Part shown: piece by piece, positions 1 to 64,000 of the stretch
Numbering within the stretch: position 1 is the stretch's first letter
Layout of the letters: every line of letters begins with the position of its first letter
DNA from: Povalibacter uvarum
Lineage (GTDB): Bacteria; Pseudomonadota; Gammaproteobacteria; Steroidobacterales; Steroidobacteraceae
DNA: 64,000 bases
Assembly (NCBI RefSeq): GCF_014202975.1
Contig: NZ_JACHHZ010000001.1
Coordinates: 248,001 to 312,000 of the forward strand
Direction: 5' to 3'
Made by a program: the position numbers and the translations under genes
The notes under the pieces: model-generated
What the model saw: only the letters and a program-made list of their open reading frames with translations
Databases searched by the model: none
What the model was told of the DNA's origin: nothing

Positions 1-185
1 GCACGAGGTTCGGTGCTGATTTCCGTCTGCAAAGCTTCGCCGTAAAGCGCTGCGATGCCGATCAGCCCGATAGCGACCACCGCAATCGCCGCGATGATCT
101 CGACGACCGTGAAGCCCGAGGCAAGCCTGGCGCTGGCGGGAGATCGGCGTGAGTGCGTTGTCTGGCCTGCGTTGAAGAGCGCCAC
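1..185 (-). CDS. PilV-like type IV prepilin, partial (C-terminus outside window)
   Basis: The reverse strand encodes the N-terminus of a type IV prepilin or minor pseudopilin. A short basic leader ends in SARLASG, followed by FTVVEIIAAIAVVAIGLIGI. This is the prepilin-peptidase site (cleavage after G, methylated F+1, E+5) and the hydrophobic assembly helix. Minor pilins such as PilV help prime assembly of the type IV pilus in the inner membrane. The most plausible visible start is a GTG at 185-183; no good ribosome binding site is seen. The gene lies just downstream of a FimT/GspH-like gene on the same strand, which is the usual fimT-pilV order of minor-pilin operons. The rest is beyond the window edge, so PilV rather than another pseudopilin is inferred mainly from this order. 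Confidence 0.75.
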   Translation of the reverse strand, partial: MALFNAGQTTHSRRSPASARLASGFTVVEIIAAIAVVAIGLIGIAALYGEALQTEISTEPR

Positions 186-238
186 TGGATGCGGTTTCGT
201 TGGGGCGAAGGGGGAAGGGTACCGCGCACCGTAAGCGT

Positions 239-790
239 TCATCCAGATGAACAGCGCAACGGCCGGTTGCTGGCGTCACGCTGCGAGATTCGCGGCCGGC
301 CCACGTGATTGATGATGATGGCGCGTGCGTGCGCGCTGCCGCGCGGATCGCAGAAGATGATCGTCCCGTTCACGACGCCTTGTTCATGAGGTCTGAATGA
401 GTAGGCGCGACGATTGGAGCTGATGTCTCCGGATTCCCATCCCTGATTGACCGATAACACCGGCTCATTGGGATCTCGCTGCGGCGGCTCGTCGCGGTCC
501 CGGTTCACGAACACCATCCAGCCTTTGTTCCACGGCGCGGCCAGTCGCACGTCGCAGGTTTTCCCGTCGCTGGATTTGCAGATGCTCACGACCTTGGCGC
601 GCCTGATCGCTTCGCTGCGCGCGAGGTAGAGCGAGTGAATGAACCCGTTCACCGCGGTCGTCCTGCCGGTGTCCCGCATGAGACCGGCGAACGAAGGGGT
701 GGCCATCCCGACCACGATCCCCACAATGGCGATCACCGTGACGATCTCGACCAGCGTGAGTCCCGCCGATTGCTGACGTGTTCCGCGCAT
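239..790 (-). CDS. FimT/GspH-family minor prepilin
   Basis: A 183-residue minor prepilin. The chosen ATG at 790-788 gives a short leader MRGTRQQSAG followed by LTLVEIVTVIAIVGIVVGMA, which is the prepilin-peptidase motif with E+5 and the N-terminal helix. A much longer open frame exists upstream (to 1519), but it runs antisense over the Fur gene and would bury the leader, so it is rejected. The C-terminal part has the pattern of the GspH/FimT domain, including W-N-K-G-W-M-V-F-x-N-R-D and a late IIFCDPRGSA-x-ARAI-I stretch. The predicted product is an inner-membrane minor pilin that takes part in type IV pilus or competence-pilus assembly. It is probably co-transcribed with the PilV-like gene 53 bases downstream. 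FimT is favoured over a type II secretion GspH because of that neighbour. Confidence 0.85.
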   Translation of the reverse strand: MRGTRQQSAGLTLVEIVTVIAIVGIVVGMATPSFAGLMRDTGRTTAVNGFIHSLYLARSEAIRRAKVVSICKSSDGKTCDVRLAAPWNKGWMVFVNRDRDEPPQRDPNEPVLSVNQGWESGDISSNRRAYSFRPHEQGVVNGTIIFCDPRGSAHARAIIINHVGRPRISQRDASNRPLRCSSG

Positions 791-967
791 CCGTGCGCCC
801 CCGGTGCCTGTCGGTTGAATCCTGAAGCGAAAGATAGGGTGCCGGCGGAGGGGTTTGCCGGAGGTTTTCTCGACGTTTGGACAGAATCTCGCGTCCGGAG
901 GGAATCCGTTCGTACTCCGCCGGCCATCCGGCGGCTCCGGACATACCCACGGCTCCAGCAGACGGGT

Positions 968-1456
968 ATGCTCACTCCAATCGTTCTTCAGCCGGATTTT
1001 CGCGTGACCAGTCTGTATCAGGCCTACCCGCAGCCCTCGCTCTCGCGCCAGGCGATCGCCGAGGAATTGCAGGCTCATGGGCTCAAACCCACCGGCCAGC
1101 GCCTGCGAGTGGCGGAAATCCTGATGCGGGCGCCGACGCACATGACCGCCGACCAGATCCTGGCGGTCGTTCGGCAGAGCGGTGACCGCGTTTCCAAGGC
1201 CACGGTCTACAACACCCTGAAGGTGCTGGCCGAAACGGGCCTGGTGCGCCAGATCCACCTCGATCCGGAACGGTCGGTCTACGACTCGACCCGCGCGCCG
1301 CACCACCACTTCCACGACCTGGATACGGGCGAATTGCTCGATATTCCGCCGCAGGACATCGCATTCAGCCGCTTTCCGGAGCTGCCGGAAGGGATGGAGG
1401 CTGAATCCGTCGAAGTCGTGATCCGGCTCCGGAAGAAGCCGCTCAAGGCCCGCTAG
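968..1456 (+). CDS. Fur-family metalloregulator (PerR/Irr-like, cysteine-free)
   Basis: A 162-residue regulator of the Fur superfamily. An N-terminal winged helix (about residues 30-95, LKPTGQRLRVAEILMR ... VSKATVYNTLKVLAETGLV) is followed by a dimerisation/metal-sensing domain with APHHHFHDLDTGELLDI. The clustered histidines form the usual regulatory metal site of Fur/PerR/Irr proteins. The protein contains no cysteine at all, so the C-x2-C structural zinc sites of classical Fur and Zur are absent. This resembles Irr-type members. The gene diverges from the prepilin operon and precedes a tRNA gene. ATG 968 was chosen; a GTG at 1004 is an in-frame alternative, and neither has a strong ribosome binding site. 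Which metal or stress it senses cannot be told from the sequence. Confidence 0.85.
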   Translation: MLTPIVLQPDFRVTSLYQAYPQPSLSRQAIAEELQAHGLKPTGQRLRVAEILMRAPTHMTADQILAVVRQSGDRVSKATVYNTLKVLAETGLVRQIHLDPERSVYDSTRAPHHHFHDLDTGELLDIPPQDIAFSRFPELPEGMEAESVEVVIRLRKKPLKAR

Positions 1457-1565
1457 GCCCACCAGGCCAGCGGCTGGAATCCCGGATTTGTCGATTCGGT
1501 CATTCCGGCCAGTCACCATCCGCTATCCGCTAGTCACTTCTTTCCTTATACTTCGCCCCCCTCGC

Positions 1566-1641
1566 GCCGGAGTAGCTCAGTTGGTAGAGCAGCGCATTCG
1601 TAATGCGCGGGTCGGGGGTTCAAGTCCTCTCTCCGGCACCA
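1566..1641 (+). tRNA. tRNA-Thr (anticodon CGT)
   Basis: A complete 76-base cloverleaf with the encoded 3' ACCA. The acceptor stem GCCGGAG (1566-1572) pairs with CTCCGGC (1631-1637). The D arm contains GCTCAGTTGGTAGAGC. The anticodon stem GCGCA/TGCGC encloses the loop TTCGTAA, giving anticodon CGT, which reads ACG (threonine). The T arm has the loop TTCAAGT with two G-U pairs in the stem. A short T run follows at about 1643-1646. Confidence 0.95.
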
Positions 1642-1693
1642 CTTTTCTCCTCGCACGCCGCGCCCAGCGCGGCGTTTGCGTTATGGGGTCTTA

Positions 1694-2410
1694 GTGACGA
1701 CACCTGCCCAGTCCAGATCGAGCCGCAAGCTGACATGGGGCCGTGTATTCGTTTACCGGATCGCGGTCGGCGTGGCGATGCTCATCCTGGAGGTGCTGTT
1801 CTTCACCTGCCGGTTCCGCTACGTCGGTATCGATCGTTTCCGCAAGCTGGTCGACGAGCACGGAGCTGTCATTCCCGTCTGCTGGCACCAGCATCTGCTG
1901 ATCTGCGCGCGCTTCCTGGTCAGCAAGCACATCTCACCGCCGCTCAAACCCGGCTTCATGATTTCGCCCTCCGTCGATGGCGAAGCGCCGACCTGGCTGG
2001 CCCAGGCGTATGGGGTTCACGTGGTGCGTGGATCGAGCACGTACTCAGGCATGCGCGCAGTACGCGGCATCAAGCAGGCTATCGAAAAGGAAGGCATCTC
2101 GGCGGCCGTCACGCCCGATGGCCCGAAGGGTCCGCGATTCAAGTTCAAGGCCGGTGCGATCTACACCGCGCAAATCGCACGCAGGCCAGTCATCCCGATC
2201 GCATTCGCGGCCAGGCCCGCCTGGGTGCTGAAGACCTGGGACAAATTCGTCATTCCGGTGCCGTTCGGCCGAATCTGTATTGCCGCGGGCGAGCCGTTCT
2301 ATCCCCAGCGCGACATGAGCGATGAGCAGATGGAAGAGGCGCAGCGGGAGATGGAGAGGCGGATGCTGGAAACGTATCGGATGGCGAAGGCGGAGCTGGA
2401 GAGGAAGTGA
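1694..2410 (+). CDS. DUF374 family lysophospholipid acyltransferase-like protein
   Basis: About 238 residues related to the DUF374 branch of the PlsC/LPLAT acyltransferase superfamily. An N-terminal membrane-anchoring helix (VYRIAVGVAMLILEVLFFTC) is followed by WHQHLL, the counterpart of the catalytic H-x4-D block, and then by a conserved VTPDGPKGPRFKFKAGAI segment typical of DUF374. Such proteins act at the inner membrane on lipid or lipid A precursors; the actual substrate is unknown. GTG 1694 was chosen because a GGGG stretch lies just upstream. The frame also opens at a TTG at 1676, very close to the tRNA end. It is convergent with the CDF exporter gene, with only 7 bases between the stops. 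Confidence 0.8.
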   Translation: MTTPAQSRSSRKLTWGRVFVYRIAVGVAMLILEVLFFTCRFRYVGIDRFRKLVDEHGAVIPVCWHQHLLICARFLVSKHISPPLKPGFMISPSVDGEAPTWLAQAYGVHVVRGSSTYSGMRAVRGIKQAIEKEGISAAVTPDGPKGPRFKFKAGAIYTAQIARRPVIPIAFAARPAWVLKTWDKFVIPVPFGRICIAAGEPFYPQRDMSDEQMEEAQREMERRMLETYRMAKAELERK

Positions 2411-2417
2411 CGGTTCG

Positions 2418-3380
2418 TCACTTCGTCACTTTGCCGCAGTCCTCATCCGCGCACTCTTCCGCCTCGATCTGAATCGTCGCGTGCGTGATGCCGTAACGCT
2501 CGGCGAGAACCGCTTTTGCTTCTCGCAGCACGCTCGCGTGGTCGGCGGTGGTCGTCACCGACGCGTGCATGGTCAGCAGCTTCTCCTGCGGACCGACCAG
2601 CCATGAATGAATGTGGTGAACGTCGCGGATCGCGGGGACGCGCGCTTCCAGCGTACGCCGCAGTTCCGCAACGTCGAGGCCTTCGGGCGAGCCTTCCATC
2701 AGGATGTGGGTCGAGCGGCGAATCAGCGACCACGCACTGCGCACGATCAGCAGACACACGACCAGCGAGAGCAGCGGATCGATCGGCGTCCAGCCGGTGT
2801 AGATGATGACGAGCGCCGCCACGATGGCGGCGACCGAGCCGAGCAGGTCGCTCAATACATGCAGCGTGGCGGCCGCGATGTTCATGTCGTGCGAATCGCC
2901 TCGACGTAGCAGCGCAAAGACGATGAGATTCACCACGAGACCCGCGCTGCCGATCCACAAGATGATGGAACCCTGAATGGGTGCGGGGTTGAAGAACCGC
3001 TGCACCGCTTCGATGGCAATCCAGGCCGTGATGAAGAGCAGGGCGCACCCGTTGACGAACGTCGCAATGACACGCAGGCGTTGATAGCCGAACGTACGGC
3101 GGAGGTCGGCTGGGCGCATGGCGATGCGCACCGCTGCCCAGGCGATCGCCAGAGCGGCGGCATCGGTCAGCATGTGACCCGCATCGGCCAGCAGTGCGAG
3201 AGAGCCTGCCCACAGACCACCCACGAACTCGACTGCCATGAAGGCGGCGGTAAGCGTCAGTGCGATGGCGAGGAGAGTGCCCGATGCGCTCGTATGGCCA
3301 TGATCATGTGAATGGCCGCCATGGTCATGACCGTGCGCGTGGCCGGCATGGCCGCCGTGATCATGCGAATGAGCTTGCAT
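2418..3380 (-). CDS. CDF-family cation efflux transporter (ZitB/CzcD-like)
   Basis: A 320-residue cation diffusion facilitator exporting Zn2+ or related divalent metals in exchange for protons. The N-terminus (residues 1-30) is a histidine/aspartate-rich metal-binding tail with repeated HDHGGH and HAHGHDHG units. Six transmembrane helices follow. The two transport-site motifs are visible: LLADAGHMLTD in TM2 and HVLSDLLGSV in TM5, both H-x3-D. The C-terminal cytoplasmic ferredoxin-like domain (about 215-310) contains VHHIHSW and a final ECADEDCGK. ATG 3380-3378 was chosen because it keeps the His-rich tail; the long upstream open extension has no domain signal. No operon partner is adjacent. 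The zinc preference is inferred from the family. Confidence 0.92.
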   Translation of the reverse strand: MQAHSHDHGGHAGHAHGHDHGGHSHDHGHTSASGTLLAIALTLTAAFMAVEFVGGLWAGSLALLADAGHMLTDAAALAIAWAAVRIAMRPADLRRTFGYQRLRVIATFVNGCALLFITAWIAIEAVQRFFNPAPIQGSIILWIGSAGLVVNLIVFALLRRGDSHDMNIAAATLHVLSDLLGSVAAIVAALVIIYTGWTPIDPLLSLVVCLLIVRSAWSLIRRSTHILMEGSPEGLDVAELRRTLEARVPAIRDVHHIHSWLVGPQEKLLTMHASVTTTADHASVLREAKAVLAERYGITHATIQIEAEECADEDCGKVTK

Positions 3381-3620
3381 TACAGCAGGATAAGTCACCT
3401 CGGCGGCATTACAAGGGTACCTTTCCGGTCTGCGCGATTGATTGCGCCGACAGCGGTCGTCCAACGCACCGGGCCAGCGCATCGAAGAACGCCAGTTGCG
3501 AAAGGCCCTATTTACCTGTTGCGAAGAATCCCTATCGTCGCTGCAATCCGTCGGCGATGCGGAGCGTTCGCGGCGGACCCGTAGACACGTCGGCTCAATG
3601 GATATGGAAGTTTTGGGGAC

Positions 3621-4343
3621 ATGAAAATTTCGGTCGTCATCCCTGTCTGTAACGAAGAAGGCAACGCGGGCCCGCTCGCCCTGGAGACTCGAGCGGCGCT
3701 TGCCGGCCACGGGCCGTTCGAGATTATTTTCGTCGACGACGGCAGCACCGATGGAACGGTCGCGGAGTTGCGGGCGCTGCAAGCGGGGTCGGTCCCCGAA
3801 GTACGAGTGCTGCGGCATTCGCGACGCTGCGGCCAGAGTGCAGCTGTTCACACGGGGATCCGCTCCGCTCGCGCAGAGTGGATCGCCACACTCGATGGCG
3901 ATGGACAGAACGATCCAGCGGACATCCCAGCGCTGATCGTCGCGCAACGCAAAGGTGGCGAGCGATTGAAGCTGGTGATGGGAAACCGCAAGGCAGCGCG
4001 CAAGGACACCTGGTTGCGCAAGATTTCATCGAGCGTGGCGAATGGTGTCCGCGGCTGGTTCCTGAAGGACGGCACGCCAGACACAGGCTGCGGAATCAAG
4101 TTGCTGCATCGGGCCACTTTCCTCGAGCTGCCGCGCTTCGATCACATGCATCGCTTCCTCCCCGCGCTGTTCCTCAACGCGGGCGCACACGTTGTTTCGG
4201 TGCCCGTGCGTCATCGTCCGCGGACGCGGGGCGTTTCGAAGTACGGCGTCATGAATCGACTTTGGGTCGGCATCGTCGATCTCTTCGGAGTGCGCTGGAT
4301 CATGCGCCGGAATCCGCCGCGCCCGGACGTGTCCGAGCAGTAG
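3621..4343 (+). CDS. GT2 family glycosyltransferase (polyprenyl-phosphate mannose synthase type)
   Basis: A 240-residue GT-A fold glycosyltransferase similar to the soluble DPM1-like polyprenyl-phosphate hexose synthases. Visible motifs are MKISVVIPVCNEE at the N-terminus, FVDDGSTDGT (nucleotide binding) and the metal-binding D-x-D in TLDGDGQNDP at about residue 95. No C-terminal membrane helix is present, so it is probably peripheral to the cytoplasmic face of the inner membrane. The expected reaction transfers a hexose from a nucleotide sugar to polyprenyl phosphate. It is followed after 7 bases by a GT83/ArnT-like integral membrane glycosyltransferase. This forms the classic donor-maker/donor-user pair. 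The sugar cannot be identified from sequence. Confidence 0.88.
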   Translation: MKISVVIPVCNEEGNAGPLALETRAALAGHGPFEIIFVDDGSTDGTVAELRALQAGSVPEVRVLRHSRRCGQSAAVHTGIRSARAEWIATLDGDGQNDPADIPALIVAQRKGGERLKLVMGNRKAARKDTWLRKISSSVANGVRGWFLKDGTPDTGCGIKLLHRATFLELPRFDHMHRFLPALFLNAGAHVVSVPVRHRPRTRGVSKYGVMNRLWVGIVDLFGVRWIMRRNPPRPDVSEQ

Positions 4344-4350
4344 CGGCTGA

Positions 4351-6072
4351 ATGCAGCACCTGCCGGAATTCCTGCTGCGTCCAGGTCGCGAGAGCGCTCG
4401 AGATGTGCGCATCGATCTGTGCTGGCTGATCGGGCTGGTGCTGATCGTGGTCGCATCCGGCATCGGGCTGCGCGATCCCTGGCCCGCCGATGAGCCGCGC
4501 TTTGCACTGATCGCGCGCGACATGGTCGCGACCCATCAATGGCTGATTCCCTCCGTGGGAGGCGACGTCTATCCCGACAAGCCGCCGCTGTTCTTCTGGC
4601 TGATCGCGCTGGGTCTCGAACTGACAGGATCGCTGCGGCTCGCTTTCCTGCTGCCGTCGCTCATGGCTGCGATCGGTTGTGTCGTGCTCGTGTATGACCT
4701 CGCTCGTCGCTCGTGGAATCGCGAGGTGGGGTTGTGGGCCGGATTCGGTCTGCTTTTCTGCCTGCAATTCCTCTGGCAGGTGCGGCAGGCTCAGATCGAT
4801 GCGACGTTGTGTTTCTTTACGACGCTGTCGCTCTACGGGCTCCTGCGTCACTGTCTGCTCGGGCCGCAATGGAAGTGGTATGCGATCGGCTGGGCCGCCG
4901 CTGGCTTCGGCATCATCACGAAGGGCGTGGGCTTCCTGCCGTTGCTGATCCTGCTGCCGTACGCGCTCTTTCGCAGAGGTTCGTGGCAGCCGCGTCCCGC
5001 TTTCGAAGGAGGCTGGCGCTGGTGGATTGGGCCCGCCGCGCTGCTCGCGGCCGTTTCGGTCTGGCTGGTGCCGATGCTGCTGGCCTCAGCGTCGAATCCT
5101 GTCCTGGGCGCGTATCGCGACGAGATTCTGTTCTCGCAGACGGTGACGCGTTACGCCGCCGCGTGGCATCACCATGAACCGTTCTGGTACTTCATCCTCG
5201 AAGTCATCCCCGGTCTTTGGCTGCCGTTCACGGTCCTGCTGCCCTGGCTGATTCCGCGCTGGCGGAACGATTGGCGAAACCGCGATCCGCGGACAGCGCT
5301 GCCGTTGTGCTGGCTGCTGCTGGTCGTCCTGTTCTTCAGCTTGAGCAGTGGTAAGCGCGGCGTGTATGTGTTGCCGGCCGTGCCCGCACTCGCACTGATG
5401 GCGGCCCCACATCTGTCTTCAATCGCCCACCGCGCTCGCGCGCAAGGCATCCTCTTCGCACTGACGTGCGTGCTGATCTTCATCGGTTTGGTGGGAGGAG
5501 CCTTCCTGCTTTTCGCGCCCGAAATGCGCCAGACGGTAATCGACGACTACGGTATCGACGGCGTCGGGCCGTTGCTTGCGATCGGGACCGTCGTTGCCGT
5601 GATCTGCGCCGCGATGAGACCCGCGCGCGGATTCATGGCCTATGCGCTGTCCCTGGCGGCGGTGCTCGTGATCGTGGGGTTCTGGATCAACCCTGTGATC
5701 GATCCCATCCGTTCCGGCGCCGCCTTCGTTGGTCAGGTCGAAGCCGCTGTGCCTGCAGGGCGGGAACTGGGGTTCGTGGGCTACAAAGAGCAGTACCTGC
5801 TGCAATTGCAGCGGCCGATCACGAACTTCGGCCACGCCCGCTGGCGCGAAGGAGACCAGGAAGCAGCCGATGCTGCACTGTGGCTGTCGCGAAGTGGCGA
5901 CCGGCTCCTGCTCGCGGATCGCACGGTCGTGGATGGGTGCTTCAAATCGGCCCGGGCACGCAGCGTCGGCAGGGCGAATCGCACCGAATGGTTCCTGGTC
6001 GAAGGCCAGCCGGAGGCCTCATGCATCGCGCGAGGGAGGGAAGCTGCGGCGATCCCCTATGCGCCGCCTTGA
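4351..6072 (+). CDS. ArnT-like (GT83/PMT family) membrane glycosyltransferase
   Basis: A 573-residue polytopic membrane protein of the ArnT/PMT superfamily, which uses a polyprenyl-phosphate sugar on the periplasmic side. After the first helix come the acidic catalytic loop DPWPADEPRFALIARDMV and then GGDVYPDKPPLFFWLIALG, both hallmark ArnT motifs. About a dozen hydrophobic helices follow, then a soluble C-terminal tail of roughly 110 residues. It is translationally close to the preceding GT2 gene, which would supply its lipid-linked donor. No arnABC genes for aminoarabinose synthesis are nearby, so aminoarabinose as the sugar is not supported. Lipid A, another glycolipid or a protein could be the acceptor. 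Confidence 0.85.
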   Translation: MQHLPEFLLRPGRESARDVRIDLCWLIGLVLIVVASGIGLRDPWPADEPRFALIARDMVATHQWLIPSVGGDVYPDKPPLFFWLIALGLELTGSLRLAFLLPSLMAAIGCVVLVYDLARRSWNREVGLWAGFGLLFCLQFLWQVRQAQIDATLCFFTTLSLYGLLRHCLLGPQWKWYAIGWAAAGFGIITKGVGFLPLLILLPYALFRRGSWQPRPAFEGGWRWWIGPAALLAAVSVWLVPMLLASASNPVLGAYRDEILFSQTVTRYAAAWHHHEPFWYFILEVIPGLWLPFTVLLPWLIPRWRNDWRNRDPRTALPLCWLLLVVLFFSLSSGKRGVYVLPAVPALALMAAPHLSSIAHRARAQGILFALTCVLIFIGLVGGAFLLFAPEMRQTVIDDYGIDGVGPLLAIGTVVAVICAAMRPARGFMAYALSLAAVLVIVGFWINPVIDPIRSGAAFVGQVEAAVPAGRELGFVGYKEQYLLQLQRPITNFGHARWREGDQEAADAALWLSRSGDRLLLADRTVVDGCFKSARARSVGRANRTEWFLVEGQPEASCIARGREAAAIPYAPP

Positions 6073-6367
6073 AAGATTCACCTTATTCCCGGACAAATCG
6101 CTGTATGTCATTGATGACAGCTATGATCTGCGCTCAAGGCTGTGCCACAATCGGCCGAAGCCAGCGTCTGTCCAAAATCCGATAACGATCGGAAATAACT
6201 GTCGGGACGACGGTGGCGGGAGGATCGTCCAATGACTGCCACCAAGCGGCCCAGCCAACAGGGCCGAAAGAACAATTCATGGGCAGCACCGGTTGGCCGC
6301 GCATGCGCGGTCGATAGTCGCGCCTGCGGGCGTTGATCCGGCGGCGATTCACCCAGCTGCATCACTG

Positions 6368-9055
6368 ATGGCAATCGATCCGACAAAAGCTGTCGACCCG
6401 ATCCCCATGGCGGTCGGAGGCAATCTTTTCATCACGCGCCCGCCTGCGGGCCGGCGCTCGAAGATGGGTCTCGATGTGCTGCTGACGAAGGCAGCCGTCG
6501 ATTTCCAGAATCCCCCGGCCACCGGTGCGGAGGAGACGATTCGACAGAATCTGGACGCCGTCCGCGAAGCCGCCGGGCTCGACACGTTCTTCATTGCCCA
6601 CTTCGATCACCAGAACCAGGTCATCAACAAGGTGATCGGTTGCGCGAGCCTGTTCGCAACCTTCAATCCGGAAATTTTCAACGGCCAGATGCTGGACGAT
6701 CTGCCGTACCTGCGCGACCGGCTCGAGCACATCCGCGTCGTCGAGATTCGCGATACCGCCAACCCGCGTCGTGAACTGACTGCCGAGTCGAAGCGATTCG
6801 CCGGGTTGCAGGTGGGCGCGGTTCTGCTCGCCGGCTATGCGGTCGCCGGACGCATCACGGGATTCATCGCGATGTGTTCGACGCGTCCGCGCGAAAGCTG
6901 GGACGCGAACCTGCATCTCGCGCTGAAGCTGCTCGCGTCGAGCTATGCGAGCGGGCTCGAGCGCAAACAATTCCGCAGCCAGTTCGACGACCTGGAAGAA
7001 CGCAGCGAGCTCGCGCTGCACGGCGCCAATGACGGTCTCTGGGATTTCGATCTCGAGAAGACGACCACGTATTTCTCGCCGCGCTGGAAATCGATGCTGG
7101 GCTATTCGGACGAAGAGGTCGAACCGCTCGTCGACTGGCAGCAGCTGGTTCATCCCGAAGATCTGCCGCGGGTGCAGTCGGCATTGCGCGATCACCTGTC
7201 GGGCAAGGAGCCGATGTTCGAGAGCGTGCATCGCCTCAAGCATCGCGACGGCGTCTGGCTGTGGGTCGTCAGTCGCGCGAAGGCGAGAGTCGACGAGCAC
7301 GGTCGCACGCGTCGAATCGTCGGTGTCGATCTCGACGTGACTGAACGCAAGCTCTACGAAGAGGCGCTGTTCCGCGAGAAGGAGAGCGCCCAGATCACGT
7401 TGCAGTCGATCGGTGACGGCGTCATCACGACCGACTCGAACTGCCGTATCGAATATCTGAATCCGGTGGCCGAGCAGCTCACGGGCTGGCGTCTCGAGCA
7501 CGCCCAGGGTCGCGTGATCGATGAGATCTTCCGCAGTTTCCACGAGGAGACCTGCGAGCCGCTCGAGAATCCGCTGGCCGTTTCGATCCGACGCACCCGC
7601 GCCATCAAGTCTGTTCGTCCGACGCTGCTGATTCGCCGCGACGGCAACGAGCTCTACATCGAAAGCTGCGCCTCGCCGATCCGCGACGGTTCAGGTGTCA
7701 TCTGCGGCGGCGTGCTCGTGTTCCATGATGTGAGCGAAAGCCGCGAGCTCAATCGCAAGCTTTCCTATCACGCGAGCCACGACATCCTCACCGGTCTGGT
7801 GAATCGTCGCGAGTTCGAATCGCGGCTCGAGCGGGCGATGAAGAGTGCGCGGGCTCGCGAAGCTTCATTCGCGCTTTGCCACATCGACCTCGATCAGTTC
7901 AAGATCATCAACGACAACTGCGGTCACAGCGCCGGCGATGCGTTGCTCGGTCAGGTCGGCGCATTGCTCAAGTCGAAGATCCGCTGGCGCGATACCGTCG
8001 CGCGTCTCGGCGGCGATGAGTTCGGCGTGCTCCTCGAAAGCTGCTCGCTGGAAGAAGCGATCCGCAGCGCCGAGTCGTTGCGCGAGGCGATCCGCAACTA
8101 CAAGTTCGTCTGGGAGGAGCGCACGTTCCGGCTCGGTGCATCCATCGGAGTCGTGCCGCTGTCGCCTGAGAACGAGGACGTAGCGTCGCTGCTGTCCGCC
8201 GCTGACAGCGCTTGTGCTGCCGCAAAGGAAAGCGGCCGCAATCGCGTCTACAGCTTCCAGGAAAACGACATCGACCTGATGCGCCGCCGCCGCGAAATGC
8301 AATGGGCCGCGCGCATCAACAACGCACTCGAAGACAGCCGCTTCGAAATCTATCGCCAGGTGATCCAGCCACTGCAGGTTCCGGATCAGGGTCTGCACTA
8401 CGAACTGTTGCTGCGCATGCGCGATGAGGCGGGAAAGATCGTTGCACCCGACCAGTTCATCGCCGCAGCCGAGCGCTACGGCCTCACGCCGAACATCGAT
8501 CGCTGGATGATCGAGCACGCGTTGCGGTGGCTGGTCTCCGAAGCCGATGAGCGCGAGAAGCTCGCGATGTGCTCGATCAACCTCTCGGGCCAGAGTCTCG
8601 GCGACGACAAGTTCCTGCCGTTCGTGATCGATCATTTCCATCGCAGCGGCATCGATGCATCGAAGATCTGTTTCGAGATCACGGAGACCGCGGCGATCGC
8701 CAGCTTCTCGCAGGCCAACCGGTTCATTCATGCGCTGAAGGAGCTCGGTTGCCGCTTCGCCCTCGATGACTTCGGCACCGGCCTGTCGTCGTTCGGTTAC
8801 CTGAAGCACTTCCCCGTCGACTTCCTGAAAATCGATGGCAGTTTCGTGAAGGAAATCCTGCACGATCCCATCGATCGCGAAATGGTGCGGTCGATCAACG
8901 AAATCGGTCATCTCACCGGCAAGCAGACGATCGCCGAATTCGCCGAGAATGCCGAGATCATCGAGATGCTTCGCAGCCTCGGTGTCGACTACGCGCAGGG
9001 CTTCGGTATCGCCACGCCGCAGCGGGTCATGCGGGCGGCGGCGGGCGGCGGGTAA
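6368..9055 (+). CDS. GAF-PAS-PAS-GGDEF-EAL cyclic-di-GMP turnover protein
   Basis: About 895 residues. Domain order is a GAF-like sensor (about 30-205), PAS with PAC (215-330), a second PAS (345-460), GGDEF (465-630) and EAL (645-890). The cyclase motif is intact as RLGGDEFG near residue 547. An RxxD product-inhibition site (RWRD) lies five residues upstream. The EAL signature reads ELL in YELLLRM near 678. The other phosphodiesterase residues appear retained: SINLSG, FEITETA, LDDFGTG near 800, LKIDGSF, IAEFAEN and AQGFG. It has no transmembrane helix and is probably a cytosolic sensor. ATG 6368 was chosen, with in-frame ATGs at 6410 and 6465 and a TTG at 6293 as alternatives; none has a strong ribosome binding site. 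No c-di-GMP riboswitch was recognised in the upstream 295 bases. Confidence 0.88.
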   Translation: MAIDPTKAVDPIPMAVGGNLFITRPPAGRRSKMGLDVLLTKAAVDFQNPPATGAEETIRQNLDAVREAAGLDTFFIAHFDHQNQVINKVIGCASLFATFNPEIFNGQMLDDLPYLRDRLEHIRVVEIRDTANPRRELTAESKRFAGLQVGAVLLAGYAVAGRITGFIAMCSTRPRESWDANLHLALKLLASSYASGLERKQFRSQFDDLEERSELALHGANDGLWDFDLEKTTTYFSPRWKSMLGYSDEEVEPLVDWQQLVHPEDLPRVQSALRDHLSGKEPMFESVHRLKHRDGVWLWVVSRAKARVDEHGRTRRIVGVDLDVTERKLYEEALFREKESAQITLQSIGDGVITTDSNCRIEYLNPVAEQLTGWRLEHAQGRVIDEIFRSFHEETCEPLENPLAVSIRRTRAIKSVRPTLLIRRDGNELYIESCASPIRDGSGVICGGVLVFHDVSESRELNRKLSYHASHDILTGLVNRREFESRLERAMKSARAREASFALCHIDLDQFKIINDNCGHSAGDALLGQVGALLKSKIRWRDTVARLGGDEFGVLLESCSLEEAIRSAESLREAIRNYKFVWEERTFRLGASIGVVPLSPENEDVASLLSAADSACAAAKESGRNRVYSFQENDIDLMRRRREMQWAARINNALEDSRFEIYRQVIQPLQVPDQGLHYELLLRMRDEAGKIVAPDQFIAAAERYGLTPNIDRWMIEHALRWLVSEADEREKLAMCSINLSGQSLGDDKFLPFVIDHFHRSGIDASKICFEITETAAIASFSQANRFIHALKELGCRFALDDFGTGLSSFGYLKHFPVDFLKIDGSFVKEILHDPIDREMVRSINEIGHLTGKQTIAEFAENAEIIEMLRSLGVDYAQGFGIATPQRVMRAAAGGG

Positions 9056-9073
9056 GGCGGAGAGGATGAAGAT

Positions 9074-9238
9074 TTTCCACGGGGAGCACGGGGTGCCACG
9101 GGGGAAGAAAGATTTCTCTTAGTAAGACTCCGCTACTCAACGCTGAGTCGCCCGCGCTAGTTTGATCCTTCGCCAAGGCTCATGCGTCTTCATATTGTAG
9201 TTTCTTCCCCGTGATACCCCGTGTCCCCCGTGGAGAAT
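9074..9238. repeat. Word-repeat inverted repeat (CCACGGGG type), in 437-base gap
   Basis: The gap 9056-9492 holds no credible gene. It contains two arms made of a degenerate 9-base word. The left arm (9074-9109) reads TTCCACGGGGAGCACGGGG and onward. The right arm (about 9200-9238) reads CCCCGTGATACCCCGTG, then CCCCCGTGGAGAATCC. The arms are roughly reverse complementary, so the RNA could form a long imperfect hairpin. No U tract follows. The same word family occurs at 61941-62028. The remaining 250 bases before sodB show nothing I recognise beyond its ribosome binding site. Confidence 0.7.
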
Positions 9239-9492
9239 CCGAGTTCTCTGCCTTCCGATCCGCACTGAGTTAGCGCGTGGCCACGACGCTTGCGATGAGC
9301 GCTGACGGCCTGTATTTTCCCCGACGCAATCTGTTCACCCGCCTGCCTTTCGCACCCCGCCTCACGATCATCGTTCGATAGTTCTCGCCGCGGTTTCCCG
9401 CGCACCTCATCGCCGTTCTCGAGAGTCGATCCGCGCGACATTCCGTTCGATACGGAGGTGGGCCAGCCATCGCCAACTGTGGAGATTTGTTC

Positions 9493-10095
9493 ATGAGTTT
9501 TACGTTGCCCACCCTTCCGTACGCGATCGGTGCACTTGCCGAGCGCGGCATGTGCCAGGAAACGCTCGAGCTGCATCACGGCAAGCATCACCAGACGTAT
9601 GTGACCGCACTGAATGGCCTGGTGGAGAAGAACGATGCGTTGAAGGGCAAGTCGCTCGAGGAGCTCGTGAAGCTCTCCGCGGGCAAGGAAGACCTGACGC
9701 CGGTGTTCAACAACGCGGGCCAGCACTGGAATCACAGCTTCTTCTGGGAATCGCTGTCGCCGGAGGGCGGCGTCATTCCGCCGCAGCTCGAGCGCAAGCT
9801 CGTGGAGGATTTCGGCGGCGTCGATCAGTTCAAGGCGCAGTTCAAGGCCGCGGCCCTCGGCCAGTTCGGTTCGGGCTGGGCGTGGCTGGTCCTCGGCAAG
9901 GACGGCAAGCTGAAAGTGACGAAGTCACCGAACGCCGGCACGCCGATCGCGAGCGGCGAGGGCAAGCCCCTGCTCGTGCTGGACGTGTGGGAGCACGCGT
10001 ACTACGTGGACTTCAGGAACCGGCGTCCGGACTTCACGGACAACTTTTTGAACAAGCTCGCGAACTATGAGTTCGCGGCGGCGAACCTGAAGTAA
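9493..10095 (+). CDS. sodB: Iron superoxide dismutase
   Basis: A 200-residue Fe/Mn superoxide dismutase that converts superoxide to hydrogen peroxide and oxygen in the cytoplasm. Metal ligands are visible: His in LELHHGKHHQTYV (about residue 27), His in AGQHWNHSFFW (about 75), and Asp and His in LDVWEHAYYVDF (about 160-164). The residues around the QHWNHSFFW and GQFGSGW blocks fit the iron-type SodB subgroup better than SodA, although metal use should not be considered proven. ATG 9493 was chosen because GGAG lies 8 bases upstream; a TTG two codons earlier is rejected. It has no signal peptide. It stands alone between a c-di-GMP gene and the convergent nadC. Confidence 0.95.
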   Translation: MSFTLPTLPYAIGALAERGMCQETLELHHGKHHQTYVTALNGLVEKNDALKGKSLEELVKLSAGKEDLTPVFNNAGQHWNHSFFWESLSPEGGVIPPQLERKLVEDFGGVDQFKAQFKAAALGQFGSGWAWLVLGKDGKLKVTKSPNAGTPIASGEGKPLLVLDVWEHAYYVDFRNRRPDFTDNFLNKLANYEFAAANLK

Positions 10096-10139
10096 GCCGT
10101 ACCGGTGATGTGTGACGGGCCGAGAACCTTCTTCGCCCG

Positions 10140-10997
10140 TCACGCTTCCAGACTGAATCTCATCGACAGATCCACCGCCTGCACGTGCTTCGTCAGCCCG
10201 CCGACGCTGATGTAGTCCACGCCGGTCTCCGCGATTGACCGGATCGTCTGCAGCGATACGTTCCCTGAGGCTTCCAGTTCGATGCGTCGACCGACGCGTG
10301 CGTGAGTGAGTGCGACTGCTTCGCGCAGCAACTCCAGGCTGAAGTTGTCGAGCAGGACGCGATCGATGTCGGTCGCCAGTGCCTGCTGCAGTTCATCGAG
10401 ATTCTCGACTTCCACTTCGACGACGGCTTTCCCGGCAACCTTGCGCGCTTGCGCCACGGCGGCTGCGATGGAGCCTGCCGAGGCAATGTGATTCTCTTTC
10501 ACGAGCACGGCATCGAAGAGCCCGATGCGGTGATTGACGCCGCCGCCGCAGCGCACGGCGTACTTCTGCGCGAGACGCAAACCCGGAATTGTCTTGCGGG
10601 TATCTAGAACGCGCGTCGACGTTCCCGCGATCGCATCGACGTGCTGTCGCGTGAGCGTTGCTGTTGCCGATAGTGTCTGCAGGAAGTTGAGGGCTGTTCG
10701 TTCGCCCGTAAGGATCGAACGCGCCGGGCCTGCGAGTTTGCACAGCGTCTGGTCGGCGACGACCTTCGCACCTTCACCGGCCAGCCAGACAACTGTGACA
10801 TGCGGATCGAGCTGGCGGAATACGTCGTCGAACCACGCACGACCGCATAATACTGCGGGTTCGCGCGAGATGACTGTCGCGCGAGCCTTCTTGTCGGCGG
10901 GAATCAACGAGGCTGTCAGGTCGCCGTTGCCGACGTCTTCAGCGATGGCGCGCGCGACCTGCTTTTCGAGATCGGGCGGTAATGGGATGGGGCTCAT
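10140..10997 (-). CDS. nadC: Nicotinate-nucleotide pyrophosphorylase (quinolinate phosphoribosyltransferase)
   Basis: A 285-residue type II phosphoribosyltransferase of de novo NAD synthesis: quinolinate plus PRPP gives nicotinate mononucleotide, CO2 and pyrophosphate. Family blocks are present: DVGNGDLTA at the N-terminus, [27 protein letters not shown], the substrate-binding [25 protein letters not shown] region, [24 protein letters not shown] and the final [21 protein letters not shown]. Length and motif order are standard for the family. It is convergent with sodB. Upstream on the same strand lies a strong inverted repeat and then a PuuD-like gene. No nadA or nadB is in the window. Confidence 0.96.
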
Positions 10998-11019
10998 GCG
11001 CCGGATTAGAGCACAGCAT

Positions 11020-11112
11020 GAGGCTCGAGGCGTGAGGCACGAGGCGCGAGCCAGAGGGGAGCGCGCCTTTCCTGGCTCTGGCGCGAGCCTCGTGCCTCAC
11101 GCCTCGAGCCCT
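11020..11112. repeat. Word-repeat inverted repeat (GAGGC type)
   Basis: The left arm (about 11020-11058) is built of GAGGC-containing words such as GGCGTGAGGCACGAGGC. The right arm (about 11071-11112) is its near-perfect reverse complement, GCCTCGTGCCTCACGCC, flanked by GGCTCTGG and CTCGAGCC. About 30 base pairs can form around a loop of about 12-15 bases, with one 6-base slippage. It lies between the 3' end of the PuuD-like gene and the start of nadC, both on the minus strand. It could therefore act as a terminator-like or mRNA-protecting hairpin between them. There is no T run as in a classical intrinsic terminator. Confidence 0.8.
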
Positions 11113-11120
11113 CCCTTACG

Positions 11121-11720
11121 TCAGAACCCGAGGCCGTGGCTCTGGCCGCCCATGCAAAGCAGCATGGGAAGGGAGAGGATGAAGTTCGTGCGTGAGGCGT
11201 ACAGCGCAGTCTTGCGGGCACTGGCTTTCTCAGCATCGGTCGCTGGAACGAGGCCGAGGATCTTCTTCTGGTTCGGCCAGATGAGGACCCACACATTGAA
11301 CAACATGATCGTGCCGAGCCAGGCGCCGATGCCGATCGTGCGGAACCCCGGCTGCAACGTAATCGCCTTGATGAAGTTCGCGTGATCGCCGTAGCCCGAC
11401 GCCAGGTAGTACGCACCGCTGATCCAGGTCGCGACAGCCGCCCAACGGAACCAGAGCAGCGCGCGAGGCGCGATGTACTTCGTGACGCCAGCGCCGCCCG
11501 GACCGCCGGAATCGGCCGCAGCGGCTGCGAGTCCCGGAATCTGGACGAGGTTGAAATAGTAGAGCAAGCCGATCCAGGTGATGCCGGACACGATGTGGAT
11601 CCATCGATCGATATGCACGCCCTGCAGCTCGGGGCCCTGGCCGGTGATCACCAGGATCAGGACGATCGTGAGCACGATGCCGGTGATGATGGCACCCCGG
11701 ACGGAAGTCAGCGGATTCAT
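11121..11720 (-). CDS. PuuD-like urate oxidase N-terminal membrane domain protein
   Basis: A 199-residue membrane protein that resembles the N-terminal membrane domain of PuuD-type urate hydroxylase (urate oxidase N-terminal domain, formerly DUF989). About five hydrophobic helices are visible. HIDRWIHIVSGITWIGLLYYFNLVQIPG and the later RWAAVATWISGAYYLASGYG carry the family's conserved histidine and tryptophan pattern. Full PuuD proteins add a C-terminal cytochrome c domain, but no C-x2-C-H heme motif is present here. Urate hydroxylation is therefore doubtful, and a general haem-dependent membrane role is equally possible. ATG 11720 was chosen, since the 25-residue upstream extension is basic and lacks any signal. 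No purine catabolism genes are adjacent. Confidence 0.7.
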   Translation of the reverse strand: MNPLTSVRGAIITGIVLTIVLILVITGQGPELQGVHIDRWIHIVSGITWIGLLYYFNLVQIPGLAAAAADSGGPGGAGVTKYIAPRALLWFRWAAVATWISGAYYLASGYGDHANFIKAITLQPGFRTIGIGAWLGTIMLFNVWVLIWPNQKKILGLVPATDAEKASARKTALYASRTNFILSLPMLLCMGGQSHGLGF

Positions 11721-11902
11721 GATTTCTTGTCTCCCAGCAGTCGAGGAACGTTGCCGGACGGTTCTTATTGGCGCCCGGGCCCTGCGGCCCGGCATCCGGA
11801 TGAAAACCCTTAAGGTGTCCTAGGCTTTTTCCGGAGGCGTTGAAGAATAGGCGGGCGGTCCTCATAATTCAACGGCATGCACGCGCGCGTGCACCGATCA
11901 CC

Positions 11903-12103
11903 ATGCTGCAGCCGCCTCCGCCCACCGTGTCTTCGCCGTGTACCAAGGTCTGCACGCTCGATACCGAAGGCGTCTGTCTGGGTTGCGGCCGCGCGTTGAA
12001 CGAGATCGCCAACTGGTCGCGAATGTCGGCCGACGAGCAGCGCGAAGTCTGTCGCAAGGCCGAGCAAAGGCGCCTGCATCGCGCCACCGCGGTCTCGCCT
12101 TAG
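11903..12103 (+). CDS. DUF1289 small cysteine-rich protein
   Basis: A 66-residue protein of the DUF1289 family. It carries SPCTKVCTLDTEGVCLGCGRALNEIANWSRMSADEQREV, with four cysteines in a C-x3-C-x7-C-x2-C arrangement that suggests a small metal or Fe-S site. The biochemical role of the family is not established. It sits 28 bases upstream of the monothiol glutaredoxin gene on the same strand, and co-transcription with this Fe-S cluster carrier is plausible. ATG 11903 was chosen; a longer form starting at 11840 adds only an arginine-rich stretch that does not look conserved. Confidence 0.8.
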   Translation: MLQPPPPTVSSPCTKVCTLDTEGVCLGCGRALNEIANWSRMSADEQREVCRKAEQRRLHRATAVSP

Positions 12104-12131
12104 ACCCTTTTCCCTTTTGAGGTATTCCTCC

Positions 12132-12443
12132 GTGGACGTCATCGAGCGCATCAAATCCCAGCTTTCATCCAACCCGGTCATGCTGTACATGAAGGGCACG
12201 CCGGATTTCCCCCAGTGCGGCTTCTCGGCTGCAGCCGTTCGGGCGTTGAGCGCCGCCGGTGCGTCGTTCGGCCACGTGAACATCTTCGAAGATCCCGAGC
12301 TGCGCGAAGCGCTGAAGCAGTACTCCAACTGGCCGACCTACCCGCAGCTCTACGTCAACGGTGAACTGATCGGCGGCTCCGACATCATCATCGAGATGTA
12401 CAACAGCGGGGAGTTGGAGAAGGTGCTCGCGGAAGCGAAGTGA
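12132..12443 (+). CDS. grxD: Monothiol glutaredoxin Grx4 (GrxD)
   Basis: A 103-residue monothiol glutaredoxin of the Grx4/Grx5 type, which binds and transfers [2Fe-2S] clusters in the cytoplasm together with glutathione and BolA-type partners. The active-site C-G-F-S is in PDFPQCGFSAAAV at about residue 29. The glutathione-binding WPTYPQLYVNGELIGGSDI and the terminal EMYNSGEL motif are present. The GTG at 12132 gives the usual VDVIERIKSQL start; a TTG at 12117 is the upstream alternative. The gene follows the DUF1289 gene and is convergent with rnt. Confidence 0.95.
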   Translation: MDVIERIKSQLSSNPVMLYMKGTPDFPQCGFSAAAVRALSAAGASFGHVNIFEDPELREALKQYSNWPTYPQLYVNGELIGGSDIIIEMYNSGELEKVLAEAK

Positions 12444-12476
12444 TCGCGACGCGTCGCGCTGGGTGACGCGTACGCG

Positions 12477-13118
12477 TCACTCCGTGACGATCGGCCCCAC
12501 CTTGTTGCACACCCGGCAGAACAGCTCCGCCGTCTGCCGGGCATCATAGAGCGCCGAGTGCGCCTCATTCGAATCCCATTCGATTCCCGCTGCATGTAGT
12601 GCTTTTGCGAGCACTGTCTGTCCGTAGACCACGCCCGCGAGGGTCGCTGTGTCGAAGCTCGAGAACGGGTGGAACGGATTGCGCTTGATGCCGGTGCGGG
12701 CGACCGCGGCATTCAGAAAATTCAGGTCGAAGTACGCGTTGTGGCCGACGAGAACGGCGCGCGTGCAGTCGTTGTCCTTCATCGCCTGGCGGATGTCGCG
12801 GAACAGGCGGCCCAATGCGTCCTTCTCGGGGATCGCGGGCCGCAGCGGGTGATGCGGATCGATCCCGTTCACCGCAAGCGAGGCGTCTTCGATATTCGCA
12901 CCGGGAAACGGCTGCACGTGATAGCGCCAGCCCTCTCCAGTCTTGAGCGTGCCATCACCCTGGATTTCGACGAGCACCGCCGCGATTTCGAGCAGGGCAT
13001 CGGTGTTTGGATTGAAACCGCCGCACTCGACATCGACGACGACAGGCAGGAAGCCACGGAAGCGACGGGACATCAGCTGCTTGTCGTTCAATTTGCAGCG
13101 CCCCCGGTCAGCCGCCAC
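12477..13118 (-). CDS. rnt: Ribonuclease T
   Basis: A DEDDh 3'-5' exoribonuclease of up to 213 residues that trims tRNA and other small RNA 3' ends. Exonuclease motifs are [12 protein letters not shown] (Exo I, D and E), [14 protein letters not shown] (Exo II, D) and [16 protein letters not shown] (Exo III, H and D). Exo I usually reads DVETxGFN in the family; here a Cys replaces the Thr. The GTG at 13118 overlaps the pyrC stop region by 31 bases. A TTG at 13091 and an ATG at 13071 ([10 protein letters not shown]) are in-frame alternatives, and the true N-terminus is uncertain. It is arranged behind pyrC on the same strand, probably as one transcript. Confidence 0.93.
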
Positions 13119-14134
13119 GCGATGCTTTCGCCCGCGCGGAATGGGATGAGCTCATCGCTTGCGAACGGATAGCTCGCGGGCGGTGACCACGCCGAGCGTT
13201 CGAGCGTGATTCGCGAAGTGTTTCGCGGCAGTCCGTAGAAATCAGGTCCGCGCAGCGATGCGAACGCTTCGAGACGATCGAGGCGGCCGGCGAGCTCGAA
13301 CGCTTCGGCATAGAGCTCGATGGCGGCGTGCGCCGAGAAAATCCCTGCGCATCCGCAGGTCGTTTCCTTGGTATGGCGTGCGTGCGGCGCGCTGTCTGTG
13401 CCGAGGAAGAAGCGCGGATCGTCGCTGGTTGCCGCTTCGACGAGCGCGCGGCGATCCCGCTCGCGCTTGAGCACCGGCAGGCAGTAGTTGTGCGGCCGGA
13501 TGCCGCCCTGGAAGATGGCATTGCGGTTCAGCAGCAGATGTTGCGGCGTGATCGTCGCTGCGACGCCGGCCCGTGCGCTGGTTACGAACTGCACAGCTTC
13601 GCGGGTCGTGACGTGCTCGAAAACGATCTTCAGGCGGGGAAAGCGCTGCGCGACCTGTGCGAGTGTGCGGTCGATGAAGACGCACTCACGATCGAAGATG
13701 TCGATGTCCTGGTCTGTCACCTCGCCGTGCACCTGGAAAACCAGCCCTGATTCCTCCATCGCCGCGAGGGCGGGGAAGATCTTCTCGATGGACGTCACGC
13801 CCGCATCCGAATGCGTGGTCGCACCGGCGGGGTAGAGTTTCGCGCCGACGATGAAGCCACTGGCGCGTGCCGCGTGAATCTCCTCCGGCGCCGTGCTGTC
13901 GGTGAGATAGAGCGTCATCAACGGCTCGAAGGACGAACCTGCTGGAACTGCCTGAAGAATTCGTTCGCGATACGCCTTCGCCTGAGCGACCGTCGTCACC
14001 GGCGGTTTCAGATTCGGCATGATCACGGCCCGCGCGAACTGCCTGGCTGTGAAAGGAATGACGCTCGCCATCGCGGCGCCATCGCGCACATGCAGATGCC
14101 AGTCGTCGGGACGCAGGATCGTGAGTTGGGACAT
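13088..14134 (-). CDS. pyrC: Dihydroorotase, class II
   Basis: A 348-residue zinc amidohydrolase that cyclises N-carbamoyl-aspartate to dihydroorotate in pyrimidine synthesis. The N-terminal [12 protein letters not shown] holds the H-x-H metal ligands and substrate-binding Arg. [17 protein letters not shown] contains the carboxylated lysine. FQVHGE and FEHVTTREA supply the further histidine ligands, and [16 protein letters not shown] carries the catalytic aspartate. The length and motifs match E. coli-type PyrC rather than the longer class I enzymes. The stop overlaps the start chosen for rnt. Confidence 0.96.
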
Positions 14135-14139
14135 TGAAG

Positions 14140-14175
14140 AGGGCTGCTGGCTACTGGCTGCTGGCTGGCTGGCCA
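14140..14175. repeat. Dispersed GGCT-word repeat, copy 1
   Basis: AGGGCTGCTGGCTACTGGCT followed by GCTGGCTGGCTGGCCAG lies between pyrC and the M17 aminopeptidase gene. The reverse complement of most of this element (CTGGCCAGCAGCCAGTAGCC, then AGCAGCCCT) recurs at 22591-22620, about 8.4 kb away. This shows it is a dispersed element and not local slippage. Only a single arm is clear here. Confidence 0.75.
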
Positions 14176-14192
14176 GAAGCCTCAGAGGGCGG

Positions 14193-15773
14193 TCATTTCC
14201 GAAGTCTGACCAGCTTACCAGCAGCCTGTTTGCCAGTCGCCTTCTTGTGCGGCCGATCCCCGAGCAATTGCTGATCCAGCAGCAATGAAGTCGTGTATCT
14301 CACGCCGAAACCCGTGAAGTCCGTCGGGATGTGCCCCAGGCCGCCGCTGCGGTTGCTCGCGGCGAGATCGATGTGGATCCAGGGCGTTTCCGCCGGAACG
14401 AATCGGTTGAGGAATCTCGCCGCGAGGATGTGATCACCCTTGCTGTCGAGCGTGCACTGCAGGACATCGGCGACGGGCGAATCAAGATCGGCGTCGAAAT
14501 CTTCATCCATCGGGAATGTCCAGACGCGCTCGCCGCTCGCCCTGCCCGCGAGCTCGATCTGCGTGCGCCAATCCGGGCGGTTGGTGAATGCGCCGCTGAA
14601 GCGTTCCGTGAGTGCCATGACGCAGGCGCCGGTGAGTGTCGCGTAATCGATGACGAGCGACGGCTTCTCGCGCGTGGCGAGCGCGAGCGTGTCCGCCAAT
14701 GCCATCCGGCCCTCGGCGTCGCTGTGAACCACTTGTATCGTCACGCCGTTGGAGGCGCGAATGACTTCCTGTGGCCGATATGCCCGCGGTCCGATTTCGT
14801 TCTCCGTCAACGCGAGCCAGCAGTCGATGTCATAGGGGGCGTCGAGATCGGTCAGCGCGCGCAACGTGCCGACGGCAACGGCGCTGCCCTGCATGTCCTC
14901 GTGCATCTGATACATGCTTTTGTGCGGCTTCAGGTTGATGCCGCCGGTGTCGAAGCAGATTCCCTTGCCGACGAGTGCGAGTTTCCCCGCGACGCGGCGT
15001 CGGTCGCGAGCGCGATAGCGCAAACGCACGATGCCTGCATCCCGATGCTCGTTGGCACGTGCTACGGCCAGGAAGGCTCCGGCGCCGAGCCTCCGCAATG
15101 CAGCCTCATTGAAGAACGAGAATCCCCACCCACATCTACGTGCAAGCGTCGTAAGCGCACGTCGGTAGTTGCCGCTCGTCAGCACATTCGGCGGCAGCGT
15201 CGTGAGCCAGCGGGCGAGATGATTGCCGCGGTCGACTGCGAGCACGCGATCGGCGTCGATCCCGCCTTCGCCGTTCAGCGTGATGCGTTCGATGTCGACG
15301 TGTCGGGGCGGTTTCGACTTCAGTGCCGGCATTGCCGCGGTCGCGGCCAGTGCTGCCGTGGTCATCGCTTCGAGGACGCGTGATGAAAACGCTGGTTCCA
15401 GCCCGTGCGATGCGACGAGGAGATTGCGTATCGAACTCCCGGCAAATGTCTTCCATGCTCTGGCCGCCGCGGTGAGCAGCTCGAATGCGGATGCCGTGGG
15501 TTTGACGAAGACGATCGTGAGCGGCAGCGCATCGGGCGAAACGCGCGTCGCGATCATGCCGACGGGGCCGGATCGCTGAGCTTCCCGATGGAGCTTCTCG
15601 ATCAGCGCGGCGAAGGGCAGGGTGGCGAGAGACGGTCCCTGCGAATGCCCGTCCGGCTGCGATGAGGCATCGCAAAAGATCACCGACCCATCGTGCTCAC
15701 GCAGCAGCCGTTCGTTGAGCCTTGTTTTTCGCTGTTCTATGCGCGCGTTGCGCTCTGCGGGAAGCAATTCCAC
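14193..15773 (-). CDS. M17 family leucyl aminopeptidase-like protein
   Basis: A 526-residue cytosolic metallo-aminopeptidase of family M17 (PepA/leucyl aminopeptidase group). The C-terminal catalytic domain contains [17 protein letters not shown] (metal-binding K and D), [15 protein letters not shown] (D) and [16 protein letters not shown]. The last corresponds to the NTDAEGRL signature, with the D and E ligands retained but H-S in place of [14 protein letters not shown] follows. The N-terminal half (1-200) is a divergent regulatory domain. The start is a GTG at 15773-15771 preceded by an AAGGAA stretch. The end carries a basic tail. It diverges from aceE. It belongs to the atypical M17 branch and may prefer different N-terminal residues from PepA. 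Confidence 0.88.
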
Positions 15774-16032
15774 GTGCCCGATTCCTTGACGTCAAAAATG
15801 CAAACTCCGATGATACGCGGGCTCTTCTGCGGGTTGGAATTTAGCCTCCAAGCGCCTGAAGTGCCTCGCAATGAAGCGAGTCCGAAGCCCGGCGCGGTAG
15901 GTGCCGGCGCCCGCATCCGAGCGACGAAACCCCTGGTGACGAAATCCAAGTGTTCCGGCGCTGTTTTTGACACCGGTTGCGCAGGCCTTTCCATCCGCTT
16001 TCGATCAAACAGTCACCGATAGAAGCAAACGC

Positions 16033-18699
16033 ATGTCTGAACCCTCCCGGTTGGATGATCTGGACCCGCAGGAAACCAGGGAATGGCTTGAATCCATCGA
16101 TTCGGTTCTCAAGACCCACGGGGCCGAACGCGCGCACTTCCTGCTGGAACGTCTGATCGACCACGCGCGGCGCTCCGGCGCGTACCTGCCGTACAAGCCG
16201 AACACGGCGTACCTCAATACGATCTCAGGCGCCCAGGAAAAAGACTATCCGGGCGATCGCACGATCGAGCGGCGCCTCGAGGCGTACATCCGCTGGAACG
16301 CGATGGCGATGGTCGTTCGCGCCAACCGTCGCAGCTCCGAATACGGCGGCCACATCGCAAGCTACGCATCGGCCGCGACGCTCTACGAAGTCGGCTTCAA
16401 TCACTTCTGGCGTGCGCCGTCGGACAAGCATCCGGGCGACATGATCTATTTCCAGGGCCACGCATCGCCCGGCATCTATTCCCGCGCCTGGCTCGAAGGC
16501 CGGCTGACCGACGAACATCTCGATCACTTCCGGCAGGAAGTGAAGAGCGAGAAGGGCCTGAGCTCGTATCCGCATCCCTGGCTGATGCCGGACTTCTGGC
16601 AGTACCCGACCGTGTCGATGGGTCTCGGCCCGATGATGGCCATCTACCAGGCCCGCTTTCAGCGTTATCTCGAGCACCGCGGCATCGTGCCGGAGACGGA
16701 TCGCAAGATCTGGGCGTTCCTCGGCGACGGGGAAATGGACGAGCCTGAATCGATGGGCGCGATCACCATGCCGGTGCGCGAGAAGCTCGACAATCTCGTC
16801 TTCGTCATCAACTGCAACCTGCAGCGTCTCGATGGTCCGGTTCGCGGCAACGGCAAGATCATCCAGGAACTCGAAGCTGCGTTCCTCGGTGCCGGCTGGA
16901 ACGTCGTCAAGGTCATCTGGGGTTCGCGCTGGGATCCGCTCATCGCACGCGATACGAAGGGACTGCTTCGTCGCGTAATGGAAGAGTGCGTCGACGGCGA
17001 ATACCAGAACTTCAAGGCGAAGGGCGGTGCGTACACGCGCGAGAACTTCTTCGGCAAGTATCCCGAGCTGAAGGAAATGGTCGCGACGATGTCGGACGAC
17101 GAGATCTGGCGCCTGAACCGCGGCGGTCACGACTACAAGAAGGTGTGGAACGCGTACAACGTCGCTTCCGCACAGAACGGCAAGCCCACCGTCATTCTCG
17201 CGAAGACGGTGAAGGGCTACCTCATGGGTCGCTGGGGCGAGAGCCAGAACCCGACTCACCAGCAGAAGAAGCTCGATGACGAGGCGCTGCGCGAGTTCAG
17301 CAAGCGCATCTTCATCGATCTCACCGATGAAGAACTGTCGCAGGCGTCGTTCAAGCGACCGGCCGACGACAGCCCCGAAATGAAATATCTGCGCGAGCGC
17401 CGTGGGCTGCTCGGCGGCTCGATCCCGCAGCGTCGCAGCACTGCACCGTCGCTGAAGGTGCCGGAGCTGTCGGCATTCGATGCGCTGCTGCAGAGCTCTG
17501 GCGATCGCGAAATCTCGACGACGATGGCGCTCGTGCGGATCCTGCAGACGCTGGTGAAGGACAAGAACGTCGGCCAGCACATCGTGCCGATCATCCCCGA
17601 CGAAGCCCGCACATTCGGCATGGAAGGCATGTTCCGCCAGATCGGCATCTATTCGTCGATGGGCCAGCTCTACACGCCGCAGGATTCCGACCAGCTCATG
17701 TTCTACAAAGAGGACAAGAAGGGTCAGATCCTGGAAGAGGGCATCAACGAGGGCGGCGCATTGTCGTCGTTCGTCGCAGCAGGCACGGCCTATGCGAACC
17801 ACAACGTGAACATGGTGCCGTTCTACATCTTCTATTCGATGTTCGGTTTCCAGCGCGTCGGCGATTTCATCTGGGCGGCCGGCGACAGCCAGGCTCGCGG
17901 TTTCCTCGTCGGTGCAACCGCGGGTCGCACGACGCTCGCGGGCGAAGGCCTGCAGCACCAGGACGGCCATAGCCACCTGATGTCGTCCACTGTGCCCAAC
18001 TGCGTCTCGTACGATCCGACGTTCGCTTATGAGCTCGCAGTGATCGTGCAGGACGGTCTGCGTCGCATGTATGCGGACCAGGAAGACATCTTCTATTACA
18101 TCACCTGCATGAACGAGAACTACCTGCACCCCGCGATGCCGAAAGGCGCGGAGCAGGGCATTCTCAAAGGCATGTATCTGCTGCAGGGCGGCGGCAAGGG
18201 CAAGGTTCGCGTGAACCTGCTCGGCGCCGGCACGATCCTCAACGAAGTCATCAAGGCGGCCGAGATCCTCGAGAAGGACTACGGCGTGCCTGCCGACATC
18301 TTCAGTGTGCCGAGCTTCTCCGAACTGCGCCGCGAAGCACTCGATGTCGAGCGCACCAATGGCCTGAATCCGGACAAGCCGGCGAAGCAACCGTACGTTC
18401 GCGAGTGCTTCGGCGACCGCACGGGACCTTTCATTGCGGCGACTGACTACATGAAGATCCTCGCTGACCAGATCCGTCAGTGGGTGCCGGGACGCTACGT
18501 GGTGCTGGGCACGGACGGCTACGGCCGCAGCGACAATCGCGAGCAGTTGCGACATCACTTCGAGGTCGATGCTCCTCACATCGTCGTCGCATCGCTGCGC
18601 GCGCTGGCCGACGAAGGCAAACTCGACATGGCGACCGTCAAGGCCGCCATGAAGAAGTTCAACATCGACCCGGCGAAGCCGAATCCGGTGACGCAGTGA
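16033..18699 (+). CDS. aceE: Pyruvate dehydrogenase E1 component, homodimeric
   Basis: An 888-residue thiamine-diphosphate enzyme that decarboxylates pyruvate and reductively acetylates the lipoyl groups of E2. The TPP/Mg2+ motif is visible as WAFLGDGEMDEPESMG through FVINCNLQRLDGPVRGNGKI (about residues 230-275). Other family blocks are YFQGHASPGIYSRAWLEGR, SYPHPWLMPDFWQYPTVSMG, IPIIPDEARTFGMEGMFRQIGIY and GEGLQHQDGHSH. The length is normal for the AceE type and unlike alpha/beta E1. ATG 16033 was chosen; the upstream frame from 15967 has no similarity. It is the first gene of aceE-aceF-lpdA and is transcribed away from the aminopeptidase gene across a 259-base gap. I could not recognise a PdhR operator there. 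Confidence 0.98.
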   Translation: MSEPSRLDDLDPQETREWLESIDSVLKTHGAERAHFLLERLIDHARRSGAYLPYKPNTAYLNTISGAQEKDYPGDRTIERRLEAYIRWNAMAMVVRANRRSSEYGGHIASYASAATLYEVGFNHFWRAPSDKHPGDMIYFQGHASPGIYSRAWLEGRLTDEHLDHFRQEVKSEKGLSSYPHPWLMPDFWQYPTVSMGLGPMMAIYQARFQRYLEHRGIVPETDRKIWAFLGDGEMDEPESMGAITMPVREKLDNLVFVINCNLQRLDGPVRGNGKIIQELEAAFLGAGWNVVKVIWGSRWDPLIARDTKGLLRRVMEECVDGEYQNFKAKGGAYTRENFFGKYPELKEMVATMSDDEIWRLNRGGHDYKKVWNAYNVASAQNGKPTVILAKTVKGYLMGRWGESQNPTHQQKKLDDEALREFSKRIFIDLTDEELSQASFKRPADDSPEMKYLRERRGLLGGSIPQRRSTAPSLKVPELSAFDALLQSSGDREISTTMALVRILQTLVKDKNVGQHIVPIIPDEARTFGMEGMFRQIGIYSSMGQLYTPQDSDQLMFYKEDKKGQILEEGINEGGALSSFVAAGTAYANHNVNMVPFYIFYSMFGFQRVGDFIWAAGDSQARGFLVGATAGRTTLAGEGLQHQDGHSHLMSSTVPNCVSYDPTFAYELAVIVQDGLRRMYADQEDIFYYITCMNENYLHPAMPKGAEQGILKGMYLLQGGGKGKVRVNLLGAGTILNEVIKAAEILEKDYGVPADIFSVPSFSELRREALDVERTNGLNPDKPAKQPYVRECFGDRTGPFIAATDYMKILADQIRQWVPGRYVVLGTDGYGRSDNREQLRHHFEVDAPHIVVASLRALADEGKLDMATVKAAMKKFNIDPAKPNPVTQ

Positions 18700-18828
18700 A
18701 GAAAGAAGAAGCGGTTAGCGGTTGGCGGTTAGCGGTTAGTCCAGAGCCGAAGCCCCTGCACGCCAACCGTTCTTCCGATTCTGAACCAACCGCTAACCGC
18801 TAACCGCTAACCGCTTCTCTCCTTCTTC
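18700..18828. repeat. Word-repeat hairpin (CGGTTAG type) between aceE and aceF
   Basis: The left arm at about 18708-18740 is made of GCGGTTAG words (AGCGGTTAGCGGTTGGCGG and onward). The right arm at 18786-18816 is CCAACCGCTAACCGCTAACC and onward. They are reverse complements over about 33 bases. The purine stretch GAAAGAAGAA before the left arm can extend pairing with TTCTCTCCTTCTTC after the right arm. The loop is about 45 bases. The structure ends one base before the aceF ATG, and no purine-rich ribosome binding site precedes that ATG. Confidence 0.85.
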
Positions 18829-18829
18829 T

Positions 18830-20491
18830 ATGCCTCAAATCACCGTTCCCGATCTCGGCGATTTTCACGATGTCGAAGTGATCGACGTCCTCGTGAAGCC
18901 GGGCGACAAGATCGACGTCGATACGCCGCTGCTCACGCTCGAGACCGAGAAGGCGACGATGGATGTGCCTTCATCCAGCGCCGGCACCGTGAAGTCGATC
19001 GCGGTGAAGAAGGGCGATCGCGTATCCAAAGGCAGTGTCGTGCTCGAGCTCGAGGCTGCGGCGGGTGACCAGCCTGCAGCCAAAGCGCCTGAACAGAAGC
19101 CTGCGAAAGCTGAGGCGGCTGCGGCGCCGGCATCTCCCGCACAGGCTGCTGCGCCGAGTGCAAAGGCTGCTCCCACTGCTCCGGCAGGTGGAGTGTCCGA
19201 AGTTGCGGTGCCTGATCTCGGCGACTTCCACGACGTCGAAGTCATCGACGTGCTCGTGAAGGCGGGCGACAAGATTTCCGTCGATACGCCGCTGCTCACG
19301 CTCGAGACCGAGAAGGCAACGATGGACGTGCCCTCGACGGGCGCGGGTGTCGTGAAGTCGGTCGCGTTGAAGAAGGGCGATCGCGTCTCCAAGGGCAGCG
19401 TGATTCTCACTGTCGAAGGCGGCGGCGCCGCTCCATCCGCTGCACCGGCAGCTGCGGCGCCTGCGAAAGCAGAGCCAGCAGCACCGAAGGCCCCCGCGCC
19501 AGCGGCAGCAGCTCCTGCGCCTCAAGCTCCCGCGCCTGTGTCGTCATCAGGATTGCCGCCGATCGACGAAGCAGGCTTCTCACGCGCACATGCAAGCCCG
19601 TCGGTTCGTCGATTCGCTCGCGAGCTCGGTGTCGATCTGACGCGCGTCAAAGGCAGCGGACTCAAAGGTCGCATCACGCCAGAGGACGTCAAAGGCTGGG
19701 TCAAGCAGACGCTCACATCGGGCGGCGCGGCAGCAGGCATCGGCGCGGGCCTGCCGAAGATTCCAGAAGTCGATTTCTCGAAGTTCGGTGCGGTCGAAGT
19801 CAAACCGCTCGGTCGCATTCAGAAGATTTCGGGTCCCCGTCTGCAGGCAAGCTGGCTCAACGTCCCGCACGTGTGGCAGATGGACGAAGCCGACATCACG
19901 GAACTGGAAGCCGAGCGCAATCGACTGAAGGACAAGGCTTCGAAGGAAGGCGTCAAGCTCACGCCGCTCGCGTTCATCCTGCGTGCCTGCGTCAAAGCGC
20001 TGCAGGAATTCCCGACCGTCAACAGCTCCCTCGACGGCGCCGGACAGAACCTGGTGATGAAGAAGTACATCCACCTTGGATTCGCGGCGGACACGCCGAA
20101 CGGGCTGGTCGTGCCGGTGATTCGCGATGCCAATCGCAAGGACGTCTACGAGATCGCGCGCGATCTCGCCACGCTCTCGGCCAAGGCCCGCGAAGGCAAG
20201 TTGAGCGCGACCGAAATGCAGGGCGCGAGCTTCACGGTGTCGAGCCTGGGCGGCATCGGAGGCACGTCGTTCACGCCGATCATCAACGCACCGGAAGTCG
20301 CAATCCTCGGCGTCGCGCGTTCGTCGATGAAGCCTGTCTACAAGGACGGTCAGTTCGTGCCGCGGCTGATCCTGCCGTTCACGTTCGCCTACGACCATCG
20401 CGTGATCGACGGCGCGGCAGGCGCGCGCTTTACGACGTTCCTCGGCAATGCCCTCGCGGATGCGAAGGGATTGCTCGAGGCGGTGCCGTAA
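18830..20491 (+). CDS. aceF: Dihydrolipoamide acetyltransferase E2 of pyruvate dehydrogenase
   Basis: A 553-residue core protein of the pyruvate dehydrogenase complex that transfers acetyl from lipoyl lysine to CoA. Two lipoyl domains (about 1-75 and 122-197) each carry the lipoylation motif ETEKATMDVP. They are joined by Ala/Pro-rich flexible linkers. A peripheral subunit-binding domain (about 255-290, ASPSVRRFARELGVDLTRVKGSG) docks E1/E3. The C-terminal catalytic domain (about 320-553) ends with FAYDHRVIDGAAGARF, which has the catalytic His and Asp. The start ATG 18830 lacks a Shine-Dalgarno sequence and directly abuts the base of the intergenic hairpin. It is the second gene of the PDH operon. 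Confidence 0.97.
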   Translation: MPQITVPDLGDFHDVEVIDVLVKPGDKIDVDTPLLTLETEKATMDVPSSSAGTVKSIAVKKGDRVSKGSVVLELEAAAGDQPAAKAPEQKPAKAEAAAAPASPAQAAAPSAKAAPTAPAGGVSEVAVPDLGDFHDVEVIDVLVKAGDKISVDTPLLTLETEKATMDVPSTGAGVVKSVALKKGDRVSKGSVILTVEGGGAAPSAAPAAAAPAKAEPAAPKAPAPAAAAPAPQAPAPVSSSGLPPIDEAGFSRAHASPSVRRFARELGVDLTRVKGSGLKGRITPEDVKGWVKQTLTSGGAAAGIGAGLPKIPEVDFSKFGAVEVKPLGRIQKISGPRLQASWLNVPHVWQMDEADITELEAERNRLKDKASKEGVKLTPLAFILRACVKALQEFPTVNSSLDGAGQNLVMKKYIHLGFAADTPNGLVVPVIRDANRKDVYEIARDLATLSAKAREGKLSATEMQGASFTVSSLGGIGGTSFTPIINAPEVAILGVARSSMKPVYKDGQFVPRLILPFTFAYDHRVIDGAAGARFTTFLGNALADAKGLLEAVP

Positions 20492-20493
20492 GA

Positions 20494-20532
20494 GAAGCCG
20501 CGAGCCGCTAGCTGCGAGCGAGTAGCCAGAGA
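20494..20532. repeat. Single GAGC-word repeat arm between aceF and lpdA
   Basis: GAAGCCGCGAGCCGCTAGCT followed by GCGAGCGAGTAGCCAGAGAAG lies in the 56-base aceF-lpdA spacer. It is made of the same GAGC/TAGC words seen in the inverted repeats at 45903-45983 and 47381-47604. It has no obvious second arm here. The purine-rich end (AGAGAAGAGAC) may also provide a weak ribosome binding site for lpdA. Confidence 0.5.
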
Positions 20533-20547
20533 AGAGACACGAAGACG

Positions 20548-22383
20548 ATGGCAACTGATGTACTGATTCCTGACCTCGGTGACTTCAAAGAGGTCGAAGT
20601 CATCGACGTGCTGGTGAAGCCGGGCGACAAGATCGACCTGGAAACGCCGTTGCTGACGCTCGAGACCGAGAAGGCGACGATGGATGTGCCGTCGTCCGCG
20701 GCCGGTGTCGTCAAATCGGTTGCCGTAAAGAAAGGCGATCGTGTTTCCAAGGGCAGCGTCGTGGTCACGGTGGAGGCGGGCGCCGAGGCGCCGAAGGCCG
20801 CACCGAAGGACGACAAGACGTTCACCGAAACGCTCGTGCGCGGTATCGAGCCTGTGCCACCACCTCCGTCGGGTGCAACGGCAGCCAAGCCTGCGCCGGC
20901 AGCGGCTCCGGCGAAATCCACGGGTGAGCAGAAGAGCTATGACTTCGATGTCGTCGTGCTCGGTGCCGGTCCGGGCGGCTACACCGCAGCGTTCCGTGCT
21001 GCCGATCTCGGCATGAAGGTCGCGCTGGTCGAACGCTGGCCGACGCTCGGCGGCGTCTGCCTCAACGTCGGTTGTATTCCCTCGAAGGCATTGCTGCACG
21101 CCGCGAAGGTCATCGAAGACGCGGAAGAGATGCACGTCGCGGGCATCAGCTTCGGCAAGCCGCAGATCGACCGCACGAAGCTCCTCGACTGGAAGAGCAA
21201 GGTCGTCGGTCGTCTGACTGGTGGTCTGGCGATGATGTCGAAGCAGCGCAAGGTCGAGATCATTCGCGGCACGGGTGTGTTCACGTCGCCGCATGAGATC
21301 GAAGTCAGCGATACCGCCACGGCGGTCGGACAGCAATCGGCGCCGAAGTCCGGCGGACGCAAAGTCTCCTTCGCGAATTGCGTCATCGCAGCCGGCTCTG
21401 AATCGATCCGCCTGCCGGGATTGCCGGACGACCCGCGCATCATCGATTCCACCGGCGCACTCGAACTCGATCTGCCAAAGCGCCTGCTCGTCGTCGGCGG
21501 CGGCATCATCGGCCTCGAGATGGCGACGGTTTACGCTGCCCTGGGAACGAAGGTGAGCGTCGTCGAGCTGACCGACGGTCTGATTCCCGGATGCGATCGC
21601 GACCTGGTGCGCCCGCTCGAGAAGCGCATCGCGAAGCGCTACGAGCAGATTCTCGTGAAGACGAAGTGCGCGAAGGTCGAGGCGCTGAAGGAAGGTCTCA
21701 AGGTCACTTTCGAAGGCGAGAAGGCGCCCGAGCCGCAGGTCTACGACAAGGTTCTGGTTGCCGTGGGCCGCAGCCCGAACGGCAAGCGCATCAACGCCGA
21801 AGCAGCAGGCGTCACGGTGAACGAACGAGGCTTCATTCCCGTCGACAAGCAGATGCGCACCAACGTGCCGCACATCTTCGCGATCGGCGACATCGTCGGC
21901 CAGCCGATGCTGGCACACAAAGCGTCGCATGAAGGCAAGGTCGCAGCCGAAGTGGCTTACGGCGAGAAGAGCTTCTTCGATGCACGCGTGATTCCGTCCG
22001 TCGCCTACACGGATCCCGAGATCGCGTGGGTGGGTCTCACCGAGACGGACGCCAAGGCGAAGGGCATCGACTACGAGAAGGCGAGCTTCCCGTGGGCGGC
22101 GAACGCACGTTCGCTCACGCTGGGCCGCGACGAAGGCCTCACCAAGCTTCTCTTCGACAAGCAGACGCATCGCGTCCTGGGCGCCGGCCTCGTCGGGCCC
22201 AATGCAGGCGATCTGATCGCGGAAGTCGCGTTGGCCATCGAGATGGGCTGCGACGCCGCGGATATCGGATTGACCGTGCATCCGCATCCGACGCTGTCGG
22301 AGACGGTCGGAATGGCGGCGGAAGCGTTCGAAGGGACGCTGACGGACCTGTATATCCCGAAGAAGAAGCCGGCTAGCCATTAG
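20548..22383 (+). CDS. lpdA: Dihydrolipoamide dehydrogenase E3 with N-terminal lipoyl domain
   Basis: A 611-residue fusion of a lipoyl domain (residues 1-80, motif ETEKATMDVP with Lys near 41) and a full FAD disulfide oxidoreductase. A linker of about 45 residues separates them. E3 motifs are VVLGAGPGGYTAAFRAADLG (FAD), GGVCLNVGCIPSKALLH with the redox cysteines near 171 and 176, the NAD-binding VVGGGIIGLEMATVYAALG, IFAIGDIVGQPMLAHKA, and the C-terminal HPHPTLSET with the catalytic His. It reoxidises dihydrolipoyl groups with NAD+. Lipoyl-fused E3 proteins are known from Neisseria and several Beta- and Gammaproteobacteria. It is the last gene of the aceE-aceF-lpdA operon. Confidence 0.97.
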   Translation: MATDVLIPDLGDFKEVEVIDVLVKPGDKIDLETPLLTLETEKATMDVPSSAAGVVKSVAVKKGDRVSKGSVVVTVEAGAEAPKAAPKDDKTFTETLVRGIEPVPPPPSGATAAKPAPAAAPAKSTGEQKSYDFDVVVLGAGPGGYTAAFRAADLGMKVALVERWPTLGGVCLNVGCIPSKALLHAAKVIEDAEEMHVAGISFGKPQIDRTKLLDWKSKVVGRLTGGLAMMSKQRKVEIIRGTGVFTSPHEIEVSDTATAVGQQSAPKSGGRKVSFANCVIAAGSESIRLPGLPDDPRIIDSTGALELDLPKRLLVVGGGIIGLEMATVYAALGTKVSVVELTDGLIPGCDRDLVRPLEKRIAKRYEQILVKTKCAKVEALKEGLKVTFEGEKAPEPQVYDKVLVAVGRSPNGKRINAEAAGVTVNERGFIPVDKQMRTNVPHIFAIGDIVGQPMLAHKASHEGKVAAEVAYGEKSFFDARVIPSVAYTDPEIAWVGLTETDAKAKGIDYEKASFPWAANARSLTLGRDEGLTKLLFDKQTHRVLGAGLVGPNAGDLIAEVALAIEMGCDAADIGLTVHPHPTLSETVGMAAEAFEGTLTDLYIPKKKPASH

Positions 22384-22404
22384 CCGGCTAGCCAGCTAGT
22401 CACT

Positions 22405-22474
22405 TCGTCATTCCCGCGAAAGCGGGAATCCATGCCTTTCTCCAGATGGACTCCCGCTTGCGCGGGAGTGACGG
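22405..22474. repeat. Palindromic ATTCCCGCGAAAGCGGGAAT-type intergenic repeat
   Basis: The first half is a perfect 20-base palindrome, ATTCCCGCGAAAGCGGGAAT (22410-22429). It is followed by a second, related hairpin ACTCCCGCTTGCGCGGGAGT (about 22450-22469) in GTCATTCC ... AGTGACGG context. The element lies just 3' of lpdA and related copies occur at 30184-30243. It may serve as the operon's downstream stem-loop. Such GTCATTCCCGCG elements are dispersed in many proteobacterial genomes. Confidence 0.8.
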
Positions 22475-22486
22475 ATGCTTCGCCTA

Positions 22487-22558
22487 TGGGTCCGGCTTTA
22501 GCCGGACGTAATGCGAAGCATGCCTTCGGCATGACGTCCGACTAAAGTCGGACCCACA
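22487..22558. repeat. GTCCGGCTTTAGCCGGAC dispersed palindrome, copy 1
   Basis: The outer arms TGGGTCCGGC and GTCGGACCCACA enclose an inner palindrome TCCGGCTTTAGCCGGA, a small GCATGCCTTCGGCATG hairpin, and TCCGACTAAAGTCGGA. A second copy with the same outer arms but a different middle lies at 37978-38063. Both sit in gaps after the 3' end of a plus-strand gene. The surrounding 359-base gap (22384-22742) otherwise holds other repeats and the ribosome binding site for the next gene. Confidence 0.8.
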
Positions 22559-22590
22559 ACCAGCGCAAACAGCCGCCTCCGATCCCCGGT

Positions 22591-22690
22591 CTGGCCAGCA
22601 GCCAGTAGCCAGCAGCCCTCCCGCATCTCCGTAGCGCGCTCCGCAGCGCGGTCAGCTCTGGCTCTTTGGGGCCAGAGCCAACCCGAATCC
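22591..22690. repeat. GGCT-word repeat copy 2 and adjacent small hairpins
   Basis: 22591-22620 (CTGGCCAGCAGCCAGTAGCC, then AGCAGCCCT) is the reverse complement of the element at 14140-14175. Directly after it come a hairpin GCGCGCTCCGCAGCGCG-like at about 22634-22650 and another pairing GCTCTGGCTC with GGCCAGAGCC (about 22653-22681). No gene is visible. These fill the space before the YIP1-family gene, whose ribosome binding site GGGGAGG is at 22730-22736. Confidence 0.7.
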
Positions 22691-22742
22691 GCCGGCGTAA
22701 GATTCGCCGCGTCCGATACCAACCAAAACGGGGAGGCCCTGC

Positions 22743-23987
22743 GTGGACTTCAACAAGCTGATTGCGCGCGTCAAAGCCATTCTGCTGACGCCCAAGACCG
22801 AATGGCCGGTGATCGCGGGCGAACCCGCGACGACGGCGGATCTCTACAAGAACTACATCCTCCTGCTCGCTGCGATTCCGGCGATCGTCGGGTTCATCAA
22901 GATGAGTGTGATCGGAATCAGCATTCCGTTCGCGGGCACCATCCGGATCGGCTTCGGCGCGGGGCTCGTCAACATGCTCGTGACCTACGGCCTGTCGCTC
23001 GTGATGGTCTTCGTCATGGCGCTCATCATCGATGCGCTGGCGCCGTCGTTCGGCGGACAGAAGGACCAGACCCAGGCGCTCAAGACCGTTGCCTACGCCT
23101 ACACCGCAAGCTGGGTTGCGGGCTTCGCGCACTTCCTGCCGTGGATCGGCTGGCTGGTGATGCTGGCCGGCGGCATCTACGGCATCTATCTGCTCTATCT
23201 CGGTCTGCCCCACACGATGAAGTGCCCGCAGGAGAAAGCGCCGGGCTACACGGTGGTGGCCATCATCATCGCGATCGTTCTGGGCTTCGTCATCGGTATC
23301 GTGGCCGGCGCCGTGAGCGGTGTCAGTTCGGTGATGTCGGGCGCCACGTTCAGCTCCGGCGGCGACGACGTCCAGTTCGACAAGGACAGCTCGCTCGGCA
23401 AGCTCGAGCAGTGGAGCAAGGAAGTCGAGAAGGCCGGCAAGCAGATGGAGGCCGCGGAGAAGTCGGGCAATCAGCAGGCGCAGGCCGATGCCATGAAGGC
23501 CCTGATGGGTGCGGCGCTTGGCGGCGGTAACGTGGAATCCCTCGAGCCGGATCGTCTCAAGGCGTTCCTGCCCGAGTCGCTCGACGGCCGCACTCGCGGT
23601 GACGTTTCGGTCGAGCGCAACGCCGCGATGGGACTGCAGATCTCCGAAGCGCGCGCCTCCTACGCGAACGAAGCCGGTGAGACCCTGCGGCTCGAAATCA
23701 CGGACACGGGCTCCGCGAAGGGGCTGCTGGCTTTCGCGGGCTGGGCGGGCGTCGAAGGCGAAAAGCAGACCGGCAGCGGTTACGAGAAAACCTACCGTGA
23801 AGATGGACGCATCATTCACGAGGAATGGCACGGCGACAGCGGCGAGTACGCGACCGTTGTCGGCGATCGCTTCACGGTCAAGGTGAGCGGCAGCGCCGGC
23901 AGCATCGACGATCTGAAGGATGCCGTGTCGCAAGTCGACCTGGGCGGGCTCGAAGACCTGAAGGGCGAGGGCGTCAAGACGAACTGA
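22743..23987 (+). CDS. YIP1-family membrane protein with soluble C-terminal domain
   Basis: 414 residues starting at GTG 22743, supported by GGGGAGG 7 bases upstream. The N-terminal 210 residues form a YIP1-like membrane domain with five to six helices, including AAIPAIVGFIKMSVIG, LVMVFVMALIIDALAPSFGG, FLPWIGWLVMLAGGIYGIYLLYLGLP and VVAIIIAIVLGFVIGIVAGAV. A charged linker and a soluble domain of about 150 residues follow (LEPDRLKAFLPESLDGRTRGDVSVERNAAMG to VDLGGLEDLKG). A similar soluble region occurs in other uncharacterised bacterial YIP1 proteins. The role is unknown; membrane organisation or trafficking is only an analogy with eukaryotic Yip1. It appears monocistronic. Confidence 0.85.
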   Translation: MDFNKLIARVKAILLTPKTEWPVIAGEPATTADLYKNYILLLAAIPAIVGFIKMSVIGISIPFAGTIRIGFGAGLVNMLVTYGLSLVMVFVMALIIDALAPSFGGQKDQTQALKTVAYAYTASWVAGFAHFLPWIGWLVMLAGGIYGIYLLYLGLPHTMKCPQEKAPGYTVVAIIIAIVLGFVIGIVAGAVSGVSSVMSGATFSSGGDDVQFDKDSSLGKLEQWSKEVEKAGKQMEAAEKSGNQQAQADAMKALMGAALGGGNVESLEPDRLKAFLPESLDGRTRGDVSVERNAAMGLQISEARASYANEAGETLRLEITDTGSAKGLLAFAGWAGVEGEKQTGSGYEKTYREDGRIIHEEWHGDSGEYATVVGDRFTVKVSGSAGSIDDLKDAVSQVDLGGLEDLKGEGVKTN

Positions 23988-24089
23988 TTGAGCCCGCGCA
24001 CGGCGGGCAATCGTCGTGGGCAGTCATCGCGGGTGACGAGTGGCGGGCGTCGGGGCAGAATGACCCCGACCCGTTACGAGTGACCGACG

Positions 24090-25094
24090 ATGACTGCCAT
24101 TCCCTCCGCCATGCGTGTGATCGACGTGCCGAAGCCCGGCGGCCCGGACGCGCTCACGCTCGCCGAACGCCCGGTACCCGCCTTCGGCGATGATGATGTC
24201 CTGATCAGGGTTGCCGCGGCCGGCCTGAATCGGGCCGATGTCCTGCAGCGCCGCGGCGCCTATCCGTCTCCTCCGGGCGCGCCGCCCAATCCCGGCCTCG
24301 AAGCTGCGGGGACAGTCGCAGCGGCCGGGCGCAATGTTCGCGAATTCAAAGTCGGCGATCGTGTCTGCGCCTTGCTGCAGGGCGGCGGCTATTCCGAATA
24401 CGTCGCTGTCAATGTCGGGCAGGTGTTGCCCATTCCTGGGTCGCTCGACTTCATCGAAGCGGCGTCGCTGCCCGAAACCTACTTCACGGTGTGGAGCAAT
24501 CTCTACGAGTTCGGACGATTGCAGCGCGGCGAAACACTCCTCGTGCACGGCGGGTCCAGCGGCATCGGCATCTCAGCGATCCAGCTCGCGAAGGCGCTCG
24601 GCAGCACGGTGTTCACGACGGTCGGTACCGATGACAAGGCGAGCTTCTGCGAACAGCTCGGTGCGACTCGCGCCATCAATTACAAGACCCAGGACTTCGT
24701 TGCGGAGATTGCGGCGCTGACTGCGAACAAGGGCGTCAACGTCGTTCTCGACATGGTTGGCGGCAGCTACGTCGCGCGCAATCTGCAGGTGCTTGCGACC
24801 GAAGGACGCCTGGTCATGATTGCGACACAGGGCGGTGCGAAAGGGGAGATCGACGTCCTGCGGATCATGCAGCAACGTCTCGTCGTGACGGGCTCGACGC
24901 TGCGCACGCGTGCCGTCGAGTTCAAGCGCGAGATGAAGCAGAGACTCCTGCAGCACGTCTGGCCCCTGATCGCGGATGGCACGCTGCGTCCCGTCGTCGA
25001 CAAGGTGTTCGATCTCGCGGATGCGCCGGCGGCTCACGCCCACATGGAGAGCAGTACGCACAAAGGAAAGATCATTCTGAAGGTTGGCGGTTGA
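24090..25094 (+). CDS. NAD(P)H quinone oxidoreductase (zeta-crystallin/PIG3 type MDR)
   Basis: A 334-residue medium-chain dehydrogenase/reductase without zinc ligands. The N-terminal GroES-like domain contains AAAGLNRADVLQRRGAYPSPPGAPPNPGLEAAG. The Rossmann fold has the cofactor motif LLVHGGSSGIGISAIQLAKALG. The C-terminal HMESSTHKGKIILKV is typical of the PIG3/TP53I3-like subgroup. These enzymes reduce quinones or alpha,beta-unsaturated carbonyls one electron or hydride at a time with NADPH. It lies 17 bases upstream of the FAD-linked lactate dehydrogenase gene on the same strand, so co-expression is likely. Confidence 0.92.
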   Translation: MTAIPSAMRVIDVPKPGGPDALTLAERPVPAFGDDDVLIRVAAAGLNRADVLQRRGAYPSPPGAPPNPGLEAAGTVAAAGRNVREFKVGDRVCALLQGGGYSEYVAVNVGQVLPIPGSLDFIEAASLPETYFTVWSNLYEFGRLQRGETLLVHGGSSGIGISAIQLAKALGSTVFTTVGTDDKASFCEQLGATRAINYKTQDFVAEIAALTANKGVNVVLDMVGGSYVARNLQVLATEGRLVMIATQGGAKGEIDVLRIMQQRLVVTGSTLRTRAVEFKREMKQRLLQHVWPLIADGTLRPVVDKVFDLADAPAAHAHMESSTHKGKIILKVGG

Positions 25095-25111
25095 CGGTCG
25101 GAGAGAGCCTG

Positions 25112-26548
25112 ATGAGTGATCCCGCGGCCTCTGATGAATTTGTCTCCAGGTTCCTGAGCCCTTCGGGACGAGAGCGTGCGCAGCGTGTCGTACGCGAGCT
25201 GAGCGAATGGCTGGGTTCGCGCCTGAGCGTGAACGAAACCGTACGCGAGCAGCACGGGCATGGCGAAGCGTCCCTGCGCACGTACTCGCCTGATGCAGTC
25301 GTCTGGCCGGAGACGACCGAGGAAGTCAGCAGGATCGTGAAGACCTGTGCCGCGCACGAGGTGCCAGTGATTGCCTTTGGCGCCGGGACTTCGCTCGAAG
25401 GTCACGTCAGCGCGCCGTACGGCGGCATTTGCCTGGATCTTTCGCGGATGAACCAGGTGCTGCAGGTTCGCGAAGCGGACGCGGACTGCGTGGTTCAGCC
25501 TGGTGTTACGCGCGAACAACTGAACAACTATCTGCGCGATACAGGATTGTTTTTCCCGGTGGATCCGGGCGCGAACGCGAGCATTGGCGGCATGGCTTCG
25601 ACGCGCGCGTCGGGTACAACGACGATTCGTTACGGCGCGATGACCCGAAACGTGCTCGCCTTGCAGGTCGTGCTCGCCGACGGACGCGTCGTGCGAGTCG
25701 GAACGCGTGCGGCAAAATCATCAACCGGCTACGACCTCGTCCGGTTGTTCATCGGCGCGGAGGGAACGCTCGGGATCATCACCGAGATCACGCTGCGGCT
25801 CTACGGCATCCCGGAAACGATGTCCGCGGCAACGTGCGTGTTTCCCGATCTGCCAGGCGCCGTCGATACGGTCGTCGAGATCATTCAGTCAGGTGTGTCG
25901 GTGGCTCGCATGGAGTTCGTCGACGAGTATCAGTTACGCGCGAGCAACAAGTATTCGCAGCTGTCGATGCCGGAACAGCCGACGCTGTTCCTGGAATTCC
26001 ACGGCACCAGTGATGCGCTTGCGCCCCAGATCGAGCAGGCGGAAGCGATTGCACGCTCACACGGGGGTGCTGCCTTCCAGTGGGCGACCGAACAGAGCGA
26101 GCGTGCGCGCCTCTGGAAGGCCAGGCACTCGGCGTACTTCGCGGCGCGAGCGTTCCGACCCGGCGCGGACTGCCTGATCGCCGATGTATGCGTGCCGATC
26201 TCTCAGCTCGCGGAAGCGGTGGCCGCGGCACGGCGGGATGTGGACGCAGCAGGCTTGCTGGCCTTGATCGTGGGTCACGTCGGCGACGGCAACTTCCATG
26301 TCATGTTCCTCCTCGATCCGGCGGTCCCGGATGAACGGCGTCGTGCGGATGAGGTCTACGACGCGATGATCGATCGCGCATTGCATGTCGGGGGCACCTG
26401 CACGGGCGAACATGGTATCGGCATCGGCAAGCGCGCGAAGCTCGTTCAGGAATACGGTTCCGAGGTCATCGATCTCATGCGCTCGATCAAGACCGCGTGG
26501 GATCCCGCCGGCATCATGAATCCCGGAAAAATCTTCGTGCCGCGATGA
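25112..26548 (+). CDS. FAD-binding D-lactate dehydrogenase-like oxidase (GlcD/LDHD type)
   Basis: A 478-residue flavoprotein of the GlcD/Dld2 group. The FAD-binding PCMH domain (about 45-225) includes PVIAFGAGTSLEGH, VQPGVTREQLNNYL, FPVDPGANASIGGMASTRASG and FIGAEGTLGIITEITLRL. The FAD-linked oxidase C-terminal domain includes GHVGDGNFHVMFLLDP and TCTGEHGIGIGK, with the histidines used by this family. It likely oxidises D-lactate or another D-2-hydroxy acid and passes electrons to cytochrome c or quinone. ATG 25112 was chosen because GGAGAG lies 6-11 bases upstream; a TTG at 25091 is rejected. The stop overlaps the start of the next gene. Confidence 0.92.
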   Translation: MSDPAASDEFVSRFLSPSGRERAQRVVRELSEWLGSRLSVNETVREQHGHGEASLRTYSPDAVVWPETTEEVSRIVKTCAAHEVPVIAFGAGTSLEGHVSAPYGGICLDLSRMNQVLQVREADADCVVQPGVTREQLNNYLRDTGLFFPVDPGANASIGGMASTRASGTTTIRYGAMTRNVLALQVVLADGRVVRVGTRAAKSSTGYDLVRLFIGAEGTLGIITEITLRLYGIPETMSAATCVFPDLPGAVDTVVEIIQSGVSVARMEFVDEYQLRASNKYSQLSMPEQPTLFLEFHGTSDALAPQIEQAEAIARSHGGAAFQWATEQSERARLWKARHSAYFAARAFRPGADCLIADVCVPISQLAEAVAAARRDVDAAGLLALIVGHVGDGNFHVMFLLDPAVPDERRRADEVYDAMIDRALHVGGTCTGEHGIGIGKRAKLVQEYGSEVIDLMRSIKTAWDPAGIMNPGKIFVPR

Positions 26549-27060
26549 TGCAGCAGATCGAATTCGGGGCGCCGTGGGGGAAGGTGCTGAAGACGGCAAC
26601 GGTTCTGACCGTGGGACTGATCTTTGTCGTCACGGCGGGGATTCTCGTCTTCGGCGGCAGCGAACCGGTCGTGAAAATCGTTGCGGTCAGCGTGCCGGCG
26701 ATCATTCTGGTCGCAGCCTTGTTCTTTACCGTCCGCGGCTACGTCCTGACGCAGGACGCCATCTTCGTAAAACGTCTGGTCTGGCGGACGCGACTGACTC
26801 TCGACGGATTGCATTCGGTGACCGGCGATGCGCATGCGATGCAGGGAGCATTCCGGGTCTTCGGCAACGGCGGCCTGTTCTCGTTCAGCGGCGAGTTCTG
26901 GAACCGCAAGCTCGGTCGCTTTCGCGCGCTGGCAACCGATCCGTCGCGGGCGATCGTCCTGCGCTATCCGCAGCGCACGATCGTCATCACGCCGCACGAT
27001 CCGCAACAGTTCATCATGCGGGCGCGAACCCTGATCAAGACCCGGGATTTTCCCGTGTGA
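26545..27060 (+). CDS. Bacterial PH-domain-like membrane protein
   Basis: 171 residues. Two adjacent hydrophobic helices (about 14-36 and 42-62) form a hairpin. They are followed by a soluble domain starting FTVRGYVLTQDAIFVKRLVWRTRLTLDGL and ending TIVITPHDPQQFIMRARTLI. This is the pattern of bacterial pleckstrin-homology-like domains attached to a membrane hairpin. The ATG at 26545 overlaps the TGA of the lactate dehydrogenase gene, which implies translational coupling. It is followed after 11 bases by an ArsC-like gene. No function is known. Confidence 0.75.
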   Translation: MMQQIEFGAPWGKVLKTATVLTVGLIFVVTAGILVFGGSEPVVKIVAVSVPAIILVAALFFTVRGYVLTQDAIFVKRLVWRTRLTLDGLHSVTGDAHAMQGAFRVFGNGGLFSFSGEFWNRKLGRFRALATDPSRAIVLRYPQRTIVITPHDPQQFIMRARTLIKTRDFPV

Positions 27061-27071
27061 GGCGCAACGGC

Positions 27072-27422
27072 ATGGCTGACTTCACGATCTATCACAATCC
27101 GCGCTGCACCAAGAGCCGTGAAACACTGGCGCTGCTCGAAGAGCACGGCGTCAAACCGAAGGTCATCGAGTATCTGAAGACGCCGCCCACGGCGGCGCAG
27201 TTGAAGGACATCGTCGCGAAGCTGGGCATCAAGCCGCAGGATCTCGTGCGCAAGGGCGAGGAGATCTACAAAGAAAAATACGCGGGCAAGACTTTGACCG
27301 ACGCGCAATGGATCGCGGCACTGGTCAAGGATCCGATCCTGATCGAGCGGCCGATCGTCATCAGCGGCAAGCGCGCGATCCTCGGGCGGCCTCCGGAGTC
27401 GGTCGAAGCGCTGTTGCGGTAG
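27072..27422 (+). CDS. ArsC/Spx-family reductase (glutaredoxin-dependent arsenate reductase type)
   Basis: A 116-residue thioredoxin-fold protein of the ArsC (glutaredoxin-dependent) family. The catalytic cysteine is in IYHNPRCTKSRETLALL (about residue 12). The arginines of the oxyanion site include the one in LIERPIVISGKRAILGRPPESV. The family reduces arsenate to arsenite, but many chromosomal members lie outside ars operons. No arsR or arsB is nearby here, so a general thiol-oxidoreductase role cannot be excluded. It is the last gene of a likely four-gene transcript beginning with the quinone oxidoreductase. Confidence 0.88.
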   Translation: MADFTIYHNPRCTKSRETLALLEEHGVKPKVIEYLKTPPTAAQLKDIVAKLGIKPQDLVRKGEEIYKEKYAGKTLTDAQWIAALVKDPILIERPIVISGKRAILGRPPESVEALLR

Positions 27423-27567
27423 AGCCCGGCTGCAACATAATCACCCGACGCATCGGGGATAACCTGCACCGCCGATACAGGACACCCCTATCTCGCAAAC
27501 GAGGAGGGATCGTCCGCTAAGATTGCGATTCAGCGTTTCGCAAGAACAATTACAGCAGGGAGACCGC

Positions 27568-29544
27568 ATGCGCGGTACATGGACAGCGGCGATCGTTTTC
27601 CTCTTCACCTTCGGCCAGGCGGGCGCTGCGCCGCCGCCCCGCGTCGAGGCATTCGGCAGGATTCCCAGCGTCGAGAGCGTCGTGGTGAGCCCGGGCGGCA
27701 CCCTGCTCGCATGGGCGGATTCGAGCACCGGCAAACAGCAGGTCGTCATGTTCGATGTCGATCGGGGTGCCGAGAAGCGGCGCCTGACGATGCCCGCGGA
27801 CTCGAAACTTCGGGATCTCGATTGGCACGACGACGAGACACTGCTCGTCAGCCTGAGCTTCACACACAGTGTGGGAAGCCGGGCGCTCGACAAATATGAA
27901 TGGCGGCGCACGCTTGCAGTCGATACCGGCGGCGGCGACATGCGCATGTTGCTGATGGATGGCACGCGCTCGCTGACGACGGGATCGAGGTTGCTGGCGC
28001 TGCGGACGTCCAAGCCGAAGACGGTGATGATGGCGACGTGGGATTTCGCCGCCACGAAATACACGGAGGAGATCGGATCGCGCCTGCGCGGCGGCCGCAA
28101 GGATGACGGCTGGGTCCTGAGTCTCTTCGAGGTCAGCACGATCACCGGCAAGGGCACCCGCGTCGAGATGGGAGGGCCCTACACCGCGGACTGGGTGCTC
28201 GATCTGAACGGTCAGGCGATCGGGCGGACCGAATGGGAGCCGGAGCGCAGTCTCTTCCGCGTGTTGCACAAGCGAGGAGACACGTGGAATGAAATTCACA
28301 AACTGGAGGATGGCACGACGCTGGGTATCGCCGGCCTCTCGAGGGACGGCAAGTCGCTGGTGGCGGTCGGGCCGAATGGCCTGAGCCGATCCGCGCTCTG
28401 GGAGATCGCGCTCGATGGTTCCGGAGCGAAGCTGCTTCTGGAAGATCCGGTCAATGACATCGAGCACATCGTGCTCGACGGCTACAACTGGCAGCCCGTC
28501 GCTGCATCGGTCGGCGGCGCGGACCCCGTGCGGCGCTGGCTCGATTCGGACGCGGAGGCTCGTCACAAAGCATTGTCGAAGACATTCGGCGGCCTGTCGG
28601 TCTCCATCCAGACCCGCGACAGCACGAACACCCGTGTCATTGCACGGGTGGGGTCGCCCTCGACACCGACGACCTACTACCTCGTCGATTTCGCCAAGGG
28701 CAAGGCGGATATCGTTGGAGAGGACTATCCGGAGCTCGCTGGCGTGACCCTGGGGCAGGTTCAGGTCCTGTCGTACAAGTCCCGCGACGGCGTCGATATT
28801 CCCGCGTACCTGACCGTACCGGCCGGGCTCGAGCAGAACAAGCTGCCCCTGGTCGTGCTGCCCCACGGAGGACCCCAGGCGAGAGACGAGCTCGCATTCG
28901 ACTGGATGGCGCAGTTCATCGCATCCCGGGGATACGCTGTGCTGCAACCTCAGTTCCGCGGATCCACCGGCTTCGGCGAGTCCTTCCGGCTTGCGGGCTA
29001 CCGTCAATGGGGCGGCGTCATGCAGAACGACGTGACGGACGGCGTGAAGGCCATGATCGATCAGGGGATCGTCGATCCGCGGCGAGTGTGCATCGTCGGT
29101 GCGAGTTACGGTGGATACGCGGCGCTCGCTGGCGCTGCATTCACACCGGAGTTGTACGCCTGCGCCGTCAGCATCAACGGCGTGACGGACCTCCCGGGAA
29201 TGCTCGGACATGCGCTGAAGCGCAGTGGCGAGGAATCGAATACCGTGGCCTACTGGACCTCTCATATCGGCTCCGCGCAGGATCCGCTCGTCATCGGAAG
29301 GTCGCCGGCCCGCTCGGCGCAGACCATCCAGGCGCCAGTCCTGCTCATCCATGGCACGGATGACACCATCGTGCCGATCATGCAGTCGCAATTGATGGCA
29401 AGCGCGCTGAAGGGAGCGGGAAAATCCTACGCATTCGCGAAACTCGACGGCGAAGATCACGCGCTGTCGCGTAGCGAAACCCGGATGCGCGTGCTGCAGG
29501 AACTGGAAGGTTTCTTGGGTAAATTCCTGTCCCCCTCGAATTGA
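27568..29544 (+). CDS. Secreted S9-family prolyl oligopeptidase-like serine peptidase
   Basis: 658 residues with an N-terminal signal peptide (MRGTWTAAIVFLFTFGQAGA). Residues 30-390 form a divergent beta-propeller. The C-terminal alpha/beta-hydrolase domain carries the catalytic triad: Ser in VGASYGGYAALAG (about 513), Asp in LLIHGTDDTIVPIMQS (about 598) and His in DGEDHALSRSETR (about 631). PHGGPQARDELAFDWMAQF is the oxyanion-region motif of S9C acylaminoacyl/dipeptidyl peptidases. It should be periplasmic and cleave short peptides. ATG 27568 was chosen because it starts the signal peptide and follows CAGGGAG; the longer frame from 27523 is rejected. Confidence 0.9.
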   Translation: MRGTWTAAIVFLFTFGQAGAAPPPRVEAFGRIPSVESVVVSPGGTLLAWADSSTGKQQVVMFDVDRGAEKRRLTMPADSKLRDLDWHDDETLLVSLSFTHSVGSRALDKYEWRRTLAVDTGGGDMRMLLMDGTRSLTTGSRLLALRTSKPKTVMMATWDFAATKYTEEIGSRLRGGRKDDGWVLSLFEVSTITGKGTRVEMGGPYTADWVLDLNGQAIGRTEWEPERSLFRVLHKRGDTWNEIHKLEDGTTLGIAGLSRDGKSLVAVGPNGLSRSALWEIALDGSGAKLLLEDPVNDIEHIVLDGYNWQPVAASVGGADPVRRWLDSDAEARHKALSKTFGGLSVSIQTRDSTNTRVIARVGSPSTPTTYYLVDFAKGKADIVGEDYPELAGVTLGQVQVLSYKSRDGVDIPAYLTVPAGLEQNKLPLVVLPHGGPQARDELAFDWMAQFIASRGYAVLQPQFRGSTGFGESFRLAGYRQWGGVMQNDVTDGVKAMIDQGIVDPRRVCIVGASYGGYAALAGAAFTPELYACAVSINGVTDLPGMLGHALKRSGEESNTVAYWTSHIGSAQDPLVIGRSPARSAQTIQAPVLLIHGTDDTIVPIMQSQLMASALKGAGKSYAFAKLDGEDHALSRSETRMRVLQELEGFLGKFLSPSN

Positions 29545-29628
29545 CCCCTTCATTCATCCGCCAGGGTGTGGCAGCGCCGTCCGGCTCGCGTAAAATGCGG
29601 GCCGGTCGACGCGATTCGGGATTCCTCC

Positions 29629-30177
29629 ATGAGCATGTCGTTGCGCGAGCAGCTTCTGGCCGCGGGCCTGGTCAGCAAGAAACAGGCTGAACAGGTTGAG
29701 AAGCAACAGAAGCAGAAGCACCATCACCACGCGAAGAGCGGCAAACCCGCGCAGGACGAAGCGGCCAAACGCGCTGCGCAGCAAGCGCAGGCCGCCAAGG
29801 CGGCGCGCGACCAGGAGCTCAATCGGCAGCGCCAGGAACAGGCTGAGCAGAAAGCCCGCGCAGCCCAGGTCAAGCAGTTGATCGAAGAGAACCGGCTGCC
29901 GAAGCTCGAGACGGACGACTACTTCAACTACGTCGACCGGGGCAAAGTCCGCCGTATGTCGGTGGATGCGCAGCGGCGCGAGCAGATCATGGCGGGCACG
30001 CTGATGATCGTGCGCCTCGAAGGGCGCTACGAGGTCGTTCCGAAGGACATCGCGGAAAAGGTCCGCGAGCGCAGTGCACGCGCGGTGGTGACGTTGAATC
30101 AGTCGGAATCCGAGGCGAAGCCGGCCGAAGATGATCCGTACAAGGATTTCGTCGTACCAGACGACCTGCGCTGGTAG
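29629..30177 (+). CDS. DUF2058 (YaiL-like) nucleoprotein
   Basis: 182 residues of the DUF2058 family. The N-terminal MSMSLREQLLAAGLVSKKQAEQ is followed by a long Gln/Lys/Ala-rich charged helix (about 25-85, with a HHHH patch). A compact domain (LIEENRLPKLETDDYFNYVDRGKVRRMSVD ... GRYEVVPKDIAEKV) and a C-terminal DPYKDFVVPDDLRW follow. The family is annotated as polynucleotide-associated, but its precise activity is unknown. It is followed by a cluster of palindromic repeats and the convergent rsgA gene. Confidence 0.9.
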   Translation: MSMSLREQLLAAGLVSKKQAEQVEKQQKQKHHHHAKSGKPAQDEAAKRAAQQAQAAKAARDQELNRQRQEQAEQKARAAQVKQLIEENRLPKLETDDYFNYVDRGKVRRMSVDAQRREQIMAGTLMIVRLEGRYEVVPKDIAEKVRERSARAVVTLNQSESEAKPAEDDPYKDFVVPDDLRW

Positions 30178-30183
30178 TCGCTC

Positions 30184-30313
30184 CGTCATCCCCGCGAAAG
30201 CGGGGATCCATCCGGATGGATTCCCGCTTTCGCGGGAATGACGCAGGCTATCGCGGGGATAATGACGCAGGCTATCGCGGGGATAATGACGCAGGCTATC
30301 GCGGGGATGACGG
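30184..30313. repeat. CCCGCGAAAGCGGG palindrome with three 24-base tandem copies
   Basis: A long palindrome (30184-30243) pairs GTCATCCCCGCGAAAGCGGG with CCCGCTTTCGCGGGAATGAC around ATCCATCCGGATGGAT. Its right end is then copied in tandem. The 24-base unit ATGACGCAGGCTATCGCGGG plus GATA occurs at 30238-30261 and 30262-30285, with a partial third at 30286-30307, ending GATGACGG. This places a repeat block between the convergent DUF2058 and rsgA stops, where it may also serve as a bidirectional terminator. The pattern suggests local amplification of a REP-like element. Confidence 0.85.
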
Positions 30314-30321
30314 GACCGCGT

Positions 30322-31398
30322 TCACCGCCCCTGCTTCTCCTTCCTCTGCTGATCCTGCACAGCCTTGTACTGACGCCCAAAGAACCGCTCTCGCTCGCGA
30401 CGTTCGCGTGTGGTGCGTGCTGCATTGGCGGCTTCACGCTGAAGTTTGAGATAGCTGGTCACGCGACGCTCATCGATCTCGCCGCGTTCCAACGCAGCTT
30501 GCAGCGCGCAGCCTTCGTCCCCTTCATGGCTGCAGTCGCGATACCGACAGGCGCTCGCAAGCGCTTCGACATCGTCGAACACCGCACTCACGCCGCTTTC
30601 AACTGCGCCGATCTTCAGTTCGCGCATGCCGGGCGTGTCGATGAGCCAGGCACCGCCCGGCATTGCGATGAGATTGCGCGCCGTCGTGGTGTGCCTGCCT
30701 CTCGCGTCGTCCTCCCGAATCCCTGCAGTGGCCTGCTGTGCCGACAGCGTCAGCGTGTTCACGAGCGTCGATTTCCCTACCCCTGATGAACCGACGAACG
30801 CCACGCTCTGTCCGGCGCCGAGCCACGGCGCGAGTCTCTTTGGTGTCTCGTCTCCTAGTGCATTCAGAGCGATTGCTGCGACGTTGCGAGCAACCTGGGC
30901 GACCTGATCGAGGTACTCCCGCGGGTCATCGCAGAGATCGGCCTTGGTGAGAAGAATGACCGGCTCGACGCGCGCATCGAGGGCCACGCTCAGGTAGCGC
31001 TCGAGGCGCGACAGGTTGAAATCCGCGTTGCAGGAACTGACGATGAGCAGCGTATCCAGGTTGGCTGCGATGGGTTGCATCTCGTGTTGCGAACCGGCGG
31101 CGATGCGCGCGATCAGCGATGCGCGTTCGAGCAGGCGCAGCATGCGATCCGTACCGGATTCCACGAGAACCCAATCGCCCACCGTGACGGATGCGGACCC
31201 ATCGGCGAGCAGGCTGCCTGGAAGTGTAACGCTCGCGTCGCCGCCTTCGTGCAGAACGTCGATGCGACTGCGATGGACGCTCGCAACCCGGGCCGGGAAT
31301 CCCGCCTCGAGATCCTGGAGTGTCAGTTGTTGCGCGTAGAAGGGACGCCAGCCGAGCTGGCTGAGCGAAGGGCCGGCGGCGCCATGATTGGACGTCAT
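30322..31398 (-). CDS. rsgA: Ribosome small subunit-dependent GTPase A
   Basis: A 358-residue circularly permuted GTPase that helps 30S subunit maturation. An N-terminal OB domain (about 20-100) is followed by the permuted G domain: NxxD-type ILLTKADL, then G1 FVGSSGVGKSTLVNTL, G2 region GRHTTTARN and G3 LIDTPGMREL. The C-terminal zinc knuckle has CRYRDCSHEGDEGC. ATG 31398 was chosen; the upstream open frame overlaps the neighbouring thioredoxin-like gene and has no similarity. The extreme C-terminus is basic (RERERFFGRQYKAVQDQQRK). It lies in series with the thioredoxin-like gene on the minus strand. Confidence 0.95.
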   Translation of the reverse strand: MTSNHGAAGPSLSQLGWRPFYAQQLTLQDLEAGFPARVASVHRSRIDVLHEGGDASVTLPGSLLADGSASVTVGDWVLVESGTDRMLRLLERASLIARIAAGSQHEMQPIAANLDTLLIVSSCNADFNLSRLERYLSVALDARVEPVILLTKADLCDDPREYLDQVAQVARNVAAIALNALGDETPKRLAPWLGAGQSVAFVGSSGVGKSTLVNTLTLSAQQATAGIREDDARGRHTTTARNLIAMPGGAWLIDTPGMRELKIGAVESGVSAVFDDVEALASACRYRDCSHEGDEGCALQAALERGEIDERRVTSYLKLQREAANAARTTRERRERERFFGRQYKAVQDQQRKEKQGR

Positions 31399-31429
31399 GG
31401 CCGCCTTTTCGCAGGGCAGGGTGCCGCTG

Positions 31430-31930
31430 TCAACGCTCCGGCAGGGTTCCCGCGAAGGCCGGCAGCTCCCTGGGAGCTTCCTTCCAATGCCGCAGGAAGC
31501 CGAGGAAAGCATCCTTGTCGTAAGCGCGCTTGCCGTGCTCGAACATGCCGGTCGATTGCGAGGCCAGCACGTTGCGGTCCGGCGAGATCACCCAGAAGTG
31601 CGGTGCGCCACGGGCCTCGGGCAACTGCGAGAAGAACATCTCGTTGAAGTTCTCGTCGCCCACGTACACCTTCATCACGACGAACGTGTCGTGAAGCGCC
31701 GAATTCACATCGTTATTACGTGAAATGAAACTGTCGAGCCGGTGACACCAGCTGCACCAGTCGCCGCCGGCGACGACGAGAACGAGCTTGCCTTCCGACT
31801 GCGCCTGCGCGATTGCGGCGTGATATTGCTCGAACGGATCCGCTTCCGGGTCGTATCCGAGTTTCGTCGCGGCCGCCGTGGCTGTGAAGGCAACTGCAGC
31901 GAGTATCGCGGCGCACAGAAAGCGTTTCAT
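31430..31930 (-). CDS. Exported thioredoxin-family protein
   Basis: 166 residues with a signal peptide (MKRFLCAAILAAVAFTATAAA). The mature domain has the thioredoxin-fold pattern: GKLVLVVAGGDWCSWCHRLDSF with a C-S-W-C redox pair (about residues 65-68), and ARGAPHFWVISPDRNVLASQ with the cis-proline segment. This fits the thioredoxin_7/DUF255-like group of periplasmic disulfide oxidoreductases. The substrate is unknown. It may be co-transcribed with rsgA, 31 bases downstream on the same strand. Confidence 0.85.
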   Translation of the reverse strand: MKRFLCAAILAAVAFTATAAATKLGYDPEADPFEQYHAAIAQAQSEGKLVLVVAGGDWCSWCHRLDSFISRNNDVNSALHDTFVVMKVYVGDENFNEMFFSQLPEARGAPHFWVISPDRNVLASQSTGMFEHGKRAYDKDAFLGFLRHWKEAPRELPAFAGTLPER

Positions 31931-32055
31931 CGAATCGATCCCCCTCACGGTCTCGTCAACCGTCGGGGACGAGCGTAGCGCTCTTTTCGGATCGTGGCAC
32001 CCGTCGCGATTCTTTACAGCCGTCCGCTGCGCCGCATCCCTTCAGGCGCGGAGCG

Positions 32056-32982
32056 TCACCTGGCTTTGTCGACTGTCACTCTCGACGGCAGTGATCCCAG
32101 TGCTCCGCTGTTCTCGCGGGTGATCGCGACACCTTCGCCCGGAGCCTTCTCGTATGCCGCATCCCACGGCATGACGATCGTCGTGCGTTCGGCCTCGGGG
32201 AACATCTTCGGGAGGATCGGAGGAACCGGACGAGTGGCTTCGGCGGTGAACAGTCGATCGAGTGAGCCGTGTCGCCGCAACGCTTCGTTGAGATCGTGCA
32301 GATTGCATTGCGTCGGATGGGAGATCGGCATTGCGTTGTCGTGTGCCGCGTCCAGAAGAGCAGCCGGTGTCATCCATGCCGATTCGACGGTCTCACTCGT
32401 GTCGGCACTGGCGAGATGGGATTCAGGTGCGCGCAGCACGAAGAAGCGAGTGTCGAAGCGCTTGGGGGCGCTCGACGGAGTGATCCAGTGGGCCCAGTAC
32501 AGCAACGTCGACACATCGGGGCGCAACTGCTCTCGTTGCAGAAGTTCGACGAACAACGTGGCGTTGCTGGCGACTGCTTCCCGCGATTGCTGGATGCGAT
32601 CGAGGGTGCGTGCATCGCAGGCACTCCCATCCGCGCGTGTCGCAAGCAGCACGCCGGTTTCCTCGAAGGTCTCGCGGCAAGCAGCGAATGCGAGACCGGC
32701 CGATTGGGCCGTTGCCAACGGCTGATCACGCAGATCACGCATGCCCAGCCGACGGACGATCGCTCCGCTGTCGATCAACGCCAGCGCGGCGGGGGAGCAG
32801 TCCGACGGATGCAGCGCACCGCCCGGAAAGACCCACATGCCGGCCATGAAGGCGAGATTCGCGTGCCGGCGCACCATGAGCACTTCGGCTCGATCTTCGA
32901 TCTCCCGCAGCAGCAGGATCGTCGCCGCGGCGCGTGGTGTCGCCGGAGCAGCAGAGCGTGTATCGTCGGGTGACGCCGTCAT
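32056..32982 (-). CDS. NUDT19-like Nudix hydrolase
   Basis: 308 residues. The Nudix box is split: the glycine part is MWVFPGGALHPSD, and after an insertion of about 40 residues comes the catalytic AACRETFEETGVLLA (R-E-x2-E-E-x-G). This long insertion is characteristic of the NUDT7/NUDT19 (CoA and acyl-CoA diphosphatase) group. The C-terminal half (LLYWAHWITPSSAPKRFDTRFFVLRAP) also matches that group. CoA-ester hydrolysis is therefore plausible but unproven. Its start at 32982 lies only 14 bases from the divergent VanZ-like gene start, so both promoters must overlap or lie within the genes. Confidence 0.88.
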   Translation of the reverse strand: MTASPDDTRSAAPATPRAAATILLLREIEDRAEVLMVRRHANLAFMAGMWVFPGGALHPSDCSPAALALIDSGAIVRRLGMRDLRDQPLATAQSAGLAFAACRETFEETGVLLATRADGSACDARTLDRIQQSREAVASNATLFVELLQREQLRPDVSTLLYWAHWITPSSAPKRFDTRFFVLRAPESHLASADTSETVESAWMTPAALLDAAHDNAMPISHPTQCNLHDLNEALRRHGSLDRLFTAEATRPVPPILPKMFPEAERTTIVMPWDAAYEKAPGEGVAITRENSGALGSLPSRVTVDKAR

Positions 32983-32996
32983 GCCATGCGGATTCC

Positions 32997-33941
32997 GTGA
33001 AAAAGAATAGTGTCATCCCCGCAGCGGTGACGGGCATTCTGCTCGCAGCGGTCATCCTTGTGCCAGTGCCCGGGCGTGAACGCTGGATAACGGTTCTCCA
33101 CGATTTCGCTCACGCGCCGATCTTCGGATGCGTCGCGGTCGCAGTGCTCTTGATTCTGCGGGCGTCGGACGGACTGGCCAAACGTCCTGCATGGCAGCTT
33201 TATCTGCTGGCTCTTGCAGTTGCCGTGGTTCTGGGAGCGTTGACCGAGATCATTCAATGGATCGAGGGCCGCGATGCATCCTGGATCGATCTGCGCAGCG
33301 ACATCATCGGAGCCGCCGCATTCCTGGGCCTGTGCGCTGCATTCGATCGGACGTTCACTCCTCGCGTGCGTGCGGCCGGCATCGTCGTGGCGATCGCGTT
33401 GCTGGTCTGGCATTCGAAACCCGGACTCGACGCCATCCGTGCGTATCAATATCGAGCGTCACTCGAGCCAACGCTCGCGCAGTTCTCGACGGCCAGGGAT
33501 CTCTACTTCATCGACCCACTGCGTTCGCATGCGCGCATCGAACCGTTGCCCTCGGACTGGTCTTCGACGGGCGACACCGCGTTACGCGTGGACTTCACCA
33601 ACGAACGCTGGCCCGGCGTCGATTTCTTCGAGCCGTTCACCGACTGGAGCCGCTATCGAACGCTCGAGCTCGACCTCGTGAACCCCGGCGACTCAGAGCT
33701 GCGGCTGACCCTGCGCATCCACGACGTGAATCACAACAATGAGTATGCGGACCGGTTCAATCGCGATTTCGCACTCGCACCGCGCAGCCGGCAGGTCGTG
33801 AGCATTCCGCTGGCGGATATCGAATCAGCGCCACGCGATCGGCGAATGAACATGACACGGATCGCGGACCTGCATCTGTTTCGATCGGATGGATCGAGCG
33901 GGGAGAGGATGTACGTGGTGAAGATGGCGGTGAGGCGTTAG
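32997..33941 (+). CDS. VanZ-like membrane protein fused to a C-terminal beta-sandwich domain
   Basis: 314 residues from GTG 32997 (an upstream start at 32934 would overlap the divergent Nudix gene). The first 140 residues form a VanZ-like domain of about five helices: VIPAAVTGILLAAVILVPVPG, HAPIFGCVAVAVLLIL, LYLLALAVAVVLGALTEIIQ with the conserved E-x-x-Q, WIDLRSDIIGAAAFLGL, and a last helix GIVVAIALLVW. The periplasmic C-terminus (about 165-314) has the look of a carbohydrate-binding beta-sandwich: TALRVDFTNERWPGVDF, WSRYRTLELDLVNPGDSELRLTLRIHD and RIADLHLFRSDGSSGERMYV. VanZ proteins are linked to envelope glycopeptide phenotypes, but the function here is unknown. Confidence 0.8.
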   Translation: MKKNSVIPAAVTGILLAAVILVPVPGRERWITVLHDFAHAPIFGCVAVAVLLILRASDGLAKRPAWQLYLLALAVAVVLGALTEIIQWIEGRDASWIDLRSDIIGAAAFLGLCAAFDRTFTPRVRAAGIVVAIALLVWHSKPGLDAIRAYQYRASLEPTLAQFSTARDLYFIDPLRSHARIEPLPSDWSSTGDTALRVDFTNERWPGVDFFEPFTDWSRYRTLELDLVNPGDSELRLTLRIHDVNHNNEYADRFNRDFALAPRSRQVVSIPLADIESAPRDRRMNMTRIADLHLFRSDGSSGERMYVVKMAVRR

Positions 33942-33947
33942 CTGGGG

Positions 33948-35039
33948 CTACATCACCACCACCGTCCGAATCGACTCCCCCGTCTGCATCATCCTGAACC
34001 CCTCGCCGATGCGCTCGAGCGGCAGTCGATGCGTGACGAGCGGATCGAGATGGATCTTGCCTTCCACGTACCAGTCGACGATCTCCGGCAGGCGGCTCAC
34101 GCGGGCGCCGCCCATGTAGCAGCCCGTCCAGTGGCGACCCATCATGAGCATGCCGGGGATCGCGTTCACTTCCGAGCCCTGCGGCGCGACGCCGATGACG
34201 TAGCTCTTGCCCCAGGCGGGATTGGTGCATTCGAACGCCTGGCGCATGACTTGCGGGATGCCGATGCATTCGAACGTGTAGTCGGCGCCGCCGCCGGTGA
34301 GTTTCAGCAGATGAGGGACGATCTTCTCGACCTGCTTCGGATTCACGAACTCGGTGGCGCCGAACTGGCGCGCGATCTGTTCCTTGGCGGGATTCATGTC
34401 GACGCCGATGATCGTCTTCGCGCCGGCGAGCTTCGCGCCCTGGACGACGTTGAGGCCGATGCCGCCGAGACCGAAGACGATGACGGAGTCGCCGGCTTCG
34501 ATCTTCGCTGCGAACAGCGCAGCGCCGATGCCTGTCGTTGCGCCGCAGCCGATGTAGCAGATCGGATCGAACGGTGCGTCGTCGCGGACTTTCGCGATCG
34601 TGTCGATCGGCAGCACCGTGTAATCAGCGAACGTGCCGAGGCCCCACAACTGCGTGACCGGTTTGCCGTCGAGCGAGAAGCGGCTCTCGCGCGGGCGCAA
34701 TCGTGCGAAGGCTTCGACGCAGAGATTGGTCTTGTTGGACGCGCAGTAGTTGCACTTTCCACATTGTGGAATGAGGAAAGGAATCACATGATCGCCGGGC
34801 TTGAACTTCGTGACGCCGGGGCCGACCTCGACGACCACGCCAGCGGCTTCATGGCCGAGCAGCGCGGGGAATTGCCAGGGCACTTTGCCTTCATAGACGT
34901 GCAGGTCGGAGTGGCACAGGCCGGTTGCCTTGACGTGAATCAGAACCTCGCCTTCGCGCGGGCCCTCGAGCTGCACGGTTTCGATGGCAAACGGTTCGTT
35001 CGGGGCGTGAACGATGGCGGCACGAACATTCAGTGGCAC
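33948..35039 (-). CDS. Zinc-dependent class III-type alcohol dehydrogenase
   Basis: A 363-residue zinc MDR alcohol dehydrogenase starting at GTG 35039. The catalytic zinc ligands are ATGLCHSDLHV (Cys, with His-x-x-Glu in LLGHEAAGVV). The structural zinc loop is PQCGKCNYCASNKTNLC, with four cysteines. The NAD-binding motif is VFGLGGIGLNVVQGAKLAGA. GCGATTGIGAALFAAKIEAG is typical of the class III (S-hydroxymethylglutathione) and related NAD-dependent dehydrogenases. The exact substrate, formaldehyde-glutathione or another alcohol, cannot be fixed. No S-formylglutathione hydrolase gene is adjacent. It is convergent with the VanZ-like gene, with 6 bases between them. Confidence 0.9.
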   Translation of the reverse strand: MPLNVRAAIVHAPNEPFAIETVQLEGPREGEVLIHVKATGLCHSDLHVYEGKVPWQFPALLGHEAAGVVVEVGPGVTKFKPGDHVIPFLIPQCGKCNYCASNKTNLCVEAFARLRPRESRFSLDGKPVTQLWGLGTFADYTVLPIDTIAKVRDDAPFDPICYIGCGATTGIGAALFAAKIEAGDSVIVFGLGGIGLNVVQGAKLAGAKTIIGVDMNPAKEQIARQFGATEFVNPKQVEKIVPHLLKLTGGGADYTFECIGIPQVMRQAFECTNPAWGKSYVIGVAPQGSEVNAIPGMLMMGRHWTGCYMGGARVSRLPEIVDWYVEGKIHLDPLVTHRLPLERIGEGFRMMQTGESIRTVVVM

Positions 35040-35273
35040 GACTGATCTTCCTTCGACGTGTTACACGAAGGTGCGACTGTACGCAGATTGATGCTGCGGG
35101 AGCAAATGAAGGAGTGTGGACTCGCGGCGACGACACGCAACGGTCTGCGTTGCAGTCGTCCACCGGCTGCGGGCCCGTAATTTGTAAGAGTAGAATCAGT
35201 CTCGTCGCGAATCGCCCAGCGCCGGTCGATCCGTTCTCGCCAGCCAACAAGCCAGCAATTCAAGGGTATCGCC

Positions 35274-35732
35274 ATGATCACGCTCGACATCAACGGCAAG
35301 CAGGTGCAGACCGACGCTGAGCCGGATACGCCGCTCTTGTGGGTTTTGCGGGATCACCTGGGCATGACCGGCAGCAAGTACGGTTGCGGCAAGGCGCTGT
35401 GCGGTGCCTGCACCGTCCACGTGAACGGCGCAGCGACGCGCAGTTGCGTCCTTCCGGTCTCCGCGGCGTCGGGGATGAAGATCACGACGATCGAAGCCGT
35501 GGGTGACTCGGCGATCGGCAAGGCAGTGCAGGACGCCTGGGTCGCCGAAAACGTGCCGCAGTGCGGCTATTGCCAGTCCGGCCAGGTCATGAGCGCCACA
35601 GCGCTTCTGACCACCAACCAGAAGCCCAGCGATGCGGATATCGATGCCGCCATGTCCGGCAATATCTGCCGCTGCGCGACCTACGTCAGGATTCGGACCG
35701 CGATCAAGCGCGCCGCCGAATCGCTGGCCTGA
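35274..35732 (+). CDS. iorA: [2Fe-2S] subunit of an isoquinoline 1-oxidoreductase-type molybdenum hydroxylase
   Basis: A 152-residue iron-sulfur subunit. The plant-ferredoxin-like N-terminal domain binds one [2Fe-2S] cluster with [17 protein letters not shown] and the later Cys in TRSCVLP. The C-terminal helical domain binds the second cluster with [10 protein letters not shown] and [12 protein letters not shown]. The family passes electrons from the molybdenum cofactor subunit to an external acceptor. It is followed 14 bases downstream by the large subunit. The two-gene layout without an FAD subunit matches IorA/IorB aldehyde or N-heterocycle dehydrogenases. Confidence 0.93.
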
Positions 35733-35746
35733 ACGGGAGAGACGCC

Positions 35747-37927
35747 ATGAGCACTGCTGAAAAAGACATCTTCCCGCAGGTGGATCGCCGCGATCTCCTG
35801 AAAGGCACGGCCGCGCTGACTGTTGCGTTCTGGCTGCCCGCGGGCAAGGCGCTCGCGAACGGCGGTACAGGTGCCGTGTTCGAGCCGAACGCTTTCATTC
35901 GCATTGGCGCTGACGGCATCGTGACGGTCGTTTCGAAGCACATCGAGATGGGGCAGGGCGCGTACACGGGCCTCGCGACGATCGTCGCCGAAGAGCTCGA
36001 CGCCGACTGGACGAAGGTTCGCGTCGAAGGCGCACCCGCTGATGCGAAGCGTTACAACAACCTCAACTTCGGCCCGATGCAGGGCACGGGCGGCAGCTCG
36101 TCCATCAGCAATTCCTTCGATCAGTTGCGGAACGCCGGCGCGGCGGCTCGCGCAATGCTCGTCGCCGCGGCGGCGCAGAAGTGGAGCGTTCCGGCAAGCG
36201 AAGTGTCCGTCGTCAACGGTGTCGTCGCGCACGCGAAGTCCAATCGCAGCGCAGGATTCGGCGAGCTCGCAGCGGACGCTGCGAAGCTGCCGGTACCCGC
36301 CGATGCAAAGCCGAAAGATCCTTCGAAGTACACGCTGATCGGCAAGAACGCGGCTCGCGTCGATAGCCGCGACAAGTCCACCGGCAAGGCGCTCTTCACT
36401 CAGGATGTGCAGTTGCCAGGAATGCTGACAGCGGCCGTTGTTCATCCGCCGCGCTTCGGCGCGCGCGTGAAGAGCTTCGATGCGACGAAGGCCAAGGCCG
36501 TCAAGGGCGTGAAGTCCGTGGTCGCGTTCGAAACGCCCGTGCGCTCGGGAATTGCAGTGCTGGCCACCGATTTCTGGACCGCGAAGAAGGCCCGCGATCT
36601 GGTGACCGTCGAATGGGACGAGTCCGCGGCATATCGCGGCAGCACGACGGAGCTCTACAAGGAATACCGCGAGCTCGCCAAGAAGCCGGGTGCTTCAGCG
36701 AAGAAGGAAGGCGATCCGGATGCAGCGTTCGCTTCGGCGGCGGAGGTGCTCGAAGCGACGTACGAGTTCCCCTATCTCGCTCATGCGTCGATGGAGCCGC
36801 TGAATTGCGTGGTGCGGATCGGCAAGCAGGATTGCGAAGTCTGGAACGGTGAGCAGTTCCAGACCGTTGATCAGCTCGCGGTGGCGAAGACGGTCGGCTT
36901 GCCGCCTGCGAGCGTCAACATCCACATGCTCTACGCGGGCGGAAGCTTCGGCCGGCGTGCGAATCCGCAGGCGGACTATGTCGTGGAGGCTGCTGCGATT
37001 GCGAAGGCAGCCGGCGTTGATGTTCCCGTGAAGATGGTGTGGACACGTGAGGAAGATACGCGTGCCGGTTACTACCGCCCGCTCTACGTCCACACGTTGA
37101 AGGCAGGATTGGACAAGGCGGGCAAGATCGTCGCCTGGCAGCATCGGATCGTCGGCCAGTCGATCGTGGCCGGCACTCCGTTCGGCGGCCCGGGCCCGAT
37201 CGATGCCACCTCCGTCGAAGGCGCTTCGAACCTCCCGTACGCGATTCCCAATCTTGCAGTCGAGCTGCACACCACGAAGAACGGCGTGCCGGTTCAGTGG
37301 TGGCGGTCAGTGGGTTCGACACATACCGCGTTCTCCACCGAATGCTTCCTCGACGACATCGCGCGCCACACGAAGCAGGATCCCTACGCATTGCGAAAAT
37401 CGTTGCTGACGGACAAACATCCGCGCCACAACGCGGTGCTCGATCTCGTCGCTCAGAAGTCGGGCTGGAGCCAGGCGCGTCCGAAGGACGAGGTCTGGGG
37501 GCTCGCGCTGCATGAGTCCTTCAATTCCGTCGTCGCGCAGGTTGTGCAACTGAAGCGCACTTCGAACGGGCTGAAGCTTGCGAAAGTGATCTGCGCCGTC
37601 GACTGCGGCCTGGCGGTGAATCCCAACATCGTCGCGATGCAGATGGAAGGCGGGATTGGCTACGGCCTCGCCGCTGCGCTGACTGGAGCGGTGACACTCA
37701 AGGACGGCGTCGTCGAGCAGAGCAACTTCGACGATTACCCGGTCCTGCGCATGAACCAGATGCCTGCGATCGACGTGCACATCCTGCCTTCCACTGCGAA
37801 GCCGACCGGTGTCGGTGAACCCGGTACGCCGCCGATCGCGCCGGCGTTGGCGAATGCGCTGGCGCTGGCGAATGGGAAGCCGGTGAGGGTGCTGCCGTTG
37901 TCGGCGGAGGGAATCACGCTCGCGTAG
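35747..37927 (+). CDS. iorB: Molybdopterin-binding large subunit of IorB-type aldehyde/N-heterocycle oxidoreductase
   Basis: A 726-residue molybdenum-cofactor subunit of the xanthine dehydrogenase family. The N-terminus has a twin-arginine signal, VDRRDLLKGTAALTVAFWLPAG, so the heterodimer is probably exported folded to the periplasm with IorA. Further motifs are SKHIEMGQGAYTGLATIVAEELD, YAGGSFGRRANPQADYVVEAA (Moco domain), EVWNGEQFQ and PTGVGEPGTPPIAPALANAL, which carries the conserved catalytic Glu. ATG 35747 is preceded by GGGAGAG at the right distance. Electrons probably go to a cytochrome c, but none is encoded next to it. Substrate could be isoquinoline-like heterocycles or aldehydes. 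Confidence 0.92.
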   Translation: MSTAEKDIFPQVDRRDLLKGTAALTVAFWLPAGKALANGGTGAVFEPNAFIRIGADGIVTVVSKHIEMGQGAYTGLATIVAEELDADWTKVRVEGAPADAKRYNNLNFGPMQGTGGSSSISNSFDQLRNAGAAARAMLVAAAAQKWSVPASEVSVVNGVVAHAKSNRSAGFGELAADAAKLPVPADAKPKDPSKYTLIGKNAARVDSRDKSTGKALFTQDVQLPGMLTAAVVHPPRFGARVKSFDATKAKAVKGVKSVVAFETPVRSGIAVLATDFWTAKKARDLVTVEWDESAAYRGSTTELYKEYRELAKKPGASAKKEGDPDAAFASAAEVLEATYEFPYLAHASMEPLNCVVRIGKQDCEVWNGEQFQTVDQLAVAKTVGLPPASVNIHMLYAGGSFGRRANPQADYVVEAAAIAKAAGVDVPVKMVWTREEDTRAGYYRPLYVHTLKAGLDKAGKIVAWQHRIVGQSIVAGTPFGGPGPIDATSVEGASNLPYAIPNLAVELHTTKNGVPVQWWRSVGSTHTAFSTECFLDDIARHTKQDPYALRKSLLTDKHPRHNAVLDLVAQKSGWSQARPKDEVWGLALHESFNSVVAQVVQLKRTSNGLKLAKVICAVDCGLAVNPNIVAMQMEGGIGYGLAAALTGAVTLKDGVVEQSNFDDYPVLRMNQMPAIDVHILPSTAKPTGVGEPGTPPIAPALANALALANGKPVRVLPLSAEGITLA

Positions 37928-37977
37928 CGAGCGTGACGCATGATGAGAGGATGACGCAGGAGCTTGCGCCATCCTGC

Positions 37978-38063
37978 TGTGGGTCCGGCTTTAGCCGGAC
38001 GTCATCGCCGAAGGCGACAGAGCCGGCTGCGCCGGCTAACGTCCGGCTGAAGCCGGACCCACA
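37978..38063. repeat. GTCCGGCTTTAGCCGGAC dispersed palindrome, copy 2
   Basis: The outer arms TGTGGGTCCGGCTTTAGCCG and CGGCTGAAGCCGGACCCACA are reverse complements. Between them are smaller hairpins (CGCCGAAGGCG, and AGCCGGCTGCGCCGGCT). The outer arms match those at 22487-22558, while the centre differs. The element lies between the end of iorB and the convergent phhA stop. Confidence 0.8.
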
Positions 38064-38106
38064 GGAAGAGGGACGTCTCTTGCGTCGTCATCACCACATC
38101 TGCTCA

Positions 38107-38964
38107 TCAGGGCCGCACCACGCGGTCCGTCGGCAGCACGACATTCGGCTCGATTCCCTTCGTCCCCGCGAACTGTTTATAGAACGGCGCGAAATCCGTG
38201 TCGTACCCCGCGTGGAAGAGCTGCTCGAAACTCTCGATGACGAAGTAGGTCTGCTGGTAATCGTCGATCAGATAGTCGGTGCGCAGCACGCGCTCGAGAT
38301 CGAAGGCGATGCGATTCGGCTTCGGGCTTTCGAGGCAGTAAGCCGTTTCACCTTTCGATGACAGGATGCCCGAGCCGTACGCACGCAGACCCTTCGGCGT
38401 CATGATCAGGCCGAACTCCACCATGTACCAGTAGAGCCTTGCGAGCATCTTCAGCGCGCCGGCTGCGATCGCTTTTGGGCCCGCCTCGCCGTACGCCTGC
38501 ATGAAGCGCGCGAAGAGCGGGTTGGTCAGCAGCGGTACGTGACCGAAGAAGTCGTGGAAGATATCGGGCTCGACCAGATAGTCGAGTTCTTCGCGTTTGC
38601 GGATCCACACCGTGACCGGGAAGCGGCGGTTTGCGAGATGAGCGAAGAACTGTTCTTCCGGAATCAGTCCCGGTACCGCGACGATCTTCCAGCCGCAGAT
38701 CGGTTCGAGAATCCGGTTCGTGTCTTCGATGCGGGGAATGCGATCCGGAGAAGCGCTCAGTGTCTTCGTGCCCGCGATGAATTCCGGGGCAGCGTACTTT
38801 TCGATCATCTGGCTCTGGCGCGCGTAGAGCGTCTTCCAGATCGCATGATCTTCCTCGGTGTAACGATCCCATTCCTGCTCGACCGTGTAGTCGGCGGCAG
38901 CGCGCGAGTAGTCGCCTCGCAATGCGACGGGATTATGAGTCGGTGCAACCGGTTGGTTCGCCAT
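38107..38964 (-). CDS. phhA: Phenylalanine 4-monooxygenase
   Basis: A 285-residue monomeric-type pterin-dependent hydroxylase that converts phenylalanine to tyrosine with tetrahydropterin and O2. The iron ligands are the two histidines in DIFHDFFGHVPLLTNP and the glutamate in YWYMVEFGLI. The N-terminal regulatory domain of the animal enzymes is missing, as is normal in bacteria. ATG 38964 was chosen; the 8-residue extension to 38988 is not conserved-looking. No pterin-4a-carbinolamine dehydratase (phhB) gene is adjacent. The gene is preceded by a CACGGAG-type inverted repeat. Confidence 0.96.
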   Translation of the reverse strand: MANQPVAPTHNPVALRGDYSRAAADYTVEQEWDRYTEEDHAIWKTLYARQSQMIEKYAAPEFIAGTKTLSASPDRIPRIEDTNRILEPICGWKIVAVPGLIPEEQFFAHLANRRFPVTVWIRKREELDYLVEPDIFHDFFGHVPLLTNPLFARFMQAYGEAGPKAIAAGALKMLARLYWYMVEFGLIMTPKGLRAYGSGILSSKGETAYCLESPKPNRIAFDLERVLRTDYLIDDYQQTYFVIESFEQLFHAGYDTDFAPFYKQFAGTKGIEPNVVLPTDRVVRP

Positions 38965-39050
38965 GGGTGGACCATAGCACCGTCGCACGGCAGCAAGCGA
39001 AAGGCCTGCTCGCGTGTATACACAAAGGAAGGCCGCCGGAAGGAAGAAGG

Positions 39051-39127
39051 TTCACACGGAGTTCACCGAGATCATGGAGATCGTTCGAACCGTTTTTCTC
39101 CGTGTGCTCCGTGTACTCCGTGTGAAA
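39051..39127. repeat. Word-repeat inverted repeat (CACGGAG type), copy 1
   Basis: The left arm TTCACACGGAGTTCACCGAG extends through ATCATGGAG (39051-39079). The right arm (39098-39127) reads CTCCGTGTGCTCCGTGTACT and CCGTGTGAAA. The arms are imperfect reverse complements with 9-base word periodicity and a loop of about 18 bases. It lies between the 3' end of the Cache-CheW gene and the phhA start region. Related copies are at 54543-54670 and 55907-56030. Confidence 0.8.
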
Positions 39128-39139
39128 TCTCCGAGTCGA

Positions 39140-41701
39140 TCAGCTCTTCGTCGCGTCGCCCTTGTGTACAGACTTTGCGGACGACCCGTACAGCGTGCGC
39201 GTGAGCAGGAGCAGTTGTTCGAGATTGATGATGAGCAGCATCGGGTCGTCCGGTCGTTCCGGCCGCACTGCGCGATCGACGACGCCAGCGCCGGCGAATT
39301 GAGCTGCATCCGCCATCGGCAGAAGACGGCTTACAGGGATCGCTGGAATGTCGGCGAGATCGTCGACGCGCAAGCCGATCGCAGCATCGTTGCCTGCACG
39401 CACAACGACGACGTCGGAGCCCTGCGTGGACGAGGCATTGTCCATCAGGCGTGCCAGATCGACGACTGGAATGGGCTGGTCGCGATACATGAGCAGGCCC
39501 GCGTGCCATGCAGGTGTGTTGGGAACGGGGCGCAAACCCACTCCGTCGACAGCTTCGACGACTTGCTCGCGAAGCAGTCCAAGCCACTGGCCGTTGCTGT
39601 TGAACGTGGCGATGTCGATCACCTGTTCGTTGCGGAGATCGGTGCCGCCAGCCCGGCGCTGCTGCGATTGACGATCGAACTGGCGCGGCTTGCTCGCGTG
39701 GGCGGTTGCTGCACCGAGCGGAATCAGCACGAGACACCAGAGCGATGTGGCACGGTACTCTCGATAACCAGAGGTGTGCCGGGCGCCAACCGCGTAGTGC
39801 ATACCATCGATCGCCACGATGTGCGCGGACTGATCGTCGCCCTTGCTCAGGACTTCGCGCGGCAAGAGCAGCGTGTCGCCATGACTGTAGCGCGATGAAG
39901 CGGCGATGACCCGCAGGTTCGCATCGACGAAGACGCTGATCGCGCCCTCGAGAACCGAGCCGCCTTCGGTCACGGGCAGTGCATCGCGAAGAATCGAATC
40001 GAACTGCGGCTGCGCATCGAAGACGATGCCGATGCCGCCGACAGTGCGGCCGGTCGGGCCGCGCACCGCTGCGCCGTAGACGAGCGTGGGACGGTCTGCG
40101 TAGAAGGCGCTCGGCGCAAATGTCGAAACACTGAAATCCTGGGAGCTGCGCAGCGCCAGTGTGTCGCCGCACCATGCGTCGCTGAGTCGCTGGCCGACGC
40201 GACGCTGGTGGTTCGTGTTCGATACGGCAACGACCTGCCGATGCGAATCGAAAAGGAGGATGTCGTGATAGACGGTGTAGAGACTGTTGATGTGCTGCAG
40301 GATCGACGTGATCGCATCGCGGTCGGGCGCGCCGCCGGCGAGTTGCTCCATCAGCGTGGCGTTCAGTGCCCACCAGCGACAGTCGTTCGCGCGCTCGTAC
40401 AGATTGCGGTCGAGCACGTCGGCGCCGAGCGACGCGAGCAGTTGCGCATCGTCGAGGATCGCGGAAACGACAGTGACCTGCAGGTCGTTGATGGATTGTT
40501 CGAACGTGGCCTGGGTGCGGCGACCGGCATTGCCGATCTCCCACAGCAACACCCGGGCGAAGTGCACGGTCGCATCGGCTCGCTTCGCGAGCCGGATGTT
40601 TCCATTCCATACCGCGCGATTCAGTTCGCGCTGGATGCGCTCGGCCTGCAATGGGATGCGGCGCAGTCCGTCGGAGAAGATGGTGGTGCTTTGCCGAAGC
40701 TGTTCGAGCAGTGCCGGCGTGATTTCGCTCGCAGCGCTTGCATCGTCGCGGGAGAACGCGTGTTCGACCGGAATCATCGCGTGACCACACCAGCCCGGGC
40801 CCATGTAGCCCTGGAAGCCCTGTGTGCGGCAGGTTGCAGCGAGGTACTCGCGGCCGCCGAATCTCATCATGCGACCGTCAGCTTCGCTTGCGGTCGGCAT
40901 CGCCGCACCCAGCGGTACCTGCCACGGATCGCTGCTGGCGATGACGCGACCCTGAGCGTCGAGCAGCGTGAAGATGCTCCAGTCAGTCGGCTCGCGCAGC
41001 TGCGAGAAGATGCCGGCCACTTCATCCTCGAAGCGGAAGCAGAGGCACAGCACGCCGAGTGTCCGGCCCGCATCGACGACGCGGAAGGAGTAGACGAGGC
41101 TGCGTTCCTGGTCCGGCAGCAGATCGAAGTGACGGTAAGTTTCGACATACGCGCCACGCGTCGTGACAGCTTCAGCAACGAGCGGGTCACGGGTATGAGT
41201 GATCGGCGTGCGATCGTCGAGACGCGCGAGGACTTCGCCGTCGGGGGAGAGAAGGATCACATCCTGATACACGGAGTACTTCGCGACGTATTCGCGGAAG
41301 CGCATCCGCAGGCGGTCGCGCGACTGGTTCAACGCGCGCGACTGAGCGGCATCGCTCAGATCGGTCTGCTGGCGCAGGCGAAGGTACTGACGCAGATCGT
41401 CGTCGGTGCTGAGGAAGCCGATGTCCGCCGTGCGCTCGAACAGATTGCGGACGATGATGTCGATCGCGATCTGGCTGCGGGCTTTCAGTCCCAGCTGGAC
41501 CTTGCGATGCGTTTCGGCAGCGAGATGCTTGACGAGCTCGCCCGTGAGCGACTCGAACGCTTCACGCGTGCCGCCCATGTCGGTCGCATCGCCGCTCAGG
41601 TGCGAGAGCAACGACAGCGTGTCCCACGATCCCTGCAGGTTGGCCAGCCGTTCCCGATAGTCCTCGACGGACGGCATGTGGCGGGCAGCAGCGTGGGACA
41701 T
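39140..41701 (-). CDS. Soluble Cache-Cache-CheW chemotaxis adaptor-like protein
   Basis: 853 residues. Two PDC/Cache-like sensor segments are visible. The first is at about 125-330 (YSVYQDVILLSPDGEVLARLDD ... DWSIFTLLDAQGRVIASSD). The second is at about 460-640 (YTVYHDILLFDSHRQVVAVSN ... GAISVFVDANLRVIAASSR). A helical region separates them. The C-terminal 180 residues (EQVIDIATFNSNGQWLGLLREQVVEAVD ... LLMYRDQPIPVVDLARL ... MLLIINLEQLLLL) are a CheW domain. I see no signal peptide or transmembrane helix, which is unusual because Cache domains are normally extracytoplasmic. It would couple an internal small-molecule signal to a CheA-receptor array. It lies downstream of a CheY gene cluster on the same strand. 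Confidence 0.82.
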   Translation of the reverse strand: MSHAAARHMPSVEDYRERLANLQGSWDTLSLLSHLSGDATDMGGTREAFESLTGELVKHLAAETHRKVQLGLKARSQIAIDIIVRNLFERTADIGFLSTDDDLRQYLRLRQQTDLSDAAQSRALNQSRDRLRMRFREYVAKYSVYQDVILLSPDGEVLARLDDRTPITHTRDPLVAEAVTTRGAYVETYRHFDLLPDQERSLVYSFRVVDAGRTLGVLCLCFRFEDEVAGIFSQLREPTDWSIFTLLDAQGRVIASSDPWQVPLGAAMPTASEADGRMMRFGGREYLAATCRTQGFQGYMGPGWCGHAMIPVEHAFSRDDASAASEITPALLEQLRQSTTIFSDGLRRIPLQAERIQRELNRAVWNGNIRLAKRADATVHFARVLLWEIGNAGRRTQATFEQSINDLQVTVVSAILDDAQLLASLGADVLDRNLYERANDCRWWALNATLMEQLAGGAPDRDAITSILQHINSLYTVYHDILLFDSHRQVVAVSNTNHQRRVGQRLSDAWCGDTLALRSSQDFSVSTFAPSAFYADRPTLVYGAAVRGPTGRTVGGIGIVFDAQPQFDSILRDALPVTEGGSVLEGAISVFVDANLRVIAASSRYSHGDTLLLPREVLSKGDDQSAHIVAIDGMHYAVGARHTSGYREYRATSLWCLVLIPLGAATAHASKPRQFDRQSQQRRAGGTDLRNEQVIDIATFNSNGQWLGLLREQVVEAVDGVGLRPVPNTPAWHAGLLMYRDQPIPVVDLARLMDNASSTQGSDVVVVRAGNDAAIGLRVDDLADIPAIPVSRLLPMADAAQFAGAGVVDRAVRPERPDDPMLLIINLEQLLLLTRTLYGSSAKSVHKGDATKS

Positions 41702-41840
41702 GGGGATCCGGGCCTAATTGTTCAGGTTATATCCTTGAACGTAACGGCTGGATCCGCCCCTGCTTGAGGCAGTGCGGCAAGGAATGTGATGGGTGACAAG
41801 GCGCCCCTTTTCGGTGCGCCATCGAGTCATCATCACGACG

Positions 41841-42539
41841 CTATCGATACGTGATCAACTCCCGCCGCCCCTGCCTGTCCAGATGCGGCAGGGCATTGAA
41901 CATCGACAGCGAAACCTTCTCGCTGCTGTAGATGAGGCGCGTGATCGACGCGTTGTGAACGGCCCAGTTGAGCTCGACGCCCATGTGATTCGACAAGCCC
42001 AGGACGTGAGCGACAGTCGTGCCGATGACACCGCCGGATGTGCTGATCATCAGCGTCTTCGAGCGGCCCTCGGACTGCATGATCCGCTGCAGGGCCCCGG
42101 TGATCCGGCCGTGAAAGTTTTTCCACGGCAGCATCGCCGTGGCTTCGATGCGGGCTTCGACCCAGGCACGGGCCGCACGCTCGAGGAAGAACTGGAATTT
42201 CCGGCGATCGTGGCGCAGCTCGGGCCAGCCGGCTTCTGCGAGCTCAGCAGCGGTCAGCGATCCGGCGAACTCACGGAGCATGACGTCGCTGTCGTATTCG
42301 TCGAAGGCACCGTCGACTGCGACCGGAGGAACGGTCGAACCCAGCGCCGACGCGATGATCTCGGCGGTTTCCTTCTGCCGTTGCAGGGTACCTGTGTAGA
42401 TGCGATCGATGCGCTCGCCGGCTTCGGCGAAATACTCTCCGAGCAATTGCACCTGCTTGCGGCCGGTCTGCGAGAGCTGATCGTAGTTGTCGGTGCCGAA
42501 GGAAGCCTGGCCGTGGCGGATGAGGTAGAGGGTGCTCAT
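41841..42539 (-). CDS. Histidine phosphatase superfamily (phosphoglycerate mutase-like) protein
   Basis: 232 residues. The N-terminal YLIRHGQASFG carries the phospho-accepting histidine of the RHG motif. IYTGTLQRQKETAEII contains the second arginine. The acid residue is in AFDEYDSDVM, and ISTSGGVIGTTVAHVLG holds the region where the second catalytic histidine normally lies; here the motif reads STSGG rather than the usual SHGG. The loss of that histidine could weaken phosphatase activity. A later His in NWAVHNASITRL is conserved in this subfamily. The substrate is unknown. It is the gene after the small membrane protein on the minus strand. Confidence 0.85.
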   Translation of the reverse strand: MSTLYLIRHGQASFGTDNYDQLSQTGRKQVQLLGEYFAEAGERIDRIYTGTLQRQKETAEIIASALGSTVPPVAVDGAFDEYDSDVMLREFAGSLTAAELAEAGWPELRHDRRKFQFFLERAARAWVEARIEATAMLPWKNFHGRITGALQRIMQSEGRSKTLMISTSGGVIGTTVAHVLGLSNHMGVELNWAVHNASITRLIYSSEKVSLSMFNALPHLDRQGRRELITYR

Positions 42540-42624
42540 GGCAGAGAGGGTACATGAAAAGCAAAAACCGCCGATCGCTCCCCTCCCATGAGAGCGACTC
42601 GGCGGCTTGATCTGCAGAAAAGCT

Positions 42625-42846
42625 TCAGCGCGTAACGGCAGCCGTCTTCTGCGCTTCGGAAGGGGAGGCCTGGAGACCGCCCATATCCTTCACTTCGACG
42701 CTCCACGACTTGTCTTCAACCTGCCGAATCTCGACCCGGCCGGACTGCGATGGCGGTTCCATCATCAAAGCCGATCCCCACAACGCAGCGCCGACGATGG
42801 CGAGTGCGGCAGATGCACCCACGATAGTCCGCGATTCGATCAACAT
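42625..42846 (-). CDS. Small single-helix membrane protein, unknown function
   Basis: A 73-residue protein. The reverse strand shows a strong ribosome binding site AGGAGG 6 bases before the ATG, which supports a real gene. An N-terminal transmembrane helix (TIVGASAALAIVGAALWGSALMM) is followed by a short polar tail of about 43 residues (SGRVEIRQVEDKSWSVEVKDMGG). No family is recognised. It precedes the histidine phosphatase gene by 85 bases on the same strand. Confidence 0.7.
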   Translation of the reverse strand: MLIESRTIVGASAALAIVGAALWGSALMMEPPSQSGRVEIRQVEDKSWSVEVKDMGGLQASPSEAQKTAAVTR

Positions 42847-43141
42847 TGCGCCTCCTGTTTCCGCATGTCGGTCTGCGGATGCGCGCCGGGAGCTTCCCGG
42901 TCACGCGACTGAATGATGTGTTCGCTGTCGAAGATAGTCCGATGCGTGGGCTACTCCGTGCGGCAGGTCACACTCCTTTCGGGTGTGTCGGGCCATTCGC
43001 CAACTCGCGACACACGTCTCAACTTCGCGGCCGCTCAGGGATGCCCCGACAGGGAAAATCCCTGTTAGAAGCGCAAATTATGACGTTCTGTCACATCGTC
43101 GAATGTGACGCGGAACCGTAGGCGCGCAAGAAGGGGAGTGA

Positions 43142-43723
43142 CTAGAACAATTCGATCTCGCCCGCTTTGGCGCGTTCGCCCGCCATCACCGACGGCGGCG
43201 GAGGAGAGCCGTGGACGAAGCCGGAAGCTTCGCTGTCCATGACGACCTGGAAGACTTCACGTTCTTCCTGCGTGCGATACAGACGGCGCAGGGTCGAATG
43301 CAGGCGGGTCCACTGCTCCGGCTGCTGCATCTGTTCCTGGTTGCAGGCGAACAGGGCGAGGGCGGAGAGGCTGTAGCGCACGTGGCCGAGGCGCTGGGAG
43401 AGCTTGTCGTAGAACTGGAAGGCAACGACGGCCGAGGCCATCTGGCGCGAGAACACTGCCAGCTGCGCGCTGAGCTCGGGTGCGAGCTGCGCCTTCACTT
43501 CTTCGGGCAGGCTTTCGGCGACCGATCCAACGGCCTTCGCGCTGTCGACCAGATTGGTGAACGCCTGGATCAGCGTATCGACCGCCTGGTCGGACTCCTG
43601 CATCGCGGAGTCCATCTGCGCCTCGCAGAGCCCGAGCATGAGCGCGAGCTGGCGCTCAGGCGACCAGTCGGTCAGGACTCGCAGCTGCTGGGTGACGGAG
43701 GTGTCTGTCGTGCTCGCCGACAT
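43142..43723 (-). CDS. Helical CheY-associated protein, candidate CheZ-like phosphatase
   Basis: 193 residues, predicted almost entirely helical and without membrane segments. It follows cheY after 13 bases on the same strand. The central helix reads VVAFQFYDKLSQRLGHVRYSL. It contains D-K-L-S-Q, an acid and a glutamine four residues apart, after an F-Q. This is the same spacing as the catalytic Asp-x3-Gln of CheZ (D-L-T-G-Q). The C-terminus ends AKAGEIELF after a Pro-rich linker, comparable to CheZ's detached CheY-binding tail ending in Phe. These points suggest a CheY-P phosphatase, but overall similarity to CheZ is not recognisable by eye. ATG 43723 was chosen; the upstream extension overlaps cheY out of frame. 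Confidence 0.6.
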   Translation of the reverse strand: MSASTTDTSVTQQLRVLTDWSPERQLALMLGLCEAQMDSAMQESDQAVDTLIQAFTNLVDSAKAVGSVAESLPEEVKAQLAPELSAQLAVFSRQMASAVVAFQFYDKLSQRLGHVRYSLSALALFACNQEQMQQPEQWTRLHSTLRRLYRTQEEREVFQVVMDSEASGFVHGSPPPPSVMAGERAKAGEIELF

Positions 43724-43736
43724 GATTGGAAACGCT

Positions 43737-44111
43737 TCAGAGCACGCGGCTGATGGTCGCGAGCAACTGTTCCGGGTTGAAGGGTTTGACGATCCATCCC
43801 GTGGCGCCGGCCTGTTTGCCGCGCATCTTCGTTTCCTGACCCGATTCGGTCGTGAGCACGAGCATCGGGGTGAACTTGTAAGAATCGAGTGTGCGCAGTT
43901 CGCGGACGAGTGAGATGCCATCCATGCGCGGCATGTTCACGTCGGTCAGCACGAGGTCCACAGAGGCACCCCTGGCCATTTCGAGGGCTTCCACGCCGTC
44001 GGCGGCCTGCACGACCTTGTAGCCCGCGCCTTCGAGAGTGAAGCGGACCATTTGCCGCATGGACGCTGAATCATCTACGGCCAGGATTGTCTGCTGATGT
44101 GCACCGGACAT
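43737..44111 (-). CDS. CheY-like response regulator
   Basis: A 124-residue stand-alone receiver domain. It has the acidic pair in ILAVDDSASMRQMV, the phospho-acceptor Asp in DLVLTDVNMPRMDG (about residue 57), the switch Thr in PMLVLTTESGQETK, and the conserved Lys in GWIVKPFNPEQL. TDVNMPRMDG and the GWIVKPF sequence are typical of chemotaxis CheY proteins. ATG 44111 was chosen because the upstream 31 residues carry no receiver signal. It heads a minus-strand cluster with the CheZ-like protein. No cheA or cheR is within the window. Confidence 0.9.
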   Translation of the reverse strand: MSGAHQQTILAVDDSASMRQMVRFTLEGAGYKVVQAADGVEALEMARGASVDLVLTDVNMPRMDGISLVRELRTLDSYKFTPMLVLTTESGQETKMRGKQAGATGWIVKPFNPEQLLATISRVL

Positions 44112-44340
44112 CGCTCGTCGCTCCGATCTTGAGGTAACTGCCATACCGGTACCTGCGTGCGTGTTCTTCGTTAAACAGCAGGCGGGAGCGGCGTTGGTTC
44201 CCATAACGGCACGGGCCGGGTGTGATTGAGCGCCTTCGCTGCAGAAGGGGACACAGGTCGCAATTTTTGACGGTCGTCAGGGAAGCGATGAGACCACTGT
44301 CAAATGCTGCTGCGGTGCGTCGGCCCGCGACGGGGGTGTC

Positions 44341-45084
44341 TCACGCTGCCAGGCGGTCGGTTGCCTTTGCTTTGAGCGGCAGGTTGTACGTCACGGTTGC
44401 GCCGTAGGCATCCGGATCCTGCGGGTCTTGCCGGCGCTTGTCGAACACGAGCAGTCGCGTTCCGAGCTGGAAGCTCTCCTTCAGATCGTGACTGATCATG
44501 AAGACCGTCATCCGGTTCTGCGACCACAGGCGCAGGATGATCTCGTGCATGTCGGCGCGGATGCCGGGATCCAGTGCGCCGAACGGCTCATCGAGCAGCA
44601 GGATCTCAGGTTCGCAGATCACGGATTGGGCGATGGACAGGCGCTGCTGCATGCCGCCTGAGAGCTGCGAGGGATACTTGTCGCGCGCGGCGTAGAGGCC
44701 AATCGAATCGAGCAGCGCATTCGCCTTCTCCAGCGCTGTGCGACGCTTCGCTCCGAAGAGCCGACCGAGAAATCGCGACCCGGTGAACTCGAGGCCGAGC
44801 AGCAGGTTCTCGGTCACCGTCAGATGAGGAAAGAGGGAGTACCTCTGGAAGACGATGCCGCGATCCGGTCCCGGCTCGGGCGGTATGGGCTTGTCGTCGA
44901 TCAGCAGCTCGCCGCGCGTCGGCTTCTCGACTCCGAGCAGCAGTCGCAGGAACGTCGTCTTGCCGCAGCCCGATGCACCCACGATCGTGACGAATTCGCC
45001 GTCCTCGATCCGGAGGTTGAGGTTTTCGAGCACGACCTGCCGGCCGTACTCCTTCCACAATCGCTTGACCGTGACGCTCGCCAT
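44341..45084 (-). CDS. ABC transporter ATPase of the guanidine-riboswitch transporter
   Basis: A 247-residue ATPase of the nitrate/sulfonate/taurine (SsuB/TauB) class. Walker A is VGASGCGKTTFLRLLLG, the signature is YPSQLSGGMQQRLSIAQS, Walker B is ILLLDEPFGALDPG, and the H-loop is FMISHDLKES. Its start directly abuts the permease stop (0 bases between), so translation is probably coupled. It is the third gene of an operon headed by the guanidine-I riboswitch and solute-binding protein. The inferred role is energising uptake of guanidine or a related nitrogen compound for the divergent catabolic operon. Confidence 0.93.
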   Translation of the reverse strand: MASVTVKRLWKEYGRQVVLENLNLRIEDGEFVTIVGASGCGKTTFLRLLLGVEKPTRGELLIDDKPIPPEPGPDRGIVFQRYSLFPHLTVTENLLLGLEFTGSRFLGRLFGAKRRTALEKANALLDSIGLYAARDKYPSQLSGGMQQRLSIAQSVICEPEILLLDEPFGALDPGIRADMHEIILRLWSQNRMTVFMISHDLKESFQLGTRLLVFDKRRQDPQDPDAYGATVTYNLPLKAKATDRLAA

Positions 45085-45900
45085 TTATCTTTGCGACTCC
45101 GCCCAGGGAAACAGCCGTCGGCGCGCGATGCGCAGCATCCAGTCCATCAGGAACGCGAGCAGCGTGATCCAGAAGACGTAGGGCAGGATCACATCCATGG
45201 CGAGATAGCGGCGCACGAGGAAGATGCGATAGCCGAGCCCTTCGGTCGAAGCGATCGCTTCGGCCGCGATCAGGAACAGCCACGCGCAGCCGAGCTGCAG
45301 TCGCACTGCATCGATGAGTCGTGGCCACAATTGCGGAAGGATGATGCGTGTCGACAGCAGCCAGCTCGAAGCACCGAGCGTCTGTGCCTTGATCAACTGT
45401 TCGGTTGGCAGTTCGCCCGCTCGCAACGCGACATCACGCGCAATCACCGGCGTGACGCCGATGACGATGAGCGCGATCTTCGCCACTTCACCGAGTCCGA
45501 GAACGATGAACAGCACCGGCAATATCGCCAGCGGCGGAATCATCGATACGGCTGCAACGAACGGCGCAGCGAGCGCACGTATGTATGGAATCGCACCGAT
45601 CGTGAGGCCAAGGCCCAGGCCGATCGCTGCGCTGATCCCGAGCGCGACGACAATGCGCTTGAGGCTCGCCCACGTATCGACCCAGAGCAAGACCTCCCCG
45701 CTGCGTCGGTCCTCCTCGAACGCATAGGCGTGCACCGTATCCACGAGCGTGGCGACCGAAGGCAGCAGCTTGTCGTCAGGATTCGCCTCGAGCCGCGTAT
45801 TCGACCCGAACAGATAGGCGGCGATCAGAACGAGAAACGGCAGCACGGCGAGAAACGCCGCGCTGCCGCGTGGGGGGTGGAGGTTGATGAGGCGGGGCAT
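45085..45900 (-). CDS. ABC transporter permease of the guanidine-riboswitch transporter
   Basis: A 271-residue inner-membrane permease of the SsuC/TauC class, with about six helices. The EAA coupling loop is recognisable as AQTLGASSWLLSTRIILPQLWPRLIDAVRLQLG. The first periplasmic loop is long (about 35-80, NTRLEANPDDKLLPSVATLVDTV), as in the transporters associated with urea carboxylase-type genes. The start ATG is at 45900. A word-repeat hairpin separates it from the solute-binding protein gene. It functions with the ATPase at 44341-45084. Confidence 0.92.
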   Translation of the reverse strand: MPRLINLHPPRGSAAFLAVLPFLVLIAAYLFGSNTRLEANPDDKLLPSVATLVDTVHAYAFEEDRRSGEVLLWVDTWASLKRIVVALGISAAIGLGLGLTIGAIPYIRALAAPFVAAVSMIPPLAILPVLFIVLGLGEVAKIALIVIGVTPVIARDVALRAGELPTEQLIKAQTLGASSWLLSTRIILPQLWPRLIDAVRLQLGCAWLFLIAAEAIASTEGLGYRIFLVRRYLAMDVILPYVFWITLLAFLMDWMLRIARRRLFPWAESQR

Positions 45901-45902
45901 AA

Positions 45903-45983
45903 GAGGCTGTGAGCGGTGAGCTATGAGCCAGAGGCAGAGAAGAGGGTTCCGCTCTGGCTCGCGGCTCGTCGCTCGCAGCTTCC
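45903..45983. repeat. Word-repeat inverted repeat (GAGC type) inside the transporter operon
   Basis: The left arm (45903-45939) reads GAGGCTGTGAGCGGTGAGCT then ATGAGCCAGAGG. The right arm (about 45952-45983) reads CTCTGGCTCGCGGCTCGTCG then CTCGCAGC. They are imperfect reverse complements. The element lies between the 3' end of the solute-binding-protein gene and the permease start. There it could protect the upstream mRNA and raise binding-protein levels over permease, as REP hairpins do. Confidence 0.75.
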
Positions 45984-45994
45984 CCGCTTCCCGT

Positions 45995-47068
45995 TCACAG
46001 TTTCCCTTCGCTCGCCAATTTCACATACGTCGCATCGAAGCGCATCTTGATGTTCTTCGCGTTGCCGAGGGTCTTGCCGCCGGGGAACTCGATGCCGACG
46101 ACATCGACGGTCTTGGCGCCTTCGCCGAGCAGGCCGTGGTCGAAGGAAAATTTGCGGACGAGGTCCATCGTCGTCTGTACCTGTGGGCCGGTCACGAAGG
46201 AGAGCGATTCAGCGGGCGTCCAGAACATCCTGGTGGTTGCGAGCTGGCCGTTGAAGCCGGCGAGATCGGTGCCGGAGGCTTTCGCCATGTGGGCGAGAGC
46301 CTTTGGATCCTTCTTCGCCATCAGGGCGATGGTTTCGTACCAGGCGCCGACGAGTGCTTTCGCGAAGGCGGGGTTGGCCTTCAGCGTCGCGCTGTTCACG
46401 ACCATCAGGTCGATGATCTCGCCGGGGATCTTGCTCGAGTCGAAGACGAGCTGCGCGTCGGGCGACGCGAGGATCTCGCTGAGCTGGGGTTTCCACGTCA
46501 CCGTAGCCTTCGTGTCGGCCGCGGCATAGGCACCGACGATGTCGGCATCGGAGGTATTCACGACCTTGATGTCGCGTTCCTTGAGGCCGACAGTTTCGAG
46601 ACCGCGGGCGAGCAGGTAGTGGGAGACCGAAAGCTCGACCAGGTTGACGGGAAGCCCCTTGATGTCCGCGAGCTTCTTGCCCTTGCCCTTCACCACGACG
46701 CCGTCGTTGCCGTTCGAGAAGTCGCCGACGATGAGCGCGGTGGAGTCGACGCCGCCCGCTGACGGAATCGTCAGCATGTCCATGTTCGTCATCACGCAGG
46801 CATCGAAGCTGCCCGCCGTGTATTGATTGATCGACTCCACGTAGTCGTTGATCTGCGTGAGCTCGATCTTGATGCCGTACTTGTCGGCCCACTTCTTCAG
46901 GATGCCGCTCTCGGCCGCGTAGTCCCAGGGCATCCAGCCAACGTAGATGCTCCAGGCGACTTTGAATGACTTCTTCTCCGCGGCCGAAGCAGTGGGGGTG
47001 AACGTGGCGGCCAGAAGGGCGCAGACCACGATCGATGCGCGGGCCAGGGCTCTCAAGGACGAATGCAT
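45995..47068 (-). CDS. ABC transporter solute-binding protein, guanidine/urea type
   Basis: A 357-residue periplasmic binding protein with signal peptide (MHSSLRALARASIVVCALLAATFTPTASA). The mature part begins FKVAWSIYVGWMPWDYAAESGILKKWADKYGIKIELTQINDYVESINQYTAG. This is the hallmark of the 'putative urea ABC transporter substrate-binding protein' family (NMT1/SsuA fold) found next to urea-carboxylase-type genes. GAGGAG lies 8 bases before the ATG. It is the first gene behind the guanidine-I riboswitch, with a leader of about 170 bases between aptamer and start. Guanidine as ligand is inferred from the riboswitch and the divergent operon. Confidence 0.92.
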   Translation of the reverse strand: MHSSLRALARASIVVCALLAATFTPTASAAEKKSFKVAWSIYVGWMPWDYAAESGILKKWADKYGIKIELTQINDYVESINQYTAGSFDACVMTNMDMLTIPSAGGVDSTALIVGDFSNGNDGVVVKGKGKKLADIKGLPVNLVELSVSHYLLARGLETVGLKERDIKVVNTSDADIVGAYAAADTKATVTWKPQLSEILASPDAQLVFDSSKIPGEIIDLMVVNSATLKANPAFAKALVGAWYETIALMAKKDPKALAHMAKASGTDLAGFNGQLATTRMFWTPAESLSFVTGPQVQTTMDLVRKFSFDHGLLGEGAKTVDVVGIEFPGGKTLGNAKNIKMRFDATYVKLASEGKL

Positions 47069-47158
47069 GCGGCGACTCCTCGTTGTTTGCGGTCCAGTCA
47101 GGGGCCGACCGAAACGAAGTGATCGTTGCCGGTCGGACATCGCAGCACCGCAACTCGA

Positions 47159-47190
47159 GGATCGGTCGGTCCACGGGGATCGGTCGGTCC
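47159..47190. promoter_or_regulatory. Two direct copies of GGATCGGTCGGTCC in the transporter leader
   Basis: The 14-base word GGATCGGTCGGTCC occurs at 47159-47172 and again at 47177-47190, offset by 18 bases. It lies downstream of the riboswitch on the minus strand, within the leader of the solute-binding protein mRNA. It could be a protein operator, a site in the RNA, or part of the expression platform. I cannot distinguish these. Confidence 0.5.
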
Positions 47191-47216
47191 CGCACGCTGT
47201 CAGCGCCGCGTTCCAA

Positions 47217-47239
47217 GGGAGCCCAAGTCAAAGGCTCCC
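47217..47239 (-). promoter_or_regulatory. Stem-loop just 3' of the guanidine-I aptamer (possible expression platform)
   Basis: On the minus strand GGGAGCC, a 9-base loop and GGCTCCC form a 7-base-pair stem immediately after the aptamer's conserved CCCGGGAGG. It is followed by TTGGAAC rather than a long U run. It is a candidate terminator or alternative pairing partner in the riboswitch expression platform, but it is a weak terminator by sequence. Confidence 0.5.
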
Positions 47240-47240
47240 G

Positions 47241-47343
47241 ACCTCCCGGGCTTTTATCCCGCCGTGTATCCGTCAGCGATCGCTGCCCGGACTGCCTCTC
47301 TCGGACCAGCACCACGCACCGCTGCGCAGCCGGAACCCTAGAC
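47241..47343 (-). ncRNA. Guanidine-I (ykkC) riboswitch
   Basis: On the minus strand, the conserved guanidine-I aptamer elements appear in order. CTAGGGTTCCGGC comes first (from about 47343), then GCTGGTCCGAGAGAGGC, and after a variable arm ACGGCGGGATAAAAGCCCGG followed by GAGG (ending about 47241). These are the signature segments of the ykkC class that binds guanidine and turns genes on. It is oriented toward the solute-binding protein gene (start 47068) and should control the transporter operon. The divergent catabolic genes begin 330 bases away on the other strand and would not be in this transcript. Confidence 0.93.
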
Positions 47344-47380
47344 GCACATTGTTGTGGGAGGGGAAGTGCAAGGGACGTGC

Positions 47381-47604
47381 CGGAGGGAGCGACGAGCTGC
47401 GAGCGGCGAGCTGTGAGCCGGAAGGGCATTTGTGCGATCTCGTTCTGCTGCTTCGTGGGGCGAAGTCGATTGGAAGTGCTCGGGGATGGTGCGACCCGAA
47501 GCACGCGCACATGCACGATGCAACTTCTCGGCGCTGCTCCCGATGCAGCGTGCACCAACGTCTCTGCGTCTCCCTCCGGCTCATCGCTCGTCGCTCACCG
47601 CCCA
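47381..47604. repeat. Word-repeat arms (GAGC type) in the divergent guanidine intergenic region
   Basis: The left arm (47381-47424) reads CGGAGGGAGCGACGAGCTGC then GAGCGGCGAGCTGTGAGCCGG. The right arm (about 47570-47604) reads CTCCCTCCGGCTCATCGCTC then GTCGCTCACCGCCC. The two are imperfect reverse complements about 150 bases apart. This is the 604-base gap 47069-47672, which also holds the riboswitch, direct repeats and stem-loop. The DNA between the arms shows no gene. Promoters for both divergent operons should lie here but were not convincingly identified. Confidence 0.7.
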
Positions 47605-47672
47605 TTGCCCGTTTTGGCCCGTTCCTTGCTCCTCCTCCGTGACAACAAACTGATTCGAGGTCGTCTACATCA

Positions 47673-48398
47673 ATGGCGGAAGGCGCTCCTTACTGGATGC
47701 TCTGGGAGGAACACGTTGCTTCGGGCGCGCACTGGTCGGGCCTGTTGCGGCGGGGGACGACGCTGCGCCTGACGGATGTGGCGGGCGGTGCGAACGTATC
47801 TGCGTTGCTCTTCAACTACGACGATCGCCTCGAGCGTTACAACATGCCGGACACGCTCAAGGCGCAGCACACTGCTTATCTGACGTCTGGTTTCGTGTGC
47901 TACTCGGACATGGGGCGCGTGCTGTGTTCCATCACGGATGACACCTGCGGCTGGCATGACACGATCTGTGGTGTGACTTCGCCCGGCGATGTCGAGAAGA
48001 AGTACGGCGTGTCGCGCTACCAGGAGAGTCGCAACAACTGGTATCGCAGCGGCTACGAGAGCCTGCTCACTGAACTGGGCAAGTACGGCCTCGGCAAGCG
48101 CGACCTCAGCGCCAACATCAACTTCTTCAGCAAGGTGACCGTCGACGACGAAGGTCACCTGCATTACCAGTCCGGCAACTCGAAGGCCGGCAGCTACGTC
48201 GACCTGCGTTTCGAGATGAACGTGCTGCTGGTGCTTTCGACCTGCCAGCACCCTCTCGACCCGGCGACGACTTACCAGCCGCGGGAAATGCAGCTCACTG
48301 CGTGGCATTCGCGGCCGGCCCCGCGCAACGATCCTTGCCGGATGAAGTGCCCGGAGAACGAACGCGGGTTCAGGAATACGGAAGTATGGTTCCGATGA
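47673..48398 (+). CDS. DUF1989 protein UAAP1 family, carboxyguanidine deiminase subunit
   Basis: A 241-residue DUF1989 protein of the urea-amidolyase-associated protein 1 family. Conserved segments are LRLTDVAGGANVSALLFNYDDRLERYNMPDTLKAQHTAYL, DMGRVLCSITDDTCGWHDTICG and SANINFFSKV, with His/Cys residues likely to bind metal. Established work shows that the UAAP1/UAAP2 pair (CgdA/CgdB) hydrolyses carboxyguanidine to allophanate and ammonia. The second subunit gene follows after 15 bases. This is the first gene of the catabolic operon. I do not assign which of the pair is CgdA or CgdB. Confidence 0.92.
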   Translation: MAEGAPYWMLWEEHVASGAHWSGLLRRGTTLRLTDVAGGANVSALLFNYDDRLERYNMPDTLKAQHTAYLTSGFVCYSDMGRVLCSITDDTCGWHDTICGVTSPGDVEKKYGVSRYQESRNNWYRSGYESLLTELGKYGLGKRDLSANINFFSKVTVDDEGHLHYQSGNSKAGSYVDLRFEMNVLLVLSTCQHPLDPATTYQPREMQLTAWHSRPAPRNDPCRMKCPENERGFRNTEVWFR

Positions 48399-48413
48399 GT
48401 GACGTGAGTGCCC

Positions 48414-49064
48414 ATGCCCCTCGTTGAAAGCAAGCTCGATCCCGGTAATGCCATTCACCGCGTGGTCATCGCTGCCGGCGAGCCCTGGCTCGGCACCGTG
48501 AAGGCCGGGCAGTCCTTCCGCATTCTCGATCTCGAGGGCAATCAGGCTGTCGATACATTGTTCTATCGCTCGGGGACGCTCGAAGAACGTTACAGCGCGC
48601 AGGACACGATTCGCGCGCAGGGAAACATCTATCTCACGGCTGGCACGCCATTGTTGTCGAACGAAGGCAACACGATGCTGACGATCGTTGCCGACACCTG
48701 CGGCCGGCACGACACGCTCGGCGGCGCCTGTTCGGCAGAGAGCAACACGGTGCGGTATGCGCACGAGAAGCGGCACATGCACAGCTGTCGCGACAGCTTT
48801 CTCATCGCACTCGCTCGCTGGGGCTCGACGTTCGGCCGCGACTTCAGCAAACGCGACCTGTCGAGCAACGTGAACTTCTTCATGAATGTGCCCGTCACAC
48901 CCGCCGGCAAGCTCACCTTCGCCGACGGCATCTCGGGGCCGGGCCGGTACGTCGAGATGCGGGCGGAGATGGATGTCACGATCCTGATCTCGAATTGCCC
49001 GCAGCTGAACAATCCATGTAACGGATACAACCCGACGCCTGTGGAAGTGATGGTGTGGGATTGA
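48414..49064 (+). CDS. DUF1989 protein UAAP2 family, carboxyguanidine deiminase subunit
   Basis: A 216-residue paralogue of the preceding gene, in the UAAP2 family. It has [40 protein letters not shown], the metal-site block [21 protein letters not shown], and [12 protein letters not shown]. It is expected to form the heteromeric carboxyguanidine deiminase with the upstream protein. ATG 48414 was chosen; a GTG two codons upstream (48408) is also possible. The carboxylase gene starts 86 bases downstream on the same strand. Confidence 0.92.
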
Positions 49065-49150
49065 GGTGACGGGTCACTCCTCGCGGGACGACCCGCGAGC
49101 CGAACAAACAACGCCGGGACGACCCGGCACCTTGGGCCTCACGGTGCTCC

Positions 49151-52100
49151 ATGTTCGACAAGGTGCTGATCGCCAACCGCGGCGCAATCGCGTGTCGCAT
49201 TCTTCGCACGCTGAAAAAACTCCGGATCGGCTCGGTCGCCGTCTACTCCGATGCTGACCGGCATTCCATGCATGTGGCGCTGGCCGATGAAGCCGTGAGG
49301 CTCGGGCCGGCGCCGGCTGCGCAAAGTTATCTGGCACAGGATCTGATCATTGCAGCTGCGCGAGAGCGTGGTGCGCAGGCGATTCATCCGGGATATGGCT
49401 TTCTGAGCGAGAACGCCGCGTTTGCAGAGCGCTGCGAGGCGGCCGGGATCGCGTTCATCGGGCCGACACCGGGCCAGATGCGGGACTTCGGATTGAAGCA
49501 CACGGCCCGTGAGCTGGCGCTTCGTCACGAAGTGCCGCTGCTGCCGGGCAGTGGTCTTCTCGACGATATCGAGCATGCGCTGACAGAAGGGCGGCGCATT
49601 GGCTGGCCCGTGATGCTGAAGAGCACGGCGGGCGGCGGCGGCATCGGCATGCAGCTATGCCGTTCGGAGCAAGAACTGCGCGACGCATTCGATTCGGTCG
49701 AGCGGCTGGCGAGAAGCAATTTCAGCCAGGGCGGCGTCTTCCTGGAAAAGTACGTCGAGCGGGCGCGCCACATCGAAGTGCAGATCTTCGGCGACGGTCG
49801 CGGCAAGGTCGTGGCGCTCGGTGAGCGCGATTGCTCGGTGCAGCGTCGCAATCAGAAGGTGATCGAGGAGACACCGGCGCCGCATCTCAGTGAAGACGTC
49901 CGGTCGCAACTGTTGCGCAGTGCGCAGCGGCTCGGTGAGGCGATCGGCTATCGATCCGCCGGTACAGTCGAGTTCGTCTATGACGACACGTCGGGGCGGT
50001 TCTACTTCCTCGAAGTGAATACGCGGCTCCAGGTCGAGCATGGGGTGACCGAGCAGGTCACCGGCATCGATCTCGTCGAATGGATGATCCTCGTCGCCGC
50101 GAACGAGCCGCCCGACCTTTCGAGCCATGTTCACACACCGCGAGGACATTCGGTCCAGGTCCGGCTCTACGCGGAAGACCCCGTGCACAACTTCCGGCCT
50201 TCGAGCGGATTGCTGTCGCATGTGGAGTTGCCGCGCGACGCTCGCGTGGATTCGTGGATCGAAACGGGCACCGAGGTGCCGGCTCACTACGACCCGATGC
50301 TCGCGAAGATCATCGCCGATGGTCAGACGCGGGAGGAAGCGCTGGCGAACCTCGATCGTGCACTCTCACAGACGCAGGTGCACGGCATCGAGACCAATCA
50401 GGCCTATCTGCGTGCGATCGTGCACGACAGCGTGTTCGCCGAAGGCCGGCAGTTCACGCGCTATCTGTCGAACTTCAAATACCAGCCCGCCACTGTGGAA
50501 GTCGTTCAGCCCGGCACTCATTCGACGGTGCAGGATTTTCCGGGACGGATCGGTTACTGGGACATCGGCGTGCCCCCCTCGGGTCCGATGGATGATCTGG
50601 CCTTTCGCGTCGCGAATCGGCTGGTGGGCAACGAGGAACACGCCGCGGGCCTCGAGCTGACGGTGAGCGGACCGACGCTCCGGTTCAACGCGCCGACGGT
50701 GATTGCATTGACGGGCGCGAGAATGAAAGCCGATCTCAACGGTGCACCTGTCGAGTACTACCGGCCCGTCGCGATCGTGGCGGGCAGTACGCTGAAACTG
50801 CGCCAGATCACGGGCGGCGGTCAGAGAACGTACCTGGCCATTCGCGGTGGTTTCGATGTGCCGCCGTACATGGGAAGTCGGGCGACGTTCACTCTCGGGC
50901 AGTTTGGCGGGCACGCGGGCCGTGCCTTGCGCGCCGGTGACACATTGCGCATGGCGAACTTGCCGACGATTGACGCGAAGGCGGAAGTTTCAACCGACAT
51001 GGCGATGCACTACGGCTCCGATTGGGAGATCGGTGTGATGTACGGGCCGCATGCGGCGCCGGAATTCTTCACGCCGGCCGACATCCAGAGGTTCTTCGAC
51101 GCCGACTGGGAAGTCCATTACAACTCCAGTCGCACCGGTGTCCGGCTCATCGGTCCGAAGCCTCAGTGGGCGCGCAGCGACGGCGGCGAAGCAGGGCTGC
51201 ATCCCTCGAACATTCATGACAACGCGTACGCGATTGGTGCCATCGATTTCACCGGCGATATGCCTGTCATCCTCGGGCCGGACGGGCCGAGTCTGGGCGG
51301 ATTCGTGTGCCCCGCGACCATCGTGCGGGCGGAACTCTGGAAGGTCGGGCAGCTGCGGCCGGGCGATCGCGTTCGGTTCAAGCGCGTCTCAGTCGAACAG
51401 GCGACGCTGCTCGAGCGCGGCATGGAGGAGTCGATCGCAGCGCTGCATGGCCATCCGACCCTCGGCTCATCTGATGCGACAACGCCGTCCGCGATCCTCG
51501 CGGGCTCGCCGGCGCAGCCGGGCCCTGCGGTCTGCTACCGCCAGGCTGGCGACAAGTACCTGCTCGTGGAATACGGCGATCCGGTGCTCGATCTCGAATT
51601 GCGCTTCCGTGTGCATTCGTTGATGGAGTGGCTGCAACGCGAATGCGTGCGCGGTGTCCAGGAATTGACGCCGGGCATCCGATCGCTGCAGATCCACTAC
51701 GACAGTCGGGTGATCTCTCAGAAGGCGCTGGTCGATGTCCTGAAGCGCGGGGAGGCCGAGCTGCCCGGGGTCGACGATGTGGAGGTGCCGAGCCGCATCG
51801 TTCACCTGCCGCTGTCGTGGGACGATCCGGCAACGCGCCTCGCGATCGAAAAATACTCGCAGTCGGTTCGCAGGGACGCGCCTTGGTGTCCGAGCAATAT
51901 CGAGTTCATTCGCCGGATCAACGGACTCGATTCCATCGAGGATGTGCAGCGCATCGTGTTCGATGCCAGCTATCTCGTCATGGGACTGGGTGACGTCTAC
52001 CTCGGCGCTCCCGTGGCGACGCCGCTCGATCCGCGTCACCGGCTCGTTACGACGAAGTACAACCCCGCGCGAACATGGACACCCGAAAATGCTGTCGGTA

Positions 52101-52762
52101 TCGGCGGTGCGTACCTGTGCGTTTACGGCATGGAAGGGCCGGGCGGCTACCAGTTCGTCGGCCGAACCGTGCAGATGTGGAATCGCTATCGACAGACGCG
52201 TGACTTCACCGACGGTAAACAATGGCTGCTGAGATTCTTCGACCAGCTCAGGTTCTACCCGGTGAGCGCCGAGGAGCTGCTGCAGCTTCGGGAGGATTTC
52301 ATTCGCGGGCGATTCGAGCTGAAGGTCGAGCCCGCGACATTGCGGTTGTCCGAGTACCGTGACTTCCTCGCGGCCAACCGCGATTCCATTGCCGCCTTCA
52401 AGTCGCGACAGCAGGCGGCATTCGATGCCGAGCGCGAACGCTGGCGTGCGAATGGACAACTGACGTTCCACTCCGAAGCTCAGGCTGTATCGGAACGAGA
52501 AGAAGTGCAGGCGCTTCCCGAAGGCAGCGTTGCCGCGTCATCTCCGGTGACGGGCAGCGTCTGGAAGGTTGCCGTGAAGCCCGGGCAGGCGGTGGAAGAG
52601 GGCGAGGAACTGTTGATCGTAGAGGCGATGAAGATGGAGATCCCCATCGTTGCGGAATCTGCCGGCATCGTTGCCGAGCTGCGCTGTGAGGCGGGTAAAG
52701 CAGTCAACGCTGGCGACGTGCTCGTGGTGATGAAGGCAGAAGTCGCCGAGGTGGTGGCATGA
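49151..52762 (+). CDS. Guanidine carboxylase (urea carboxylase family), biotin-dependent
   Basis: A 1203-residue biotin carboxylase. The biotin carboxylase domain (1-450) has the ATP-grasp KSTAGGGGIGM and FLEVNTRLQVEHGVTE. A carboxyltransferase region (about 470-1080) of the urea-amidolyase KipA/KipI-like type includes TVQDFPGRIGYWDIGVPPSGPMDDLAFR and NSSRTGVRLIGPKPQWAR. The C-terminal biotin carrier domain has the biotinyl Lys in VEAMKMEIP (about 1160). Enzymes of this family linked to UAAP1/2 and guanidine-I riboswitches carboxylate guanidine with ATP and bicarbonate to carboxyguanidine, with urea as a poorer substrate. That context is fully present here. Substrate preference depends on active-site residues I cannot align by eye. 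The stop overlaps the atzF start by 4 bases. Confidence 0.93.
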   Translation: MFDKVLIANRGAIACRILRTLKKLRIGSVAVYSDADRHSMHVALADEAVRLGPAPAAQSYLAQDLIIAAARERGAQAIHPGYGFLSENAAFAERCEAAGIAFIGPTPGQMRDFGLKHTARELALRHEVPLLPGSGLLDDIEHALTEGRRIGWPVMLKSTAGGGGIGMQLCRSEQELRDAFDSVERLARSNFSQGGVFLEKYVERARHIEVQIFGDGRGKVVALGERDCSVQRRNQKVIEETPAPHLSEDVRSQLLRSAQRLGEAIGYRSAGTVEFVYDDTSGRFYFLEVNTRLQVEHGVTEQVTGIDLVEWMILVAANEPPDLSSHVHTPRGHSVQVRLYAEDPVHNFRPSSGLLSHVELPRDARVDSWIETGTEVPAHYDPMLAKIIADGQTREEALANLDRALSQTQVHGIETNQAYLRAIVHDSVFAEGRQFTRYLSNFKYQPATVEVVQPGTHSTVQDFPGRIGYWDIGVPPSGPMDDLAFRVANRLVGNEEHAAGLELTVSGPTLRFNAPTVIALTGARMKADLNGAPVEYYRPVAIVAGSTLKLRQITGGGQRTYLAIRGGFDVPPYMGSRATFTLGQFGGHAGRALRAGDTLRMANLPTIDAKAEVSTDMAMHYGSDWEIGVMYGPHAAPEFFTPADIQRFFDADWEVHYNSSRTGVRLIGPKPQWARSDGGEAGLHPSNIHDNAYAIGAIDFTGDMPVILGPDGPSLGGFVCPATIVRAELWKVGQLRPGDRVRFKRVSVEQATLLERGMEESIAALHGHPTLGSSDATTPSAILAGSPAQPGPAVCYRQAGDKYLLVEYGDPVLDLELRFRVHSLMEWLQRECVRGVQELTPGIRSLQIHYDSRVISQKALVDVLKRGEAELPGVDDVEVPSRIVHLPLSWDDPATRLAIEKYSQSVRRDAPWCPSNIEFIRRINGLDSIEDVQRIVFDASYLVMGLGDVYLGAPVATPLDPRHRLVTTKYNPARTWTPENAVGIGGAYLCVYGMEGPGGYQFVGRTVQMWNRYRQTRDFTDGKQWLLRFFDQLRFYPVSAEELLQLREDFIRGRFELKVEPATLRLSEYRDFLAANRDSIAAFKSRQQAAFDAERERWRANGQLTFHSEAQAVSEREEVQALPEGSVAASSPVTGSVWKVAVKPGQAVEEGEELLIVEAMKMEIPIVAESAGIVAELRCEAGKAVNAGDVLVVMKAEVAEVVA

Positions 52763-54531
52763 CCGCACTGACGATCGAATCGGTGCTCGACGGCTATCGC
52801 ACTGGGCGCTCAACCGTCGAGGCGATGATCGGTGCGCTCCTCGACCGGATCGACGCCGCGCCGGCGGGCAACGTGTGGATTCACCGGCTGGCGCGGGATC
52901 AGGTGATGGCGTATGCGGCACGGCTCCGGGAGAAGTCCATGGATGAGTTGCCGCTTTATGGTGTGCCGTTCGCGATCAAGGACAACATCGATCTTGCGGG
53001 TGTGCCGACGACCGCCGCGTGCTCTGAGTTCGCTTACGTCCCGACGCAATCCGCTTTCGTCGTCGAGCGATTGATCGCTGCCGGTGCGATCCCGATCGGA
53101 AAGACGAACCTCGATCAGTTCGCCACCGGGCTGGTTGGAACGCGATCACCGTTCGGCGCGTGCGAGAACAGCTTCGATTCGCGCTACATCTCCGGCGGGT
53201 CCAGCAGCGGGTCCGCGGTTGCCGTGGCGCGAGGATTCGTGAGCTTCGCGCTCGGCACGGATACCGCAGGCTCCGGAAGGGTGCCGGCTGCCTTCAACAA
53301 CATCGTGGGCCTGAAGCCATCCTGCGGCGCACTGAGCACGGCGGGTGTTGTGCCTGCCTGCCGATCGCTCGACTGCGTTTCCATCTTTTCGCTGAGCGCG
53401 GGCGATGCGCGGCGCGTGCTCGATGTCGCGCAGGGATTTGATGCAGCAGATGCTTATTCGCGAGACCTGCCGGCACGTGGGCTGCCTCACGCCCTGCGCA
53501 TCGGCATTCCACGTCGCGATCAACTGGAGTTCTTCGGCGATACTGAATACGCGGAGCTGTTTGGACGAGCGCACCGGCAGGCAGCGTCGATCGGCTGTAC
53601 GGTGGTCGAGCTCGACTTCCGGCCCTTCTTCGAAACCGCGCGACTTTTGTATGAAGGACCTTGGGTTGCCGAGCGCTTCGCGGCGATAGAGGAGTTCCTC
53701 GCGGCGCATCCGAAGGCACTGCATCCAGTCACAGCGTCGATCATCGGGGCGGGATCGCAGGCAACGGCGGCTGCCGCCTTCCGTGCCCAATATCGACTGA
53801 AAGCACTGCAGCGTGCAACCGCGCCCGTCTGGGAACAGGTGGATGCGTTGATGGTGCCGAGTGCGGGCACGATCTATCGGATCGCGGACGTTCTCGCCGA
53901 TCCCGTGACGCTGAACTCCAATCTCGGGCACTACACGAACTTCGTCAATCTGCTCGACCTCGCCGCGATTGCCGTGCCGGCGGGTTTTCGGAGCGACGGT
54001 CTGCCGTTCGGTGTGACGCTGATCGCTCCGGCAGGGACCGATAAGGCGCTGGTCGGCATCGGTGCGCGACTTCATGCGGTGAGTTCATCGCGACTGGGAA
54101 CCACGAATGATGCGGTCCCCTCACCGGTTGAACAGACCACGGCGTCGGGGTACGTGCACGTCGCTGTATGCGGTGCCCACATGAGCGGTCTGCCGCTGAA
54201 TCATCAACTGACCCAGCGAAAGGGATTCCTGGTGCGTGCCACACGAACCGCGCCGCGTTACCGGTTCTACGCGCTTCCCGGCGGGCCGCCACAGCGGCCA
54301 GGCTTGGTTCGAACGAACGAAGCAGGAGCAGCGATCGATGTCGAAGTGTGGGCAGTGCCTCAGGAGCATTTCGGGACCTTCGTCGCAGGCATTCCTTCAC
54401 CGCTCGGCATCGGCAAAGTGGAGCTGGAGGACGCCATCTCGTGCAGCGGCTTCGTCTGCGAAGCGTGGGCAATCGAGGGTGCCGAGGAGATCACTTCCTT
54501 GGGCAACTGGCGTGCGTACCTCAGGAAATAG
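52759..54531 (+). CDS. atzF: Allophanate hydrolase
   Basis: A 590-residue amidase-signature enzyme that hydrolyses allophanate to ammonia and CO2. The Ser-cisSer-Lys triad is visible: Lys in GVPFAIKDNIDLAG (about residue 74), the cis-Ser in ISGGSSSGSAVAVARG (about 147), and the nucleophile in GTDTAGSGRVPAAFNN (about 171). The C-terminal domain of AtzF/DUR1,2 type (about 475-590, VAVCGAHMSGLPLNHQL ... LPGGPPQRPGLVR ... GIGKVELEDAISCSGFVCE) is present. The ATGA overlap with the carboxylase gene indicates translational coupling. It completes the guanidine to allophanate to ammonia pathway. Confidence 0.96.
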   Translation: MTALTIESVLDGYRTGRSTVEAMIGALLDRIDAAPAGNVWIHRLARDQVMAYAARLREKSMDELPLYGVPFAIKDNIDLAGVPTTAACSEFAYVPTQSAFVVERLIAAGAIPIGKTNLDQFATGLVGTRSPFGACENSFDSRYISGGSSSGSAVAVARGFVSFALGTDTAGSGRVPAAFNNIVGLKPSCGALSTAGVVPACRSLDCVSIFSLSAGDARRVLDVAQGFDAADAYSRDLPARGLPHALRIGIPRRDQLEFFGDTEYAELFGRAHRQAASIGCTVVELDFRPFFETARLLYEGPWVAERFAAIEEFLAAHPKALHPVTASIIGAGSQATAAAAFRAQYRLKALQRATAPVWEQVDALMVPSAGTIYRIADVLADPVTLNSNLGHYTNFVNLLDLAAIAVPAGFRSDGLPFGVTLIAPAGTDKALVGIGARLHAVSSSRLGTTNDAVPSPVEQTTASGYVHVAVCGAHMSGLPLNHQLTQRKGFLVRATRTAPRYRFYALPGGPPQRPGLVRTNEAGAAIDVEVWAVPQEHFGTFVAGIPSPLGIGKVELEDAISCSGFVCEAWAIEGAEEITSLGNWRAYLRK

Positions 54532-54542
54532 GAAGGAGAAGG

Positions 54543-54700
54543 TTTCACACGGAGTTCACGGAGTTCACGGAGATGGAGTAGTGAGATGTCCCGCACTGGC
54601 ATTCATCTCTCTCTCTCTTTCTCTCTTTCTCTCTTTCTCTCTCCGTGTGCTCCGTGAACTCCGTGTGAAATCCGTATCCGTATCCGTTTCCGTATCCGGT
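54543..54700. repeat. Word-repeat inverted repeat (CACGGAG type) with CT-rich loop
   Basis: The left arm 54543-54577 reads TTTCACACGGAGTTCACGGA and onward with CACGGAG words. The right arm 54641-54670 reads CTCCGTGTGCTCCGTGAACT then CCGTGTGAAA. Just before the right arm is a CTCT/CTTT microsatellite (about 54606-54641). After it comes a run of TCCGTATCCGTATCCGTTTC (about 54671-54700). The element fills most of the 233-base gap between atzF and ddl. Confidence 0.85.
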
Positions 54701-54764
54701 TCCCCCGCCACAATTCATCACATTTCGCCGCGGCCGCTGCCCGATTGGCGGTTAGCCTGCGAAC

Positions 54765-55880
54765 ATGAACGCAGCAGCCCGGTTGAAAGTAGGTGTGCTC
54801 TTCGGCGGTCGCTCGGCCGAGCACGAGGTGTCCATTCTGTCGGCGCGCAATGTGATTGCAGCGCTCGATCCGGAGCGATTCCACGCTGTGGCGATCGGCA
54901 TCACGCGAGGTGGCCGCTGGATTCAGCAATCGACGCAGCGATTGCTGCGTGAGAAGGGCGACCCGCGATTCGTGCAGCTTTGCGTCGATGGTCCCGAAGT
55001 TTCACTGCTCGCGAACGGCGCTTCCGAAGCAGCCAACGCGGGTCCGCGAGGTGCGGGGCTGGATGTGATCTTCCCGGTCCTGCATGGGCCGCATGGAGAG
55101 GATGGCACGGTGCAAGGCCTGCTCGAGCTGGCGGGTGTGCCGTACGTCGGCGCCGGCGTTCTGGGCTCCGCGGTCGGCATGGACAAGGATGTGATGAAGC
55201 GCTTGCTGCGCGACGCAGGAATTCCCGTGGCGCGTTTCGCCGTTGCGCGGCACAGCGAGTATCGTCGCGATCCGGCTGCCGTCCTGACGCGTGCGGACGC
55301 ACTTGGGTATCCACTGTTCGTGAAGCCAGCGAATCTCGGCTCCTCCGTGGGTGTCACGCGTGTGCTGTCGCGGGCGCAGCTCCCGTCGGCGCTGCAGACT
55401 GCCTTCGCCTACGATCTCAAGGTCATCCTGGAGGAGTCGATCACCGGCCGTGAGATCGAATGCTCCGTGCTTGGCAACGATGCTCCAGTGGCTTCAGTGC
55501 CTGGCGAGATCGTTGTAACGCATCCGGACGGCTTCTATTCCTACGACGCGAAGTATCTCGACGATCATGGTTCGAGACTGGAGATTCCGGCGAGCCTGGA
55601 TGATCGCACCGCCAGTGAAGTGCAGCGCCTGTCGCTCGAAACCTTCCGCGCACTCGAGTGCAGCGGACTGGCGCGCGTGGATTTCTTCCTGCGAGGCGAC
55701 GGCCAGTTGTTCGTCAACGAGATCAACACACTGCCGGGATTCACGGCGATTTCGATGTACCCAAAGCTATGGGCCGCTAGCGGCGTGTCACCGCGCGAAC
55801 TGATTTCCAGGCTGATCGACCTGGCCATCGAACGTCATTCGCAGCGCGCCGTCCTTCGTTCGGTGTGCTCTGTGCGTTGA
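54765..55880 (+). CDS. ddl: D-alanine--D-alanine ligase
   Basis: A 371-residue ATP-grasp ligase that makes D-Ala-D-Ala for peptidoglycan. It has VLFGGRSAEHEVSILSARNV at the N-terminus, PVLHGPHGEDGTVQGLLELAGVPYVGAGVLGSAVGMDKDVMKRLL, PLFVKPANLGSSVGVTRV, KVILEESITGREIECSVLG, and the metal-binding ARVDFFLRGDGQLFVNEINTLPGFTAISMYPKLW. ATG 54765 fits the family start, although no strong ribosome binding site is present. It is isolated from any mur/fts cluster, so a second ddl elsewhere would not be surprising. Confidence 0.96.
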   Translation: MNAAARLKVGVLFGGRSAEHEVSILSARNVIAALDPERFHAVAIGITRGGRWIQQSTQRLLREKGDPRFVQLCVDGPEVSLLANGASEAANAGPRGAGLDVIFPVLHGPHGEDGTVQGLLELAGVPYVGAGVLGSAVGMDKDVMKRLLRDAGIPVARFAVARHSEYRRDPAAVLTRADALGYPLFVKPANLGSSVGVTRVLSRAQLPSALQTAFAYDLKVILEESITGREIECSVLGNDAPVASVPGEIVVTHPDGFYSYDAKYLDDHGSRLEIPASLDDRTASEVQRLSLETFRALECSGLARVDFFLRGDGQLFVNEINTLPGFTAISMYPKLWAASGVSPRELISRLIDLAIERHSQRAVLRSVCSVR

Positions 55881-55906
55881 TGGCTGCCACGGAGAGGAGA
55901 GAGGAG

Positions 55907-56030
55907 TTTCACACGGAGGTCACGGAGATCACGGAGCTCGCAAAGGCGGAGAGGAGGATGCTAGGCCGGGATTTGCCCAGAGCGATTTGGGGGCTCTGAC
56001 CTCCGTGAACTCCGTGATCTCCGTGTGAAA
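55907..56030. repeat. Word-repeat inverted repeat (CACGGAG type), third copy
   Basis: The left arm 55907-55937 reads TTTCACACGGAGGTCACGGA then GATCACGGAG. The right arm 55999-56030 reads ACCTCCGTGAACTCCGTGAT then CTCCGTGTGAAA. These arms pair almost perfectly over about 30 bases with a loop of about 60 bases. The element lies between ddl and the next plus-strand gene. Confidence 0.88.
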
Positions 56031-56156
56031 CCTCCGTGCTACCCGGAAAACGCGAACTGCGTACCAGAGTGACGTGCGTCACAGGCTTACAGTCGGCGCT
56101 GCGGTTCGGGATATGTAATTGAACATATTCAAAGCGCGCAGCAGCGAGGAGACTGC

Positions 56157-57050
56157 ATGGACCTCTCGGAGACCATCATCGCGGCAATGATCGGTGCGCT
56201 GGCCACCGTGGGGACGGCGCTGTTCCAGTTGCTGACTGCTTTCAAGCAGAAGGGCCGCATCGACATCAAGCCGAAACGCGGTCTCACCGCGCGTTCCATT
56301 TTTTCCGTTATTGCGCTGATGATTGCTTCAGCGGGCGGCGGCTTCCTCTATTCCCAGTTCCTGCAACAACGGGCGGGTGAAGACATTCGTGCGATGCGCC
56401 AGGAACTGCGCGAGCTTCGCGATCTGACGGCATCGCGTGTGCTGGATGGCCGGCCTCTGAACCAATCAGTGCAGCAGCTGGCTGATGTCGCGCACTCCGA
56501 ACCCCCGAAGGTCGAATCGGCACAGCCTGCCGTTCCGGTCAGTCTCGAGCCGGAAGCGGGTGTTGCTGAATCGATCGCCTACGTGCCCGCCTGCCGCGCC
56601 GGCGATGCGACAACGTCAGAGGGGGCAGGGGTCCAGTGCGAGGAGGCAGATGCGCAGCGCATTGCGCTTTGCGGCACGGTTCCGGCTCATGCCAACGTCG
56701 CGGGCGTGCAGCTGTTTGCGCAACCCGACGCTGTGCAGCATCCCTGGGACCAGCACGTTGCGGCGCTCGAAGCCGATATCGGCGGCGCACGCTTCACGGG
56801 TCGGACGTTCGAGTACGCGCAGGGCCAGAACGCCAAGGCCGTCTGCGTGAACTTCATGCAGTGGAGCAGTCAGCATCCGCATATCGCGCGAATCGTTGTC
56901 CAGTACTCGTTTGACGAGGATCCTGTACCGCCTGCACCGATGCCCGTCGTCAGCCATCCCGTCATGACGCAGGCTTCGGGAAGTGACGGCGGCATCCAGG
57001 CCGCATCGCCGGGAGCGCCGTTCGGCGGGCCGGCTACCGCTCTGCGCTGA
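56157..57050 (+). CDS. Two-helix membrane protein of unknown function
   Basis: 297 residues; GAGGAG precedes the ATG at good spacing. An N-terminal helix (ETIIAAMIGALATVGTALFQLLTAF) and a second (SIFSVIALMIASAGGGFLYSQFL) are separated by a basic loop (KQKGRIDIKPKRGLTAR). A short coiled-coil segment follows (EDIRAMRQELRELRDLTASR). The last 150 residues are soluble, with four cysteines in YVPACRAGD, VQCEEAD, IALCGTVP and AVCVNF, and a beta-rich look. I do not recognise a family. It appears monocistronic, between ddl and an acyl-CoA ligase. Confidence 0.75.
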   Translation: MDLSETIIAAMIGALATVGTALFQLLTAFKQKGRIDIKPKRGLTARSIFSVIALMIASAGGGFLYSQFLQQRAGEDIRAMRQELRELRDLTASRVLDGRPLNQSVQQLADVAHSEPPKVESAQPAVPVSLEPEAGVAESIAYVPACRAGDATTSEGAGVQCEEADAQRIALCGTVPAHANVAGVQLFAQPDAVQHPWDQHVAALEADIGGARFTGRTFEYAQGQNAKAVCVNFMQWSSQHPHIARIVVQYSFDEDPVPPAPMPVVSHPVMTQASGSDGGIQAASPGAPFGGPATALR

Positions 57051-57161
57051 GCAGCGTCCGTCTTCGTCGACGAGTGTCAAACTCGTGCTTCCGGCTTTTC
57101 CGCGGCGGCAGAAGGATGATTAAATCCCCGTACTACTACAGAACGACCGACGGGGGATCTC

Positions 57162-58793
57162 ATGTTCGGACAGATGATGGACCGGCCGCTGCTGATCAGT
57201 TCAGTCATGCGGCACGCGGAGCTTCAGCATCCCAATCGTGAGATCGTCTCCGTTACGGGTGATCAGGCGAGGCATCGATACACCTTTCGGGACGCATTCG
57301 CGCGCGTGCGCAAGCTGGCCAATGCCCTGGCTCGAATGGGTGCGAAGCCGGGTGACCGCATCGGCACGCTCGCGTGGAACGACTATCGGCATCTCGAAAC
57401 CTACTACGCCGTTTCGTGCTCGGGCTTCGTCTGTCACACGTTGAACCCGCGGCTGTTCGAAGACCAGCTCATCTACATCGCCAATCACGCCGAGGATCGC
57501 TGGCTCTTCATCGATCCGATGTTCGTTCCGCTCGTGGAGAAGCTCCAGCCTTCGCTCAAGACGATCGAGGGCTACATCATCCTCACCGATGATGCGCACA
57601 TGCCTGAGACCAAGCTGCCGCGAGCTCGCAGCTACGAGTCATTGATCGCGGGCGAGTCCGACGTATTCGAATGGCCGGACTTCGATGAGCGCACCGCGAG
57701 CTCGCTTTGCTATACATCGGGCACCACGGGCGACCCGAAAGGGGTTCTCTACAGCCATCGCTCCACGATCCTGCATTGCTATGCAATGGCGCTGCCGGAT
57801 GCGAGCGGTCTCTCGAGCAATGATGTCGTCATGCCCGTGGTGCCGATGTTTCACGTCAACGCGTGGGGCTTGCCGTACGCATGCGCGATGGTCGGCACGA
57901 AGATCGTATTCCCCGGCCCGAAGATGGGCGATCCCCCGACCTTGCAGGCCTTGATCGAAGAAGAGCAGGTGAACTTCGCTGCTGCCGTGCCCACTGTGTG
58001 GCAAGGCCTCGTTGCCTATCTGCAGAAGACTGGTAAGCGTGTCGATTCGCTGAAGCGCGTGCTCTGCGGCGGATCCGCGGTGCCGCTCGCGCTAGCGGAT
58101 GCTCTGCGCGATCCGTACGGCGCGCACATCGTGCATGCGTGGGGTATGACGGAGACGAGCCCGCTCGGCACGGTGTGCACCTGGTCGCACGAGGCCAACA
58201 AACTGCCGGGCGATCGACGCGATGCGCTGCGCGCCAAGCAGGGTCGCTCGATTTTCGGAATAGAGCTCAAGATCGTCGACGACGACGGTAAGGAGCTCCC
58301 GCACGACGGCAAGTCTTTCGGCGCCTTGAAGGTTCGCGGCCCCTGGGTTGCGTCCGGTTACTACCGCCGCGACAGCGACGAGGTTTTCGACCAGGAAGGC
58401 TGGTTCAGCACCGGCGACGTCGCAACGATCTGCCCGCTCGGCTACATGCAGATCACCGATCGGACGAAAGACGTCATCAAATCGGGCGGCGAGTGGATCA
58501 GCTCGATCGACCTGGAAAACCTCGCCGTCTCGCATCCCGCGATCGCCCAGGCTGCCGCAATCGCGATCCCGCATCCGAAGTGGCAGGAACGCCCGATGCT
58601 CGTCGTCGTGCTGAAGCCAGGCGAGTCCCTCACCCGCGAGGATGTTCTGAACTTCTTCCTCGGCAAGGTCGCGAAGTGGTGGATTCCCGACGACGTCGTG
58701 TTCGTCGAGAAGCTGCCGCTGACGGCCACCGGCAAGCTCAGCAAGCTGCAGTTGAGGAAGCAGTTCGAGGGATATGTGTTGCCGGGGGCGTGA
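57162..58793 (+). CDS. AlkK-like fatty acyl-CoA synthetase
   Basis: A 543-residue AMP-forming acyl-CoA ligase. Core motifs are CYTSGTTGDPKGVLYSHRS (P-loop), MPVVPMFHVNAWGLPY, VHAWGMTETSPLGTV, GWFSTGDVATICPLGYMQITDRTKDVIKSGGEWIS and the C-terminal lysine in LTATGKLSKLQLRK. The N-terminal MDRPLLISSVMRHAELQHP and the overall length match the medium-chain AlkK/long-chain ligase group. It would activate fatty acids to CoA thioesters for beta-oxidation or lipid use. GGGGGAT lies just upstream of the ATG. No beta-oxidation genes adjoin it. Confidence 0.92.
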   Translation: MFGQMMDRPLLISSVMRHAELQHPNREIVSVTGDQARHRYTFRDAFARVRKLANALARMGAKPGDRIGTLAWNDYRHLETYYAVSCSGFVCHTLNPRLFEDQLIYIANHAEDRWLFIDPMFVPLVEKLQPSLKTIEGYIILTDDAHMPETKLPRARSYESLIAGESDVFEWPDFDERTASSLCYTSGTTGDPKGVLYSHRSTILHCYAMALPDASGLSSNDVVMPVVPMFHVNAWGLPYACAMVGTKIVFPGPKMGDPPTLQALIEEEQVNFAAAVPTVWQGLVAYLQKTGKRVDSLKRVLCGGSAVPLALADALRDPYGAHIVHAWGMTETSPLGTVCTWSHEANKLPGDRRDALRAKQGRSIFGIELKIVDDDGKELPHDGKSFGALKVRGPWVASGYYRRDSDEVFDQEGWFSTGDVATICPLGYMQITDRTKDVIKSGGEWISSIDLENLAVSHPAIAQAAAIAIPHPKWQERPMLVVVLKPGESLTREDVLNFFLGKVAKWWIPDDVVFVEKLPLTATGKLSKLQLRKQFEGYVLPGA

Positions 58794-58931
58794 TCTGCCC
58801 CCAAACAGCGCCGCCATCTCCACCACTACCCCACGATGGTGCGTCCAGACCTCTGACGCACCTGTTTTTCCCGCGCACGAATCTTGCACCTGAGGTTGCC
58901 GTCACAGACCGCAACCTCATCGGTGCCAAAG

Positions 58932-61454
58932 ATGGCTACTCCGCTCGTCGCAGTCGAACACAGGACCGAACCCCAGGATGAACGCACTGCATTGACGAAG
59001 GAGGCGTTTCAACGCGACTTCTTCAACAATCTGTTCTACATCCTGGGCAAGTTTCCGACGCTCGCCACGAAGAACGACTACTACCAGGCGCTCGCGTTCG
59101 TCGTGCGCGATCGCATGCTGCAACGCTGGATCAGCACGGCAGCGGCCTATACGAAGCAGGGCTCGCGTACAGTCGCGTACTTCTCCGCCGAGTTCCTGAT
59201 GGGGCCACATCTCGGCAACAATCTCGTGAATCTCGGGATCCACGACGAGGTGCGCAAGGCCGTCACCGAGCTGGGACTGGACTTCAACGAATTGCTGCTC
59301 GAAGAAGATGAACCCGGTCTCGGCAACGGCGGCCTCGGCCGGCTGGCGGCCTGTTTCATCGAATCACTCGCCACGCTGCAGATCCCTTCGCTCGGCTACG
59401 GCATTCGCTACGAGTTCGGCATCTTCCACCAGGAGATCGTCGACGGCTGGCAGACCGAGCGCACGGACAAGTGGCTGCGCTTCGGAAATCCCTGGGAGAT
59501 CCCGCGACCCGAGTGGGCGGTGCATGTGAAGCTCGGTGGATACACCGAGCCGTATCGCGACGAGTTCTATCGCCATCGCGTCCGGTGGGTGCCGGACCGG
59601 CTCGTCGCGGCGGTGCCGTACGACACGCCGATCCTCGGCTACCACACGAATACAGCTAACACTTTGCGCCTATGGAAGGCCGAGGCGCCCGAATCGTTCG
59701 ACTTCGCGGTTTTCAACCGCGGCGATTACTACGGCGCAGTGATGCAGAAGGTGTCGTCGGAGAATCTGAGCAAGGTGCTGTATCCGAACGACGAGCAGCT
59801 GCAGGGCAAGGAGCTGCGCCTGTCTCAGCAGTATTTCTTCGTCTCGGCGTCGCTGCAGGACATGTTCCGGATTCTCAAGATCCAGAAGATCCCGGTCGAA
59901 CGGTTCCACGAGAAGTTTGCCGCGCAGTTGAACGACACTCATCCGGCCATCGCGGTGGCGGAGCTCATGCGGCTGCTCATCGACGAGAACGTCGTGCCAT
60001 GGGAACAGGCCTGGGACATCACGCGCAGGACCTTTGCGTATACCAATCACACGTTGCTGCCGGAAGCGCTCGAATGCTGGCCTTTGCCGCTGTTCGCGAA
60101 GCTGCTGCCACGGCATCTCGAGATCATTTTCGAGATCAACGCGCGCTTCCTCGACGAGGTGCGCATCCGGTTCTACGGCGATGAAGAGCGCATTGCGCGC
60201 ATGTCGCTGATCGATGAGCGGGGAGAGCGTTACGTCCGCATGGCTCATCTCGCCTGCGTGGGCAGTCACGCCATCAACGGCGTGGCGGAGCTGCATTCAG
60301 AGCTGCTCAAGCAGGATGTGCTCCGCGATTTCTACGAGCTCTGGCCGACGAGGTTTGGCAACAAGACCAACGGCGTCACGCCGCGGCGCTGGATGGCGCT
60401 CAGCAATCCGCGGCTGACGAAGCTCGTGTCCTCACATATCGGCGATGAGTGGATTACGGACCTCAGCCAGTTGCGCCGGCTCGAACCGCTCGCGGAGGAT
60501 GCAGGGTTCAGGCAGCAGTGGCTCGACGTCAAACGCGCCTGCAAGTGCGATTTCGCCGCGGTGGCGCTGAAGAAGACCGGGATCACCATCGATCCGGATT
60601 CGCTGTTCGACGTGCAGGTGAAGCGCATCCACGAGTACAAGCGCCAGCATCTCAACATTCTTCATGTCGTCGCGCTCTATCACCGCCTGCGCTCGAATCC
60701 GAACGTCGACATCACGCCGAGAACGTTCATCTTCGGCGGCAAGGCGGCGCCCGGGTATCACATCGCGAAGCTGATCATCAAGCTCATCACGTCGGTGGGC
60801 GACGTGGTGAACCGCGATCCGGCCGTGCGCGACCGGCTCAAGGTCGTGTTCCTGCCGAACTTCAACGTGAAGAACGGCCAGCGCATCTATCCGGCCGCCG
60901 ATCTTTCGGAGCAGGTGTCGACCGCGGGCAAGGAAGCCTCCGGAACGGGCAACATGAAGTTCTCGATGAACGGCGCGCTGACGATCGGCACGATGGACGG
61001 CGCCAACATCGAAATCCGGGAGGAGGTCGGCGCCGAGAACTTCTTCCTGTTCGGATTGACGACGCCGGAAGTCGGCGCGCTCAAGGCATCGGGCTACAAC
61101 CCTGCGAACTACCTGGACGGCGAGCTGAAGGAAGTGGTGGAACTGATCCGCAGTGGTTTCTTCTCCCGAGGCGACGCCGAGCTGTTCCGCCCGCTGATCG
61201 ACGGCCTGGTCCACCACGATCCATATCTCGTGTTCGCGGACTTCGACTCGTATTCGAAGGCGCAGCAGCAGGTTTCCGCTGCGTACCAGGACCGCGATCA
61301 CTGGGCGCGGATGTCGATCCTCAACAGCGCCCGCTCAGGCAAGTTCTCGTCCGATCGCACGATCCGCGAGTATTGCGACGATATCTGGAAAGCGCCCGCT
61401 GTCCCCATTCGCTTGCTGACGCAGGAGGATGTGAAGGTGGGAGTGATGCAATAG
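58932..61454 (+). CDS. glgP: Glycogen/alpha-glucan phosphorylase
   Basis: An 840-residue GT35 phosphorylase that releases glucose 1-phosphate from glycogen or maltodextrin. Motifs are YFSAEFLMGPHLGNNLVNLG, DEPGLGNGGLGRLAACFIESLATL, QLNDTHPAIAVAELMR, TNHTLLPEALECWP, NKTNGVTPRRW, VKRIHEYKRQHLN and the PLP-binding lysine in EASGTGNMKFSMNGALTIGTMDGANIEI. ATG 58932 was chosen; an upstream TTG at 58884 and GTG at 58923 are in frame. It stands alone, without glgBCAX neighbours. A palindrome follows the stop. Confidence 0.96.
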   Translation: MATPLVAVEHRTEPQDERTALTKEAFQRDFFNNLFYILGKFPTLATKNDYYQALAFVVRDRMLQRWISTAAAYTKQGSRTVAYFSAEFLMGPHLGNNLVNLGIHDEVRKAVTELGLDFNELLLEEDEPGLGNGGLGRLAACFIESLATLQIPSLGYGIRYEFGIFHQEIVDGWQTERTDKWLRFGNPWEIPRPEWAVHVKLGGYTEPYRDEFYRHRVRWVPDRLVAAVPYDTPILGYHTNTANTLRLWKAEAPESFDFAVFNRGDYYGAVMQKVSSENLSKVLYPNDEQLQGKELRLSQQYFFVSASLQDMFRILKIQKIPVERFHEKFAAQLNDTHPAIAVAELMRLLIDENVVPWEQAWDITRRTFAYTNHTLLPEALECWPLPLFAKLLPRHLEIIFEINARFLDEVRIRFYGDEERIARMSLIDERGERYVRMAHLACVGSHAINGVAELHSELLKQDVLRDFYELWPTRFGNKTNGVTPRRWMALSNPRLTKLVSSHIGDEWITDLSQLRRLEPLAEDAGFRQQWLDVKRACKCDFAAVALKKTGITIDPDSLFDVQVKRIHEYKRQHLNILHVVALYHRLRSNPNVDITPRTFIFGGKAAPGYHIAKLIIKLITSVGDVVNRDPAVRDRLKVVFLPNFNVKNGQRIYPAADLSEQVSTAGKEASGTGNMKFSMNGALTIGTMDGANIEIREEVGAENFFLFGLTTPEVGALKASGYNPANYLDGELKEVVELIRSGFFSRGDAELFRPLIDGLVHHDPYLVFADFDSYSKAQQQVSAAYQDRDHWARMSILNSARSGKFSSDRTIREYCDDIWKAPAVPIRLLTQEDVKVGVMQ

Positions 61455-61464
61455 GGTCCCGTCC

Positions 61465-61489
61465 GTCATTCTCCCCGTGGGGAGAATCC
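61465..61489. terminator. Palindrome between convergent glgP and MAPEG genes
   Basis: GTCATTCTCCCCGTGGGGAG followed by AATCC contains the perfect palindrome ATTCTCCCCGTGGGGAGAAT (61468-61487). It sits between two convergent stops and resembles the GTCATTCCCGCG repeat family in its flanks. It could end transcription from both sides, although no T run is present. Confidence 0.55.
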
Positions 61490-61496
61490 ATCCGGA

Positions 61497-61925
61497 TCAA
61501 CCGCTCGTCAGCAACCTGACCGCAAAGATTCCCCACATCACATACAGCACGATCGTGCTGGCCACGAACAACTGGAAGCGTCGAATGACCTTGTTGTTCG
61601 TCAGATGGATCGCGGAGTGGCAGGCGCGCAGGAACACGTAGCCCCACGCGCACGCGAGCAGGAGCAACGTGGTCAGCTTCGTGATCGCCAGGAAGCCGCA
61701 CAGCGCGTAGAACAGGACGGGCGTTTCGAACAGGTTGCGGAAGTTGTCCGCCGCGCGCGTGTCCTGAAATTTTTCAGCCGCCTGCGACGACAGCGCCACA
61801 TGGTTTGGATGGATGCGATGCGTGCGCATCTCGTGAATGCGTGTCGACAGCATGCGCATCGCGACGAATCCGGTGAGGAACGCCAGGGCGATGGGCGGCA
61901 GCAGGATGGCAGTGTCGAGGGTCAT
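61497..61925 (-). CDS. MAPEG family membrane protein
   Basis: 142 residues with four hydrophobic helices. The segment FQDTRAADNFRNLFETPVLFYALCGFLAITKL carries the N-F-x-N-x-F-E-x-P motif of the MAPEG family (membrane-associated glutathione and eicosanoid metabolism). The later ACAWGYVFLRACHSAIHLTNNKVIRRF is also typical. Bacterial members are often glutathione transferases or peroxidases of unknown substrate. It is followed (upstream in sequence) by the palindrome and glgP on the opposite strand, and lies downstream of fumarase. Confidence 0.9.
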   Translation of the reverse strand: MTLDTAILLPPIALAFLTGFVAMRMLSTRIHEMRTHRIHPNHVALSSQAAEKFQDTRAADNFRNLFETPVLFYALCGFLAITKLTTLLLLACAWGYVFLRACHSAIHLTNNKVIRRFQLFVASTIVLYVMWGIFAVRLLTSG

Positions 61926-61940
61926 GTTCCTTCCGGAAAA

Positions 61941-62028
61941 AATTCTCCACGGGGATTACGGGGGGATCTTGTTCTTCGAACCTTTCTTGCTCTTTCCCCG
62001 TGATCCCCGTGTACCCCGTGGAGAATCC
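61941..62028. repeat. Word-repeat inverted repeat (CCACGGGG type), copy 2
   Basis: The left arm 61941-61970 reads AATTCTCCACGGGGATTACG then GGGGGATC. The right arm 61993-62028 reads TTTCCCCGTGATCCCCGTGT then ACCCCGTGGAGAATCC. They are imperfect reverse complements and match the element at 9074-9238. It lies between the 3' end of fumarase and the MAPEG gene start, both on the minus strand. Confidence 0.8.
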
Positions 62029-62046
62029 TGTTTCTGTTCCTGGTCT

Positions 62047-63606
62047 CTATCCTTCCACTTTCACCGGAATCTTCCCGATCTTCTTCTGCCACTCCGCGGG
62101 TCCCGTCTCGTGTACTGACGTGCCTTTCGAGTCGACCGCAACAGTCACGGGCATGTCCTTCACGTCGAACTCGTAGATCGCTTCCATGCCGAGGTCCGCG
62201 AATGCAACGACGCGGCTCGACTTGATCGCCTTCGAAACGAGATAGGCAGCGCCGCCGACGGCCATCAGGTAGGCCCGCTGGTATTTCTTGATGACCTTGA
62301 TCGCTTCCGGGCCGCGCTCGGACTTGCCGATCATGGCGATCAGGCCGGTCTTGCCGAGCATCAGTTCGGTGAACTTGTCCATGCGCGTTGCCGTCGTCGG
62401 CCCCGCCGGACCGACCGCTTCGTCCTTCACTGGATCGACCGGGCCGACGTAGTAGATCACGCGGTTCGTGAAGTCGAGTCCGGGAGGCAGCGGCTGGCCG
62501 CTGTCGATGAGTGTCTGCAGTCGCTTGTGAGCTGCATCGCGACCCGTGAGCATCTTGCCGTTCAGGAGCAGGCGCTGGCCGGGTGTCCAGGCGGCGACTT
62601 CCGCCGGCGTGAGCGTGTCGAGATTGACGCGCGTCGCGTCCGCCGATGCCTGGAACGTGAGTTTCGGCCATAGATCCAGATCGGGCGGATCGAGTTTCAC
62701 CGGGCCGGAACCGTCGAGCACGAAGTGCGCATGGCGCGTCGCCGCGCAGTTGGGAATGACGGCGACAGGGAGCGACGCTGCGTGCGTAGGATACGTCTTG
62801 ATCTTCACGTCGAGCACGGTGGTGAGGCCTCCGAGGCCCTGTGCGCCGATGCCGAGTGCGTTCACCTTGTCCATGATTTCCAGGCGCAGCGCTTCGAGCT
62901 TGTTGCGCGGGCCGCGTTCGCGAATCTCGTGGATGTCGATCGTCTCGAACAAGGACTCCTTGGCGAGGACCATGGCCTTCTCGGCGGTTCCGCCGATGCC
63001 GATGCCGAGCATGCCCGGCGGACACCACCCGGCACCCATCGTCGGCACCGTCTTCACGAGCCAGTCCACGATGGAGTCTGAAGGGTTCAACATCGTGAGC
63101 TTCGATTTGTTCTCTGATCCGCCGCCCTTGGCCGCGAGTGCGATTTCGACTTCATGGCCAGGCACGACTTCCATGTGAATCACGGCCGGTGTGTTGTCCT
63201 TCGTATTCTTGCGCTCGAAGTACGGATCATCGACGATCGATGCGCGCAGCATGTTGTCCGGATGGTTGTAGGCGCGACGCACGCCTTCGTTGATCATGTC
63301 GGTGAGGCTCATCGTCGCGTCCCAGCGCACGTTCATGCCGACCTTGACGAAGATCGTGACGATGCCGGTGTCCTGGCAGATGGGCCGGTGACCTTCGGCG
63401 CACATGCGCGAGTTCACCAGGATCTGCTTGATCGCGTCTTTCGCCGCGGGACTCTCTTCGAGCTCATAGGCTGTCGCCATGGCGCGAATGAAATCGGGGG
63501 AGTGGTAGTACGAGATGTATTGCAGGGCGTCGGCGACGCTCTGGATCACATCGTCCTGGCGGATCACGCCGCCCGAGGCGGCAGCAGGCTGGGGCTTGGC
63601 AGACAT
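62047..63606 (-). CDS. fumA: Fumarate hydratase, class I (Fe-S)
   Basis: A 519-residue class I fumarase that interconverts fumarate and malate using a [4Fe-4S] cluster. Cluster cysteines are found in GHRPICQDTGIVTIF (about residue 80), GAGWCPPGMLGIGIGG and VIPNCAATRHAHF. The C-terminal fumarase domain has LLNGKMLTGRDAAHKRL, YYVGPVDPVKDEAVGPAGPTTATRMDKF and IGKSERGPEAI. The enzyme is oxygen-sensitive and typical of proteobacteria. It is transcribed away from the GNAT gene across a 189-base gap. fumA is used as the closest named class I gene; fumB-type is equivalent by sequence. Confidence 0.95.
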   Translation of the reverse strand: MSAKPQPAAASGGVIRQDDVIQSVADALQYISYYHSPDFIRAMATAYELEESPAAKDAIKQILVNSRMCAEGHRPICQDTGIVTIFVKVGMNVRWDATMSLTDMINEGVRRAYNHPDNMLRASIVDDPYFERKNTKDNTPAVIHMEVVPGHEVEIALAAKGGGSENKSKLTMLNPSDSIVDWLVKTVPTMGAGWCPPGMLGIGIGGTAEKAMVLAKESLFETIDIHEIRERGPRNKLEALRLEIMDKVNALGIGAQGLGGLTTVLDVKIKTYPTHAASLPVAVIPNCAATRHAHFVLDGSGPVKLDPPDLDLWPKLTFQASADATRVNLDTLTPAEVAAWTPGQRLLLNGKMLTGRDAAHKRLQTLIDSGQPLPPGLDFTNRVIYYVGPVDPVKDEAVGPAGPTTATRMDKFTELMLGKTGLIAMIGKSERGPEAIKVIKKYQRAYLMAVGGAAYLVSKAIKSSRVVAFADLGMEAIYEFDVKDMPVTVAVDSKGTSVHETGPAEWQKKIGKIPVKVEG

Positions 63607-63795
63607 GGTTCTGATCGCGGAAATCGCAGAAAAACGGGCCCGGAATCTACCATCGCCGGCCCGGACGGGGGAAGGATGGCGGTCGCCTCTCCAGCACTGT
63701 GCTGGCTTTGCCCGTGCGCAAGTGCCTATTAATCCTGGCCTGCGGCACGGTTACCGTTACCCGCGCCGCCTGAATCGCCCTTCGCTGGAGTCTCC

Positions 63796-64000
63796 ATGAT
63801 CGAACCCCGCCCCATCGTCTTGGAATACCGTGGCATCCGCCTCGAGCCGCTGACGGAGGAGCACCTCCCGGGTATCGCCAAAGCAGCCTCGGACGGCGAG
63901 CTGTGGAAGCTGTGGTTTACGGCTGTACCGACCCCGGATGGTGTGAGGAAATGGTTCGAGTTCGCAATGGAAGGCCTGAAGGCCGGCCACATGCTGCCGT
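63796..64000 (+). CDS. GNAT family N-acetyltransferase, partial (cut by window end)
   Basis: The first 68 codons are visible: MIEPRPIVLEYRGIRLEPLTEEHLPGI, then KLWFTAVPTPDGVRKWFEFAMEG. This N-terminal pattern (R-L-x-P-L-x-x-x-H and W-F-T-x-V-P-T-P) is that of RimJ/RimL-like GNAT acetyltransferases. GGAG lies 6-10 bases before the ATG. The acetyl-CoA-binding motif is beyond the window, so assignment rests on the N-terminus only. Confidence 0.75.
   Translation, partial: MIEPRPIVLEYRGIRLEPLTEEHLPGIAKAASDGELWKLWFTAVPTPDGVRKWFEFAMEGLKAGHMLP

Follow-up and report, generated by a model that had tools for sequence, protein, structure and literature searches.

The window analysed here, a stretch of 64,000 nucleotides from Povalibacter uvarum (Steroidobacteraceae), contains a guanidine-I riboswitch aptamer ahead of an ABC importer operon, and the question that this locus raises is whether guanidine is the only signal that governs its genes. 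The riboswitches, the genes around them and the promoter-like elements ahead of them (Table 1) are considered in turn, in the window and in related loci.

Two guanidine riboswitches in a divergent locus

Judged by its sequence, the aptamer is an ordinary member of the guanidine-I (RF00442) class. The first-pass annotation had recognized it by three conserved ykkC/guanidine-I blocks, all of which indeed follow one another on the minus strand, and the covariance model bears this out: in a cmscan search of the whole window, RF00442 matches over its full length (model positions 1-107 of 107, E 7.1e-12) with a score above the cut-off, and no difference from the class was found in the aptamer itself. 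The position given at first (47241-47343) was right but the extent was too short, with the full aptamer reaching 9 nt further at the 5' end. The assignment to guanidine-I and not to the ppGpp or PRPP subtypes, also made at first, is backed both by this score and by the nucleotide that marks the subtype, an A in guanidine-I and a pyrimidine in the ppGpp and PRPP subtypes (PMC6031431). In the CCGAGAG motif, an A follows each of the two candidate Gs, the placement of residue 46 being the mapping of the present analysis. Across the 6.3-Mb genome, no other guanidine-I match reaches E 0.001, and no guanidine-III was found. Two further matches from the Rfam scan of the window, to sR2 and MIR533, lie below the cut-off and were set aside; the MIR533 match overlaps a dispersed repeat.

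The aptamer is oriented as originally described, facing the gene for the solute-binding protein, the next gene downstream. The reading frame of this gene is open from 47140, with the likely start at the ATG at 47068 (preceded by AGGAG and followed by a signal-peptide-like N-terminus), about 170 nt past the aptamer. A single-domain response regulator gene (PF00072; 43737-44204, minus strand) lies on the same strand after the ATPase gene, and its product is kept in this place in the same-genus loci L052-L055, L058 and L059, at 84-94% identity.

Divergent from the importer, the gene order is cgdA-cgdB-[guanidine-II]-carboxylase-allophanate hydrolase. The initial interpretation of the locus, although supported, was incomplete, having missed this degradation operon along with the second riboswitch and the sigma-54 elements discussed below. 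The guanidine-II riboswitch consists of two hairpins with ACGA loops and scores over the cut-off, and the Rfam scan detected no further riboswitch before cgdA at E values up to 1. The second guanidine-II of the genome (L051; G000:C4:368954-368997) has no sigma-54 element and lies ahead of an SMR-type exporter gene.

In the carboxylase, Asp699 aligns with position 1330 of the K. lactis enzyme and the Asp of the GLGD motif with position 1584 (the latter hand-counted on the alignment); Asp at the equivalents of both positions is reported as the signature of guanidine carboxylases (PMC11410670). Because a guanidine carboxylase with both Asp residues and a pair of DUF1989 proteins in the cgdA-cgdB order lie beside it, the ABC transporter is, with support, better named a guanidine importer than a nitrate/sulfonate/urea transporter, in line with the first-pass annotation, its presumed substrate being read from these neighbours.

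The locus also contains two kinds of repeats. A dispersed short repeat, GGCTCATCGCTCGTCGCTC, is present in 87 copies in the genome at no more than 2 mismatches (0 for a reversed-pattern control); inverted copies lie just inside the two divergent sigma-54 elements (47387-47422 and 47573-47601), and an inverted pair separates the permease and binding-protein genes (45903-45982). The other, the 17-nt repeat CGAGGATCGGTCGGTCC, forms two adjoining copies, 94% alike, in the leader between the aptamer and the binding-protein gene (47156-47190); a stretch near 47105 is complementary to it, and the repeat could be part of an expression platform.

Table 1. Features of the guanidine locus, in window coordinates.
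Feature	Position	Strand	Evidence
ABC importer ATPase	44341..45084	-	PF00005
ABC importer permease	45085..45900	-	PF00528
ABC importer solute-binding protein	45995..47068	-	TIGR03427, 544.9 bits, cut-off 333.9
Guanidine-I riboswitch aptamer	47241..47352	-	RF00442, 76.7 bits, gathering score 63
Sigma-54 (-24/-12) promoter-like element CGGCACGTCCCTTGCA	47367..47382	-	11/12 consensus positions; conserved in relatives
Sigma-54 promoter-like element TGGCCCGTTCCTTGCT of cgdA	47615..47630	+	11/12 consensus positions
cgdA, carboxyguanidine deiminase subunit (DUF1989)	47673..48398	+	PF09347, 211.4 bits; conserved order cgdA-cgdB-carboxylase
cgdB, carboxyguanidine deiminase subunit (DUF1989)	48408..49064	+	PF09347, 225.1 bits
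Guanidine-II (mini-ykkC) riboswitch, between cgdB and guanidine carboxylase	49080..49127	+	RF01068, 50.5 bits, gathering score 32
Possible alternative helix GGCACC (49126-49131) / GGUGCU (49143-49148)	49126..49148	+	Weak; reached by 27/100 shuffles
Guanidine carboxylase (usual annotation urea carboxylase)	49151..52762	+	TIGR02712, 1929.8 bits
Allophanate hydrolase, gene overlaps carboxylase	52759..54531	+	TIGR02713, 812 bits

Sigma-54 promoter-like elements at the locus and in a wider survey

Sigma-54 promoters, with GG at -24 and GC at -12, were scored against the consensus TGGCACG-N4-TTGCW. CGGCACGTCCCTTGCA, ahead of the guanidine-I aptamer, and TGGCCCGTTCCTTGCT, ahead of cgdA, are the sole sites in the window, with both strands searched, to match 11 of the 12 positions. 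With the predicted starts set 12 nt beyond the -12 GC, the importer transcript would begin near 47356, 4 nt ahead of the aptamer, and the cgdA transcript near 47641; the predicted cgdA leader, only about 32 nt long, thus leaves no room for a riboswitch. No sigma-70 promoter-like sites were found at 46900-49250.

The placement of these elements is conserved in relatives. GGCAY-N5-TTGCA stands ahead of all 17 Steroidobacteraceae aptamers read, with the sigma-54-like 16-mers (16 distinct) beginning 37-42 nt ahead of TAGGG, and the cgdA 16-mer begins 56-59 nt ahead of the start codon in all 7 same-genus loci in which the upstream region is readable. The cgdA element was not found in L070, L071 and L076; there, the divergent gene encodes a different binding protein. 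Allophanate hydrolase is encoded elsewhere in the genome, not beside the carboxylase, in G001, G011 and G003 (L227, L228 and L229), and there a sigma-54-like site (9, 9 and 10 of 12, respectively) precedes a possible start codon by 54-56 nt, the spacing seen at cgdA.

Beyond these loci, 94 of 123 distinct guanidine-I sites have a sigma-54 score of at least 10/12 within 150 nt upstream, compared with 125 of 6150 random windows (drawn from the same loci, so that some contain true sites), 32 of 6150 shuffles and 0 of 123 antisense controls. The phylum-sample loci alone yield 43 of 54 (54 sites counted, 58 matches listed). The sites were found by regular expression, with weak aptamers such as L041 (33.3 bits) falling outside the count, and sites with an identical core, or whose upstream sequence is shorter than 150 nt, are left out of the set of 123 (e.g. 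L055, score 11, and L059). The guanidine-I sites are related by descent and comprise 81 distinct 16-mers at varied distances.

A sigma-54 score of at least 9 is reached by none of the 9 guanidine-I sites before AA_permease-type genes, as against 100 of the 114 other sites (the 14 that fall below include the Billgrantia and Halomonas loci L118 and L147). Eight of these nine permease-type sites are in Nitrosomonas or Nitrosospira, which are ammonia oxidizers. The contrast is not simply that between assimilation and its absence, because the ammonia-oxidizer loci with AA_permease-type genes also hold cgdAB and the carboxylase; what differs between these loci and the others seems to be the need for nitrogen control. 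The element is also missing from all 10 guanidine-II sites flagged as lying before SMR exporters; among those without the exporter flag, L091, L169 and L200 reach 10 or 11. In L169 and L200, the sigma-54-like element upstream of guanidine-II scores 10/12; the guanidine-II of L200 precedes a 2-oxoglutarate/Fe(II) oxygenase gene, and a similar protein is encoded in L169.

Guanidine-I behind a sigma-54 element also occurs before TonB-dependent receptor genes, in G133, G166, G019 and G176. The aptamers lie at 8198-8305 (plus strand) in L064, 8296-8403 (minus) in L065 and 1771-1881 (minus) in L066, and also in L067, the receptor being assigned by Pfam in L064 and L065 and by similarity in L066 and L067. 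An M20 peptidase gene follows in L064 and L065; further genes encode a HpaB-type hydroxylase and a flavin reductase in L064, and a RidA-like protein, DUF1028 and a cytosine/purine-type permease in L065. Guanidine, or some guanidino compound, might cross the outer membrane through these receptors.

Nitrogen status as a candidate second input

The genome has rpoN (465 bits) and a true ntrC (692.9 bits, over the cut-off), as well as several long matches to the ntrC model that fall under the cut-off and resemble other activators. Candidate NtrC sites were scored against the NtrC-site consensus. Palindromes of this kind scoring at least 11 are found in 43 of 123 stretches upstream of the surveyed aptamers, compared with 49 of 1230 shuffles. 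The window itself has no outstanding NtrC site; the best one (10/14, at 47477) is to be read against a background, on one strand of the 64 kb, of 35 sites at 10 and 6 at 11.

Published data on gene regulation favour a role of sigma-54 and NtrC. COG3665 is, we assume, the DUF1989 family. In a study of sigma-54 regulons, 102 COG3665 genes are reported as regulated, 59% of them named urea carboxylase (PMC12316311). In an ntrC mutant of Burkholderia cenocepacia H111 under nitrogen limitation, the urea carboxylase-related genes I35_7283-7286 are down, with a log2 value of -6.0 for the carboxylase, and sigma-54 also regulates 95% of the top 150 genes (PMC5491218). A locus of another B. cenocepacia strain (L226), likened to I35_7283-7286 by name and not by sequence, was taken from a plasmid search with the carboxylase, among the matches listed (20 of 510 records). 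It carries two guanidine-I aptamers (76.7 and 76.6 bits), with a sigma-54 element at 11/12 ahead of each of them, and one more site of this kind lies on the minus strand.

The reading that we consider probable is that the window's locus is a two-key system for scavenging guanidine nitrogen, which would require both nitrogen limitation, acting through NtrC and sigma-54, and guanidine. When nitrogen runs short, sigma-54 RNA polymerase, acting with an enhancer-binding protein that is most likely NtrC, would start both divergent transcripts, one for the importer and the other for cgdA-cgdB-carboxylase-allophanate hydrolase. Guanidine would be the second key: the importer transcript, starting a few nucleotides before guanidine-I, would be productive only with guanidine bound, and guanidine-II would permit translation of the carboxylase, and probably of the overlapping allophanate hydrolase too, only with guanidine present. 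The cgdAB genes, on the second transcript, would be under no riboswitch.

It has been proposed that guanidine-I acts transcriptionally and guanidine-II translationally (PMC12508155, PMC12186494). The window's guanidine-I aptamer is followed by a hairpin (GGGAGCCT/GGGCTCCC) without a T-run, and no convincing terminator was found after it; in the relatives L052 and L054, the hairpin after guanidine-I has a T-rich tail, and terminator-like features follow 36 of 123 guanidine-I sites, compared with 34 of 615 shuffles. The ribosome site of the importer is predicted to be unpaired at 0.11 with the aptamer and at 0.03 without it, opposite to what a masking model would give, and across 11 leaders (L059 left out as a duplicate core; in L060, the site taken is the aptamer's own GGGAG) its accessibility shows no consistent change. 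At guanidine-II, the possible alternative helix would mask the region just ahead of the carboxylase ATG; the helix is absent from the minimum-energy fold, in which both aptamer hairpins stay intact. The alternative-stem score of 29 sequences, by a scoring unfair to those with short spacers, has a mean of 9.1, barely higher than the 7.6 (sd 6.3) of shuffles; the helix occurs in Steroidobacteraceae in three sequence forms (GGCACC/GGTGCT, AACGCC/GGCGTT and GCGCAG/CTGCGC), with weak support.

It is quite improbable that only guanidine matters, with the riboswitches as the sole control and the GGCAY-N5-TTGC motifs as chance occurrences or relics of shared ancestry. Riboswitches are indeed the control of guanidine operons as described (PMC12186494), and the relatedness of the rows means that the counts overstate independence, but chance or ancestry would hardly produce elements before 94 of the 123 sites when about 2% of random windows and no antisense control score as high, nor the 81 distinct 16-mers at varied distances, nor the absence of elements before the 9 permease-type and 10 exporter sites; moreover, the published dependence on ntrC of a like cluster in Burkholderia (PMC5491218) argues for a second input. 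This input would not be general nitrogen status if sigma-54 does control the locus but answers to an activator other than NtrC, an option suggested by the sub-cut-off matches that resemble other activators and by the lack of a significant NtrC site in the window. The true ntrC in the genome, the enrichment of NtrC-like palindromes across the wider set and the Burkholderia mutant data (PMC5491218) make this unlikely.

Doubt might also fall on the ligand, in that the importer and aptamer could be meant for urea or for a guanidino compound other than guanidine, such as methylguanidine. The name of TIGR03427 is putative urea ABC transporter substrate-binding protein, the binding protein is without a close solved structure, and a guanidine-II riboswitch of Vreelandella boliviensis does not tell guanidine from methylguanidine (PMC12508155). 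We give this little credence, given that methylguanidine is not bound by the guanidine-I riboswitch of V. boliviensis (PMC12508155) and that the window's carboxylase has the guanidine signature.

The two-key reading may extend well beyond the window. It is fairly likely that the guanidine-I riboswitches for import and assimilation in Pseudomonadota mostly supply the second input of a two-input gate, the first being a sigma-54/NtrC promoter tens of nucleotides upstream, as distinct from the riboswitches of exporters or of ammonia oxidizers, and that Steroidobacteraceae have rewired this gate, with import left to one switch class and carboxylation to the other on divergent transcripts, the relocated allophanate hydrolase keeping a sigma-54-like element and TonB-dependent receptor operons having acquired a guanidine-I aptamer as well. 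If most assimilation riboswitches do stand behind a nitrogen-status promoter, the riboswitch is one of two inputs. Such an arrangement would explain how an importer for a toxic compound is avoided unless nitrogen is needed, and the type of promoter would separate assimilation from detoxification.

Distribution and comparison with known systems

Among 150 genomes of Steroidobacteraceae, guanidine-I is present in 18, including P. uvarum (17 over the cut-off), and guanidine-II in 24, of which 18 have it between cgdB and the carboxylase (the G104 contig breaks off shortly past the carboxylase start). The divergent importer with an over-cut-off guanidine-I, on the same contig as guanidine-II, is found in 11 of the 150; in G163, the order is likewise divergent, and guanidine-I scores only 33.3 bits. 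Loci of named genomes were fetched by CgdB (the best 80 of at least 542 relatives, on at least 595 stretches), with the switches found by regular expression. In 18 of these best 80, a same-strand guanidine-I stands upstream and guanidine-II follows cgdB (the L112 contig stops short of the carboxylase). The divergent order is seen in 2, both from Steroidobacter relatives, and in 3 from Paraburkholderia (L088-L090) the order is divergent with guanidine-I on both sides.

The pair of switches as such is not new, since two-switch operons are already in print: both classes in one collinear operon have been published for V. boliviensis (PMC12508155) and for enterobacteria (PMC12186494). The published descriptions consulted do not include the variant seen here, in which the locus is split divergently and guanidine-I does not extend to cgdAB. 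This split is a natural experiment on which steps need a guanidine gate, with import and carboxylation presumably gated and the deiminase not. The coupling of the two-riboswitch variant to nitrogen-status promoters is well supported, and has gone unremarked in the open-licence literature searched, where no paper was found to link guanidine riboswitches to sigma-54, RpoN or NtrC; the parts consulted of an expression study of a two-riboswitch operon contain no mention of NtrC or sigma-54 (PMC12508155).

Among known systems, the B. cenocepacia locus L226 resembles the window in having a binding protein divergent from cgdA-cgdB-carboxylase and a sigma-54 element on both sides, and differs in having guanidine-I on both sides, while guanidine-II was not found there. 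Raoultella terrigena, Erwinia rhapontici and Klebsiella michiganensis share with the window the association of guanidine-I with the importer and of guanidine-II with the carboxylase and hydrolase; their deiminase genes, unlike those of the window, are under guanidine-I (PMC12186494). Vreelandella boliviensis shares the pathway genes, the guanidine-I at the head and the guanidine-II between cgdB and the carboxylase, but there a single operon, with mgdH/mgdL, is under both switches, whereas the window has a divergent importer, cgdAB beyond guanidine-I and a sigma-54 element of its own for each transcript (PMC12508155).
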